A DNA stretch of 64,000 nucleotides. It comes from Paramecium tetraurelia (taxonomy: Eukaryota; Ciliophora; Oligohymenophorea; Peniculida; Parameciidae). The stretch lies in the NCBI RefSeq assembly GCF_000165425.1, contig NW_001799035.1, positions 62,001 through 126,000 on the forward strand, given 5' to 3'. Position numbers and translations under genes: made by a program. The notes beneath the pieces are model-generated. The model was not told where the DNA came from and ran no database searches. It saw nothing but the letters and a program-made list of their open reading frames with translations. Below, piece by piece: positions 1-64,000 of this stretch (its first letter is position 1; each line of letters begins with the position of its first letter).

Positions 1-770
1 ATTTATTATTCAAATTACTTTAATATAAAAAGGTTATTTACTATATCTAAACTACTAAATCTAAGATTTTAATGGCAATTATTAATTTTATACTGTATTT
101 AGGTAAAAGTGTCAAATAATTAATTAGAATACGATATCTCTTTAATTGTGATTAAATTCGATAACTAATTTACTTAAATTCATGGGATTTGATATTTAAA
201 GTAATTTTACAACTTAATTATAATCGAATAGATAATATTCGAAGTATTTTAACCACTGTATTTGCAGCTTTAATATTTCTCTACTACTTTTATTTTTTAC
301 TCCAATCTTTCAAATAATGCAGTGATATCTATAACAAAAATACAAAAGCGAAGTTGGAAATAAAGTTCATTACGTTAGATATGTGCAGAACCATATTTTT
401 CCATATTGTTCTAATACTATTCTAGGATCAATAATTTTTATAATGTTTACTACTCTCTGTTAGCAGCTTATGCTAATGTTGTCTATTATATAAATATAAA
501 CGATGCTCTAAATGGGATAAAATTACATCCATATTAATTGAAGCCATTTTAACAGTTTTTAGTTTAAGTTTATTTTTTTATATTGAAATTGAGTAAGTTT
601 ATATTTCTTACGAAAACAAAGTTACTTTAGGATTTATACACATGAACTTATTGATTTTAAGTCTGGCAATAGTTCTTGCAAAACAATTAATACCTAAAAT
701 AATAAACATATGCAAATTTTTATTTTAATAAAAGAAACCTAAAGTTGCTACAGAAATACTATTTTTTTGA
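1..770 (+). CDS. C-terminal part of a multi-pass membrane protein (5' end outside window)
   Basis: With TAA/TAG as Gln, a single frame (codons starting at base 3) stays open from the window edge to TGA at 768-770, about 255 codons. The product alternates hydrophobic and short polar stretches. There is a clear membrane segment near bases 243-305 (SILTTVFAALIFLYYFYF), another near 530-590 and a third near 640-700, followed by a short tail KKPKVATEILFF. This architecture resembles the C-terminal regions of large ciliate surface or channel-like membrane proteins, which is a family impression only. No enzyme motif is visible. The long TGA-free frame and protein-like composition make it a real but truncated gene; its start lies upstream. 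Confidence 0.7.
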
Positions 771-1488
771 ATTTATATTAAATTTATTTTAAATAATCTA
801 AAATATAATATTATTTAAAGTAGTTTGTTATTATTGATTAGAAATATTTTTGGAATCGTCATCTAAACGAATTATGCTAATAATTAATTCTTTATCTATA
901 TAAATTCTATGATTCTTATTTATTTATATGCTTTTAAAAGGATAATTTAAGTTTAAGTTCAATTAACCTATTGTTCAGTTTGCTTTTGTATATTAATTTT
1001 ATATAAATATATCAAAATTTTATATGTATATATATATAACATTTATTTAAAAACAGAATTGCTATCTTAAAATATAAGAATATTTTCTTCAATTCAAATC
1101 TTCTTTTAGTTTAAAATATAAATTAAATTGCCTATGATATGTATTTTTGGTTTGTTCATATGAGAGAGCTTTCTTACCCATTTTAATTGAATTCAGTAAA
1201 TCTTTGAAATCTAATCCTGAAATTTACGAAATGGAGCAGATATACATAAATAGGTTGTATGACTTCAATAATGTTAATGTCATTTGAAATCTCAATTTTT
1301 GATCTATTAATTTATCCACTTATTTTGGTGAATTTACTTAGAAGTTTATTCATCTCTATCTACTGTTTTGCATTTGTTTATATGATTCGATTCTAATTAG
1401 ATTTATGATTCAAGGGTGTCTAATCTCTATCCAGCTCCATAGATAATCCAAAATTAAAAAAAAACTTAAATTCTTAACATTAAAATAA
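771..1488. other. intergenic, AT-rich, no gene seen
   Basis: 718 bases of very AT-rich DNA with frequent TGA/TCA in all frames. A slightly richer patch at about 1150-1440 could be an old gene remnant, but no frame supports a protein. It contains the 3' flank of the membrane-protein gene and the promoter of the next gene. Confidence 0.5.
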
Positions 1489-1956
1489 ATGGGATGCGTA
1501 AAATCAAATGGAAATAAAAAAGTAAAGAATTATACAATAAATAGTTAGAGGACATGAAATAAGGCTTTGTTATTCGGATTCTGCATCCCGAAAACAGAAC
1601 TGAGAAACAGTTTAAATACTTTGATGAGAAATAGAAGAGTGATCTTATTATGAATGTGATGAATGGAATATGTTTTAGTGAGAAAGTTTCTGATAAGTGC
1701 GATGGTAATTTTATTTCAGTTTATGATCCTTCTGATGATCGGTTTCACTATTACATATAAAAATTAGATGGTACTGCTTCGAATACTCAAAGCGCTAGGA
1801 ATTGAAATAGACAACTCTAATGAACCACTGAAAGGGAGAATTTGGGTGCCATATATAAATGAAAAAAGGTCGGATTGGGATATATTGGTAGAAAATAACA
1901 CTAGAATATCAATAACTGATCATTTAGTATGGAAATTGGAAGCTGTGAAAAAGTGA
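1489..1956 (+). CDS. small MGC-start (predicted lipidated) protein, unknown function
   Basis: ATG at 1489, TGA at 1954-1956, with introns at 1522-1544 (23 nt) and 1771-1798 (28 nt, ending GCTAG). The spliced protein is 138 aa. It begins MGCVKSNGNKK: Gly2, Cys3 and Ser6 fit N-myristoylation followed by palmitoylation, so membrane attachment is likely. The rest is soluble, with a tail rich in charged and aromatic residues (RIWVPYINEKRSDWD). No known domain was recognised. Both introns remove otherwise fatal frame changes, which supports the model. Three similar tiny MGC/MG genes lie within 16 kb. Confidence 0.65.
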
Positions 1957-1994
1957 ATGATAATTAATTATTTATCTTATGATTAGAATAATTT

Positions 1995-2358
1995 TCACAT
2001 TTCAATTTCTTTGCTATAACTAATTGGATGCTTTCTTGCTTTTCTTTCTCTTTTTTTTCTACGAGCAGAATCAACTCTACTTTCTGGTTTTTTCATTACT
2101 TATTTCTAAACTTAAAATATTATATACTTCTTTCTTTGTTTTCTTGTTCTTTTTGTCCTTTTTAATTTTCTTCTTCAACCCAAAGACATGTTCTTCCGAA
2201 TCAATTTCCAGATCATCCAAATCATCAATCCATTTATTTTCTTCTTTCTCTATTTTTTTCTGTTATTTCAATTCCCTCTTTTTTTATTCTTCTTATTCCT
2301 TTTATAATATAAACTCATGTTAAGCCTTCTTTTTTTATTTATTATTTTTTCTTGCCAT
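1995..2358 (-). CDS. small lysine-rich, probably nucleolar protein
   Basis: Start codon at 2356-2358, TGA at 1995-1997, one 22-nt intron (2106-2127). The product is 113 aa and extremely basic. It starts MARKNNKQKKKAQHEF, passes an acidic patch WIDDLDDLEIDSEE, then a Lys/Arg stretch, and ends in a basic tail (ARRKKRERKARKHPISYSKE). Such Lys-rich small proteins with an acidic island are often nucleolar or ribosome-biogenesis factors; that role is inferred from composition only. Convergent with the MGC gene, 38 nt apart. Confidence 0.6.
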
Positions 2359-3278
2359 TAAATATAATTTATGAGAATCTAATTATTACTATAAAGTTTG
2401 AATTAGATGGATCATAATTACATATAAAACAAATCAGAAATCATAAAAAATCCTTTGGCTTTCTTTACTCCTTCATTAGCTATATAAATCTGATTATTTA
2501 GAATAGTGATCCAATTATTATAATAAATTAGTAGAAAGGGATATTGAATTTGTAAAACTACATATCATTTTTAACTCAGTTTAAACAAAAAAATATCAAA
2601 AAAAAGAATGTATTATCCTATTAACTTAAGCAATCAAGCAAAAGTATAGAATAAAAAAATATATAAAATAATCTGAAACATAATTAGAAAATCCTTATCA
2701 ATAAGATTTCAAAAATTAAATATAGATGTATTCTATTGCAATAAATGATTTAGTTTATATAAAATTTAGAAGAAATCAATAAAATTATTAGATTCCTTTA
2801 GATAAAATTTTGTTCTTGTTCTAAAAAAGTTATAAATTTTTTATCTAATAATTATCTGCCCTAATAAACAAAAAAGAAATAGCCATACTTAAGTAAACCA
2901 AATCAAAAGTAAATATCTGAGAAGCAGAAAAATGAAGTCAATCGAATATAATTCAATCTCCTTTATATTGTTCAAGTTTATCGTTTTTAGATTGCAGAAA
3001 TAAAAAATTCTTATGTTTAAAAATGAAAATTCAAAATACTATATTTAATTAAAAACAATAATTAAAATTATTAAAATATCAATTTTTAACTGATAAATTC
3101 CTCAAGATTCAAAATTGAATTAAATGGAAAATGGCTAAAAATGATTGAATTTTATCAATTATATAAAAATGATTATGATTATTTAGAAATGTTCAGTTGT
3201 TTATAAAATATATCTTTCGGTTAAAAAGTAATTTTTATTTTGATTTCTATTTATTAATAGATATTAATAAAAATTTTA
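2359..3278. other. intergenic, AT-rich, no gene seen
   Basis: 920 bases between divergent genes. An open frame of about 50 codons begins near 2934 (MKSIEYNSIS) and ends at TGA near 3092, but its composition is like the surrounding AT-rich DNA and it is not called. It should hold both promoters. Confidence 0.5.
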
Positions 3279-5057
3279 ATGTTTATTTGCTGCAATAATA
3301 AGCCAAAAAAAGAAAAGTAAACTGTGTTTCTAAATAATCTAGTAAATCCGTGAAAAATGGTTCTACCGCTGCTCATTCTGATGCTGAATCAATTAAACAG
3401 AGCAAATGTGAGGAATACACAAACAAAGAGGCAATCCAAGAGATTAAAAATATAGAGCCCATGAACGAAAAAGACAAAAAGCTTTAAGAGATTTAAAACA
3501 TAGTTAACAGAATCAAAGTATACAGAAATCAAGGGAAATTCGATATGAGGTATATATAAATTTAAGTTCTATAGCATCGATATTGAGAAGGCATTCGTAA
3601 CTTCTTTAATTGAATAAGATTTACCAACTACGCATTTTGTTGAGTGTAGATGGGCTGTAAATTATACGAAATTCCTTGAAAGAAATATAGACGATATACC
3701 TCCACCAATTAATAATCATAAATTATTGACTGAAGATAATACCAACAAAGAGATAGTCGTTATCAGATCAGAGAAGGATACTTAGCTTCTTCCAGGTTTA
3801 AAACCAGATAGACACTACGTACTTCTAAATGATAGATCATGGAATTTTATATAACTATTGTATGGTGGAGGACCAACAATAATTATCGATTTGGATATTA
3901 CAGTGATGTCACCAGATATTTTCCATGACGATCTAACTAATGTTACAACCCATACCGCTAACCCTTCCAAAATCTCATTTGATCCAGCCATAGAGATAGC
4001 AAAATATGAAATTTAAAATTTAGAGGAATCAGAAATCACCAACATTAAAAACACAAATGGAAGATCAATTCCACAAAAAACTAATTCGATAAAAATTAAC
4101 CCAAAACCTTATGAACTACCTTATGTCGGTCTCAATAACCCAAAATATTATTGTTACATGAACTCAATTTTATAATGTCTACTTAGCATAAAAGAATTAA
4201 ATAATTCATTAATAAAATACCCAAAATAACAAAATAAGAAATTTACTATGGCTTATCAAGAGTTTTTAAAAGTAGTGTAGAACTCTATCCCAGGGTCATC
4301 TATATCTGTTGAGAAACTCTAAAATATGTGCTTGAATAAGTTTAAATACACGTAGTAACAAGATGCTCATGAATTCTTATTGTATCTCCTTTCAGAAATC
4401 TAAGAAGAATTAGTGGGAAAAAAGCAATATAAAAAAGAAGAATTCCCAAATGCTTAGGAAGCTTGGGATATTTACAAAAGTAGAAATCCTGACATCATAA
4501 CTGATTTATTTGCTGGTCAAATAGCAAGTAAATCCTATTGTTCAAAATGCAAACAGATCAGCGAGGGATTTGATCCAATCTTAGATTTAAATCTTCCTTT
4601 ATAAAAAAATAGTATTCCTAAAGAATACAAATTATATGATTGTCTCTAGAACTACTTTAAAGAAGAGTAAATAAATGATGTTTGGAAATGTGATAGATGC
4701 AATTTTGTAAATAAATCTGTCTTAAGGAAAATTAAACTCACTTAAACTCCAAAATATCTTATTCTTCATCTGAAACGTTTTACCCAAATTCCTAGGAGTC
4801 AAAAAATTACGGATGAAGTTAAATATCCTGAAATTCTCGATATCAAAGAGTTTTGTGAGGAAAATGTAGAATACACTAAATACACTTTGAAGGGAGTGAT
4901 CTCTCACATGGGTTAGTTAAATGGAGGTCATTATGTGGCTTATACTTAAAGATAAAATTAATGGTATAATTTCGATGACAACGTAGTAACCAAAGATAAA
5001 ACTAATCAACATCTCTCCGACAAAGGTGCTTATATAATTTTATACGAATAAAGATGA
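3279..5057 (+). CDS. ubiquitin carboxyl-terminal hydrolase (USP) with N-terminal DUSP-like domain
   Basis: Start at 3279, TGA at 5055-5057; introns 3317-3342 (26 nt) and 3550-3574 (25 nt); 575 aa. Residues about 80-200 resemble a DUSP domain (RHYVLLNDRSWNFIQLLYGG). The USP catalytic core follows. The Cys box is NNPKYYCYMNSILQCL, where the nucleophile Cys is kept although the usual GNTC is changed. Then come QQDAHEFLLYLL, a zinc-ribbon-like pair SYCSKCKQ and VWKCDRCNF, LILHLKRF, the His box NGGHYVAYT and a final WYNFDDNVV. USPs cleave ubiquitin isopeptide bonds. With Cys, His and Asp/Asn all present the enzyme should be active. Substrate unknown. The altered residues before the catalytic Cys are the only oddity. 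Confidence 0.9.
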
Positions 5058-5117
5058 TCTATGATTTTCCCTATACATCTTTTTTACTTAAAATAATTAA
5101 TCAAAATTTATATTAAC

Positions 5118-6828
5118 TCATTAATTTATCTTTTTCTCATCTTTTAAGACTTGCAGTCTCCAACTCTCTGAAAACTCGTTGAACTTCATCATAAATTCTT
5201 AATGAAATCCTAAGGGATCTTATTCAGGTATTTTTAATTTATTTATAGTATTCTATTGCTGTTATTGTTGTTTCTTAACTAATTATTATTATTGTAACTA
5301 TTATAACTATTGGATTTTTTATTGATTCTGATTACATTTAGACAAATCAATCTTCATCCTTACTTAACTTTTACTTTCTAAGGCATATGCATTATTTGAA
5401 ATTCTATTTTCAAATCTTCGGATACTCTCTACTATACTCTCATCTTCCAATCTTCCATTATATTAGAAACTGGATTCATCCGAATCGTTAACAACTGAAT
5501 TATCTGCATCATTATAGCTCTTTTCTAATTTTGTTATCATCTATCTAATGTTAAAAATTGATGTTACTTTTTTTCTCTAATAGACTGATTCTGTTATTCT
5601 GAAATCGAATCTTCATTCAGAACTTCCTCATTGTATATTTTTTCAATATCAATTCCTGATCTCTTTATTGCTAATACTAATTTGATTAACTTAGATTCCT
5701 TCTCAGACATTTCCTAAATCTTGTCTTGCATCAATTGAGCCATCTCTTTCAATTAATGAGTTTCCAATTAGTCTATATCTTTTCCTTTCTTAGATTATTA
5801 TTATTGTTATTAGGGTTTTATCTTCTCTAATGTTTATTTTAATTAAGATACTGTCTCTAACAAGATGTCTCTTTCTTATTCAAGAGATTTATAATTATTT
5901 TACCAAATATCCCTTTCTCTTCTCATTTGTTCTATCATTTCATTCAATTTTAAGTCCTATTCATATGACATAAGAACTGCAGAATTTTACATCAACTCAA
6001 ATATGTTATTAGTAATATTCATTGTTATATCTTGCCATTGTTATTCAATCTCTCTTACCTGAATCTACAATAAATTTAAGGAGGACTTATATTATAAAGA
6101 TGTTCTTGCGAATTGCTTATTGAACAAATCTTTGAATGGTTCCCATAAACCTCTCGATTTTAAATAGAGCAATTTTTTTGATTGTTCTTGCACTGTTCCT
6201 TAAATTTATCTGTCCAAATTCAATAATTAATCCATTAAGTCTTTGGATTAAGTGAATTACAATTAATAAGCCTTCTTCTGCATTAGTGTCTTTTCTCTCA
6301 ACATATTAATTTATGCTATGTCTAAATCATTCTACTTTTTGTATCCTGATTTATTCTATCTTACTCCTGGACTTGTTGAATCACATGTCAAATTAGATTT
6401 TGAGCTAAAAATGTGTTGTTATTAAAATCTACATATATAGATGAGCATTCAAAGTCTACGAATCCCCTATTAATTTTTTTAATTTTAAAGCATTTTATGA
6501 ACTATACATTGATTCATCCTCTATTTGATTGCTTGTGAATGCTGATATGCGACTTTTAGAACTACTGTTGGTTCTATTGTTAATTTCTGAAAAATTATTT
6601 TTATTCGCCTTGTATCTCTTCTCTTCAATAGATTTCGAAATCGTAGGCTAAGGCTTGAATCTCTGCTGACAATATTTCTATGGTATGTGAAACAATTAAC
6701 TAGACTCCGGTATGCTAACAGTCTGAAAATCATTTTATAACATATACTGGTTGCGATTGCTATTTTTTATAATCTTGAGTTGAAGCCTTAGAAGCTGTTT
6801 CCTTAACACTATTTGGAGTTGTCCTCAT
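5118..6828 (-). CDS. coiled-coil, Gln-rich hypothetical protein
   Basis: Start at 6826-6828 (MRTTPNSVKETASKAST), TGA at 5118-5120, three introns: 6723-6747, 6405-6432 and 5545-5567. The 544-aa product has a Ser/Thr/Gln-rich N-terminal third and a central coiled coil (about residues 170-370, many heptad Leu/Ile and Lys/Glu). A poly-Gln stretch follows (Gln written mostly TAA/TAG, about 5240-5300), then a short conserved-looking C-terminus near FHQEFMMKFNEFSESWR. No enzymatic motif. A structural or scaffold role is possible, but only the coiled coil supports it. Confidence 0.7.
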
Positions 6829-6970
6829 AATCAAAGTTCGATAATTAATTAAAATAAAATGTATTATAAATTTCCAACTATTTAATTATAAACTATAGTT
6901 TTGGTATAACTACATTACTATCCTCCACTTAATATATAATTGAGTTATTGAATTAAGTTTGGAGAATAAG

Positions 6971-7629
6971 TCATTTTTTAAGTGTCTGAGTAAGATAATT
7001 TTTTTTTTTATAAATTACTTTTCTATAATGATTTTAATAATAAAGATTTACATGAATGAAGAATAACATTATTATTATTCTTTCTATGAATTTGTTTTAA
7101 ATTGTTATTTCGATAATAAATCTGTTGCCGTATTTACTTTCCAAATAAGTCTTTTCACTTTTGATTTAGCTTAATTGAATTGTTCCTTCCTTTGAATTCA
7201 ACAGAACATGAAAATCCATAGTTCCCTTTTGTCTTTTTTATTTTACATACTAATATGTTAAAATTCAAGGTGACATAAGCAAAAATTGTTGAAAATATTT
7301 ATTATATTCAGCTAATAATCATGAATTTTTTCAAATATCTCAATGGGACTCACATCACTTTGACATTCTTTCTTTGACCAATGCACATTGGATTCGTTTA
7401 ATTAAATTTTGGTGTTGTTGTAGGTGATTCCTTATTCGAAGCAATATATTTCTTATCCCTTTTCAAGATGAACTCCTCATCGTTTGTTATATCAATTGAT
7501 CTATAATGTAAAATTGGATTATTGTTATTCGTTGTGTTTGGGGATTCGATAATCACTTTTTTATTTTGATGAACATTGGAAAAAGATTAACTGTGGAATC
7601 GAAATTTATTTTGCTTTTAATTTGGACAT
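6971..7629 (-). CDS. hypothetical protein with four very short introns
   Basis: Start at 7627-7629 (MSKLKAKQISIPQLIFFQ). Reading needs introns of 19, 29, 18 and 29 nt, the first three ending AAG, to give 187 aa ending ...NYLTQTLKK and TGA at 6971-6973. Supported segments are SIDITNDEEFILKRDKKY, SPIEIFEKIHDYQLN and KSKVKRLIWKVNTATDLLS, each clearly protein-like. Without the last intron the frame runs TGA-free into the downstream coiled-coil gene, so the 3' end is uncertain. It may instead be a decaying gene. No domain recognised. Confidence 0.42.
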
Positions 7630-8145
7630 TATTTTTAAGTAACACAACCCATATCCAATAAAAAAATTATGATTATTAATTATATATATGTATTTTAATT
7701 GAGTCAAATTAGAATTATATTCCGAATTATTCATGAATTTAAAAATTAATTTTTATTAAACCTAGAGAACTTTTATGTATTACGTATTTATTAAAATAAA
7801 ATGAGTAATACTTTAATTATCAGAATTATGACTATATCTTTTTAACTCTAATCAATCTATCAAATCAAAGCCAAATAACACTTTGCCCTAATCTGTATCT
7901 TATTAGAATCTAATTCTTAATCTGGAACTTAATTTCTTCAATATTTCTATAAATAAATTGTTATTAATTAGAATTTAGGTTAGATATTAAAGTTAGTTTA
8001 CTGACCCCTCTTATTTCTAAGCATGAAGCACTTAAGTATAAGTTTTTAGTGCCTTAATATTTAGTTGTAATTAAAAATGAAACATAAATGTAATACGAAT
8101 ATAATGAATTGTATGTTCATACGTCAACATATACAAGTGAATCAT
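7630..8145. other. intergenic, no gene seen
   Basis: About 500 AT-rich bases with stops in all frames on both strands and no RNA-gene or repeat structure that I can recognise. Confidence 0.5.
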
Positions 8146-8349
8146 TCAAGAGTTTCTAGTCAGGAAGGACCCAGGATTAGTTAAAGGACTTTTCTAACTC
8201 GCTCTTCTTTATAGAATGGGGTTTTTATTGATTTTAAAAATTTTAGCTTCATTCTTGGGATCTTCGTTTCTCTGGTTGGTATATTAAAACTATATCTCGG
8301 AAGGGCTAAAAATAGTCTTTGTTTATTATTTGATATTGGCACAGCCCAT
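8146..8349 (-). CDS. 67-aa MGC-start protein
   Basis: Single-exon frame, start at 8347-8349, TGA at 8146-8148. Sequence begins MGCANIKQQTKTIFSPSE and ends NPGSFLTRNS. Gly2-Cys3 suggests lipid anchoring, although residue 6 is Ile rather than Ser/Thr. The rest is basic and Ser/Asn/Pro-rich with no domain. It is divergently paired with another MGC-start gene 158 bp away, so the two may share a control region. Too short for certainty, but codon use and the MGC start argue against chance. Confidence 0.5.
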
Positions 8350-8507
8350 TAATTGGAAATCTTAATAAATTAATATAAATATATTTGAATTCTAATTACA
8401 AAGCATTATTAACAATGAAAAATTAAAGATTTTCAATTCAAGTAATATTGATGATACTTTAAAAGAATTTTTTTATATTTTATTAATTAATTTAATATTG
8501 ATTTTAA

Positions 8508-8818
8508 ATGGGTTGTAATTCAACAAAATCAAGTGGAGAGTAGATCGTCGAGTGTGGGAATATTAAAAGGATTTCAAAATAATCAAGTGAATTAATAGAA
8601 ATTTAGTAAAACATTTTGAAGCACCTAAATAAATAGTAATGTCAAATAAGAACTAGTACTACGACTATATAAAGTACTCTATCATCATACAGTATTCAAT
8701 GAATTTAAGAATAGAAAATATCAGGATGAGTAATTAAAAACCAGAGATGACAATGTCCACCCTTGTTCTTTAGACAGAAACGGGGCCATAGTAGTTAGAT
8801 AAGAAATTGGCATTTTGA
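8508..8818 (+). CDS. 95-aa MGC-start (predicted myristoylated) protein
   Basis: Start at 8508, one 23-nt intron (8692-8714), TGA at 8816-8818. Begins MGCNSTKSSGEQIVECGN: Gly2, Cys3 and Thr6 fit dual acylation. The middle is Gln/Ile-rich (ELIEIQQNILKHLNKQQ) and may form a short amphipathic helix. The C-terminus is MSTLVLQTETGPQQLDKKLAF. No known domain. The intron is needed to avoid an early TGA and has a canonical GTA...TAG form. Divergent from the MGC gene on the other strand. Confidence 0.6.
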
Positions 8819-8949
8819 GTGAAATAGCTTAGGGAATATTTGATTTATGTAATCTTTTTCTATATCATAATTATCTAATTTGTATGGTTAAAGAAGAATC
8901 AATAATACAAGAAATAAGAAAAACTCAATTCATAGTTTAGGACTATTCA

Positions 8950-9303
8950 TCAAAGAGAGTTTTCTTCTTTATTCTGGGGAGTTTTTGATATACCCAAAAT
9001 GGTTTTAGGGATTGGTTTGTTTTTTATTGATGAATTTATTGAGCTCGTCACCGCTGGCCATATGCTTAAGTCTTTTGCCAATTTCTACTTATTGTAATTG
9101 GGATGTAAAATTTTCTGTTTCTCTAATATCACTCTTTTACCCATGTGTCTAGCCATCATTTTCCTGAACGATTCTTGCACTTTCTGGGATTTCTTGGGGA
9201 GCTTGGCATAGTTTATTTGATTAATTCTTAGATTTCTGAACACGACAACCCATATTAAGATTTCAACGTAAGCTAATAAAATTGCTGATAATTTATTAAT
9301 CAT
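8950..9303 (-). CDS. small protein with N-terminal membrane segment
   Basis: Single exon, start 9301-9303, TGA at 8950-8952, 117 aa. The N-terminus is hydrophobic (KLSAILLAYVEILIWVVV) and followed by a basic stretch (SFRKMMARHMGKRVILEKQK), like a single-pass signal anchor or mitochondrial inner-membrane protein. The C-terminal third is Ser/Pro/Lys-rich. Function not recognised; the topology is an inference from hydrophobicity. Confidence 0.6.
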
Positions 9304-9495
9304 ATTTAATTAGTTTTAACATTTTATAACTGATTTGCGTTGGATCACAGACAGATATATACTATTATTTAGATATTAGATTCAAAAAATTAGTTTTTGG
9401 ATTAATCCAAATCTTTAAATTTTATAATTAAAATGATGTAATGTAGTGAGCTCATTTAAATTTAATTATCATTCGTAATTAAAATAATTATATAA

Positions 9496-12400
9496 TCACT
9501 CTAATTTTTGTTAACTTTTAACTGTTTTCAATCTTTTTTATTTTAATAACTAAATCATTTTTGATAATTGATAGTCGGATAAGTACTTCGAAATATGTAT
9601 TTTTTTAATGTTTCTAAATTTGTTCGCCCTTAATGATTTATCAATAAAATACTTATAAATGGTGATCTCATAATTATTGTGAGGCAAATAGTCATCAAAA
9701 GTACACATAGCATCAAAATTATTAAGTCCAAAAGGGTTGTTAGCATAGACGGGTAACTTAATTAATTAAAGATAAATACATCCACATTACTAAATGGTTA
9801 AAAACTAGAAGGGATGACAGATACTTTGGTTCCTGTTTTAGTAGATATCTTCCTGATTGAAGGTCTTTATTGCTAACTTCTACTATCATCAAAATTGGTT
9901 ATTTCAACTTAACGAGTTTATTAAATTAATTTTTAGGGGAAAGAAAAAGTAGACTTTCTATGCTGCTTAGAGGAAGGCTTTCCTGATTTATATTAACTAT
10001 TAGAAGGAATTGGACTATAAGTAAGTGATCTGGATGAATTTTCACGTTGACTGATTACATCTGGATATTTATATGTACTATTCCTTGAACTTTGTTGTCT
10101 AATTGAGCCAGATCCTAGACGTGATAATCGAGGAGGACTTTAATTTTACTTTTGAAGTTCATTCATTTAGGTTTCAAAATTGTAATTGAATGTTAATTTC
10201 GGATCATTATTCTTCCTCTCAAATTTATCTTAAGGAGACTCAACAACATTCTCTTCCTCTATCGACTTAGAGTTGGGTTCAGAGATACTGTCAGAGTTTT
10301 CGTGTTCCAAAATGATGTTTAAGGATTTTTAAGTTAGATCTTTATTTGATGCAGCTAAGCTTTGAGATCCAAATCCTGCAGTTGCAAATGTTCTTTTCTA
10401 TTGGTCTGTTCTGGCTAATGATGCAAATTCATCATAATTTTTATCTTATTTACCATTGAGGATTTGAAATTCTTTATCTTAATCTAAATTAGAGCTTTTA
10501 ATGATGTTTATGAATACAATATATTGTCTGTGTTATTTGGAAAAGATTATTATTCATAGGCTGATTGCTATTTCATAAAAGAAGTGGACTTGACAACTGA
10601 TCTGTCTCTGCTTAATTTTGTTAAACTTCTGGCACTGATATATGAATCCCGAATAGCTAAATCATCATATGCAAATTGGGATTGGCTAAGTTGCGACATA
10701 TGTAATTGATCTGAAAACAGTTTTAAAAATGCCACTTCATATTATGAGGCACATTAATAAAAATTTAATGCCTTCATATCCTTTGAGACTCTTCTTTTAT
10801 CTATGTATTATATGACCAATAACTACATTCTTGCCTTGGTTGTTTATGTGGAAAGGTAAACTTTTTTACAATGAAACTTTTATCTGGCCTATATGTCAAC
10901 ATAGGACATTTTGTGATAATGTGATCATCCTATAAACAACAGGCACATTCAATTGGTAAACCTAAATTGAAGATGATTTTATCCCTCTGTTGAATAAACA
11001 ATTGCTAAGTGTTGATATCAGTTTAATTATACTTTGTCAGTAAAGTTCAAAAGTTCTAAGAAAGTTGAGCGTTCAATTTTTAATAGTCTAGTTACTCCTT
11101 CGCTTTGAACAGTGAAATTCCTTGGTTTTTGAGTATAAAATTCAATTTCGCCAAATGATTTATTTTGTTTCCAAACCTACAACTTGATATTATTCTTAGA
11201 TTTCAAATACACCTAACCTTATAAGATGAAATATAGTGAGCAATCATCCAATGTTCCTTCTTGAATTATGGTTTAATCAGGTTAACATACAATTTCGTAG
11301 CTATTATCGATAATTTTTTAAATTGTCCTTTTATTAAAGTGTTTAAAATATGAATACAATAATTTGGCTCTTTGACTGACTTTGTATTCTTAATTTAAGT
11401 TACTGGATAATTTTGAAATGAACCTATCATGGCAGTATTACGGTTGATAGAGCAAATGACTCAATATTTTTTGTTTTAGAGTGGAATCCAAGTTTGTCTA
11501 AGTCATAAATTCACTTAATTGTTGTTCTAGTTCCTCCTCCTTGATTATTGCAATCATTTTAGCTAAGAAATAGGCCAAGAAAAGGAGAGAGATGAATGAA
11601 ATGACAGTATAGACAATAACACTCTGATGGTCATTTATATCGATTAAGGTAGAGTTGAAGGTCAAAATACTTAGTACATAGTACAAGGAATGCAAATACT
11701 ATTCTAAGAAGGAGTCCTCCTCTTCATTTAACAATTTGAATAACCAAAAGCATGTGAGGACGTGGACCAGTAAGATCGCTTTTATTATTAAGATTATTAA
11801 AAGTGACAATTAATTGAAGATATTGTATTCACTATGTGGATATGCATGAATATTTACAATTAGATTTGCTTTTAAAGTTTTACTAATCTTGGGATAGTAC
11901 TCAGCAAGTTGATAGTAATGCACCAGTAATCTTGTTAAAGTAGAATCGTAATAAGAAAAGCCTAGGATTTCATATAAATGGGTGTTTACTATGTCAAATA
12001 TCAATTAGGATTTGCAGTAATGATGTATGATGGTTATGAGGTGAGTTTCAATTTATCCATTATTTGCAAATGTTGAAATTGAGTTCAAGAGGGCATCGAC
12101 AAGTTTGAGAGTGAGAAATATAACATAAATGTGTGCGAGCTTTAACGGAATGATTATAACCTGAACTATCATTATCAATAAATAAATGAGACTCCAATAT
12201 TTATGTAGTTTTGAATTGGGCAACAGGACAACTAAAACTCAACACATTTATTACATGATGGAATGCTGTCCGATTGGCCCAGATCAAAAATATAGGAATA
12301 TTTCCTTACTTTTTCATTGATGTTGATTTTGGCTTTGAGAAGTTCTGCAAATCTGGGTTTGAGTTTCTTCTGATTCTAGAAACCTTTAGTAGTCTCTTGA

Positions 12401-12660
12401 CTTTTTTAGGTGAATGCCAATAATTGAAAGTTGCTTGGTTCTTAGATGAAGGAAATCCTTTCATTAGAAATCTTAAAAATGAAAATAAGAAGGAAACCTC
12501 ATGATTAACATTAAAAGGGGATAAACACAATCTAGATCGATCTAAGGTCTTTACAGTTGGGTCTTTGACTGAGAAATCATCTTCAGGTTATCCTGGATGA
12601 TCAATAGTAAATGGTGCATATTAAAATGGACCTAATTATGATATACACATTACCTTTCAT
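9496..12660 (-). CDS. cyclic-nucleotide-binding-domain channel-like protein
   Basis: Start 12658-12660; TGA 9496-9498. Introns: 12632-12653, 12266-12309 (44 nt, unusually long), 12232-12254, 11005-11032, 10801-10823, 10495-10517 and 9757-9779; exons sum to 992 codons. Membrane segments begin after FVLLPNSKLHKYWS, the usual pre-S1 position. An S5-pore-S6 unit follows (pore helix LHSLYYVLSILTFNSTLIDI, then S6 VYTVISFISLLFLAYF). A cyclic-nucleotide-binding domain comes next (TIIQEGTLDDCSLYFILQGQ, NKSFGEIEFYTQKPRNFTVQ). The last 350 residues are Ser/Gln-rich with PRLSRLGSGSIRQQ. The selectivity filter lacks TVGYG, so K+ selectivity is doubtful. The family controls ciliary beating and excitability in Paramecium (general knowledge). 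The 44-nt intron and the AAG acceptors are the weakest parts. Confidence 0.82.
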
Positions 12661-12757
12661 TTAATCATAATTAATTTATACTGGTTCTGTTTTTGTAGAG
12701 TTTACTTATTAATTTATCATAAAGATAGAAGATAATTAAATAAATAATTAATTAATA

Positions 12758-14455
12758 ATGTTAGTGGATTATAGCGATGATGAGCAGGAGATCATAGACA
12801 ACAAGCCAAAGTCAATATTGGTGAATCCTGAGGTTGATTGTTCACATCTGGTAAAGAAGAAGGAGGAGGAGAAAGCACTTGAATTATCAAAAACATATAA
12901 TTTCCTGGGATAGAAGAAGAATCATCTAACAGGCAATGTAGAATCAATCTATTACAATGATGCAGTGTTTGAAGAGTAATTTCATAAATTCAATGTGTAT
13001 GGTTTTGCAGTTGATCCCAATGGTATAATGATGAATTTAAATTAGAAAGGAATAGAAGAGTGATAGCATGTAATTAAAAATAAGAGCAATTATCTAGTTT
13101 AATGAAAGAAGGTTATGATGTAGATGCAGCAGATCCACTTTTTAGTAAAAATGTACTTGCAGGTATGCACAAAGAAGACAAATTGAAATAATAAGAATTA
13201 AAATCTAATAGAGTGAAGGCTAATGATCCATCCAAAGGAGAGTTTATGGGACCTTGGGCAGGACAATAGGATGAATAATTTGAAAACATACAAATGAATG
13301 AAGAATAATAATAATTGTTAGATCAATTGGAAGAATAGAGAAAATAAAAAATAGATGAATCAAAAAAATAAGAAGAAAACTTTGTGCCTTATATGGAATA
13401 GCATGTAAGTTAAACAGAGTAATTTGGAGGAAGATAATTCATTGCACCGCCACCTGAATTAAAATATGTTGATCACACATGTTATATCCCAAAAAGATGC
13501 ATCTAAACATTTCATGGTCACACTAAGGGTGTATAAGTAATTAAATTCTTTCCCAAATTTGGTCATCTCATGTTGAGTGGTAGTCTAGACAATAAAATTA
13601 AGATGTGGGATATCATTGGTAACAAACAATGTGTCAGAACATATTATGGACATTAAGGAGCATTAAGAGATCTCAATTTCTCCAATGATGGCAGAACATT
13701 TTTGTCCGCTGCCTATGATAAAAAGATTCTAGTTTGGGATACAGAATATGGCAAAGTCACTCAAACCATTAATCTATAACATTTCCCTTATTGTGTAAGA
13801 CTAAATCCAGATCCAGCTAAGCAACATTCATTTTTGTTAGGATCATCAGATAAAAGAATAAAATAGTTTGATATCAGAAGTGGACAATAAACATTAGTAT
13901 ACGATGAACATTTACAAGCCATTAACACAATCACATATTTTAATTAAAATAGAAAATTTGTTTCCAGTTCTGATGACAAAAAACTATTCATCTGGGAATT
14001 TGGTATCCCTGTTGTTATAAAACACATCAGTGATCCTGAAATGCATGCAGTGACTGCTACTGCTGTTAATCCATCTGGACTTAATTGGGTTGGATAACAA
14101 AGTAACAATTTGGTAATTTATTTATCATTAAAATCAAGATCATAGTGTATGACACTAAGGCTGGAAATTTCAGAATGAACAGGAAGAAGAACTTTAAAGG
14201 ACATGTATCTGCAGGATATGCATGTGGAGTTACCTTCTCGGCTGATGGTTAATTCTTAGCCTCTGGTGATTCAGAAGGTAGAGTATTCTTTTGGGATTGG
14301 AAAACAGCCAAAAGTTACAGAACTATCTAGGTAATTATATCATATTTAATGATTAGGCTCATGATAATGTTTGTATAGGAGTTGAATGGCATCCTATTGA
14401 ACCAAGCAAGGTTGTTACTTGTGGATGGGATGGAGTACTTAAATTATGGGATTGA
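12758..14455 (+). CDS. pre-mRNA splicing factor PRP17/CDC40 (WD40)
   Basis: Start 12758, TGA 14453-14455; introns 13023-13045, 14113-14138 (ends CAAG) and 14331-14356; 540 aa. The N-terminal part carries FMGPWAGQ-type and Lys/Glu/Gln-rich segments. Seven WD repeats occupy about residues 225-540, starting [20 protein letters not shown], then [35 protein letters not shown] and the last repeat ending [10 protein letters not shown]. The length and the diagnostic first repeat match PRP17, a second-step spliceosome factor acting in the nucleus. Adjacent genes are functionally unrelated. The introns lie inside codons of conserved repeats, so splicing is secure. Confidence 0.9.
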
Positions 14456-14493
14456 TTATCAGTTTTAAATTAATGTATATATATAATCACCAA

Positions 14494-16313
14494 TCACTAA
14501 TTTCTGGGTTTTATTTAAATTTTATCATTCATTATACTTAATCGAACAGCATCACATTCTTCTAAATTGTATGAGAAAAATATTTATAATTGATCCTTCA
14601 AAAAATTGTCTTCTATAAAATAGTCAAACTTTGTCTAACAAATTGGACATTTTATTTGATTTAGATCGATTGTCCCATTTTGATGCAAATCTATTATGCC
14701 CTAATCAAAGGGTTAAGCGTGAGTGCAATTATTACCTCTTATTGGCCTTAATATCTTCTTTTTTGATATTGGACACTATATTCACTTAAATTGTTTTACC
14801 TTCAATTAGATTGTTGTTATAGCTTATTTGCCTTTCAAGATTGATTCTTAATCATTTTTTACAATAACCTTTGTAATTAATTTATTGTTCAAATAATTTA
14901 TGAAGTCCTTTTAATTGATATTTACAAATCCAGTGGTTATTGTAATGAAATTCATCATCTTTACATCTACATAGACTTGTTCATGTAGAGCTGTATCTTT
15001 AGGTTTTTATTTCTTTGTGAATGGATTCTTGCAGAGAGGACAATGATCAATGATATTCCCAGCCATTTTTCCTTCAGCAGGGTTTTAAAATTGATACAAA
15101 ATACAACTCATATACCTTAGATCGCACGTTTGAATCTATTCGCATCTGATGCATCTACAAGGTAGCTCTATCCTCTAACCAGTAAATTAACAAAACTTAA
15201 ATTCCAATTTTTCACTCGCAATCTTGTCTAGTGAATGTTTCTAGTAAAACTCCTCTGTTTTTTCCTGATTGATAAGACTTGTGTAAATCTAATCCACTAT
15301 CTTATAGATTTTAGACTAATAATTTAAGTATTCTGATAATTTTGTAAATGATCTATACTTTATTAAATTAATATCTTGTTTCTCTTCCAAAATGTCCTCC
15401 AATTAACGTTTTTCTTTGTTGTATATGAAGGAAAATCTAAAACTGTAGGACTTTAAACAACTGTTGAATAAATCTTAATCTAAACACAAATCTTCTTCTT
15501 TAATTATTGAATTGCAATCAGGTCTTTTGCATTTAAATTATTTTTCTTTTTTATCAAAATGATGCAATAATGCTGTCAAATCATAGACTTCGAAGTGATT
15601 GCAATTCTAACTCCTGACTGGAATCATCACCTTCATAGAACTCAAAGAGCAATTGTTGTAAAACAAAAAGTTAAAATTCGCATTCCACTTTTAAACAAGC
15701 TGATAGAATTAACTTTATGGCATAATTTCCTTTTTCATCAATTTGGCAATCTATTCAAAATAAGCATTCTACAAACTTCCCATTTTCCCCTTGTGCAATG
15801 GGTAGAATGTTTTATCCACGAAGTTATACATCATATGTTATGGAAATTCCCCACACTATTTCTATTATCATGATAATTACTTTTGATCTTAACTAATTAA
15901 TCAACAAATGAGGAAAGAAGGCTTGTTCTATTTTCTCAAACTTCGTTTAAGATTTACATATAGGACATTGTAATACTTTGGCTGCCTGTTGGGTTGCATT
16001 CGAAAAGTATAATTTCAAAAATTGCTCTAAATCTATTAAAGTATCGTAATGTCTGAAGGACTTAAAACATTCTGCTAAGTAAACCTTTATTTTAGTTATT
16101 TATTAATACTGCATATTTTATTGGTTCTTTTGATAAACTACATTCAAAATTTACAGTCATCGTTTGAGTTAAATTACTAAATTTTTTTGTCCTTTCTTCG
16201 AATTCCTTTTCTATATTCGGGTATTATTCATGCGCCTTTTTTACTTCTAGAATAATAGTTGGTATCTCCATCAAAACTTAAGCAGGTTTAGGTGTATTTG
16301 CTTCGGTATTCAT
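14494..16313 (-). CDS. protein with four SP-RING (MIZ/PIAS-type) zinc fingers, putative SUMO E3 ligase
   Basis: Start 16311-16313, TGA 14494-14496; introns 16085-16109, 15862-15880 (19 nt) and 14776-14799; 583 aa. Four finger units are visible in order. (1) CSLSKEPIKYAV ... LAECFKSFRHYD ... CPIC. (2) CSLSSMKVMIPVRSQNCNHF ... YDLTALL ... CKRPDC. (3) CQFTGQRIELPCRCIRCEQI ... CDLRYM ... CPLC. (4) CPISKKKILRPIRGNNCTHA ... FDQGII ... CPIC. Units 2 and 4 keep the Cys/His spacing of SP-RING domains. Units 1 and 3 replace the zinc-binding His by Lys and Gln. No SAP or PINIT domain is seen. SP-RING proteins transfer SUMO from UBC9; four in one chain is unusual. It ends 38 nt from PRP17, convergently. 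Confidence 0.8.
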
Positions 16314-16504
16314 GAATATTTATTATTTTTTTATATATTATTTATTAAAACCATTCTGAGAGAAATAAATTAAAAAGTAATTTTTTTTTTCTATCTCCTA
16401 TCTCCTGATTAATTTTAAATTTATATGTGAATAAATAATGTTATTATCTCGACTTTTAGTATTAATATTGGATTAGTAAAGATTAAATAAATATATTATT
16501 AATA

Positions 16505-16855
16505 ATGGGTACTTCTTGCTCTTGCAAATCCATGTTCTCTGAATGCACAGCTGAAATCACAAGACATCATACACTCTCTCAAAAATCTGAAAAATAAACT
16601 GATAAAGATAATTCCTTCATTCAAATTTCAGATAACACAGATAGGCATTTCATACTATAATAATATCCAGAGAGGTTTATCATAGTATATCCCTCTGATG
16701 ATGAAAATTATGAAGTTCTAAAGCAGGAGCTAATAGAGATAAATGAAAATTGCTCACTAATCATATAGGAATATAAGGACTATACTTAGAATTCAATTAA
16801 TTACCAGGAGTTATCAAGTCAACAGCCATGCTCATTCAATGACTTTAAGCTATGA
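16505..16855 (+). CDS. 116-aa MGTSCSC-start protein
   Basis: Single exon, start 16505, TGA 16853-16855. Begins MGTSCSCKSMFSECTAEITR: Gly2 with Ser6 and clustered Cys5/7 suits myristoylation plus palmitoylation. The body is acidic (PSDDENYEVLKQELIEINEN) and ends PCSFNDFKL. No domain recognised. It resembles the MGC genes near 1.5 and 8.5 kb in design, not in sequence. Confidence 0.6.
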
Positions 16856-17282
16856 GCCTAAAGGGAATGATATTACTCTATGTTATCGATATATTAAAAT
16901 AACCAGTCAAGTAATGTCTCACTTTTATATTATATACTATTATTATTAGTACTTAAAATAAATACAAGTTTACATAAGAAATGATAACGATAATCCTTAA
17001 ATTAGATTATTTCTTTAAACAACATAAATCAGATGTTAAATTTTTTTAATGGTCAATTTAATATAAATCAATTAAAAAATTGAATTGTGTTAATCGAAGG
17101 TAAAACAGTTGAAATTAATTATCATCAAAAATTTATACACTAATTTTTTAATTAAGGCAGATCTTACAATCCATACTATTTGACTAAAGAAATGGTTTGA
17201 TTTCAATAATCAATAAAAAAATTACTTGTTTTAAATTCTATAATAATAATAGTGTTATAATTAAATTTATTGTTATTTGCTA
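16856..17282. other. intergenic, AT-rich, no gene seen
   Basis: 427 bases with many stops and no visible structure. It holds the 3' flank of the small MG gene and the promoter of the next gene. Confidence 0.5.
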
Positions 17283-18290
17283 ATGAAACAACTTAAAAGT
17301 TAAGCAAAAAAGAGTTATTTCGACAATTAAAAATAAAAGTCTCATTGCAGATCTTATACGTTATAATCTGATTAGGATTCAATTTTAGATAAGTTAAATA
17401 TTTCAACTGTTAAAATATTAAATGAAATGTAGTTTACAAAATCAAAGTTTGTTGAGGTGGAATCCGATTTTTAAATAAGGTAAAAATCTTATGAATTAGA
17501 AAAACAAAAAAAAATTTTGCAAATGAAAGAAGAATAATTGAGGAATGAATAAATGCAAAGTAAAGGCAAACCAAAAATCAATAAGACTCAGCAAATTTAG
17601 GAAATGATCAGCAATTATATGGAAGCATCAAAAAATAGCAAATTTGGAGATTTATTACTTAATAAAGAAAAGAATATGCAATAAGAATTAACTTCTAACA
17701 TTCGATATGAGAATTAGGGTAATCACGAAAACAATGACCCAGAAAGAATAGCTACATAAACATTGGAAAGCACCAAGATGTACAATGAGTAAAGTGTAAC
17801 TCGAAGGGCCAATTCTTACATTCCTATTCATGAAAGAGTTAAATATATTATATAAACAAAAAATGACAAAATTTAAGAATAGCAATAATAATAATAATAA
17901 GAAATAGAAGAATATTATTAAAGCCTATCATTTTAACCTTTAAGCACTAAATCATAAAACATTAAATTTTCTCAATAAGATACTGAAACCTTCGTTAGTA
18001 ATTAGCTGAAATGGAATCAATAAAGGGATAAATGGATATTTGAATAATAATTGAAAAAGGAAAATAACACACCTAAATATTCTTATAGACCAACAATAAG
18101 TCCTTTTCCTGTTCGATAGTCAAGTGTATAAAGGAAACATTCTAAATCAATTAATTTGTCATTCTTCTAGTCAACTGCACATAAGACGGAAGCTTCGCCT
18201 AAGAAAATTTAAAAGTAGTAATTTGTCTTCTAGACCGACTTAAGGATAGCAAAAAGAAGGGAAAAGGAATAAAAGAAATTTCAAAAGTGA
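17283..18290 (+). CDS. Gln/Lys-rich hypothetical protein
   Basis: One exon, start 17283, TGA 18288-18290, 335 aa, no introns. Gln is mostly coded by TAA/TAG, with a run near 17881-17903. Central coiled-coil-like stretch ELEKQKKILQMKEEQLRNEQ, then Ser/Thr/Arg-rich segments with Pro motifs (YSYRPTISPFPVRQSSVQRK) and a basic end (RIAKRREKEQKKFQK). Nothing identifies an activity. Possibly cytoskeletal or basal-body associated, which is only a guess from composition. Confidence 0.6.
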
Positions 18291-18913
18291 TCAAAATTTC
18301 TAAAACTTTTTTTTATGTGATTTATTTTTAATTTTATAAATACTTTTAATTTGTGATAATAAACATTAATCATAAAAATTAATATATAGCTTCAATTTAT
18401 TATTTTAAATAATATATACTTCATTTATTAATTCATCTCAAGATGGGTTTTTGATAATTATTATGTTGATTTTTAACAGTATAACAAATAAATTAAAGTA
18501 TATGCATAAATCGATGAATTAATTTTATTTATTATTTAGTCATAGCAATTATAAATTTAATATCGAGCTCACTATGAAATTTAATGTCTAATTTAAAAAT
18601 GATTAATTTTATTACTTACCTTTATGTTATATAGATAATTATTGATACATTCTAGATGCTTTGTCTAATATCTTATTTATTAAGTTAGATCTTTTTATGA
18701 GTATTTTGTTGCTTTGATAAATGTTCTGAAATGGCAATTCATTTCAGGTTCCTATCTAATCTTTATTTAAGATTAGATATTTAGTTTTTAAAGACTATAA
18801 ACTATATACATTGTATTTTAGGTTTTATAAAAGAATGAAGAAAATAATTTTAAGAGCAGGTAACTAGTTCACTAATTAAAAATCTAATTATATTTAAATA
18901 TTTAATAGTGGAG
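18291..18913. other. intergenic, AT-rich, no gene seen
   Basis: 623 bases between convergent genes. Frequent stops in all frames; no repeats or RNA-like folds recognised by eye. Confidence 0.5.
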
Positions 18914-19294
18914 TCATTACGAATTCATGATTACGAGTGGTTTGGAGTGAAAGTAAGCGGTATTCAAATTAATTTTTTCCAAGAATCTTCTTTACATAAT
19001 AGAGCTGTGGCCTAATGAATTATAATAAATATCATTACCTATTCCGTTCATTAATTTTACACTTCCTTTTTAATTAAATTTTCCAGGTCCGTGATGCAAT
19101 ATACTTGCAATGTAGTTACTCTTGTTAATGTAGTGTCTATATGGTAGGTCTAAACTTTATTTCTAACCTTGTCTATATTAATAGTCTGCATTATCTTGTA
19201 CAAAAGAGACTTTCTTATTTTTAGAATGAATGTTGTGACAAATGATGAGTCCCATCGATTTATTGGCTAAAATTATCTTATTTAATTGAATCAT
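18914..19294 (-). CDS. 117-aa hypothetical protein
   Basis: Start 19292-19294, TGA 18914-18916, one 27-nt intron (19012-19038). Begins MIQLNKIILANKSMGLIICH; later motifs are VSFVQDNADYQYRQGQKQ, LPYRHYINKSNYIASILHHG and GHSSIMQRRFLEKIN. The Tyr/His/Arg-rich pattern with repeated Gly resembles small axonemal or microtubule inner proteins, which typically have such loop-rich sequences. That is a weak impression and no family was assigned. Confidence 0.55.
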
Positions 19295-19518
19295 TTTATA
19301 GAAGCATTTTATATGGTTATTAATGTAAGTTTAATAAGTATGTGAAAATAAATCTTATTTAAAATAAAATGGATTTATAATTGAAACACTCTATCCAAAT
19401 TAAATTGTATTATAATCAAACCCCCACATTCTTTGGGACCTCCATCACCTCTATAGGTTGTGATCAGTGATTACATGAATAAGTAAAATAACAATTTGAT
19501 GATGATCCGTAATGAATT

Positions 19519-19992
19519 TCAATTCACATGAGGCCTCCTATTATTTGAATTATTCATATTTGATCCAAATAAATAGACAAATATTAATCTAAAATCATTT
19601 CCAAAAGTTCTCCTTTGCCATTTTTAAAAATCCAAAATTTCTTGGAAAACTAACGAATCTTATGCCAAATGCATTTATCTAGGTTCATTATTATTACTGG
19701 ATAAATGAAAATATAGTTCATTATATATTTGATCAAAATAAACCATTGTTTTATTCTTAGATTAATATAAAATATCATCAATAATATGTGTTATCATTAA
19801 AAACACGGACTATCCATCTTTGCTCTTGACTATTGGTTTCTGGATATTTCCATATCGAAAAGAACTCAACCTCCTTAAAATTTTTGTTTAGACTGGATAG
19901 AGAATTAATTTATATATATTTTGATTTCTCTTCATGGCCTTAAGAATTGAGTTGGAATATTATATTATTTATGGTTTGTAATCAACCTCCAT
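19519..19992 (-). CDS. 157-aa hypothetical protein, 3' end uncertain
   Basis: Start 19990-19992 (MEVDYKPQIIQYSNSILKAM), frame open to TGA at 19519-19521. Includes RRLSSFRYGNIQKPIVKS and FQKWQRRTFGNDFRLIFVYL. Downstream (19300-19520) other frames remain protein-like (CELKFITDHHQIVILLIH; RGDGGPKECGGLIII) and a classic 24-nt intron shape lies at about 19453-19476. The true gene may therefore extend, or the locus may be decaying. No domain recognised. Confidence 0.45.
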
Positions 19993-20243
19993 TTTATATT
20001 GTTGACTAGTTTTGTACAACAAAAACAAATACAATAAAAGAAGATATTCCTAAACAATTCTAATTATATTAATTATTATTGAGGAATGGTATAAAAAAGT
20101 TATTAAAAGAGAAGATTTTCTATTTATATTATAGGTTCAAGTTTAAAGAGAATTTATAAAGTCTTAAGTTCGACTATGATAATGAGAATTAGATTTAATA
20201 TGATGTTAAATCAGTTATTCATAAATAAAAAATAAAAAATTAA

Positions 20244-22215
20244 ATGTTAAATCCAACTAATGCTAATAAGCTTTCAACCTCTTCTTAGGCTCTTTCTAAG
20301 TCGGTTCATTTTTCCCTTGGTAACTCACAAGCACCTGTGAATTTTAGTGATATGAAGGCGGTTTCTGGTATTTCGAAATCAGCAATCGATCATCCATAGG
20401 TGGGATAAGTTACAGGAATTGATTGTGGAATTCACATGAAATAATTAAAAGGATTTTGTATAGAATAGAAATGCATTCATGAAAGAAGAAAATTATGTGT
20501 TGGGTATTCGATAAACTCATGTATGTTAGATGTTTGTGGGCACATACTTGTGTTCATAAAGTATAAGTGCCTGAATTTGTTAAATTGTTGACTGACAAAT
20601 TAGCAATAGCAGAGTTTGACTTTTTTGATAAGGTTCTGAAAGTTGTTAAGAAAGATCATTTATAAAATGAAATAGATGAAATGTTCTTGAAAATAAAAAT
20701 GGATTTCGATAATCATCTTAATGATTTATATTCCTAGTTTATGTACTGGACAAAGCATGGAATGGGAGAAGTAATCAAGAAAGGCTTTTTGGCTGATTTT
20801 TTATTGGATGATAATGTAATTGAACAAATCATGGACTTGGTATTAAAGGGAAGAGGTATAGTATTTAGTCAATACATTAGCAATGGAAGCTGAAGATGAA
20901 ACAATATAAACATGTGTAGAATTGATTAATGCAGATCCATAGGAAATTAAATTGTTACCATAATAATTGTAAACTACTCTTGTAGAATGTGAAGAAGTTA
21001 TTCGTTAAACGTTGCATTAACTAGAACAAAGCTTAATAACATTTAAATAAACTCCATTTGATTTTAAGCATGTGAAAGTAAAAATGATTATCAATAATTC
21101 TAAGGAAGGTGTAGAGATACCAAGATTGAGGATTCCAGGAACTTAGGGCAATATTTAAGGTGGAGGAGGTTTCGGATTTGGTGGTGGATTTAGCTAAATC
21201 CCACAAACTAATTTCATTGGAACTGCAAGTCAATTACCAAGAACCAGTGTACCACCAACTACTACTCATTTTCAGAATAGATTTGCCTCTGGTTTGGCAT
21301 CATAATTAAATGCCAAGTTATTTATTGATGCAAGAGACTTACATTAAAGTTAGGTGTGGGCTGTTTGTAAGATTAGTCCATAAGTCATTGCTACAGGAGA
21401 CTGGCAAGGTAATATAAAGATAATTGGATTGACAATGGAAGGATAATATTAATTCATGTAGTCCTTGAATCATGGAAAGAACGTTTATTCTTTATTATTA
21501 TCAGATACAACAACTCTTATTTCAGCTGGGTAAAATCAAAAAGATGAATGGACTATTAAGATTTGGGATTTAGAGAGATCATAATTGATTAAGGAATTGA
21601 AAGGGCATATAAATTACATATTTTCATTGACTCAACCTGTTCCAGGGACATTAGTGTCATGTTCATATGATGAAACTGTGAGAGTTTGGAATTTATAGAA
21701 TGGATAATGTATAAAAGTGTTCAAGGAATTCAAGACATCTTTTAATGATTTGCTATCTTGGAATCAAGAAGAAGTTATTTGTTGTTCTGACGATAAGGCT
21801 ATAAGACTATTGAATATTTAGACCGGAGAAATGAAAATGTAATTGTTTGATTCTTGTTTTGTAAATGGAATAGCCAGAGTATCTTAAAATGAAATAGCTG
21901 TTGGTAATTTTAAAGGAGAAATCTTGATCATAAATGTGACTGAGTAAAAGATTGTGAGAAGAATGGGTTCGCATAAGAGTTTTGTATGGAGAATTAAAGT
22001 ATTTAATTGTATAATTGTAGATGATAGATAAAGATTTGATTGCTTCTGCTTCATTTGATAAAACAATTAAGATTTGGGAATGGTAGAGTGGACAATTGGT
22101 TGCCAGTTTAGAAGGACATTAAGATATTGTTAGATCTATTGAACTTATCGAAGAGATTGGATTTTTAGTAAGCACTAGTGATGATAAATCTATTAAAGTT
22201 TGGAGATTAATTTGA
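20244..22215 (+). CDS. B-box zinc finger plus WD40 repeat protein
   Basis: Start 20244, TGA 22213-22215; introns 20504-20529, 20856-20880 and 21999-22020; 632 aa. Residues about 55-100 form a B-box-like zinc finger (DCGIHMKQLKGFCIEQKC, then LCVGCLWAHTCVHKVQV), spliced into frame by the first intron. A helical region follows (VPEFVKLLTDKLAIAEFDFF). A Gly-rich linker (GGGGFGFGGGFSQIPQT) leads to seven WD repeats ending SASFDKTIKIWEWQSGQ and STSDDKSIKVWRLI. This B-box/coiled-coil/WD40 layout is common in Paramecium gene families of unknown role. It probably acts as a scaffold or ubiquitin-related adaptor (inference). Confidence 0.8.
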
Positions 22216-22272
22216 ATATATTAAAATAAAAAATAATATATTTTATATTTAAATATTTATATATATAACTTA

Positions 22273-23109
22273 TCAACTAAAGATATTTTCTAAAAATGTC
22301 TTCTTTTTCTCTTATGGTTATTTCTAAATTTACACTGGTTTAGATGGGGGAGACTAAGACATAAATTATATTTAAGTACAAATCTTCTTGGTTGACTGAC
22401 AGGTCTGCCTTAATATGGTGCGTGATTATACACTGGGGCAACTCTTGATGGAACATAGCTTGGTTGAACATATGATTAAGCAACATATGGTTATGCAACT
22501 GGAGAAACATATTATGGAACAGGTGCAACATATTAAGGAACTTATTGCACAACAGATTAAACGACGGGTTGAGCAACAACTTATTATTAGTGAACCACTT
22601 ATCTCTCAACTGGATAATATTCTACTCTATCTTGAAATCTGTCCACAGGAACATATTCTATTGTTGTTATTTCATATTTATACCTGTAACCTTATCATAA
22701 AATACTTAAGGGATATATTCTGTCTAATATTCCACAGCTTAATATTCAGTGACGTATTTCTCTCTTGGTACTTAGATTCTTTGTCTCACCTCTTCATATT
22801 CAATAACAGATTTCTCATATGGGATATATCTATAAAATATTTGAATTTTGATTCTTACTCAATTCTGCTTTCACCCTTTATCACTTATTAAGCTGGTTGG
22901 ACAGCAACTGGTTATACAATTGGTTGAACTGCCACTGGTTAAGGAACATATTAGACAGGAGCAGCAACAACAGATTATTAAATAGGGTAGTATGATGGAC
23001 TAGCAAATTGCACTGGTGGGGCATATGTTCTTGGTGGTGAATATGCTAATGGCTAATGAGGGGCATTTTAAACTGGTTGAGGAGGTCTTTAAGAAGGATG
23101 ATTGCTCAT
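22273..23109 (-). CDS. alveolin-like (epiplasmic) cytoskeletal protein
   Basis: Start 23107-23109, TGA 22273-22275; introns 22830-22858, 22658-22683 and 22364-22389; 251 aa. Pro/Gln/Val-rich N-terminus (MSNHPSQRPPQPVQNAPHQP), a core of repeated Glu/Val/Tyr units (VPREKYVTEYQAVEYQTEYI, then DRFQDRVEYYPVERQVV), and Pro/Tyr/Val/Gln-rich flanks (VAPVPQYVSPVAQPYVAQSY). The charged EKxVTEY/VEY-type core is the hallmark of alveolins, which form the membrane skeleton under the pellicle of alveolates. The assignment rests on that pattern alone. Confidence 0.65.
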
Positions 23110-23382
23110 ATTTTGAATATTAATATTAATTATTTAAAATGTCATCGTTAATCAATTATAACTATGCTCTTTTAATTCATATTATTATACATATCTATCT
23201 TTACATTTTTTATTTCAATCTTATTATTACAATAGATTAAAATGTATTATTTACGAATTAAATCACTCCTTAATATTTTATTGATAGTCAGTTATTAATT
23301 ATTTTATTTGTATATTAATATTTAATAGAATTACAAATAAAAATTATTAAGCATTCTTAGATTAGCATTATATTTTAATTGT

Positions 23383-25305
23383 ATGTCTGCTTTAAGAGTG
23401 GTCTTGTTAGGAGTTTTAGGACATGGAAAAACATACCTATTTAATAAAATAACCAATGCAAATGAAGCTGTAATTTATGGAGGAAAGTCAGTAACAAAAT
23501 AAATTGTGATTGGTTAAGCTGCACATGGAGAATTTGAAGTTGTTGATACACCTGGATTCGATGCATCGGAGGATAAATTATTACACGCTGCTGGTGTAAT
23601 TGCAGCATTGGCATAGGGAGATGTCAACAGAATTCTGATTGTTGTCAAATGTGAAAGAACAGACATCATGATAAAAAATATCAAAAAAGTCATTGGATCA
23701 ATTTAAAGATACAAAGATTTAATCACGATTGTTGTAACTTATTGGGACGAATAATAAAGAAACATACGACATCGTTATAAAAGTTAGGAATCCTAATAAC
23801 AACAAGAATTAGAAGCAAAATATTAAATAGAAACAGCAATTAAAAACAATTTTAATATCTCTTCAGTAATAATTTCTTCATTTGAAGATGATCCTATTAT
23901 TATCACAGAAAAAATAACTAAGATTATTCTTTTATCTCGATTTACTAAAATTCACTTACAAGAATCAGAAATCTATAGTCAATTTGACTTAATAAGCGTA
24001 AGTGAAGAATCTGAAATGGAATTTAATAAATCAATTTCTTAAATTAGGAGTAGTTTTAGAAAAATCTCAAAATTATTTTTAATGTACATAGAAACTTAGT
24101 AACTAAATGAAAATTATTTGATTGACAAATTGCATTACTTATCACTATCTATTAAAAGCATTGCAAATGAATTTATTGAAAAATTTGAAAGGCAATATGG
24201 AGATTATATGAATGAAACCTATGATACAGATGGCATAAATGTAAGATACCTACATCATATTTATCTGAAAAAGGAACTTCGATTGGATCTTGAATAAGTT
24301 ATTAAAAAAGCATAATCTAAAATGAAAGAATCTTAAATTCACTGTTTTAATTGGATTAAATAGTGTCCTTATTGTGGATTAGTCTGGATAAAAGTTGTTG
24401 GTTGTGATAATGAAACTACATGTGGAAATAGGGTAGATTCTTATTTTGACGATCTGCTGGTAAGAACTTAAAATGAAAAGCGTTTCAAAATAATAGTAAA
24501 TAATGATTCTGTTGATATTGAGATATTGGATGAATAAAAAAGTGAAAAAAAATTAGTAATTTAATAAGATCTAAATATATATTAAATATTGTTCAATTCT
24601 ATAAAGGACAATCCTGTATTAAGTAAGAATTTTAAAATTTACTATTCATTTTTTAATTCAGATTCAGATTCGGATTTAGAATAGTTAAAAGTTGAATTGG
24701 TTATTTCTATTTTAGGTTTATAAAGAGTTGACTACTATATTAAAAATATATATGAAGTAGATCAAGAAATGATGATTAATGAGTTCAAATTTCTACTTAG
24801 AGAATCTGGATGGTTCTAATCTGATTTTCCAAACTTGAATTTTTATAAGTAAAAATCATTAGGATGTGGGAATGTAATTGTGTGGAAAGATTTAGCTCCT
24901 CTGAGTGGACCACTTTTATAAGAATTACTATCACCTGAATTGCTTGATTATTTCAATGATCAGGAATAATTATTAAAAGATGAAGCTGACGATATTGCAA
25001 AAGAGTTGGAAAGGACCTATAAAAATCTTATGAATTAAGCAATTACTGAATAATTGAAGAATATAAAAGTAATCCCAAAGCTATTAAATATCATGGAAAC
25101 TTTAGACGATACAGTAAAACAAAAATAGGAACAATATAACTAAAATCTTTAGTAAAATTTTTAAAATCATATTGAAAAAACAAAGATTGAACAATAAAAT
25201 GTTAAAAGAAGATACAGCATTAAAATGAGTATAGATGATAATTTTAATTCAGATACTGAAAATGCTGATAGTTCTCGAATAGAAGTGCCTAAGGATAATC
25301 ATTGA
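23383..25305 (+). CDS. AIG1/GIMAP-like GTPase with C-terminal Cys motif, copy 1
   Basis: Single exon, 640 aa. G domain at the N-terminus: P-loop GVLGHGKTYLFNK, switch GGKSVTKQIVIGQ, G3 VVDTPGFDAS, G4-like VVTYWDE. A long helical middle follows. Next is a cysteine motif QCPYCGLVWIKVVGCDNE then TTCGNR (residues about 327-350), and a conserved block GCGNVIVWKDLAPLSGP near residue 495. The C-terminus is coiled-coil and Gln-rich. SVTK and DTPG resemble AIG1/IAN GTPases; the Cys motif looks zinc-binding (RING/IBR-like). It is the longest of three tandem copies; Tyr follows the P-loop Thr where the others have Ala. Confidence 0.8.
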
Positions 25306-25473
25306 TTACTTTTTGACTTTGCTCGGAATAATCATTTTTAATTAAACTTTAATGATCTGAGTTTATTTTAAATATATTATAAAATTAACTTTCTTAATAG
25401 AAAAATCTTATTCTATTAGAAAGCTACTATCGATATTCATATATATATTGATTTAGAAATAGAAATAGAAATA

Positions 25474-27177
25474 ATGAAAAAATTTAGAATTGCTCTCTTA
25501 GGGTCGATAGGAGCGGGTAAAACTGCTTTTTTTAATCGCATTACATCTTCTAATGAACCTGAAATTTCAGGAGGCCCATCAGTAACAAAAAATGTTGTAG
25601 TTGGATAAGCAACAATAGGTGAGTTTGAAGTAGTAGACACCCCAGGTTTTGAAAGTGAAAGTGACAAATTAGTACATGCTGCTGGTGTTATTGCAGCATT
25701 AACTTTAGGAGATGTTAATCGAATCCTTATATTTGTAAAGTTTGATCGAGATGATAGAATGATTAGTTCAATTCGACAAGTATTGTCTCCGATTAAGAGA
25801 TATAAAGATATCGTAACAATTTTAGTTTCTCATTTCGATCATTCAAGGAATATTGCTGATGATTAAGATCGCTTTTCATAGAGAATAAAATAAGAGTTTA
25901 ATATAGACTCAATTTTATTTTATTCCATCTTATCATTTGACAATAATGATATTTCAATGAAAATCATTAACATCCTAAATTAATCAGATTAGAAATCAAT
26001 TTTATTACAAGATTCAGAAATATTTAGTTAATTTGATTTTATGCAATTAGATGATTACAATTAGACAAAATTAGAAAAGAATTAATCAGCTATTCTACGT
26101 CAATTTAGAAAAACTGCAAGAATATATAAATCATTTATTGAGTCAATAGATTTGAATGACCCTCTACTTATTGATATTTTACATGAATTAACAAAGGATA
26201 TTAAAGCTGAAGCAAATAGGCATGTTGAAGAATTTGAGATTTTGCATGGAGATGAATTAAACGAATTCTTTGATGTATAAGGTGTTAACATTCGATATCT
26301 GCATCATATTTATTTAAAAAAATAAATTTGGTTGGATTTAAATAATGTGATTAAATTAGCCCAAACGACAATGACAAAATGCCAAATTCATATATATCAT
26401 TTCATAAAATTATGTCCATATTGTAAATAACCTTGGATGAAGGTGTTTGGTTGCGATGGAGAAACTAAATGTGGAAATAGAATTCTCCCTTTTGAATAAG
26501 ATGAAATTATTGGTCAAGCATCAGCACCGAAGAAATTTGAAATCAAAATTATAGATAATCAATTATAAGTTGATATTGTCCGTCCTACTAGCTAATAATA
26601 TTCAACTGTAAAGGAGGAAATAAGCTCAAAGTTTAATTAAATATATAAATACTTTAAAAATGATATACATTTTTAGAAACATTTAGGATAGAATTTTACT
26701 AAAACAGACTTATGGAATTTAATGAACTAGAAATTTGGAAATCGTTTAGATGATATTTGTTAAAGGATTAATGATGAGAATAAAGGAAAGCAATTATAAT
26801 AACTCAGAATTTATTTTTATAGTTTTTTTAAAGTTGAAAATGCAGATGATAATTCAAATAAATCGATTGGATGCGGAAGGAAATTTAATTGGTCAGAACA
26901 ACCTCCTTTGAGTGGGCCTGAATTAAATGAATTACTTTCACAAGATTTGATTGATTTTTTTAATAGGGATTAAGAAAAATTATTAAAAGATGAAGCATAT
27001 TTTTTAGAACTTTCATATAAAAAGTTAGTAAAAGATGCCATTGAAGAACAAAAAAAAACTACAAAAATATTATCATCTCAATTTTCCTCACAACAGGAGA
27101 TTAAAGCAAATAACATCTAGTCTAATGTTGCATCAGCCAATAAAGAATATAATTATTTTAAAACTAAAATCTATTGA
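25474..27177 (+). CDS. AIG1/GIMAP-like GTPase with C-terminal Cys motif, copy 2
   Basis: Single exon, 567 aa. P-loop GSIGAGKTAFFNR, switch GGPSVTKNVVVGQ, G3 VVDTPGFESE, G4-like LVSHFDHS. The shared block IRYLHHIYLKKQIWLDLNNV precedes the Cys motif LCPYCKQPWMKVFGCDGE and KCGNR. Later GCGRKFNWSEQPPLSGPELN is conserved with the neighbours. It begins 168 nt after copy 1 and is read in the same direction. Predicted GTP-binding and self-assembly function comes from family knowledge; no membrane segment is seen. Copies 2 and 3 are closer to each other in length and P-loop than to copy 1. Confidence 0.8.
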
Positions 27178-27327
27178 ATGACCTTTATATCTTATATAAT
27201 TTTAGCATAATTGTTAGTATAATTATTTTGTTATAAATTTTCATTCTTTTTTTAGGAATCAAACAAATGTTGATATATATGTTGAATAAAATTTTAATAG
27301 AATTAATAAAAGCTAATTAAGGAATTT

Positions 27328-28953
27328 ATGGACGTATTAAGAGTTGTTCTTGTAGGTGTTATTGGATCTGGCAAAACTGCATTTTTTAATAATTTGACAA
27401 AGAATTAAGAGCCTGTAAAATAGGGAGGAGCATCTGTTACTAAATAAGTAGTAGTTGGATAATGCATTTTTGGAGAGCAGTTTGAAGTAATTGATACCCC
27501 TGGGTTCGAATCTGATGAAGAAAAATTATTACATGCTGCAGGAGTAATTGCAGCACTTTCAATAGGCGATGTTAATAGAATATTATTAATATAAAAATTT
27601 GACAGAGATGGAGTAATGATGAATGCATTGTAATAAGTCATAGCTCCAATCACTAGATATAGGGATATGGTAACGGTTATAGTATCACATTGGGATCTTT
27701 CAGAAAATAAAGAACAAGATTAATAGCATTTAACAAAGAAAATAAAGGATAGATTTAATATTGGATCTATTCTTTATTATTCTAAACTTAATGATCCTAA
27801 AGTTATCGCTCTATTAGTTTAAAATATAATTTTTGAATCAAAACTAACATCTATTAAATTATCAGATACAGAAATAATTAGTTAGTTTGATTTATCAACT
27901 TTGAATTATGAAAGTCAAGATAAATTAGAAAGAGATAAAGAATAAATTATTAAGTCATTTAGAAAGACGGCATAGGTGTTTATTAAATATATAAATGAAG
28001 AGGTTAATTTGGATGACCCTAAAGCTGTTGATATTTTGCATTTTATATCATTAGAAATTAAGAATATTGCAAATAAATAAGTGGAGCAGTTTGAAAAATA
28101 GCATGGAGAACAACTTAATGAGTTTTATGATACGAATGGAATTAATGTTAGCTATTTACATCATATATATCTAAAAAAAGAAATAAAAAAGGATCTTGAA
28201 AAGGTAATTAAATTGGCTTAAGAAAAAATGATTAATTCAAAAAATCATTGTTTTTAATGTTTAAAACAATGTCCACATTGTAAATTAATATGGATTAAAG
28301 TTGCTGGATGTGATGGATAAACTACTTGTGGAAATAGAGTTTATACCACTTCAGATTCATTATTGAAAAACTCTTCAACTAAATGTAGATACGAAATTGA
28401 ATTAGAATCAAACAAATTAGTGTTGAAAGAAATTTAATTCAGTAATACACAAAATACATCTTAGAAATCATAGTCTGATTCAAATTAAGATTATATTTAC
28501 CAAATTATAAGGGAGGATAAGTATTTATAGAAAGTTCTTGGACAAAACTTTACAAAGGATTAATTTGAGAAGTTAATAAGAGAGAAGAATGATATGAATT
28601 AAAATTTAATGTATTCATTTTTGAGGTTGAAACCTGATGATGATATAATTAAATGGATTTACTAATAGTTGGATATAGAAAGGGATATTGAAAAATAAAA
28701 TGATAAGAAAAATAAAAGATTTGGCTGCGGATAAGAATTAATTTGGTCAGAATTGCCACCCTTGAGTGGACCTGAATTAAATGAATTACTATCAATTGAA
28801 TTAATAGATTATTTCAATGATTAGGCATAATTAATTAATGACGAAAGTAAATTCTTAGAGGCAGCTTATAAAGACCTTGTTAACCAAGCTATATAAGAGC
28901 AATATAAGACAAAGAAAGTGATCTAATTGTAAAAGTAGAGTGAAACATAATGA
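27328..28953 (+). CDS. AIG1/GIMAP-like GTPase with C-terminal Cys motif, copy 3
   Basis: Single exon, 541 aa, ending right before the convergent uracil phosphoribosyltransferase gene (44 nt apart). P-loop GVIGSGKTAFFNN, switch GGASVTKQVVVGQ, G3 VIDTPGFESDEE, G4-like IVSHWDLS. Shared block VSYLHHIYLKKEIKKDLEK, Cys motif QCPHCKLIWIKVAGCDGQ with TTCGNR, then GCGQELIWSELPPLSGPELN. All three copies lack introns, unlike most genes here, which fits duplication of an intron-poor ancestor. Function unknown beyond GTP binding. Confidence 0.8.
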
Positions 28954-28997
28954 TGATATTTATTAACCTATTAATGTATAACATACTATATAATTTT

Positions 28998-29844
28998 TCA
29001 TTGATCAACAGTTCCAAAATATCTATCTCCAAAGTCTCCAACTCCTGGGAAGCGATGATCTTGAATAGTATTAAGTGCGTAATCAACTCCAGCAGTAATG
29101 ACTTTGACCTTAGGGAATTAATGCAGGACTTTTGAAAGTCCTTTTTCGCATGAAACAATGTTCACAGCAGCAATGTTTTCCTAATTGACTCCATTGGATT
29201 GAAGTGCTTTTATTGCTGTACTGATTCTTCCGCCTGTTGTAATCATGGCATCAGTAAGGATGACCTAATTTAGTTCATTGATACTTGTTTTTGATCGATA
29301 TCCTCTGGGAATTTGCAATACATTAACTAGGGATCTTTAGTTTATGGATGTTCTTAAACTAAAATAAATCCAACTGAAGCTCCTGGAAGCACCTTGAGAG
29401 CTTCGCCTAAGAAGGCGTTTCCTGATCTTACCATCACTACAACACAGAATTATTTGTTCTCAAATTAAATCTCTTAGGCTGGTGTTTAAGTTTGTGAGCC
29501 TTCTGGAGGAGCCAACTTTTTACTATGTTCAGAGATGGCCTTTTCCATTAGCAATCTAATCAATCTGTCAGAATACAATCTGAAGTCCTAATTAGGTTTG
29601 AGACCATATATACTTTGGTTTGAGTAGTTTGATTACGGATCACACTCAACAAATGTTCAACTTAGAATTTTTCCAACACATAAAGACTAGGAAATCTAAG
29701 ACGAAATTATTATAATTCTGAATGTGAAATAAAAGAGAAATACGGTGCAGCGCATTGGAATCTTTTCTATTATTGAGCAATTAGAGTGAATCCCAAGAGT
29801 CCTAGGAATCCACTTTCGAATATCTTAAGAAGTCTTGAATTCAT
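28998..29844 (-). CDS. uracil phosphoribosyltransferase
   Basis: Start 29842-29844, TGA 28998-29000; introns 29588-29613 (26 nt) and 29265-29284 (20 nt); 266 aa. An N-terminal hydrophobic stretch (IFESGFLGLLGFTLIAQQ) precedes the catalytic domain. The PRPP loop is VILTDAMITTGGRISTAIKA, with MVRSGNAFLGEALKVLPGAS upstream, and the uracil-binding C-terminus is FPGVGDFGDRYFGTVDQ. The enzyme makes UMP from uracil and PRPP in pyrimidine salvage. The 20-nt intron falls just before the PRPP motif and must be removed to keep it. The hydrophobic N-terminus is unusual for a soluble salvage enzyme and might be a signal anchor. Confidence 0.93.
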
Positions 29845-30020
29845 ATTTTAATAATTTAATTTAATAATTCCAATTGTGAATCATTAAAATTAATGAGAAT
29901 ACTTTAATGTTTTTTTATATATAAGTGACAATCAAATTCAAATTTGAACCATATCATAAAGTAACAATAATAATAATTTAAAATTGAATGTTTGTATTTA
30001 TTTAACATACAATATTTAGA

Positions 30021-32583
<2,563 letters not shown>

Positions 32584-33066
32584 GTGTTATTAACTTTTAA
32601 AAAAAAGATTTAAAATTTTCCATAATTAAAACAAGCATTTATATTATTTGCGCATAAATAATTGTTAATTAAACCTACCAATGACATCTCATTGTAATTA
32701 TAATATGATGAATATTCAATAAACAATAATCTCATTTATTATAGATTCAATATTACGCTCCTTTATATTCACAATATCTCACATTATTCACGTACAACAT
32801 GAATAAACCTTGTCCTTATCTGCCAATTTAATGCACACAATTGAAGTGTGCTTCAAAACAGTTATACCTGCATTTAGTTTGCAATCTTGGGATTCTGAGG
32901 GATTTTATCATTGAAATTCAGATCTAGGGATTTATTCAACTGCATTTTGATTGAACAGTTTCGCATTTATTCTATACACATGTTGTTATCTTAAATTAAT
33001 AATCTCAAGTTTATATTGAAGAACTTTATTCATTTTTATAAATGAACAAATAATTAAAGTGATAAA
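32584..33066. other. divergent promoter region of EF2 and a RING gene
   Basis: 483 AT-rich bases between divergent starts. Apart from the short open frame at 32799-32954 (listed separately), nothing gene-like is visible. EF2 is normally very highly expressed, so a strong promoter should lie near 32584-32700; no specific element is recognised. Confidence 0.5.
32799..32954 (+). CDS. possible 51-aa Cys-rich small protein
   Basis: Open frame MNKPCPYLPIQCTQLKCASK... ending TGA at 32952-32954. The Cys spacing with a following HL resembles half of a TRAF-type zinc finger, a motif common in Paramecium. It could be a tiny gene, a first exon, or a remnant; length is too short to decide. Confidence 0.25.
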
Positions 33067-33895
33067 ATGAATGCAATTGATGAATTGAGAAAGACCAAGT
33101 TTACAGAGAAATTGGAGCAATTTATATTAAAAAAGAGAAGAGCTTAGACGAATCTAGATGAGTATCAAACAAGAAAACAAAGTATAATATATGAATATAA
33201 AGAATAATAACCTTATGTTCCTGAAGACAATACAGATTAGATTTGCAGTTTGTGCAAATGTTTTTATGTTAATTATGTAACAACAACTTGCCAACATAAT
33301 TGCTGTTAAAAATGCTTATTTGATCATCTACTCAAATGTCGAGTACATTTATTTATATTTATGAAAGAAAAAATGCCCAGTTTGCAGTAGAGAGTTGAAG
33401 GGGGATTTTGCTTTTCCTTGTCTTTCCATCGATTACTGGATAGGGATTGCTCAGAAGAATAATAAAGATTATGAAGTTAAATTATAAGAGATAGAATTGT
33501 GGAAGGAGAGAGGAAGGGTCAAAGAGTTTACTGTAGGAATGAGATTAGATATTCTGGACACGGTTTTTGTTTGGTGTCAAGGTGAAGTAAAAGATATAAG
33601 ATATGGAAAAAATGATTAGCCTAAGTAGGTGTTCATCCATTATCTGGGTTGGGATAAAGTTTATGATGAGATAATAGATGTTGATAGTTTCAGACTGGCT
33701 CCCCTAGGAACTAATACTTAACAAAAGAGTACTTCATTTTATTAAATTAGATGTTATATAATACAAACAATCAAATGTAGAGACAATATAGAGAAGTTTA
33801 AATATTAATTAGAATGCTAATTCAAATGCGAGAGAGACCAATCATCGATCACTGATAATGGCACTAGCTAGTTAATTTTTATCATTGAGAAATGA
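33067..33895 (+). CDS. RING finger protein with chromo-barrel-like domain
   Basis: Start 33067, TGA 33893-33895, intron 33343-33367 (25 nt, ends AAAG) inside the RING; 267 aa. RING: DQICSLCKCFYVNYVTTTCQ, HNCCQKCLFDHLLKCR, then KKCPVCSRELKG after splicing. Residues about 150-220 read VGMRLDILDTVFVWCQGEVK and KQVFIHYLGWDKVYDEIID, then FRLAPLG, typical of a Tudor-knot/chromo-barrel fold that reads methyl-lysine. The combination suggests an E3 ubiquitin ligase recruited to chromatin, like UHRF- or MSL-related proteins in principle; that role is inference. It lies 37 nt upstream of the next gene, same strand. Confidence 0.75.
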
Positions 33896-33932
33896 TCTTT
33901 TTAATAATTAAAATTGATATAATTTATATAAC

Positions 33933-35404
33933 ATGCAAAGCTATAAACTTCACGTAGTTTCTGAAAACCTCAAGGATAGACATCCCTATGTTGAACCGGA
34001 TTTCAAGGATAGATACGATCCCTCTGAAGTAATACTCATACTCAAGAATAGGTTTATCATGCAGTCTTTGACCGTTCCATTCCTAAATTGATTGAAATAT
34101 TGCTCATGGCGAACATTGAATCTTTTAAATATAGAGATGCCTTGATCACATTAAATGAGATGGTTGACCATTAAGAAATGAAGGATTAAATGATATCCCA
34201 AGGTAATCCTTCTCTTTAGACCTAGGTCTGGTGGGAATTGCTAGTGCATATTTACATCATAAAGATATCTAGATCAGAAAACAAGCAGTCATTTTATTGG
34301 GATGTTTAGTAAGCATAATGAGAGGAAGAGAACAACTAGACGATTTGAGTTTTGATGGATTATCTAAATTATTATTTGATGATGCAAGAGAATAGTGTGG
34401 ATGGGCTTTATGTAGAATAATTACTGGAAGAGATGGCGTAGATATCTTTGTGCAAATCTAATCTCACTAAAAAAATGATCTAATCCTTTATGCAATCTAA
34501 AGAATATCCTAAATTTACTGTTTATTTATTGGAAGCATTTGCCAAAATCGTAGAATTTGATAATGGCATTTTCTTCTTTTTAAATTGTGGAACCATTAAG
34601 AGATTCATTGAAATTCTATCTTAAGAGAATTACTATGATTAAAGCTATACTTAAAGAATAACTTATTTGTCTTTGGAAGTGCTATCTAAAATATGTGCTA
34701 ATCATGAAGGCAAAGAAGAAGCAATTAGAGAAAATGCTATCAATGTTGCCAATCGATATCTGGATAGTCCCTTATTGGAAGAAGCTTATTTTGCAACTAT
34801 TTTGATCATGAATTGCACTATTAATCTTGATGGCAAAAAGTAATGTGTACATGTTGAAAATGATGAAATTATCTAAGTATATCAATTTAAATAAATACTA
34901 GAAATTGATTTCGTTACTAAATAAAGATTTCAGTAAGGATGTTAAATAAGCATTAACTAATATTGCAGATTACCCTGATGGATTTATTATCATTACTAAA
35001 TTATTGTCAAATAGCTATGAAACTTTAGATGACTTGCTTGGTCATAGGGTCGTTATTGCTTTGGCTAAACTGATCCCAAGAGGATTAGAAAATTATGATG
35101 AATATAAATAATATGGTAGAACTCTTTGCAAATTCTTGAGAGACTACAATGAAGCCATCTATGTGGCCTTGGAAGTATGATTAATAAGAGATTAAATTAG
35201 GAAACAGTTAAAATAGTAGAAATTCTGATGGAATTCTTTTATTATCCTGACTTAGTGAGAGATGTGACAGACTCCCTATTAAAATTGATGGAAGCAGATG
35301 TAGAATCAAGAGAGTACGCACTCAATTATTTGGAGACTCACAATGTAAACAGCAAAGAGATTTAAAGTATATCTAATAAAATACTTGAATTATTTCCACA
35401 TTGA
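33933..35404 (+). CDS. armadillo-repeat protein, radial-spoke-like
   Basis: Start 33933, TGA 35402-35404; introns 34029-34051, 34203-34225, 34877-34901 and 35175-35200. About 457 aa of helical ARM repeats: LVGIASAYLHHKDIQIRKQA then VILLGCLVSIMRGREQL, REQCGWALCRIITGRDGVDI, KKMIQSFMQSKEYPKFTVYL. The N-terminus (DRHPYVEPDFKDRYDPSEV) and fold recall RSPH14-type radial spoke proteins. Exons leave one surplus base: the frame changes at about 34449-34465, between GRDGVDIFVQ and NLTKKMIQSF, with no workable intron. It is either a 1-nt error or a genuine shift. Confidence 0.65.
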
Positions 35405-36528
35405 ATATGTCATATGATTTTTAATAGGAAATACATTATTCTTAATTCTTTTTATTTTAAAATGTCATTAGATTGACTATATAATTATAGATACTTTTCA
35501 TATTGTATTCTAAGAACTGTACAGATTAAAACAAATAGCTATTAAATCTTAATTTACTTGAACTGATTATTTATTAAAATTAGTAGGAAGAGAGCTTAAG
35601 AGATTATAATTCCATTATCCTATCATGAGATACTTTGGGAAGAATATCAATCAATAATTGTAGTCTATCTATATTTAAACAGAGTCTCCTGTTAATATTT
35701 TAGATAATTCTTATTTTCAAAATAAATTTAATCCGTTTCTACAAAAATGTGATCATTATCATATTGAAATTAATTCAATCTGGTTAAATCAAATGTAATT
35801 TCTTTTCTATATAAAGTTCCAAATTTCCATATCTCATAGGCAAAATTCCATTACTATACTGAACACTATCAAATATTAAGTAATATCTAGAACACTTCAC
35901 AGTTTTTAATCTATATCCTCCTATTTCTACTACATTCATAATGAATAGATTCTTATATATATCAAAATGAACTCATAGCTTAATTATGTCGTTGTAATAC
36001 TAACCTGCAATTTTCATATTTACACTTTGGAGGTTATTCATTTTGTAGACTCTTTAGTTATGATGTCTGGTTCCAAATAAATGAATTAAGTTTACTATTT
36101 TGCTGAAATCTAAGAGTATATATTATGAGTATTATACTCTAATACTCTAATCTTTTATTAGTTAAGTGCTAATAAAATGGAGAAAGAGATGTTGGATTTT
36201 AGATGATATTGTTCTATAATACATTTACTTTTAATAGTGGCTGATTTCTATTTAATAGTCAGTAATTGGAAAATGGATTTTAGAGTAATATTTTGAGCTG
36301 CATCTCAAATTGAATTATATAACAAAATCTAATTCTAATTATGGTGTTATTAAATGATTCAAGTTATAAGTTCTTAAAATACAATATAATAAAAATGGGA
36401 AAAATATTATAAATAGATTTATAGAACAATTTTAATTAAAAATATCATCGAATGAGTTTTACATACATTTTATTACAAGGTTGTATTTTATATAATTCAG
36501 GTTCTTTTTAATTTAAACAATATAAAAA
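35405..36528. other. gene-poor stretch containing a decayed gene
   Basis: 1.1 kb between two plus-strand genes. The middle (about 35650-36110, minus strand) carries a recognisable broken coding region; the rest is AT-rich with no signal seen. Confidence 0.5.
35650..36110 (-). pseudogene. decayed host protein-coding gene, family unknown
   Basis: Protein-like segments follow one another on the minus strand: HLFGTRHHNQRVYKMNNLQS, MKIAGQYYNDIIKL, VHFDIYKNLFIMNVVEIGGY, YYLIFDSVQYSNGILPMRYG and EITFDLTRLNQFQYDNDHIF. They are separated by an in-frame TGA (between IIKL and VHFDI) and at least one frame change. The repeated hydrophobic beta-like strands would suit a kelch/WD-type or similar repeat protein, but no family is certain. 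Composition is far from random AT-rich DNA, so this is best read as a recently inactivated gene or a gene with unresolved splicing. Confidence 0.5.
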
Positions 36529-37868
36529 ATGAGTCAAGGAAAGAATAATAATCAACCATTTTGTTTCGGAAGCAATGGCTCTGAATTTGATCAATCATTT
36601 CTTTTTTAAAGGTATGACATTACATCTAAACATATCATTCTATTTACTGATATCCATATATTATATTTTGAAATACCGATGATTATATTAGCAATCAACC
36701 TCTTTTTCAGCTGTTTGGATCTGAGATATAGCAATACTTTTTGAGATAGCTGCTTACCCCAAACTTAATGCAGTGCATGAATTAAAACTCATAATTGAAG
36801 GATTGCTTTCAAGCCTAGAATTTACTAAGTAAGGATAACCATACTCTTTATACTGGCATTATATTACTTATATTTATGTTTGTTGGACTAATTTCTTAGA
36901 TTTTCCACCTTTGATGAATGGGATTGATATGCTACCATATCTACCAAATCCTGGGTAATCATAGCAATAGCTGAACGTGTTAAACAATCAATCATAGGGG
37001 AATTCAGCTCAAAAGATGAAAAACAATGCAGAGAACCCTATAACAGTAGATGATGATGAACCAGCATAACCTACTAAGAAATGTTACAACGTTCAGTGTA
37101 AGAATGTTGGGGACAAGAAAATCAAATCCAAGAGGCATGATATATTATTCTTTTGTGACAAATGTTCTAAATTATATAATAAAGGAAATTTTTGTGATTT
37201 TTGCGAACAAGTATCAATATCCTCATTTCATTTATTAAAGGTTTACGGCTCTTACGATGACGAGGCTGGCTGGGTTTAATGCGATCAATGCTAAAAATGG
37301 GTATGCAACATTTATAATAAAAATAGAATCACATTGCCTGCGAATAAAAATATAGAAATTAAAATATTGAAAATGAACCAGAAACCACTCCATATCATTG
37401 TTTAACTTGTTCCAAGAACATCAAGAAAACTAAACCAGTGAAGAAACAAGAAGAGCAGCAGCCTCCTTAGAAGTAGCGTCCCATTACTGAACAAGACGAT
37501 GCTAGAAATAGAGAAAAGAACATTACCTTTGTGGCCACGAAGGACAACAAAATACAATACAGTAAGTGATATTGATTAAGTCTTAGCCTATCGATTAAAC
37601 TTGTTAGAAGAGGAAATCAAAGTAGATTTGGATCTCCTTCGAAATTCGATTAAAAAGGCTAAGAAATTATAAATGCAATCTCCGCCTCAAATATTCCAAT
37701 AGCACATAACTTCTTCTCAATAATAAAGTCAACAATCGCAACAACAACAAGAAGTAAGTATACATTCCTACTCCAAAGGTTTAAGAGCAATCTTCATTGG
37801 GTAGTCGAAGTTTGAGGAGAAGAATAAATTAGAAATTGAATTACAGAGATCTGGTTGGGGAATATTGA
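36529..37868 (+). CDS. PHD/zinc-finger protein
   Basis: Start 36529, TGA 37866-37868; introns 36713-36731 (19 nt), 37211-37240 (30), 37301-37326, 37562-37586 and 37754-37778; 404 aa. The C-terminal half carries a Cys-rich PHD region: KKCYNVQCKNVGDKKIKS, LFFCDKCSKLYNKGNFCDFC, GWVQCDQCQKWNHIACE and YHCLTCSKN. It is followed by a Lys/Gln-rich linker and a helical end (YRLNLLEEEIKVDLDLLRNS). PHD fingers usually bind histone H3 tails. The N-terminal third (36580-36720) is hydrophobic and AT-rich and might hide further introns; ILFEIAAYPKLNAVHELKLI is convincing coding sequence. Confidence 0.7.
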
Positions 37869-37949
37869 AGTTATACATATAAATTATATTATTGTTTTAC
37901 AACACCTAATTTATCGTATTGTTTATTCAAACATATAGATTATAAAATA

Positions 37950-38918
37950 TCACGATAATTGTTCAATCTTCTTCACCTTCTCTTAATATCTCTTTAAGAA
38001 ATGACACGATTTATTTATTTATTCCAAAACTTAAATGTACTCTTCCTTCTATTATTATTTATTCAACAATTCGCATAAAATAATTAGATTCGATAGACAA
38101 ACTTCAATTTCTTGACGGTCTGAAAATTGCTCGTTGTCAATTATCAGCGTTTTCACTTTTTACCCTAATTCAAAAGCCTCTTCAAATTTATTTTGACTAA
38201 AATGCTTATTTGAGAATATCATACTGAATTAGACAGGTGATCATCAAATTCATCAATTTTGAAGAATCTCCAAATCTATCCTTGGTCTCCTAGATTGATT
38301 TATATGCCTATTCTGGTTATCCATTGTATAACTAGAGAGAAATATAACACTATGTACATTTAGATATATTTAAGCAAGATAAGTCAGGATGTCTTCATCA
38401 TCAAATCTTCTGAGATCTAGTAAAGTGGATTCTGCCAAGTCAAATCTTCTTCCTCTTAGATATATCATAAATTAGAGAAATAGCAATTCCTATTAAAATG
38501 CATCTTTTGGCATATCCAATTAAAGTGCATATTGTGCTTCACATGAATTCACAGACATATATGCACATATGATTTAAATCATTTTCTAATTTTATTGAGG
38601 AATGATGTCTTTAAGTTTTTTCAATACATCTTCAATTTGTTTTCTATCCTCATCTACAGTAGTATCTGATTTCTGTTATTCAATTAGTGGACCCATAAAT
38701 CTGCTGACAATATCTGTGATCTCCAACAATTTGGAAGATGGTTTCTTTGTTAATCGTATGGTTTTTGGTTTCAATTCTCTAGCTGCAATTAATGCTCTTG
38801 AAACCAAAAAGTAATAGTAATCATCATCATGGTCATTTTATTACCATATTTCCAACACTTTATTAAAATTTCCTAAAAAGAATGCTATCTTGGCTTAAAG
38901 AAGTATTTGTTATTCCAT
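37950..38918 (-). CDS. COPE: coatomer epsilon subunit (epsilon-COP)
   Basis: Start 38916-38918, TGA 37950-37952; introns 38332-38357 and 38197-38224; 304 aa, near the usual 300-310. TPR-like helices throughout: QAKIAFFLGNFNKVLEIWQQ, FLVSRALIAARELKP, LRGRRFDLAESTLLDLRRFD, EDILTYLAQIYLN, QAYKSIQETKDRFGDSSKLM, QNKFEEAFELGQKVKTL. The order and the RFDLAESTLLDLRRFDDED segment match epsilon-COP (LDLARKELKRMQDLDED in animals). It is part of COPI, which coats Golgi-to-ER vesicles. Convergent with the PHD gene. Confidence 0.75.
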
Positions 38919-39626
38919 CCAATACACGTAAATACTAATTAAAATATTTATTAATATTTCATTTGATATAAATACTTAACTCAAAATTATGTTTGAGATA
39001 ACAATATATTCTTAAATTATAAATACTTCATTATAAATTCATTTACTTTATTCTCATTTTTTTGTTTTATGTCTTTGTTTAAATGTAATGATTTTATTAT
39101 ACTAAGATTATTTGATCTTAAAATTTTATCTCATTCAATTGAACATAGAAAATCAAAGTTTTTGTCTAATTTTCTGTTTTGATACATTTACTTCTTTCAT
39201 ATACTTTCTATATTGATAATTATGATACCATAAATTTAAGAATTTTCTTAGTTAATTGCATAATCATTTCATTTATAGGTTGCAATACAATTAGCAATTT
39301 CGCTTCCTTAGAGATTCCTCAATTTAGCAAGTAACTATCCTCATTTTCTAAATAAATAATTGTAAGTAAATATAAATTCTAGATGTTTATTAAATAAAAT
39401 ATTTAATGAAATCCCATAATATTTTAGAATTATATTAGTATTAATTTATTATAAACTGATTACTTAAATTTGCATGAGAACCGTATACCTTTCATGTGCA
39501 TTTTGTTATCATGTAAGTTTGCAGGTACTCTAAATCAATCTTAATTATTACTATCGATAATATTTATGCAATTATTATATTATCATAAATAATTAAAATA
39601 TACTATATATATATGAAGTAATGTTT
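38919..39626. other. intergenic, AT-rich, no gene seen
   Basis: 708 bases, very AT-rich, with the epsilon-COP promoter at its left edge and the 3' flank of the SET gene at its right. No frame or structure of interest. Confidence 0.5.
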
Positions 39627-41435
39627 TCATTGTTTGAGAATCTAACTTAAGTATTTTTTCAGGATTATCCTATATGTATACTGATATTAGGATGACTCAT
39701 GAGAACCAGAAGTGTATTCCAGTCTTTCTGGATCTAATAGTATATCTTTAGCCAATTATAGTAATATAATATTGTGCTGAATGATTCTTTGTTTTTCCAA
39801 TCTATAAACCAAAGCAAAATACTCATCATAATCTAATTTTTAATCCTTTAATAAGAGATCACCTTTAGAAAGATCTTCTTTGAACTCAGCTTTAAATTCC
39901 TGCAGTAACTAGATAGATTTTGCCAACCCTAGGAATATGAGAACTCTTAACCTTTCAATTCAGTCTAAATATTAATGATGTTCAACACGCTCTGAGGATC
40001 ATAGCAATCTCGGTTCTCACTTCTACAACCTATTTTAAATATTACTCGTTAATAGCCTTGGCAAGTTTAAGCAAATTAAAAGGGAACTCAGTGTATTTTA
40101 GTTTAATTGATAAATATTGTTTCTAAAATATTCTGCTCACTCCACTTTTTAATAAGTCTGCAGTTTTGATTCTCAAATAGACATGATCATATTTATTTTT
40201 TTCTAAGGCAATTCCATATCTTAATAATAGCTCTCTATTTGATAGTCTTCCATAGTTAAAGTAGACCTGAGATCCCTTTTTAAAATTCTCAGTCTTTTAA
40301 GAGTTTATACAAAAGTAGTCAAAATCTTCATCCTCTTTCCAATTTATTATCTTCTTTGCTACATTCCGAGCACGTCCATTTGACTGCTGTTAGTAACCCA
40401 TAACTTGTTGGTAAACATAATCCCTAAGGATTTCATATGTTTACTCCAATAATTCCTTTTAAGTAGTCCATTCTATGATTTGATCTGCAATAAAGTAATC
40501 AAGATCTGATTCATCTTGATCTAGGTCTAGAGAGTTATCTGAATCCGAGGAGGATTAAACACTTTATAGTTCTTCATCAGCATAGAAGCCTTAATCTCTT
40601 TAATTTTTTCCATTCTTCTTTGATCTATATTTTCTATTATTGAATTCGTTCTATTTATTTTTATCATCTTCAGATAAGAGAGTGATGTGCACATCAACAC
40701 ATTCATGATTGAAGAATTCACAAAAGGGCACCATACTTTTGTATTTTAAATTATGTCCAAAATCTCTGGTATATAAGTTGGTATACGCCCATTAGAATTC
40801 CTCTTCATTTGTATTCAATATCTTTTTGAATGTTAATAAGGTCTATTCATATTCTTCCCTCTTTTTGTGTACTTTACGGATTAAATTTTCATCTTACAAT
40901 AATTTCAATTTCTCTTCTGGCCAAAATAGTAACATGTTAACATCTTTGGGTAGTTACTCAATAAATCTATAGTATTTGGATCTTATTCCTTCCCTTTTAT
41001 TAATAATCAAAAATGCTATGATTGCATGTTCTTCCCCATCTTCATGATCCAAGAAAAATTCTCTGTGTTTAAAAAAGAAGGCTCTCTGACTTGATTCAAA
41101 AGCAGTTTGACTGCTGATTATCAATTGGCGGGGAACTTTGACTAAAAGATAATTAGCTGGGATATTTTCTGTGGCTGTTCCCTATTTACAACAACTCATT
41201 ATTACCTATCAAACCTCGATAGGGCAAACCGTTCTTTAGATAGAAGGTTGCTAAACTCACATCCTATAGTTTCACTCCTTACTCAATATAATCTATTTGA
41301 TATTGTGTTTTTTTATTTTGAGGCAAAGTGGTGCAATTTTCATCCTTTTAATAGATGCCTTTTTCCTTAGAATTAAATTATTAGTCATACTCTCTAATGC
41401 ATTTTGCCAATCGAAAACCTTTTTGGATAATTCAT
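39627..41435 (-). CDS. SET-domain (SETD3/Rubisco-LSMT-like) methyltransferase, copy A
   Basis: Start 41433-41435, TGA 39627-39629; introns 41394-41418, 41182-41205, 40023-40045 and 39929-39951; about 570 aa. SET features are KNGLPYRGLI, ENIPANYLLVKVPRQLIISS, MVPFCEFFNHE (catalytic region, usually NH), then GSQVYFNYGRLSNRELLLRY. A substrate-binding-like C-terminus reads KLDYDEYFALVYRLEKQRII. An acidic insert (SSSDSDNSLDLDQDESDLDY) splits the SET core. The family methylates Lys or His of proteins such as actin. One surplus base remains after splicing, near 41181, where intron 2 meets GTATENIP. Paralogue of copy B just upstream. Confidence 0.75.
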
Positions 41436-41468
41436 AATATAATTTATATTAACACTAAAATTAACATC

Positions 41469-41600
41469 TCATTTAGGTAAATAAAGAGCATATTTCATCT
41501 GTTCAAAATATTTCTTTAAGATAATACGATTTGTTTCGCAATAATCGAAATCAAATTATGTTTTTTCAGTGGCTTATTCAAATGGCACTCCATCTAGCAT
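41469..41600 (-). CDS. possible 43-aa open frame between the SET genes
   Basis: MLDGVPFEQATEKTQFDFDY... ending KYALYLPK and TGA at 41469-41471. Protein-like composition, no domain. It could be a lost 5' exon of SET copy A or a tiny gene; weakly supported. Confidence 0.2.
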
Positions 41601-41647
41601 TCTGTCAATAACAACAATACAGATTTTAATAAGACTATTGTGAGTTA

Positions 41648-43695
41648 TCAAAATTACTTAATATTGTGATGATAAATTCTCTGTCTTTCCAATCTATAAA
41701 TAACAGCAAAGTATTCATGATATCCTAATGTGTTGTCATGCAATAATTTCTCGTTGTCTTCTAATTTATCAGAAAACTTAGAAATTTCTTCAACTAATAT
41801 TTCTAAGGCTAATTGTAATGCTTTTCTTTCTAATTTTAGATCTTAGATCTTGAAAAAAGAATCCAAAGAATGTACATTGAAAGTCCTATGTAAAGTATTG
41901 AGGATATGATTACCAATAGATTGATTTGCAAAACACAATGAAATCTAGAGGGAAGGTAGTATGCTTTAATTTGAATTTTTTGAATTTGCTTATTTGATAT
42001 TTATGGACCAACCAGATGGCTTCATTGCTTTATAGATATTTCAAATATTCGATTCTCAAATGCACATGATCATATTTATTATATTCTAATGACATTCCAT
42101 ATCTCATGAGCATCATTCTATTGGACAGTCTGCCATAACAAAAATAAACCTAAGCTCCCTTGTCAAATTGATCCTTGCTCGATGCTTTCATGACAAACCT
42201 ATCAAACTTATCCTTCTCCCACACCTATTTATAATATTCGCAATCGGGATCTAAAGGTTGAGATAGAATTTGTTCAACGGTGTCCATGGATTGATTTTGT
42301 CCCTTGGCTCTTTTTTATTGGAAATAACTGGTTTGATAGATTGGTTATTTCATGACATCCTTCTGAAAGGCGTACAAGTTGTTTCTGTAAGTGTTGCAGG
42401 TTAGTTAGATTCTTTTGACATCTTCTCTGGCCATAAAGTAAGCCTTGCCTCCAGTGATGTACTCTTAGATAGACTTATCCAATTTAGCGAACATCTATCC
42501 GATAAAGAAGATGGAATAGTTATCTCCATAATCGATGTTTTAGAATACAAATGTCTTGCAATCTCGAGACAAGAGGAACACTTCTCTTTGAAGATTCAAC
42601 TTGATATTAAAATCCTTCCTCATTTTGATTTATTGATCCTGCAAATCTTTGATTCTCTTATTGAATTCCTCTTCTTCCTCATTTTCTAATTGTTTGATAT
42701 CGAAAGTCTTGCTGAATTCCTCATAAAATTTCTACGTTGATTATTCACTAAAATCATCGAAATTAAACTCTTTGAATTACTCATAGGTGTCAGTCACATA
42801 TTCCGAATCACTAATCTCATCTTCAGAATGATAGGAACCCTCAGAGGATGTGATTGATAATTCTTCGTCTTCTTTCAATTCTTTGACTTGAGTTTATTCA
42901 CTCTCTTCACTCTTATGAGGATTGTCAGCATTGTATTCAAAATCATAGAATACATCTGTGCATTCATGATTAAACAGTTCGCAAAAAGGCACCATAGTCA
43001 CATAGGCTAAGTACTTGCCGAAACATCTGGTGACGAGATGTGTGTAGACCCATCTGGCATTTTCTAAGGTGACAGTTTCTGGTTTGAAGTGTTGTGGATA
43101 TTTATCAGTGATGCATTTGAGAGTTTCGTATTCAAGTAAGAATTCTGAGTATTGTTTTCTGGCCAATTTGATTAGTTTTTCATCATCCAACAACTCTTGT
43201 TCTTCGTGACTCCAAAAAACGAGGTAATCGATGTCTCGAGGCAAATTAGATATTAGTAGATGCCATTCAGATTCAGGACCTCTCTGATATTCATACAAGA
43301 TAAATGCCATTAATTGATGATCTTCCCATGAGGATTGGAACTAATTGCTAAAGTATTGTGGGTGGTCAATAAACATCTGTTTCAGAGGGGATTCAAATGC
43401 ATGTCTTGTAGTTAGTAGCAAATCCCTTGGCACTGAGACTAGGGTTTCATTTGACAAGATCTTCTCAGAGGCTAAATCATGGAATAATTGGAATACCAAC
43501 GAGACCTGGATATTTTAGACCATTTTTGGTTTAGAAGATCGCATACTTAACTTTATTGATCTACACACCTTTCGAAGTCAATATGTCGATGTAATCTTGC
43601 AATTGTTTCGGTGTTTCAGGAACGACTGCATTGGGATCAGATTTGCGCAAACCTTTGACTTTGCGAAATCGTTTGCCTATACTGTGTCTTTTCAT
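41648..43695 (-). CDS. SET-domain (SETD3/Rubisco-LSMT-like) methyltransferase, copy B
   Basis: Start 43693-43695 (MKRHSIGKRFRKVKGLRKSD), TGA 41648-41650; introns 43472-43496 (25 nt, same position and phase as an intron of copy A) and 41886-41913; 664 aa. Core: NGLKYPGLVASEKI, NETLVSVPRDLLLTTR, ENARWVYTHLVTRCFGKYLA, MVPFCELFNHECTDVFYDFE. A long Glu-rich insert (residues about 215-300) is followed by KGAQVYFCYGRLSNRMMLMR and GYHEYFAVIYRLERQRI. Both copies split SET with acidic inserts. It is protein methyltransferase-like and probably cytosolic. The exon sum is exact here, unlike copy A. Confidence 0.85.
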
Positions 43696-43729
43696 GATTA
43701 ATATTTTATTTAATTAAATAAGAATTCAA

Positions 43730-44801
43730 ATGAGATCATCGGAGTAGCAAATAACAACTCTTTTGATTGAAGGTTCAAACAAACAAGGACAATTGGGCAT
43801 AACCCAGTAGCAAACCGAATTGAAGGAACACAATTATGGTGTCAAAATATTAAACATTGCTTGTGGAGGGTACTTTACACTTCTGCTTTTGGAAACCTAG
43901 CAGTGTTGTCTTTTGGGTTAATGATCAATGCTAATTAGGTTTTAACATCACTAAACTGATAGACATCCCAAAGGTAGAATTAATAGCATGTGGATAATGG
44001 CATATGGTAATAAGAACAAACAATGGAATGTATATATGGGGCAACAATGATGATGGTCAATTGGGTCTAGGAGATTACGAGCCAAGGAACGAACCAGAAC
44101 AACTCGAAATCCCTTTAGGTAACGTCGTTTGTGGTTCTTATCACACCTTGATTTATCAATCTGATTTCCTTTACTCTTTTGGAAGAGGCAACAAAGGACA
44201 ACTATTGGTGAATAAAGATAAAAGTTGTGTGCCAATCAAGATTGAACACTAGAATATAAAATTCGTGGCAGCAGGAGATTATTAGACATTCATCTATTCA
44301 AATTAGTTAACCTTGAATGGCAAGGTGCTTCACTATAATGGAATAATTAAATAATTAGCCTGCAATACTGATTACTCTGCAATTGTCACACCCGATGGTA
44401 TAGCTGTCTTTTGGGATAAATCCAATACTATCAAACATCATTTTAACAATGTAGAACAAGTGTCCATGTTTGGTTCTCGTTGTTATCTATTAAAAAAGGA
44501 TGGATCTGTAGAGTTGTTGGATGGTACTATAATAACGAAATAAATAATTAAGTCAATCCACACAGGTGAATAACACTCACTCTTTGTTTTATTACAAAAT
44601 TCATTCGATTCGATTGTGAATGAAACTCTACTTCTTAGTGATCATCGGGATGTGCAATCCTTATAATAGGAGAGTAGAAATTATTTGTTTTATGAGAGGA
44701 AGATTGCAGAACTCTAATTATCTTTGGCTAAGAAAGACAAATAAATTGTGCAATTGTAAAGTGAGTTAAATGCTTTAAAAAATAATTTCAATGTTTAATG
44801 A
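43730..44801 (+). CDS. RCC1-repeat protein
   Basis: Start 43730 (MRSSEQQITTLLIEGSNKQG), TGA 44799-44801, about 356 aa. RCC1 blades: NIACGGYFTLLLLE, VNDQCQLGFNI, IACGQWHMVIRTNNGMYIWG, NNDDGQLGLGDYEPRNEPEQ, VVCGSYHTLIYQSDFLYSFG and RGNKGQLLVN. Later blades are weaker, and a C-terminal coiled coil follows (ERKIAELQLSLAKKDKQIVQ). The frame changes by one base at about 43891-43901, between FTLLLLET and SSVVFWVND. Without the shift the blade spacing would be lost, because both blades have 24 residues from ACG to QLG only if one base is skipped. Ends 17 nt from the convergent Rab gene. Confidence 0.75.
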
Positions 44802-44818
44802 GCATAAATTTATTAGAT

Positions 44819-45563
44819 TCAACAACAGGCCTTAGTTTAGACTTTCTCCGACTCTTAGTTTTTTTGGTTCTCTAATTTTACATTATTTGCTTGAATGTTT
44901 AAATATCATACATTGATTTGGGTTGTTCATTACAGAATTTACCATTTAAGATGTTTCTGTCCCTGGCAATGTCGCTGCAATTTATTTAAATAATAATTCG
45001 ACATTGTTCCCAGTCTTTGCACTTACCTCTATGAAATGAGCATCACATTCTTTTGCTAGATTCGCTCCTTCCTCAGTAGATATCACTCTTTCATTTAGTA
45101 CCTATTCTTTACCTATTATCCACATCGATCTTGTTTGCCACTATAAATATAATCACATCATTTCCTCTCTCCAAACGAACATCCGATATCCATCTTGTTA
45201 TGCTCGCAAATGAAGTTTTTACTACATAATTCGATACACCTACCTTCCACATCATAACACACTACTGCCACTGCACTGTCTCTTATGTAACTCGGAATTA
45301 ATGATCGAAATCTCTCTTACCCTGCAGTATCCCATAACTATAAACGTATCGTCCTATCCTCGTAGTACAGAGTCTTTGAAATAAAATCTATTCCCACTGT
45401 TGGCTTATTTTATAATTTAACTTTCTCTTACATGATCCTTCCCATCAAATGTATCAAACATAAACCGATTTATAATGGATGTCTTTCCCACTGATTAATC
45501 ACCCAAGAAAACCAATTTATATTTAGATAGTGGTGCTACCATTGAGCCTTTTGTGTCAGCCAT
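44819..45563 (-). CDS. Rab6-like small GTPase
   Basis: Start 45561-45563, TGA 44819-44821; introns 45404-45431, 45222-45243, 45088-45112 and 44890-44911; 215 aa. KYKLVFLGDQSVGKTSIINR (P-loop), VGIDFISKTLYYEDRTIRLQ (switch I/RabF), [27 protein letters not shown] (NKxD) and FIEVSAKTG. The C-terminus ends KACC, a double-Cys geranylgeranylation site that only appears after the last intron is removed. The [20 protein letters not shown] block is nearly identical to animal Rab6, which directs Golgi and retrograde traffic. The window also holds a TBC domain protein, the GAP class for Rabs. Confidence 0.93.
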
Positions 45564-45615
45564 CTCTTTATATTATTTAAATTTCTAATTTATCACTTAT
45601 ATACAAATTTGTATA

Positions 45616-47222
45616 TCATTTTTTTTCCTTTTTCCATTCATGTTCCTCCTTAAATAACACACCCAAGATAAATGCCACACAACAAAATCCGAATACAATC
45701 CAAAATACTCCATTATACCCTATTTTCGGTTCTCCAAATTTGTACAACAAGTATCCCAACATGTTTGATATACCTATCACAAAGAATAAACCTCCATAGA
45801 TAACAGGTCCTACCTACACATTAATATTTCAATTACTTTATGTCCAAATACTTTAGCACTAACTGCAGGATAGCATGACAATAGACCACCTTCACAAAAC
45901 ATTGTCAAACATAAAATTATAAAATATCCAGCATAACTATTATTAATGTATCCGATTGTAGCACTACAAATCAGATTAATCACTGAAATAACTAAAAAGA
46001 GTTTCTTAAACCCATATTTATCAAATAACACAGCCCACAAAAATCTTGATCCTCCATTACACACTGATTAAACAGATCCAAGAACAGTCAAACTTGAGTC
46101 ATCAATCCCAAGCTAAAATTATAGATCATTTAGAATTTACAGTTTAACCAAACACTTTGTAACAATTTGCCATCAATAACCCAAAAATAACTGAGCATAA
46201 AACCATGACTATCAAAAACCAAAAGGGTCTTGATTTGATTCCTTAACCTAGAGTCTCGCATTCTGCATGTAGTACTGTTGGATGATAATCAATTGATTTC
46301 TCATGATTTATTCCACTTGGTTTCTTGGTTCCATCACCCAAAACAGCTTAATATTCAAGATGAAGATCTCTTGGATATTTAATTAATAATGTGGCTATTA
46401 TTGTTAATATAAAATAGGATCTAAAATTATATATATAAAATTAGATACAATGCCATCATCTGAAACATGAAGGGGACATTTTGAAACACATCTTTGGAGA
46501 AGTATTTCTTGATTTTTCCATCTTCTTCAAATGGAATACTTGGCTCCTCATTATTTGGATTACAAATTGCCTTACACACAAAATTAAAAATAAATGCTCC
46601 AAATCCATATCCAGCAATAATCAAACCAGACACCAATCCTCTATTGAAAGGAAAGAATTTCCAACCACAAACTACACGTTTAATAATATCTTACTTATGG
46701 GTAACATATATACTAATCCAGATGGAATACCAACCATGAAACAATATATGAAGATGAATGCGTAAATATTGTTTATGAATGACAATATTAAAAAGGCCAG
46801 CGATATGATGCTGCCACCCAATCCAATCATCGTTTTGTATCCGATTCGTTGAGCCAATTTTACTCCAAACGAGAGGACAGAAAATAATCCAATTCCTAAT
46901 ATAGGAAATATGATCTAAAGTGTCGATTAGGTGACACTTGGATCCCTGTCTTTCATGTAAGCACCAACATATGGACCTAAATAAATAACTAATGCGTACT
47001 AATTCCACCCCAGAGATAAAATGTTCCAAGTACAAAGTGCAGAGCAATCCCTCCAATTAAACAAATAACACCCTAGATTTTGATACTCCTCAACTCCTTT
47101 GAAGTGTATTCTCGCAGGTGGTGTTCATCGCCATGATCATCTGCCTAACTTTCATGATGATGATGTTTATCAAACTCATGATCACTTTAAGCAGCTTACT
47201 GTGGTATTTCTTGCGGTTTCAT
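45616..47222 (-). CDS. major facilitator superfamily transporter (OFA/monocarboxylate-like)
   Basis: Start 47220-47222, TGA 45616-45618; introns 46989-47008 (20 nt, least certain), 46672-46694, 46421-46448, 46113-46140 and 45814-45836; 494 aa. A His/Asp-rich N-terminal tail (HEFDKHHHHESQADDHGDEH) precedes twelve likely membrane segments: GVICLIGGIALHFVLGTFYL, IGLGGSIISLAFLILSFINN, RGLVSGLIIAGYGFGAFIFN, FWFLIVMVLCSVIFGLLMAN, FILCLTMFCEGG-like and WIVFGFCCVAFILGVLF. The loop GGSRFLWAVLFDKYGFKK is the MFS motif-A region of the second half. The layout resembles oxalate/formate or monocarboxylate carriers; the substrate cannot be told. Confidence 0.8.
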
Positions 47223-47390
47223 CAATAAAGATATATTAATTATTTAATGCTTAATCTATAGATATGTATAAAATCATAAATTTCACTTCACTGTGCTTTA
47301 TTCAAGTTCATTTATTCTTTATCTTTTTTCTTTATTATTGTTAATATTTCTCATTGATGCGTCATCTCACCAATTGTGCATAATAAAGCG

Positions 47391-47568
47391 TCATTCTATT
47401 GATAAATACAATGATTTACTTAAACCTATAATATAATCATCTTTGTCTACAAGGTCGTTTAAAAATACTTAATTTTAACTTAATGCATTTTCTATTCATC
47501 AAACCTCGATCTCTTACATTGAAGCACTGCTCTAAGAAGTCTTCATGTTCTTGCTATTTAGTGGTCAT
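47391..47568 (-). CDS. possible 51-aa protein
   Basis: MTTKQQEHEDFLEQCFNVRD at the start (47566-47568), one 22-nt intron (47447-47468), TGA at 47391-47393. Frames further left (NDALLCTIGEMTHQ) also look coding, so another intron may extend it. Function unknown. Confidence 0.35.
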
Positions 47569-48080
47569 ATTAATAAAAACGAATTAATTTAATATTAATA
47601 ATACCAAATGTAATGTAAAAATTGTAAATTCAATTGTAAAATGAAAAATAAATATGCATAAAATTGATTCTTTTACCTTTGTAAATAATTACAATACCAC
47701 ATACATTATTATTAAACTGTAACTTAATTTATCGGAATTGAGGGATGCTAACTATAATTGGTATATTAAGGTGACTGAATTAGAATTATTTAATTTTTAT
47801 TTAATTTAATTGAAAATATTCTCTGAATGAAAATTATTTGAACCTAAATCCATATGTATATTAATACCATTAAATTTTAATATAGACCTTTAAATTTCTA
47901 TACTAAAAAATGAGCTACCATATTGGTATAAAATTAGTGAGTCAAATTAAAAATTGAAAGGGTATGTTATTTTTAATAATGGTATTATTCTAAATGATGT
48001 AGAATATGCGATTTGTCTTGTAATAGAATCAAATTCATAATCGAGTTGTATTTATTAAAATCTACTAATTAGTTTATAAA
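47569..48080. other. intergenic, AT-rich, no gene seen
   Basis: About 510 bases between divergent genes; only AT-rich sequence, presumably both promoters. Confidence 0.5.
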
Positions 48081-50154
48081 ATGTTTAATAATGATTATTC
48101 TTGTACATATATTGATCACTTAAACGATCCCATTTAAGGCTTTTGCTTAAACTCAGACTGTTAATGTTCTCAAAAGTAGTTCTGTTTGAAGTGTATTCAG
48201 GAAGAAGATAAACACTCAAAACATAAGGAGGATTGCAAAGGTTTCAATGAAATTCTTGGTTTAATAACAAAAAATATTGCCACTTTCTCCAATCTATATA
48301 AAGAATTAGAGGGCTTATTTATAGAAGTTAGAGCAATTTATGATAAATAATTAAAAGAAATAGATGCTACTAAGAACAAATTTATTACTCTCTAGTAGAT
48401 GCTTGAAGAATAGAACTATTAGGAATTAAGAGAAAGTTCTAATTTATCAATGTTAAGATTTATGTATTCATTGACTTGGAATAACAAATTTGGATTAAAC
48501 AATTCCTATAGTATACTTTATTTTATAGCATATAGAAAGTGAACTATTGATCTAAGATCCAAGATTTAAGAACCTCAAACTGCTATTAACTTCATTCGAG
48601 TAACTGAAAAATTAAACTCCAAATAATGGTGGCAATTCCTTTTTATGTGTCCAATAGTAGGGTCCTGATCTAGAGATGTCATACTTGAATCAATCTTAAC
48701 AATTATTTGAAATAGGTATACTTTCAAAGATATTCGATAGGATTACAATATATGCAAGAACATGAATGGGATAAAGCCGATTAGGTATTTAAGAGAAGTA
48801 TAGATAGAAATTAACAGGATTATAAGACTCTTTTCTTTTACAGTATTTTTGATAATAATTTAGGTTGGGTCTTAATTGAATTGAATAAATGCTAAGAAGC
48901 TTAGTCGTTACTAGAATAATCTCTTGAATTGAATAGAAATCTATCTATTGATTTACTTAACTGGTGCGGATGGGAAAAAAATACATCATTTAATTCAGTC
49001 TTAACCATTGCTTAAGCATATGCCTTAGAATTGAACGATAATTAAGAAAAGGCGATTCTGCTTTATGATTAAGCAATAAATTATGATAAAAGACAGACAT
49101 GTGCATATGCAAGAAAAGGTTCAATATAATTGATATTATTTAGCTACTCTTTTAGTAAAGTTCAAAATATATGATGCAGCTCTAGAAACCTTAAACGAGG
49201 GTTTAAAAATCACATATAATAAGGCCTTTATACATTATTGTAAAGGTATTGATTTTTGAAGATCAATAGGAATTGCACTATTTGAGAGCCAGCAACTAAA
49301 TGAAGCATTAAATTCTTTTAAGATAGCCTCATAATTTGATCCAAACTTCGGTTTGAACAATTTTAATGTTGGTACAAAATTTCATCTTTATTTAGGGAAC
49401 ATATTAAGAACTTAACAAAAGCTTTAAGATGCTCTCATATATATGGATTCAGCAATAAAAAGTGATCCAAATCTTCTCAAGGCATATACTGGCAAAAGTC
49501 ATATAGATTCTTATTTAAATTAGGTTTGATTCTATGTGAGATGAAAAAGTATGATCTGGCTTTAGATTGTTTAGAGGAAGTATTAAAAATAAATCCAAAT
49601 TATGAAAAAGCATACCATTTAAGAGGTATGATGACATGCTATAATAGGAAATTGTCTAAAATAATAAAGAAAATTCTAGGAAGCAATTTAATAACTAGAT
49701 AAGGCCATAGCTTTAGATAATAAATATGTGAATGCATATACACTAAAAGGTATTTTATTAAACTAACTTTAAGGAAATTGCTTAAGTTAATTGAAGTAAT
49801 ATAGTAAAGCTTTGTAATGTTATGACTAAGCTTTATAAATTGATAAGTAATGCATAGAAGTGTATATAAATAAAGGCATTCTATTACAGGATTTAAAAAA
49901 ATTTAAAGAAGCAATTGAATAATATGATTTAGCATTACGAATAGATCCTAATTGTCCTTTGGCTTATAAAAATAAGGGTAAAAATGTCAGTTTTATGATT
50001 AGGTGTTATTTTAGAAACTATGAAGAAGTTTGAAGAAGCAATAATATGTTATTAATTAGCAATTGAGTTAGGAGATGCTGATTCTGATCAAATCAAAAAG
50101 TGGATTGGTTCGATTAAAGTCAAGAAGGGAATATCATGGATTTTTGGATATTGA
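48081..50154 (+). CDS. B-box-like zinc finger plus TPR-repeat protein
   Basis: Start 48081, TGA 50152-50154; nine introns of 22-26 nt (48511-48535, 48716-48740, 49119-49143, 49246-49269, 49372-49395, 49498-49523, 49626-49647, 49750-49773, 49978-50002); 617 aa. The N-terminal Cys/His finger reads GFCLNSDCQCSQKQFCLKCI then HSKHKEDCKGF. A helical linker follows. From residue about 290, TPR units carry motifs such as EKAILLYDQAINYDKRQTCA, DAALETLNEGLKI, KYDLALDCLEEVLKINPNYE and KFKEAIEQYDLALRIDPNCP. TPR stacks bind other proteins. Most introns sit after the same Lys-Gly step at the end of a TPR helix, so introns and repeats were duplicated together. Confidence 0.8.
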
Positions 50155-50290
50155 TGTTCTTATTAAATTATATAAAATTAAGACCTATTCTTGAACGAGT
50201 AACAATTGGTCGTTTACCATTGACTAAATTCACAATTACAAGAATCATTTAAATTATGGAAATGTTTTTATAGATTATATTATAAATATT

Positions 50291-51817
50291 ATGTAAAACT
50301 AAAATATTAAATCTGTTACATCGAGATAGGATGTAAAACCAATAAAAGCCAATATTACAAGGTATTTCTATCGAAGTATTAATTTAGAGAGCAATTTCAA
50401 ACTCTAACCAAACTCTATAACTCAGGAAGATAATAAAACAATAATGTTGAACGTGATCGAAATTAATAACAGCAATAAGCATCTAACCAATAATAATAAC
50501 AAACAATTACGCCAAGAAATAATACACCTTAATCATGTAGAACTGCATAAGAAGTATTCATTTATAGTAAACAAAAAAAGATGAAATATTTTTTGTATTA
50601 AAAAAGTAATCTGAAAGAGCAAGGAAAGATGTAAAATAATTCATAGGTATTGCCTAAAACGAAAAATAGTTTACATCGCAACTTTTCTTAATTAGAAAAG
50701 TCAGCAAGTGCTTTGCTTACACCTTTAATCTAAACAACAACCACTCCGTAATCAAAATAGAAAAAATATAATCTGATGTCAATCGATCAAAGATTCCCAT
50801 CAAATTAATTCGCATAATAAATTGCATAACAATTGAAAAAGAAGAATGAAACCAATAAGAAAGAGAATTTAAAAGTGAGTTTGGATGATTTCATCACTCA
50901 AGTGAGCAGACCAACCAAAACGCTCATTTCCCCTTTTAAATAGACAAAGTCTTTGTCACCATCAACCAGAGTGTAATCTGCTAAACCAAAAAGTAATGAT
51001 CTTATATCTATATAGAATAAATCTATTACGTTTCTTCCTTAGTTGAAGCATTTAAGCATTAATATCCTTAAACATGTGAGTAATAATTATTCAAGGATCA
51101 TGCCGTTTAGACATTCAATTGTGTTGGTTTCTGCATGAATCTTTAAGAATCAGATAAAGAGATCATTCAATCAAAAATATTAAATTTACCACCAAAATTG
51201 AATTGCAAATGTATTATACTACTAAGATAATATTAGATTAAAAAACAGTAGTTTTTGATCTTGATGAAACTTTGATTCATTGTAATGAAAACTAATCACT
51301 AAAGGCAGATGTATATTTACCTATAACATTCCCTTCAGGTGATACAGTCTAAGCAGGTATTAATATTAGACCCTTTGCAAAATGGATTCTTTAAGAACTA
51401 AGTTAAATATGTGAGGTTATTGTGTTCACTGCATCTCATCAATGTTATGCTAGTTAGGTGATTTAATACTTAGATCCTAAAAATTAATTACTTTCAGCAT
51501 AATTATTTAGAGACAAATGTGTTTTATCACCAGACGGAGTGCATATAAAGGATTTGAAAATATTTAATAGAGATCTTAAAGACATAGTATTAGTTGATAA
51601 TGCAGCATATTCATTTGGAGTTCATCTGGAAAATGGCATTCCAATAATTCCATATTATGATAATAAGGATGATAAAGAATTGAAGACTTTATATGACTTT
51701 TTAGTTGAATAAGTATTGCCTGCACCCGATTGCAGATTAGTCTTGTAATCAACATTTAGATTACGAGAATTCTTAAAATATAATGAACCAAAGTTAGCTA
51801 TTGAAAAACTATTTTGA
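50291..51817 (+). CDS. FCP1/SCP-type CTD phosphatase with long disordered N-terminus
   Basis: Start 50291, TGA 51815-51817; introns 50362-50387, 50993-51015 and 51211-51236; 483 aa. The first 250 residues are Gln/Asn/Lys/Ser-rich and low complexity. The catalytic domain starts KTVVFDLDETLIHCNE (DxDxT nucleophile motif), then GINIRPFAKWILQELSQICE, VIVFTASHQCYASQVIQYLD, RDKCVLSPDGVHIKDLKI and LKDIVLVDNAAYSFGVHLEN. This is the small CTD phosphatase fold that dephosphorylates RNA polymerase II or SMAD-like targets with Mg2+. The third intron falls immediately before the DxDxT motif. All catalytic residues are present, so it should be active. Confidence 0.9.
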
Positions 51818-51948
51818 TTATTACAATTAATTAATTTATATATATATTAAGTATACTTATTCTTTGACATAATTGTAAGATTATTTTGATAAAAAAAGTC
51901 ATAGGACACAAGTAGTTATTCGAACATTGAGATAAAATAAAGAACTAA

Positions 51949-52480
51949 ATGAGAAACTTACAAAAAGTTAATCAAAAAACTCAAACAAATTAAGAAAACA
52001 AAATCAATAACAAGTAATTGAAGAAATCAAAATAAGAAATAGATCAATTGTATGAGGAAAGTGTGAAATAGTCATAAGAGAATCTTAAAATAACTGTCAA
52101 AGTTGCTGACAAAGCAGTTTAAGTAAATATTATATTAAACTGAGTAAATGGAGGAGAACGTGAAGTCTAGTAATGCAAACGATCATAAAAAAGGATTCTT
52201 GACCTTGAGTAAATAGGAGAAAGAGAAGAGAAAGAAAATTAATAAAGAAATTGAGTTAATTAAAGAAATATTTTGGAATGCTATTTAAAATGAACCATTG
52301 TATTGTAAATGTTAACAGCCTTCTTTTGTATCAATGGTTATGTGCGATAATTAATTATGATCAAAACAATTGTTTCATCTAGAATGTGTTAAACTAAAAG
52401 AGTTTCTTCCTGAAAAGAGCCTTGGTTTTGTTCTTTAAAATGCAGTAAAGAAGGCAAAGGAGGGTTGAAAAAGTGATAAT
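51949..52480 (+). pseudogene. decayed ING-like PHD-finger gene
   Basis: Begins MRNLQKVNQKTQTNQENK and continues through a helical stretch (QEIDQLYEESVKQSQENLKI) and a 22-nt intron into GFLTLSKQEKEKRKKINKEI. An ING-type PHD finger then reads PLYCKCQQPSFVSMVMCDNQ, L, TGA, SKQLFHLECVKLKEFLPEKS. TGA at 52358-52360 stands where the finger needs Cys. A second TGA at 52466-52468 stands where ING fingers have Trp, and the last two Cys are replaced. The N-terminal part also changes frame. ING proteins read H3K4me3 for acetyltransferase complexes. This copy cannot form a normal finger. Confidence 0.6.
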
Positions 52481-52517
52481 TCGATGTTTTTTAACATAAA
52501 TGATATCGATAAAACTT

Positions 52518-53294
52518 TCAACGAGGTCTTTATTCTTACAATTCTAACTGCAAAATACAACCATCATAACTCTTGCCATTTAGTTTCTCAAGTGCAATTT
52601 CTGCTCTGTTTTTATCCTAAAATTTCAACATGACCTTTTAGATCAAAGGCTAATGAGAATTTAAACCATCCAAAGAATACACCTTTTACTTTCTTCTGTT
52701 TTACAAGAAATTAATATAATAACTGAATCTGCCTTCTTCTTAGTCTAATTGTTTTCTCAACCATCCTCTGAAATCATCTTTAGCTCCTAATTGCGTTTAA
52801 AATTGGAATTACTTATGATATCCTAGAATGTTTCAGCATATTCGAATTGCACAAGATTAGACACAATAACTAACCATTAAGAGGAAGCAGGAGCCTATTC
52901 AAATTAGATACTTTAGCCAATTTAACGAGGACCTTTGATATTCAATATGAATACCAACTTATTGATTTGCTTAGGGTTTAGACGACTCTTTATCAAAACT
53001 GACCACAAACAATTATTTAGGAGGAGGGATAACAAAATTGCATTCCTCTTAATTATTTGCTGCTTAAATTCTTAATTCAGCTTCAACAAGCATATCTCCT
53101 TCTCTGAATTAGCCTCTTGGTAGATTGGAAACCTCTCCCCATTTTTCCCATTTCTATCTTTCCAACACTCCAGGTCTAACTTAGACTTATTTATAGGTGA
53201 CTTTGACTTTAGTCTCTTTATCATTGATAGATTTGTCAACAACTTCTTGTTTGTATTCTGAGTCAGAATCCTCTTGAATCTATTATTATTTCAT
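52518..53294 (-). CDS. eIF3 subunit G-like RNA-binding protein
   Basis: Start 53292-53294, TGA 52518-52520; introns 52933-52954 (22 nt, ends AAAG) and 52787-52812; 242 aa. The N-terminal segment KVKVTYKQVQVRPGVLERQK followed by WEKWGEV resembles the eIF3g N-terminus (VRTFRIE...RRKNWKKFG). The C-terminal RRM: QWLVIVSNLVQFEYAETFQD, then VMLKFQDKNRAEIALEKLNG and YDGCILQLELQEQRPR. eIF3g binds eIF3i and the 40S subunit during initiation. The RRM is divergent with a weak RNP1, so another RRM protein remains possible. Confidence 0.6.
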
Positions 53295-53353
53295 AAAATA
53301 AAGAAATTTTAATTTACTAAACTTTAATAAATTATAAATATAAAATAATTGAA

Positions 53354-54580
53354 TCACATAGGCTTTTTGGAAAAAGTCATTAAGATTTTTCTATCAGCCA
53401 TTACTTTGCCATGATTTTTAGCTAAGAAATACATAGCATCATCAACGGTTTTGAATTTTAAGGCACAACTATGTTTTTATTTTGGATCCTCATAAAACCT
53501 AAAATATGATAATAGAAATTACTTATAATCAACAAATTCTGTTTCCAAAAGAGGTTGAATACTTTCTATGTTGAGTAATTCATCTGATAAATTCATCAGA
53601 AAGATTGTATCATTGGGTGAAGCAGCAACAAAAGAGTTTTTTGGTTTATATCTATTAGTGGCTTCAGATCCAATGAATCTTTCCTCATAGAAAGTCTTCT
53701 CAACCAATCCCAATTCTTCAAGTTCATCTAAGAATGTTATTTCTTACAGAATTGAATAGGTAATCTAAAATATTATTGAAATATTACTTAAAGAGTTTGG
53801 CCTTGGAATACAACATTATTCAACTTCTCAATGCATTGATCAGCACATTTCTGAAGATGGTATTCGACCAACAATGTGGACTTGTCTTTCTAATATACCA
53901 TTTTGTCGATGTTTCCATAGATACTGAAGATGTTATAGAGCATGTCGATGGTAGTAACAGAGTCATCAAAAGACTTGGCCACGATGACTCTAGATTTCTC
54001 TTCCTATTCAACATGATAGATTTGATTCAGAGTGTTATTAATTTACAACTATTATTATAATTATTGTTGTCGTTATTAGTTATGGATTTCAGACAAAGCA
54101 TTAGCAGATTCTTACTTGATATAATTGATATAATTATCAATGAGTTAATATTGAAGTAAATATTATGATTGTAGTAGTTTTCCCAGTTATACAAATTAGT
54201 CAACCCATTGGGCTGAGACTATAGTATTGACATAATCAGGGACTTGGAGATCTAAACTTTGGGTTTACAATCTCATCTAAAGTACTTATTATTCATATAG
54301 TCTTTGTTATAAGTGTTATTAGTATTAATAGATCGATTATTAAATATTTTATTATTGGTAACTTTTCGTCGAATTCCCATTTGGATTTTATTCTCCTTAG
54401 CTGCCTACTGAAGTTTGTTCATCATCAGTTGAATTATAGGAATCTCGTTTCTCTTTAGATTTGGAATAATCTAAAAATTGGTTTATAAAGAAAGTTACCT
54501 TTGCCAGCGGAATTGGAATCAGAAAAGGTGACATTCTCTAGATTGCTGGGATATAATTACATCCTCAAAGAGTTATCCAT
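53354..54580 (-). CDS. PTB/hnRNP L-like RNA-binding protein
   Basis: Start 54578-54580 (MDNSLRMQLYPSNLENVTFS), TGA 53354-53356; introns 54471-54498, 53765-53787 and 53499-53522; 383 aa. Gln-rich N-terminal 200 residues (poly-Gln by TAA/TAG), then two RRM-like domains of the PTB kind: MLYNIFSIYGNIDKMVYQKD with STLLVEYHLQKCADQCIEKL, and NDTIFLMNLSDELLNIESIQ with FYEDPKQKHSCALKFKTVDD. Such proteins bind pyrimidine-rich RNA and regulate splicing or mRNA fate. Its stop is 60 nt upstream of the eIF3g-like start, same strand. Confidence 0.7.
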
Positions 54581-55832
54581 GTTCAAAATATTATTATTAC
54601 ATTATTTTATTAAATTTTAGGCAGTTTCTTTGTTTTTGGTTTCCAAGAAGACTTTCCAAATTTGTGTTTTTTCGAATATCAAAATCTAAGAATATTAAGT
54701 TTGTTTACTTTCTCGATTTAGCCATATTAGGAGAAGTGTTTATATATTTAATCATGAGTAATTGTTAATTATTTCTTATTTTGAATACAAAGAAGAACGA
54801 CCTTGGTTAATGCCATTTTGTGTTTGTTATTTATTATTTTTAATCATTCGTAATTTGGGATTAGGATTTAACATTAACTTACGTTAATTCACAACGATAA
54901 TTTTAGATAATTAAAATTATACAAATTATATACTCGATATTTCATGTTGTATATAAATGAAAATGGCATTAAAATATGACCCAATATTAAATTAATATTC
55001 TAAACTTCAAAATAATTCATTCTCATATATAAAAATGACAAATTCAGGTAAAATATGACTAAAATAAAGACAAAATTCATTTCTCTGCGACAAATATTCA
55101 TTGATTATCCATTCATTTTTTCAAAAGATTTTTAATGCAATCCCTCTAATTCTATTTTATATCCTGATATATCCTTAAGTGATGATATTAACTTAATGAT
55201 GATTTTACTATTGAATTAACATGAACTAGCTACATCTTACTAAGAATTAAAATGAATTGTTAAAAAGGTTTTGTTATCAATTTGACAAAAATATTAAATA
55301 ATGTTCTCTAAATTAGTTTAGGAACTTAAAACAAATGTAGTATAATCAAAAACTATTCTTCTCAGCAAAAGACCATCTGTATTAGCAATCTTTTTTATAA
55401 TTTTGAATTTAAGCATAAAATAATCTCAATAGTTTAGTTTCAAATGTTGTCTCGTATTCATCAATACTTAAAATGCCCTTTCATACTTATTTGAATCTAA
55501 TATAAATTTAAATTCAAACAAATAGAGATTAGCCAAATCAACTTCTATAGCAGCACTCTAATCTCTTTTTCATAGGGGCAAGAAGAGTCATACATTTAGT
55601 TTTCATAAATACATATCAGTAATTACGTCATACGTCTGAATAAAAACAATATTAAATAAAAATTATTCACTCAAAAATGAATGAGTCTATTTACAATGAC
55701 CCATTTCTGTCAGAATAATAAGATATTCAAAATTTGTTAGTAAGTGATACCATAAAATTGATAAATTATAATATTCTATTTATTATTTATTGAAATTACA
55801 CATTTATGAAACAATAAATTATATAATAATAA
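54581..55832. other. gene-poor 1.25 kb with a decayed gene
   Basis: AT-rich region between divergent genes. A broken coding remnant lies at about 55000-55600 on the minus strand (listed separately); the rest shows nothing. Confidence 0.5.
55000..55600 (-). pseudogene. decayed host gene, helical-repeat protein
   Basis: A long minus-strand frame reads DQSAAIEVDLANLYLFEFKF, SNKYERAFQVLMNTRQHLKL, LRRIVFDYTTFVLSSQTNLE, YFCQIDNKTFLTIHFNSQQD and LISSLKDISGYKIELEGLHQ. It is broken by an in-frame TGA after RQHLKLNY, and the N-terminal start (MYDSSCPYEKE) lies in another frame. Segment design is TPR-like (AFQVLMNTRQHLKL). Family unknown. It could be a live gene if TGA were read through, but decay is simpler. 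Confidence 0.45.
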
Positions 55833-57672
55833 ATGATATTTTTTCAAAAATCGAAATGTTGTGTGTGTGCAAAGGATCTATAAGCATTGTAAGAATTTAC
55901 AATATTAATAAAGAAAGTTGAGAAAAAGCTATAGATGTAAGATGTGTCACCAAGATGTTTGCATTAATTGCAGTGAAAACCGTGTTAAAGTATAAATACC
56001 TTAAAATTAGTTATATGCCAAACCAAATGATTTTGTTAAAGATTTCAATTTACCATAACGTGTGTGTGATAACTGTTTTAGAGATTATTCATATTATCAA
56101 AAATTAATTTAAGAATATGGACTCAAATGGAATACTAGATCATTGCTTCAATCAAAATGGATTGGGAAACAGGAAAGGAAAATTAAGATTTAAATAGGTA
56201 TTTCCGAAAGCGACAGGGAAATTATTGATAAAGATGTTATCACAGGAAGATCAGAGGCCTTTTTATTTAATTATAGTTTAAGAGAGTTTATTACCTAATG
56301 TTAGGAAGGTTATGATCAAACATATATAAGGGAATCAATTATTAAAGTATTATAGCTATTTGTTACACATTATCCAATAATTGGATATTGCTAAGGAATG
56401 AATTAGATAGCAACAATTTTGTTGTGTGTTTCTGATGAAGAAGGAGCATTTCACATTATGAATTACATTTTCAAATAAATCATTCCTCCAAGATTCTACT
56501 CCAACTCATAGGGAGCCACTTTGATTGGTTATTAAGCAGAACTTTACTTTTTGAAAACATTGTTAAAAAGTTTGAACTTATAAAATTTTGATTAACTAAG
56601 CAATTTTTTAGATGTTTCAGGACCTCAAATGTTGTTAACTTTGATGTTATAAGTGTTAAATACAAGTTCCTTATTAGTCACTTGGGGAGAAATGTTCAAA
56701 AGGAACTCTTTCATTCCTATTGATCAAGCAATCATTCTTTCTTTAGTTCAGGCATCAAGAACTTTTGATCTAACTAAGTAAGGAATCATTGAAGAAATAG
56801 GAAAGAGTATATTTATATATACTATCTTTAGATATTAAATATAGTGATTTATCTTAAATATTCAGTAAAGAGGGTGCCTATTTCACTAGCTTTGAAAGGT
56901 AAGTATAAATAGAACAATATTATTCATAAACAAGCAGATCCTGGGTTAATAATGAGAAACTAATACTCTTTAGACTCAAGAAAATCACCAATTTTGACAC
57001 TGAAGAGATCCTAGAAATCTAGAATGAATTTAAAAAGTATTGCATGGAATCAAGGAGTGTATCCATAAGTAGACATGATAGACAAAGTATTAAATAATCA
57101 GCTTAATTAACTGATTCTTCTGATGATGATACTGATTATCTATAAAATTTGTAGATATAGCAGGTTAAGTTACAGAAGTATGGTATAAATAAGGAAGCAT
57201 TTCTTGATCTTATGGTATTATGATCTAATTATATAGATTTCTTTAGGAATAATTTCATTAGCATTAAACTAAGTATCAAATTTTAGATCGACATAAATAT
57301 GAATTAGTGTTTAATTTATTTGATGAAAATAAAACAGAATTGCTAGATTTTAGAGAGTTCTTGATTTGTTTGAGTATCTTATTAAGAGGATCCTTTGAAT
57401 AAAAATTGAAGATGTTTTTCACTGCACACACTGGATCTAGTTTGAAAGATCAAGAATTTTAGACTTTGTTATCAATAATTATTCCATAGGATTTACAATC
57501 ATAGGATGAATATCAATCATTCTTGAAGAGAATATATAAACCTCAATATTCTTATTAAGATATGCTCTAAGTGTCTTAAGATCCATTTGTTTCAGATAAT
57601 GAATACAAGAGGGAACGAAGTCAAACGTCGGTAATAATAGCATAGTCATTAAACCATATAAAATACAATTGA
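55833..57672 (+). CDS. TBC-domain (Rab-GAP) protein with N-terminal Cys finger and EF-hand-like region
   Basis: Start 55833, TGA 57670-57672; introns 55889-55913 (25 nt, ends AAAG), 56807-56831 and 57215-57246 (32 nt); 585 aa. FYVE-like finger: KCCVCAKDLQALKLRKSYRC, KMCHQDVCINCSENRVKV, then RVCDNCFRDY. TBC domain (about residues 110-330): ITGRSEAFLFNYSLREFITQ, YPIIGYCQGMNQIATILLCV and GYQAELYFLKTLLKSLNLQN. The usual catalytic IxxDxxR is replaced (IRESIIKVLQ follows directly), so GAP activity is uncertain. C-terminal EF-hand-like stretch KYELVFNLFDENKTELLDFR. The layout recalls TBC1D8/9. Confidence 0.8.
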
Positions 57673-57895
57673 TTTCATAATCCTTAGTTTAGCTATTCAA
57701 TATTTATTATTATTGATAATATCTCAAATTTTTATTATAATCCTGAGACTAATAGAAATTCTCTGGAATTCATCTATTTTCCAGAAGAATAAATTAAATT
57801 CAATTTGATTATCAGAGATAATGAATAATTGTAATGTGACAAATAAAATTAGATATTCTTGCTTTATATAAACTATTTATATTATTGAAATATGT
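57673..57895 (+). other. open frame continuing beyond the TBC gene stop
   Basis: After TGA at 57670-57672 the same frame stays open for about 75 codons and reads like protein: FHNPQFSYSIFIIIDNISNF, YYNPETNRNSLEFIYFPEEQ, IKFNLIIRDNEQLQCDKQNQ. Either TGA is leaky, or a Trp codon mutated to a new stop recently, or a sequence error sits there. Confidence 0.4.
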
Positions 57896-57934
57896 TTATT
57901 TTCTATTGTACTAAAATATAATTAATGATCGTAA

Positions 57935-58607
57935 TCAACGATTGGTTTTGGCAACTTTCTCTAACTCGTCTCTCTTTTTAATAGTGTATGACTTTTATCC
58001 ATCTTCATTGGATGCTGCAATCAATTCATCAGCTAAGGCTTCTGCAATAGTTTTCATCTTCTTGAATACAGAATCTCTGACTCCCTTGGCTAAATTATGA
58101 ACAGCCTTTTTAATATATTTGAATTCCTTACTTCATTAACTCTTCTAATTGGAGCAACATCAACTGCTTATTATTTGGCAACACCACCTGTTCCTACTTT
58201 AGTGAAATCTTCTCTGGCTCCACCTCTTTAGACAGCTAATGACAATACTGCAAGTGGATTCTTGCCTGTCAATAAATGCACTATTTCAAAGGCATGTCTG
58301 ATTATTGCTACAGCCTTTACTTTCTTACCTGTATTTCTGCCGTGAAACATAAGTGCACCAGCTAATCTCTCAACTATTGGGCATTAAGCCTTTCTGAACT
58401 TCTTTCTTTGATATCTATAAACATTATAATGCCAATTATATACCTTCCAGCAGTGTGGGGAACAAACACTCTTGATTTTGATGTTTGAACTGCAATATAA
58501 TCTTTGAAGCATTAATCTGTCACTTGTACTTCATCATAATCCCATTTTCCAAATAATTTAGGTTGGTTTGCAAATTTGACTGTGGCCACAGATTCTTATT
58601 CAGCCAT
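57935..58607 (-). CDS. RPS5: 40S ribosomal protein S5 (uS7)
   Basis: Start 58605-58607 ([20 protein letters not shown]), TGA 57935-57937; introns 58415-58443 (29 nt) and 58106-58131 (26 nt, ends AAAAG); 205 aa against 204 in humans. Diagnostic blocks: [56 protein letters not shown] and the C-terminus [14 protein letters not shown]. It binds the 3' major domain of 18S rRNA near the mRNA exit. TAA codons fall where other eukaryotes have Gln (RQAVDV), directly confirming the code. The AAAAG acceptor is certain here because the protein is so conserved. Confidence 0.96.
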
Positions 58608-58700
58608 AATAATTTTTTTTAAAAAGGATTTTTATTTATTTAAAATTTTATATATATACATATACAGGTAAGTATATAGAATCGATTAAGATACTTGTGA

Positions 58701-60481
58701 TCATTTTAATATATCAAATATAATAGAGTATTTAAATTTGCTTAGTTATCTGAACTGCTCATAGATCTTCATCATTAAGAGATCGTCTAATTTTGGAGAT
58801 AAGTTGACATCGTTATAATCAAGAGCTTTCCTAAACTCTTAAATATTGCAATGATCTCCCTGCAATTGCAAATATGACACAATTTTATTTTAGTATTATT
58901 TCATCACCTAATTTATCTCTATAATAATACTTAGCATAGTTATGCATCTAATACTTTGTGCTCTTCACCTGAAATTAATTCATATGGTTTTATGAGATTT
59001 TTAAATATACTAATTGCAATGACAATATCATTTGAACAATTTACATCGTAATAGATCCACTCTTCTTATTCTGGTTCTATAATAAATCTAGCTATTAAAG
59101 TAGCCTATTCATCATTTAATTCAAATGGCTATTATTTAAAAGTTTCAATTAAATCTGACAATGTCAAACATCCTTTTACAGATTTTGAGTAGATAAATTG
59201 ATCTAATCTATTAAAAGGAATTTCATTCAATTTTAATTTCATTTATAATTCCAATAACATTAAAGAGATTTCATGAAAGTTAACTTTCTAAATCCTTTTC
59301 TTATTTATGATTACTGAGGCATGCTTTTTATTTCTATCGGATGACTCATTAGGTTAATCAATTACAGGTAAAGACTTCCTTTTGTCTTCATTCTCCAATT
59401 AAAATATTTAATCCTTCAAAGTAGCTATAACCAAATGCAAATTATCGATATCCTTTTTATGATAGAAGTCTTTCTATTACAATTATTACTCTAAATCGGT
59501 TATTTTCTTCTCTAGTTCAGCTATCTACTCTTATTTATAAATTAACAATTATTCCTATCTCTAATATGACATTTATTGTAAATCTAATTTTTACTACCAT
59601 TATTTATTAAGATCAGCAATGGTTTTCTTGGGATTGCTATATTCAAAATGAGTTAAGCTTAATTCCTTATCTTTTTCTTAAATAAGCCTTTCAATTTATT
59701 ATCGCCTAAAATTACTTTAGTGTAATTCAGTTTCAAGTTTCTTAATTTTTGCATTCAACTATTGTATTAGTTACTAGTTATCATAAAGTTACTTAGATAG
59801 ATAAATATTATCTTTGTTTAATTCATCATTGTTAGCAAATTAACTAGACAAGAGATATTAATTTAAATTACCTGATATGTCTTTAGGCTTAATACTTTTT
59901 CAGTAATTCTTCATATTCTTTTTAAATAACATCGTATTGAATCTATAATGAAATGGATGGTAATACTTGCAATTCAGTATATCTAGTTTTTCTGGTGTCT
60001 CTTTTGAGGTCTTCAATTTATTGATTCTTTTGTTAAACAGTATTTTCTAATTCTTTTATTTATTTAGAATAAGCGATAATCTAACAAGTCTATGAAGATA
60101 TATTAAATATTTCCTCATTAAATGCTTTAGTGTAATCACTCTACTGTGTTTGCATCTTAGAGTCAATGTGAAGTTTCTTATTCATTTGCAATGCTTTTTC
60201 CTGCTTATTCAATTATTTCTAATTAAATTGTATAAGCAATTACTTGAAGATGCTAGATTTCAAATCTGAGCTTGGCATTGTTATCATTCAATAAATTGAT
60301 TTGCAATTTGAGATGCATAACTGTTTCTTCTAGTTTTTCTTTATCTTTGGGCTATTTAAGAATCACTAATAATAAATATAACATTTGCCTTACATTTATT
60401 AGTTGTAAAGAAATGCTATTTGCATTCACTCCTACATCCAGACGATCTTCGAGCTGATGATATACGAAAAGGGGAATTCAT
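58701..60481 (-). CDS. long coiled-coil protein with C-terminal EF-hand-like helices
   Basis: Start 60479-60481 (MNSPFRISSARRSSGCRSEC), TGA 58701-58703; introns 60366-60393, 60219-60243, 59844-59871 and 58908-58930; 558 aa. Residues about 30-370 are almost pure coiled coil (KEKLEETVMHLKLQINLLND, QQIEDLKRDTRKTRYTELQV, QEQIAELEKKITDLEQQLQQ). The last 170 residues form paired helices (KLNEIPFNRLDQFIYSKSVK, LSDLIETFKQQPFELNDEQA) resembling degenerate EF-hands. Such layouts occur in ciliary and basal-body proteins. No specific family. Confidence 0.7.
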
Positions 60482-60524
60482 ATGAGTTAATTAATTATAT
60501 AATCATAAAATATCAAATTAAAGA

Positions 60525-61210
60525 ATGGATTTACAACATTCTAAATCTTATGCAGCATTGACTTAGTAGAGTAGCTAGCTATTTAAACCAAAGCAACTCT
60601 CGTTTAAATAATAGATGGGTATATAATAAGATCAATAATCCAGCATAGTAGCCTACGCAGACTCATAGATTATAGATACAGGCACTTACGACGCCAACAA
60701 TGACAGAATGTGATTCTAAGTATGATCTCTAAATTATGAAGCCCTTATCTAAATTAGCAACTTTATTCATTTAAATCCTACAGAATATCCACTGAAATGA
60801 TAAATGGATCTCCTATTGATCAAATATAATTGATATTGAGGGAAAACGAGAATTTAAAACGATCATTAAACCAAAAATAGTAGATTATAGAATCCTTAAA
60901 TCGAAGTCGCAAAGTTAAACCAAGATTGGACTTCAGTGACTTTAAAAAGAACTCTAGATCTCTTGTTCAACCGTAAAGTTAGCAGGAATCCATCAAACCG
61001 AAGAATGTTGAAATAAAATAGTCCATCTCTTAAAATTATAATAAACGCATTAAATTGCCAAAAATAGAGGATTCCATACCAACCAAGGAGGATGAATGTA
61101 ATTTCACATTTGCCAATAATTTTTTCAACAATAATACTTGCAAAAATTAAAAGATCAACTTCAAATAAGTGTTTACATAGTCTCATTTGAAGAAAAAATT
61201 TTTCACTTGA
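60525..61210 (+). CDS. 217-aa hypothetical protein with short coiled coil
   Basis: Start 60525 (MDLQHSKSYAALTQQSSQLF), TGA 61208-61210, one 32-nt intron (60710-60741, ends GAAG). Gln/Ser-rich N-terminus, a central helix (PIDQIQLILRENENLKRSLN), then a Lys/Ser/Asn-rich tail (KPRLDFSDFKKNSRSLVQPQ, NYNKRIKLPKIEDSIPTK). Divergent from the coiled-coil gene with only 43 bp between starts, so they share one short promoter region. Function not recognised. Confidence 0.6.
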
Positions 61211-61227
61211 TAAATTTATATTATTTA

Positions 61228-62505
61228 ATGACAGAATATTGTGATCAAATTGTGACATCTTAAATCATCAGTGATGTAATAAAAAGAGCACCGATACTGG
61301 AGACAAAATCGATTTCCTACAAAGTATAATTCAAAAGTACTGACACTGAACCTCATTTGTAATTATAACATAATTTATTTTGAATGTTTTAGAGCCTGGG
61401 AAACAGTTAAATACACATTCGAAATTATCAAAACAGATTTGATCCATGGTATAGAAGAAAACCATTTATTTACAAGAAGGTATTACTAATAAAATATGTA
61501 GATATTCACATTTTGAATGGCTATAAAATGAGTTAGAAACTAAACACATCGGAAGAATACTACCCAGTTTACCTGAAAAAACACAAAATTATGATAAAGA
61601 TAAAAGGTATATGTATTTAATAAACAATAGAAAATATGAATTTTTATATTACATGTAAAAGTTATTAGATCATAAATTATTAAGAAATTCAGATGTTTTA
61701 TAGAAATTCATTAGCAAAGAATTCAAGGTATTTATTAAGTTATTAATATAGGATTTCAATGATTTTTAAGAATACATTAATAAACTTAGAGATTAAAATA
61801 CATTAATTAATAGAATAATGAACACTGGAGTTTCTTTCGTTTCACTATTTTCAAAATGTGTGAGTTTTGGATCTTCTACAATCTTACCGAGAGTACCTGA
61901 TAAATAGGACTTAGATTTCGATGAAAGTAAACATTTTTTTATAATCTTGAGTTTCGAAAGAAATTTAATTAAGCAAATAATAGACTGAAATCATATATTC
62001 AGATTTGTAAAAAATAGTTTAAAAATTATAAATTCAATCAAAATCACTGATAATCAGTCAAGAAATTTTCAGTAAGGCAATTCAATATATTTTAGTAATT
62101 GAATGTTAATAAAATGATGAATTCATGAAATTAAAAAGGATAACAAAAATATATGAAAATTTCTAAATGCACCTAAAAGAGACATTCATTTATCGACTTG
62201 AAACCTGTATTAGAGATTACGTTTAGGCTTTGAAAATTATTAACGAGTATAGAGAATTAAAGGATCAAATTTACAAAGATTCTTAATAAATTAATAACAT
62301 TAATATTGGGAAATCAAAGTTGGAGGAGCTTAAATATACTTTAAGCAATAATAAATAAAAGGTCGAATAGATATACACCAACTTTTTAGATGATCTTCCA
62401 ATGTTCAAATAAACTTCGTAATTGCATTTGAAAGATATCTAATCTAATTTTCATTCAGAACTTTCAGCATTCTATTTTACACTAAAAAACTTAAAATAAT
62501 TATGA
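61228..62505 (+). CDS. sorting nexin (PX domain plus BAR-like helices)
   Basis: Start 61228 (MTEYCDQIVTSQIISDVIKR), TGA 62503-62505; introns 61359-61392 (34 nt), 61480-61501, 61607-61630, 61728-61751 and 61927-61951; 382 aa. PX: SYKVQFKSTDTEPHLAWETV, HLFTRRYSHFEWLQNELETK (RRYSxFxWL binds the phosphate of PI3P), GRILPSLPEK (PxxP), then DVLQKFIS. The C-terminal 230 residues are helical with BAR-like pattern (ELKDQIYKDSQQIN, KVEQIYTNFLDDLP). SNX-BAR proteins shape endosomal tubules and act with retromer. It fits with the Rab6- and TBC-type genes as trafficking functions. Confidence 0.88.
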
Positions 62506-62566
62506 TATATAATTCAGTTATTTTGATATTGAATTTATTTAATTAAGTTATTGATATATTTCAAAA

Positions 62567-64000
62567 ATGTCTAGTAGCAATTAATAGGATGAATCCTACG
62601 ATGAAGAGTAAGAAGACGATGAAGTTGAAACTGTTTAGGAAAATGGTTTAAAATAGTTATTCAAAAACCAAGGTATATTATGTTAAATTAACTTAAAATT
62701 AGAGTAATTCATGTAATAAATCAATTATCTCAATGAACAAGCAGTGATTAAAATTAAACTCTAAAAGTTCAAAGAAGCCATGAAGTTACTTTAATAATCA
62801 GAATAAATGTTGGAAGTATTCCATATTCATTATCCATAGTATGCTGCAAGTTGTGGCAAAACCATAGATAAAAACTTAATTATCGTTGTTCTCTACAATT
62901 AAGCATGTGGATATTAGTGGTACAAAAAATAAACTATATTTAGTTAATGGGTTTTGGACAAATGTTCTAAATATTTATCTGGAGTGATTTATAATATGGA
63001 AGAAAGCATGAAAGAAGAAGAATAGGATACAAACAATCTTGCAAGCGCTTAAGAAAGTGATGCCTCTTTAGTCAAAAAGAAAGCCTTTCTAGCAAGGACA
63101 CTCTTACAACACACAGCTATCTTGAGTCAATTAGGAAAGTATAAATTAGCATTAAATTAGACATAAATTAGCATTACAATCTGCTAGAAAAGCAGCTAGT
63201 ACAATGAGGGAAATATTTAAGATAGCTTCTCAATTTTGTAAGGACTGGTTAAACAAAAATGGATCCCTGGGATCAGCAACAACTGCCAATTCAACTCTAA
63301 CAACGAAGTCAAAATAAAAAAATAATAAATTCCAAATGAAAGATGAAGTAGAATTCAGTAGATTAGTTATTGATGCCAGTAAAGATATTCTCTAAGATTT
63401 GTCAAAGTAATAAGATTTAGATAATATATCTAATAATGAATAACTGATACTTAGAGAGGCTAAGAGATAGTTATATTTCTGGAGAAACAATCCAGAAAAT
63501 AATGAAAAACATATTCGTAAAGAATTGAGATTAGATCAAAAGGAAGATGATTATCGTTCCATCCTTGGAGTTCAAAATGTGCAGGAGTGGATTCAAACCT
63601 TCAATATTGGTTTCATCATGCACATGACTCCACAAATCTATGAAGACTTCTCATCGCAAGGAGAAATGCTGTATGAGATATCCAAGAGATTGTTGCTGGA
63701 GAAAATCATTTATTTATCTATATCCTACTTCACCATTGCAACTGAACTAAGGTTTATTGAATTAGATAAAGCTAAACAATAAGGAATCAAAGACATTAAT
63801 ACTGACGAGTTTAAATTAAGCGAATTATATCATCTCAAAGCAGTTGAAATTGCTTGTAAAAACATTACTTGCTCATCTCCTTATATTAATCATTTAATCA
63901 CAAGTTATCACAAACATTATAACTCTAATTTAGATACTATATAAGAAGAATCTATGATGTCTATGGTATCAGAAGTGAATTACAAAGAATAAAAATTATA
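62567..64000 (+). CDS. hypothetical protein, 3' end outside window
   Basis: Start 62567 (MSSSNQQDESYDEEQEDDEV); introns 62673-62702 (30 nt), 62816-62839 and 63139-63160. Open through the end of the window, about 450 codons seen. After an acidic start the sequence is helical: FKEAMKLLQQSEQMLE then YAASCGKTIDKNLIIVVLYN, ARTLLQHTAILSQLGKHKLA and LQSARKAASTMREIFKIASQ. The pair KFKEAMKLL... and GKHKLALQSARKA is TPR-like. Later ELRLDQKEDDYRSILGVQNV, EWIQTFNIGFIMHMTPQIYE and FIELDKAKQQGI. Similar large ciliate TPR-like proteins exist, function unknown. Starts 61 nt after the sorting nexin. Confidence 0.65.

Follow-up and report, generated by a model that had tools for sequence, protein, structure and literature searches.

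To our knowledge, the SP-RING ligases of solved structure matched in this work (PIAS2, PIAS3, SIZ1, SIZ2 and NSE2) are single-module types. According to the available text of PMC8636563, Nse2 holds the E2 via a loop around Ile186 plus Tyr212, Arg219 and Asp220; its His202 is a zinc ligand that touches the donor SUMO, with Ile186 lying 16 residues earlier. Single SP-RING proteins of ciliates, atypical or with chromatin partners, are already in print, namely Tetrahymena Ema2 (PMC10830130) and Miz1 (PMC6562869). The available text on Ema2 describes an atypical SP-RING protein that binds Ubc9 in vitro, and whose loss lowers the high-weight SUMOylated proteins of mid-conjugation to about half (PMC10830130). 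Besides Ema2, that paper names three more SP-RING proteins.

Here we describe a Paramecium tetraurelia gene whose predicted product carries four SP-RING modules in one chain of 581 residues. It lies at 14494..16313, on the reverse strand, of the window, the 64,000-nucleotide stretch of DNA that was analysed, which belongs to contig C82 of a 69 Mb genome. Its likeness to the Siz/PIAS ligases resides in the match to zf-MIZ, in the C-x-H ... C-P-x-C of its fourth unit, and in the solved structures that units 2 and 4 match best, namely PIAS2, PIAS3, SIZ1 and SIZ2. It differs from them by its four modules, as opposed to one in canonical PIAS-like proteins, by the lack of a SAP domain in Pfam, by the missing canonical Trp, and by the altered zinc sets of units 1 and 3. 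With Nse2/Mms21 it shares the last ligand pair of unit 2, C-x4-C as in Nse2 C221/C226 (PMC8636563, available text), and a score over the zf-Nse (PF11789) cut-off (28.5 bits for the full protein, cut-off 27). However, it is multi-module, and this score is far under that of zf-MIZ (PF02891; E = 3.2e-19, 68.9 bits, Pfam cut-off 33.5). As far as published descriptions go, it resembles Ema2 and Miz1 in being a ciliate SP-RING protein, but the available text on Ema2 speaks of one SP-RING, against four here (PMC10830130), and that on Miz1 does not mention repeats (PMC6562869).

Genes of this genome use code 6 and have introns of about 25 nt. A small gene finder trained on the long ORFs of the genome, combined with paralogue alignment, gave a model of four exons (16313-16110, 16084-15881, 15855-14800 and 14775-14494, reverse strand) separated by predicted introns of 25, 25 and 24 nt. 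The first intron (16085..16109, reverse strand, phase 0) falls within unit 1 and is common to the family described below, and the last one (14799-14776, reverse strand) interrupts unit 4. The gene finder closed the last exon with an extra 34-nt intron; we left this exon open to the stop at 14494, yielding the 581-residue protein. The reading frame of the middle part is backed by alignment with the paralogues L009 and L045. When rerun with a larger training set, the gene finder skipped 15957-15928 (30 nt) as an additional intron in unit 1, which we rejected because it would delete C111, a ligand Cys that both paralogues have. A WD40 protein gene (12758-14455, forward strand), whose product looks like the splicing factor PRP17 by eye, is convergent with the SP-RING gene, at a gap of about 38 bp. 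Elsewhere in the window, three tandem P-loop genes (23383-28953, forward strand) have similar starts, and a scan of the first of them alone gave a match to the GTPase family MMR_HSR1.

The earlier note had claimed four consecutive SP-RING units and proposed to compare each of them with the zf-MIZ profile. This comparison confirmed the claim: zf-MIZ ranks first in Pfam for every unit taken alone (0.0018, 1.3e-7, 0.021 and 2.5e-10 for units 1-4), and is the sole family listed for unit 3. Since unit 4 alone, with 40.4 bits, passes the zf-MIZ cut-off, units 1-3 alone falling below it, a second line of evidence was needed for units 1 and 3. Profile-profile comparison (hhalign) of alignments of paralogous units with the canonical SP-RINGs of the genome returned probabilities of 96.7, 96.8, 95.2 and 89.4% (units 1-4), the value for unit 2 being obtained after removal of an internal stretch from rows L011, L014, L017, L010B and L016B of its alignment. 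The canonical profile matched all four window units (0.0079, 7e-7, 0.019 and 7e-10), and the unit 3 profile of subfamily B, defined below, likewise picked up all four. Chance similarity was ruled out with 300 shuffled sequences, among which, at a threshold of 0.02, none was matched by the unit-3 profile, one by the canonical, one by the unit-2 and two by the unit-1 profile.

These data also support the identity of the units as SP-RING/MIZ and not RING or TRAF, which we rejected on the Pfam ranking and on the 89-97% profile-profile matches to canonical SP-RINGs. In a Pfam scan of the window protein with E up to 1, which mostly filters weak matches above 0.1, no RING family was found except for a weak match of Baculo_RING (0.045) to unit 4 alone. 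Among solved structures, PIAS2 and PIAS3 lead the matches to the unit 2 profile (PIAS2, 4.1e-6, with the same shortened rows), and a phmmer search with unit 4 retrieved SIZ2 (1.3e-4), SIZ1 (3.2e-4) and PIAS3 (3.6e-4). C2H2 fingers came on top for the unit 1 profile, with the first PIAS/SIZ match in third position (SIZ2, 0.0017), and C2H2 fingers and DnaI for the unit 3 profile, with the first PIAS/SIZ match in fourth (PIAS2, 0.0038). As anticipated, no SAP family was detected for the window protein in Pfam with E up to 1. The PINIT model PF14324 had no match anywhere in the genome, not even at the canonical PIAS-like genes. With four SP-RING units in a 581-residue chain, the description as a repeat-expanded protein is upheld. 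An AlphaFold prediction of exon 3 (units 2 and 3) from the single sequence was of very low confidence (mean pLDDT 32.7), and no claim is built on it. A scan of viral contigs with the unit 2 alignment yielded 11 pattern matches and no confirmed relative.

The four units differ in the layout of their predicted zinc ligands. Unit 2 (aa 200-285; 15409..15666, reverse strand) has C221, H223, C245 and C250, in a C-x-H ... C-x4-C arrangement that is invariant in 10/10 rows, and equally so with uncut rows. Unit 4 (aa 482-556; 14572..14820, reverse strand) has C505, H507, C531 and C534, in the canonical layout. The full zinc set attributed to these two units thus stands, C-x-H being followed by C-x4-C in the former and by CxxC in the latter. 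Units 1 and 3 had both been said to have lost their His, which proved right for unit 3 and wrong for unit 1. Unit 1 (aa 55-123; 15920..16151, reverse strand) is predicted to use C74, H80, C108 and C111; in its ECFKSFRH motif the His is displaced downstream by four residues relative to the usual C-x-H, giving C-x5-H. Its ligand columns, His included, are invariant in 11/11 aligned units, the last pair being C-x-C in L017 and L018, and the nearest paralogues L009 and L045 likewise have C-x5-H. In unit 3 (aa 356-441; 14941..15198, reverse strand), the canonical His is absent in 12/12 aligned units, while RCxxC ... CPxC is invariant in 12/12, with an invariant Cys three positions upstream of the first canonical ligand. 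Because this upstream Cys stands in place of the His, the probable site is a four-Cys variant formed by C371 and C374 (C-x2-C), C408 and C411. A C, H, C, C ligand set hence fits units 2 and 4, and unit 1 with altered spacing, and unit 3 has C, C, C, C.

This conservation extends to the closest relatives of the gene. The three members of subfamily A (the window protein, L009 and L045) share just 29.4-32.1% pairwise identity and 91 invariant positions out of 581, which include the full set of 16 predicted ligands (hypergeometric P = 4e-14), although the first pair of L045 unit 4 is C-x2-H and its ligand match depends on a one-residue alignment gap. The distinction between two active and two degenerate modules drawn in the earlier note is therefore not supported: the degeneracy of units 1 and 3 is contradicted by their invariant ligand columns (11/11, 12/12, and 3/3 in subfamily A). 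Taken together, the sequences indicate that each of the four units holds a complete and conserved predicted four-ligand zinc set, and that none looks dead.

Searches of the genome with its own sequences, together with gene models, defined a multi-SP-RING family of 12 loci, one of them perhaps broken, that fall into two subfamilies. Subfamily A comprises the window gene and its nearest relatives, L009 (C138) and L045 (C156). Subfamily B comprises L010, L011, L013a, L013b, L014, L016, L017, L018 and L028; the family genes found after L009 and L045 are on C21, C51, C174, C113 and C40. L028 (4213-4020 on C51) is a near-duplicate of the L010 gene whose models are split in two; it may be broken or mis-modelled, and was excluded from all alignments. 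L010 (1317-4776 on C51) and L016 (3802-772 on C174) are predicted to encode proteins of about 1,000 residues with three plus four SP-RING-type units, and in both the exon that spans the join between the three and the four units is an open frame without TGA. The canonical profile detects 5/7 units in L010, where unit 2 of the first half is broken in the gene model, and 6/7 in L016. The unit counts of subfamily B were read from the alignment, and the canonical profile alone finds fewer (2 to 6 per protein). By contrast, the canonical PIAS-like proteins have one profile match each (17/17), among 167 predicted proteins of which 45 come from overlapping chunks, and where the window protein is represented by an alternative 562-residue model without C111. 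By these gene models, the architecture is not unique to the window gene, and arrays reach up to seven units per chain. The marks of the family, C-x4-C in unit 2, C-x2-C in unit 3 and the intron in unit 1, are all present in the window gene.

The alignments behind these comparisons contained 11 rows for unit 1 (A1, without L013b and L045), 10 for unit 2 (A2, without the first half of L010, L013b and L045), 12 for unit 3 (A3, without L045) and 9 for unit 4 (A4, without L013b and L045, and with L010 and L016 represented by their second halves, as the first halves lack this unit); a fifth one (A5) held 10 of the 17 canonical units. In unit 4 of subfamily B, the C-x-H is lost in 7/7 rows (L010, L011, L013a, L014, L016, L017 and L018); one Cys and a cluster resembling C-x-C-x2-C take the place of C-x-H ... 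CPxC, with a conserved HEAF/HEAL...AL stretch after them. This cluster may form another four-Cys site. The family shares its genome with canonical PIAS-like genes, and the genome search also returned 12 zf-Nse matches. SUMO-like domains (PF11976) occur in the genome as well, mixed with apparent polyubiquitin arrays, so that their count is inflated. At G000 C183:101086-103584 and C71:118771-119897, the PF11976 matches are mostly 228 nt apart, as in polyubiquitin with its 76-residue unit.

How old is the series of units? The intron in unit 1 occupies the same alignment column and phase in 8/8 family proteins, from both subfamilies (8/11 gene models), and two introns of the window gene are positioned as in both other members of subfamily A. 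In a tree of the units, those in second position in the two subfamilies grouped together (11/11) with a support of 0.943, or 0.935 with uncut rows. Window unit 2 and the subfamily B unit 2 profile were mutual best matches, at 3e-16, or 2.6e-15 with uncut rows, the uncut-row profile matching 1/300 shuffles. Third units grouped together as well (12/13, that of L013b falling outside), with a support of 0.828 that decreased to 0.493 when uncut unit 2 rows were used. Window unit 3 and the subfamily B unit 3 profile were again mutual best matches (1e-8). Given this reciprocity, and a tree support of just 0.493 with uncut rows, we give the profile test more weight than the tree for unit 3. The subfamily B profiles of units 1 and 4 failed to pick out window units 1 and 4, so that positional correspondence by profile is limited to units 2 and 3, with unit 1 being linked through its intron. 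For unit 4, subfamily A is near the canonical SP-RINGs, and the A and B units are linked neither by profile nor by tree. From the grouping of units 2 and 3 and the common intron of unit 1, we infer that a series of at least units 1, 2 and 3 was already present in the common ancestor of the two subfamilies. This conclusion on order and age stands despite the weaker tree support for unit 3, since the profile test and the common intron agree.

Subfamily B and the canonical PIAS-like genes also differ in evolutionary rate. Ratios of dN/dS, calculated with a simple counting method in this AT-rich genome, ranged from 0.02 to 0.28 for canonical PIAS-like pairs (n = 7, among L012-L042, one with saturated dS). 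The four subfamily B pairs, which overlap in sequences and are not independent, gave higher values: 0.69 for L010/L011, 0.45 for L014/L016, and 0.42 for both L014/L011 and L010/L016. This fast evolution of subfamily B could reflect relaxed constraint. Within subfamily A, the window gene and L045 gave 0.40 with dS near saturation (1.76), and dS between the window gene and L009 was infinite.

What might such a protein do? With modest confidence, we favor the reading that the window protein works as a SUMO E3 ligase built of several SP-RING modules. Unit 4, with its SIZ2-like run LKCPIS...CTH...CPIC, would bind SUMO-charged Ubc9, perhaps together with unit 2. More hesitantly, units 1 and 3, with their rebuilt zinc loops, might be folded and hold the chain, the substrate or the donor SUMO in position, without taking part in discharge. 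The position equivalent to Nse2 Ile186, placed 16 residues before the zinc His in units 2 and 4 and located in units 1 and 3 by reference to the first aligned Cys, is hydrophobic in all four units (L60, L207, F360 and I491). No counterpart of the E2-contact pair Arg219/Asp220 of Nse2 was found in the window protein, and the Trp that lies two residues ahead of CPxC in all 10 aligned canonical units is replaced by L, F, D and I in units 1-4.

The loss of this Trp from all four units raises a second reading, that the protein is a catalytically dead scaffold, in which tandem SP-RING folds serve as zinc-stabilised modules that bind SUMO, substrates or chromatin partners but discharge no E2. Although the rebuilt zinc loops of units 1 and 3, the high dN/dS of subfamily B relative to canonical pairs and the absence of the canonical C-x-H from its unit 4 (7/7 rows) also point in this direction, window unit 4 alone exceeds the zf-MIZ cut-off and keeps CPI...C-x-H...CPxC, the E2-loop position is hydrophobic throughout, and Ema2, an atypical ciliate SP-RING protein, still binds Ubc9 (PMC10830130, available text). 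We regard a scaffold as possible but the less likely outcome, the hydrophobic E2-loop residues and the SIZ2-like unit 4, weighed against the missing Trp, leading us to prefer a SUMO E3. It appears improbable that the protein is a ubiquitin-type E3, or an unrelated zinc-ribbon or RING protein that is merely SP-RING-like: the profiles of units 1 and 3 do gather C2H2 fingers above the first PIAS/SIZ, mostly via their CxxC half, but in Pfam zf-MIZ comes first for every unit, and the sole RING match there with E up to 1, weak matches above 0.1 being mostly filtered, is the weak one of Baculo_RING to unit 4 alone. It is very improbable that the gene is a pseudogene or that its model is mis-joined, for even though the introns were predicted without RNA and the rerun gave the alternative 30-nt intron in unit 1, the gene has 581 open codons, three introns of which two are placed as in both subfamily A relatives, a dN/dS of 0.40 against L045 (dS near saturation), and ligands conserved across subfamily A.

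On the favored reading of a SUMO E3, one may speculate further, with considerable doubt, that the family represents a ciliate type of SUMO ligase whose 4-7 SP-RING modules, each with its own zinc set, share the work within one chain. One module would hold charged Ubc9, and others would clamp a second E2 or SUMO, whether donor or backside, making the enzyme processive or chain-building. The pace of its sister branch, several times that of ordinary PIAS proteins, would be expected of a part in some conflict over the germline genome, for instance in scan-RNA-guided DNA elimination.

A literature search for proteins with several SP-RINGs showed none among the matches listed, one of them a paper matching "MIZ domains", and a search for zf-MIZ in ciliates gave no match. 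DNA elimination in Paramecium requires SUMO and its E1 (Matsuda and Forney 2006, cited in PMC10830130). Since the available text of PMC10830130 does not name the E3s of this process, the family described here supplies concrete candidates. With four or more non-equivalent modules per chain, it would also allow a natural test of the use of an additional SP-RING, and of which zinc layouts remain competent for Ubc9.
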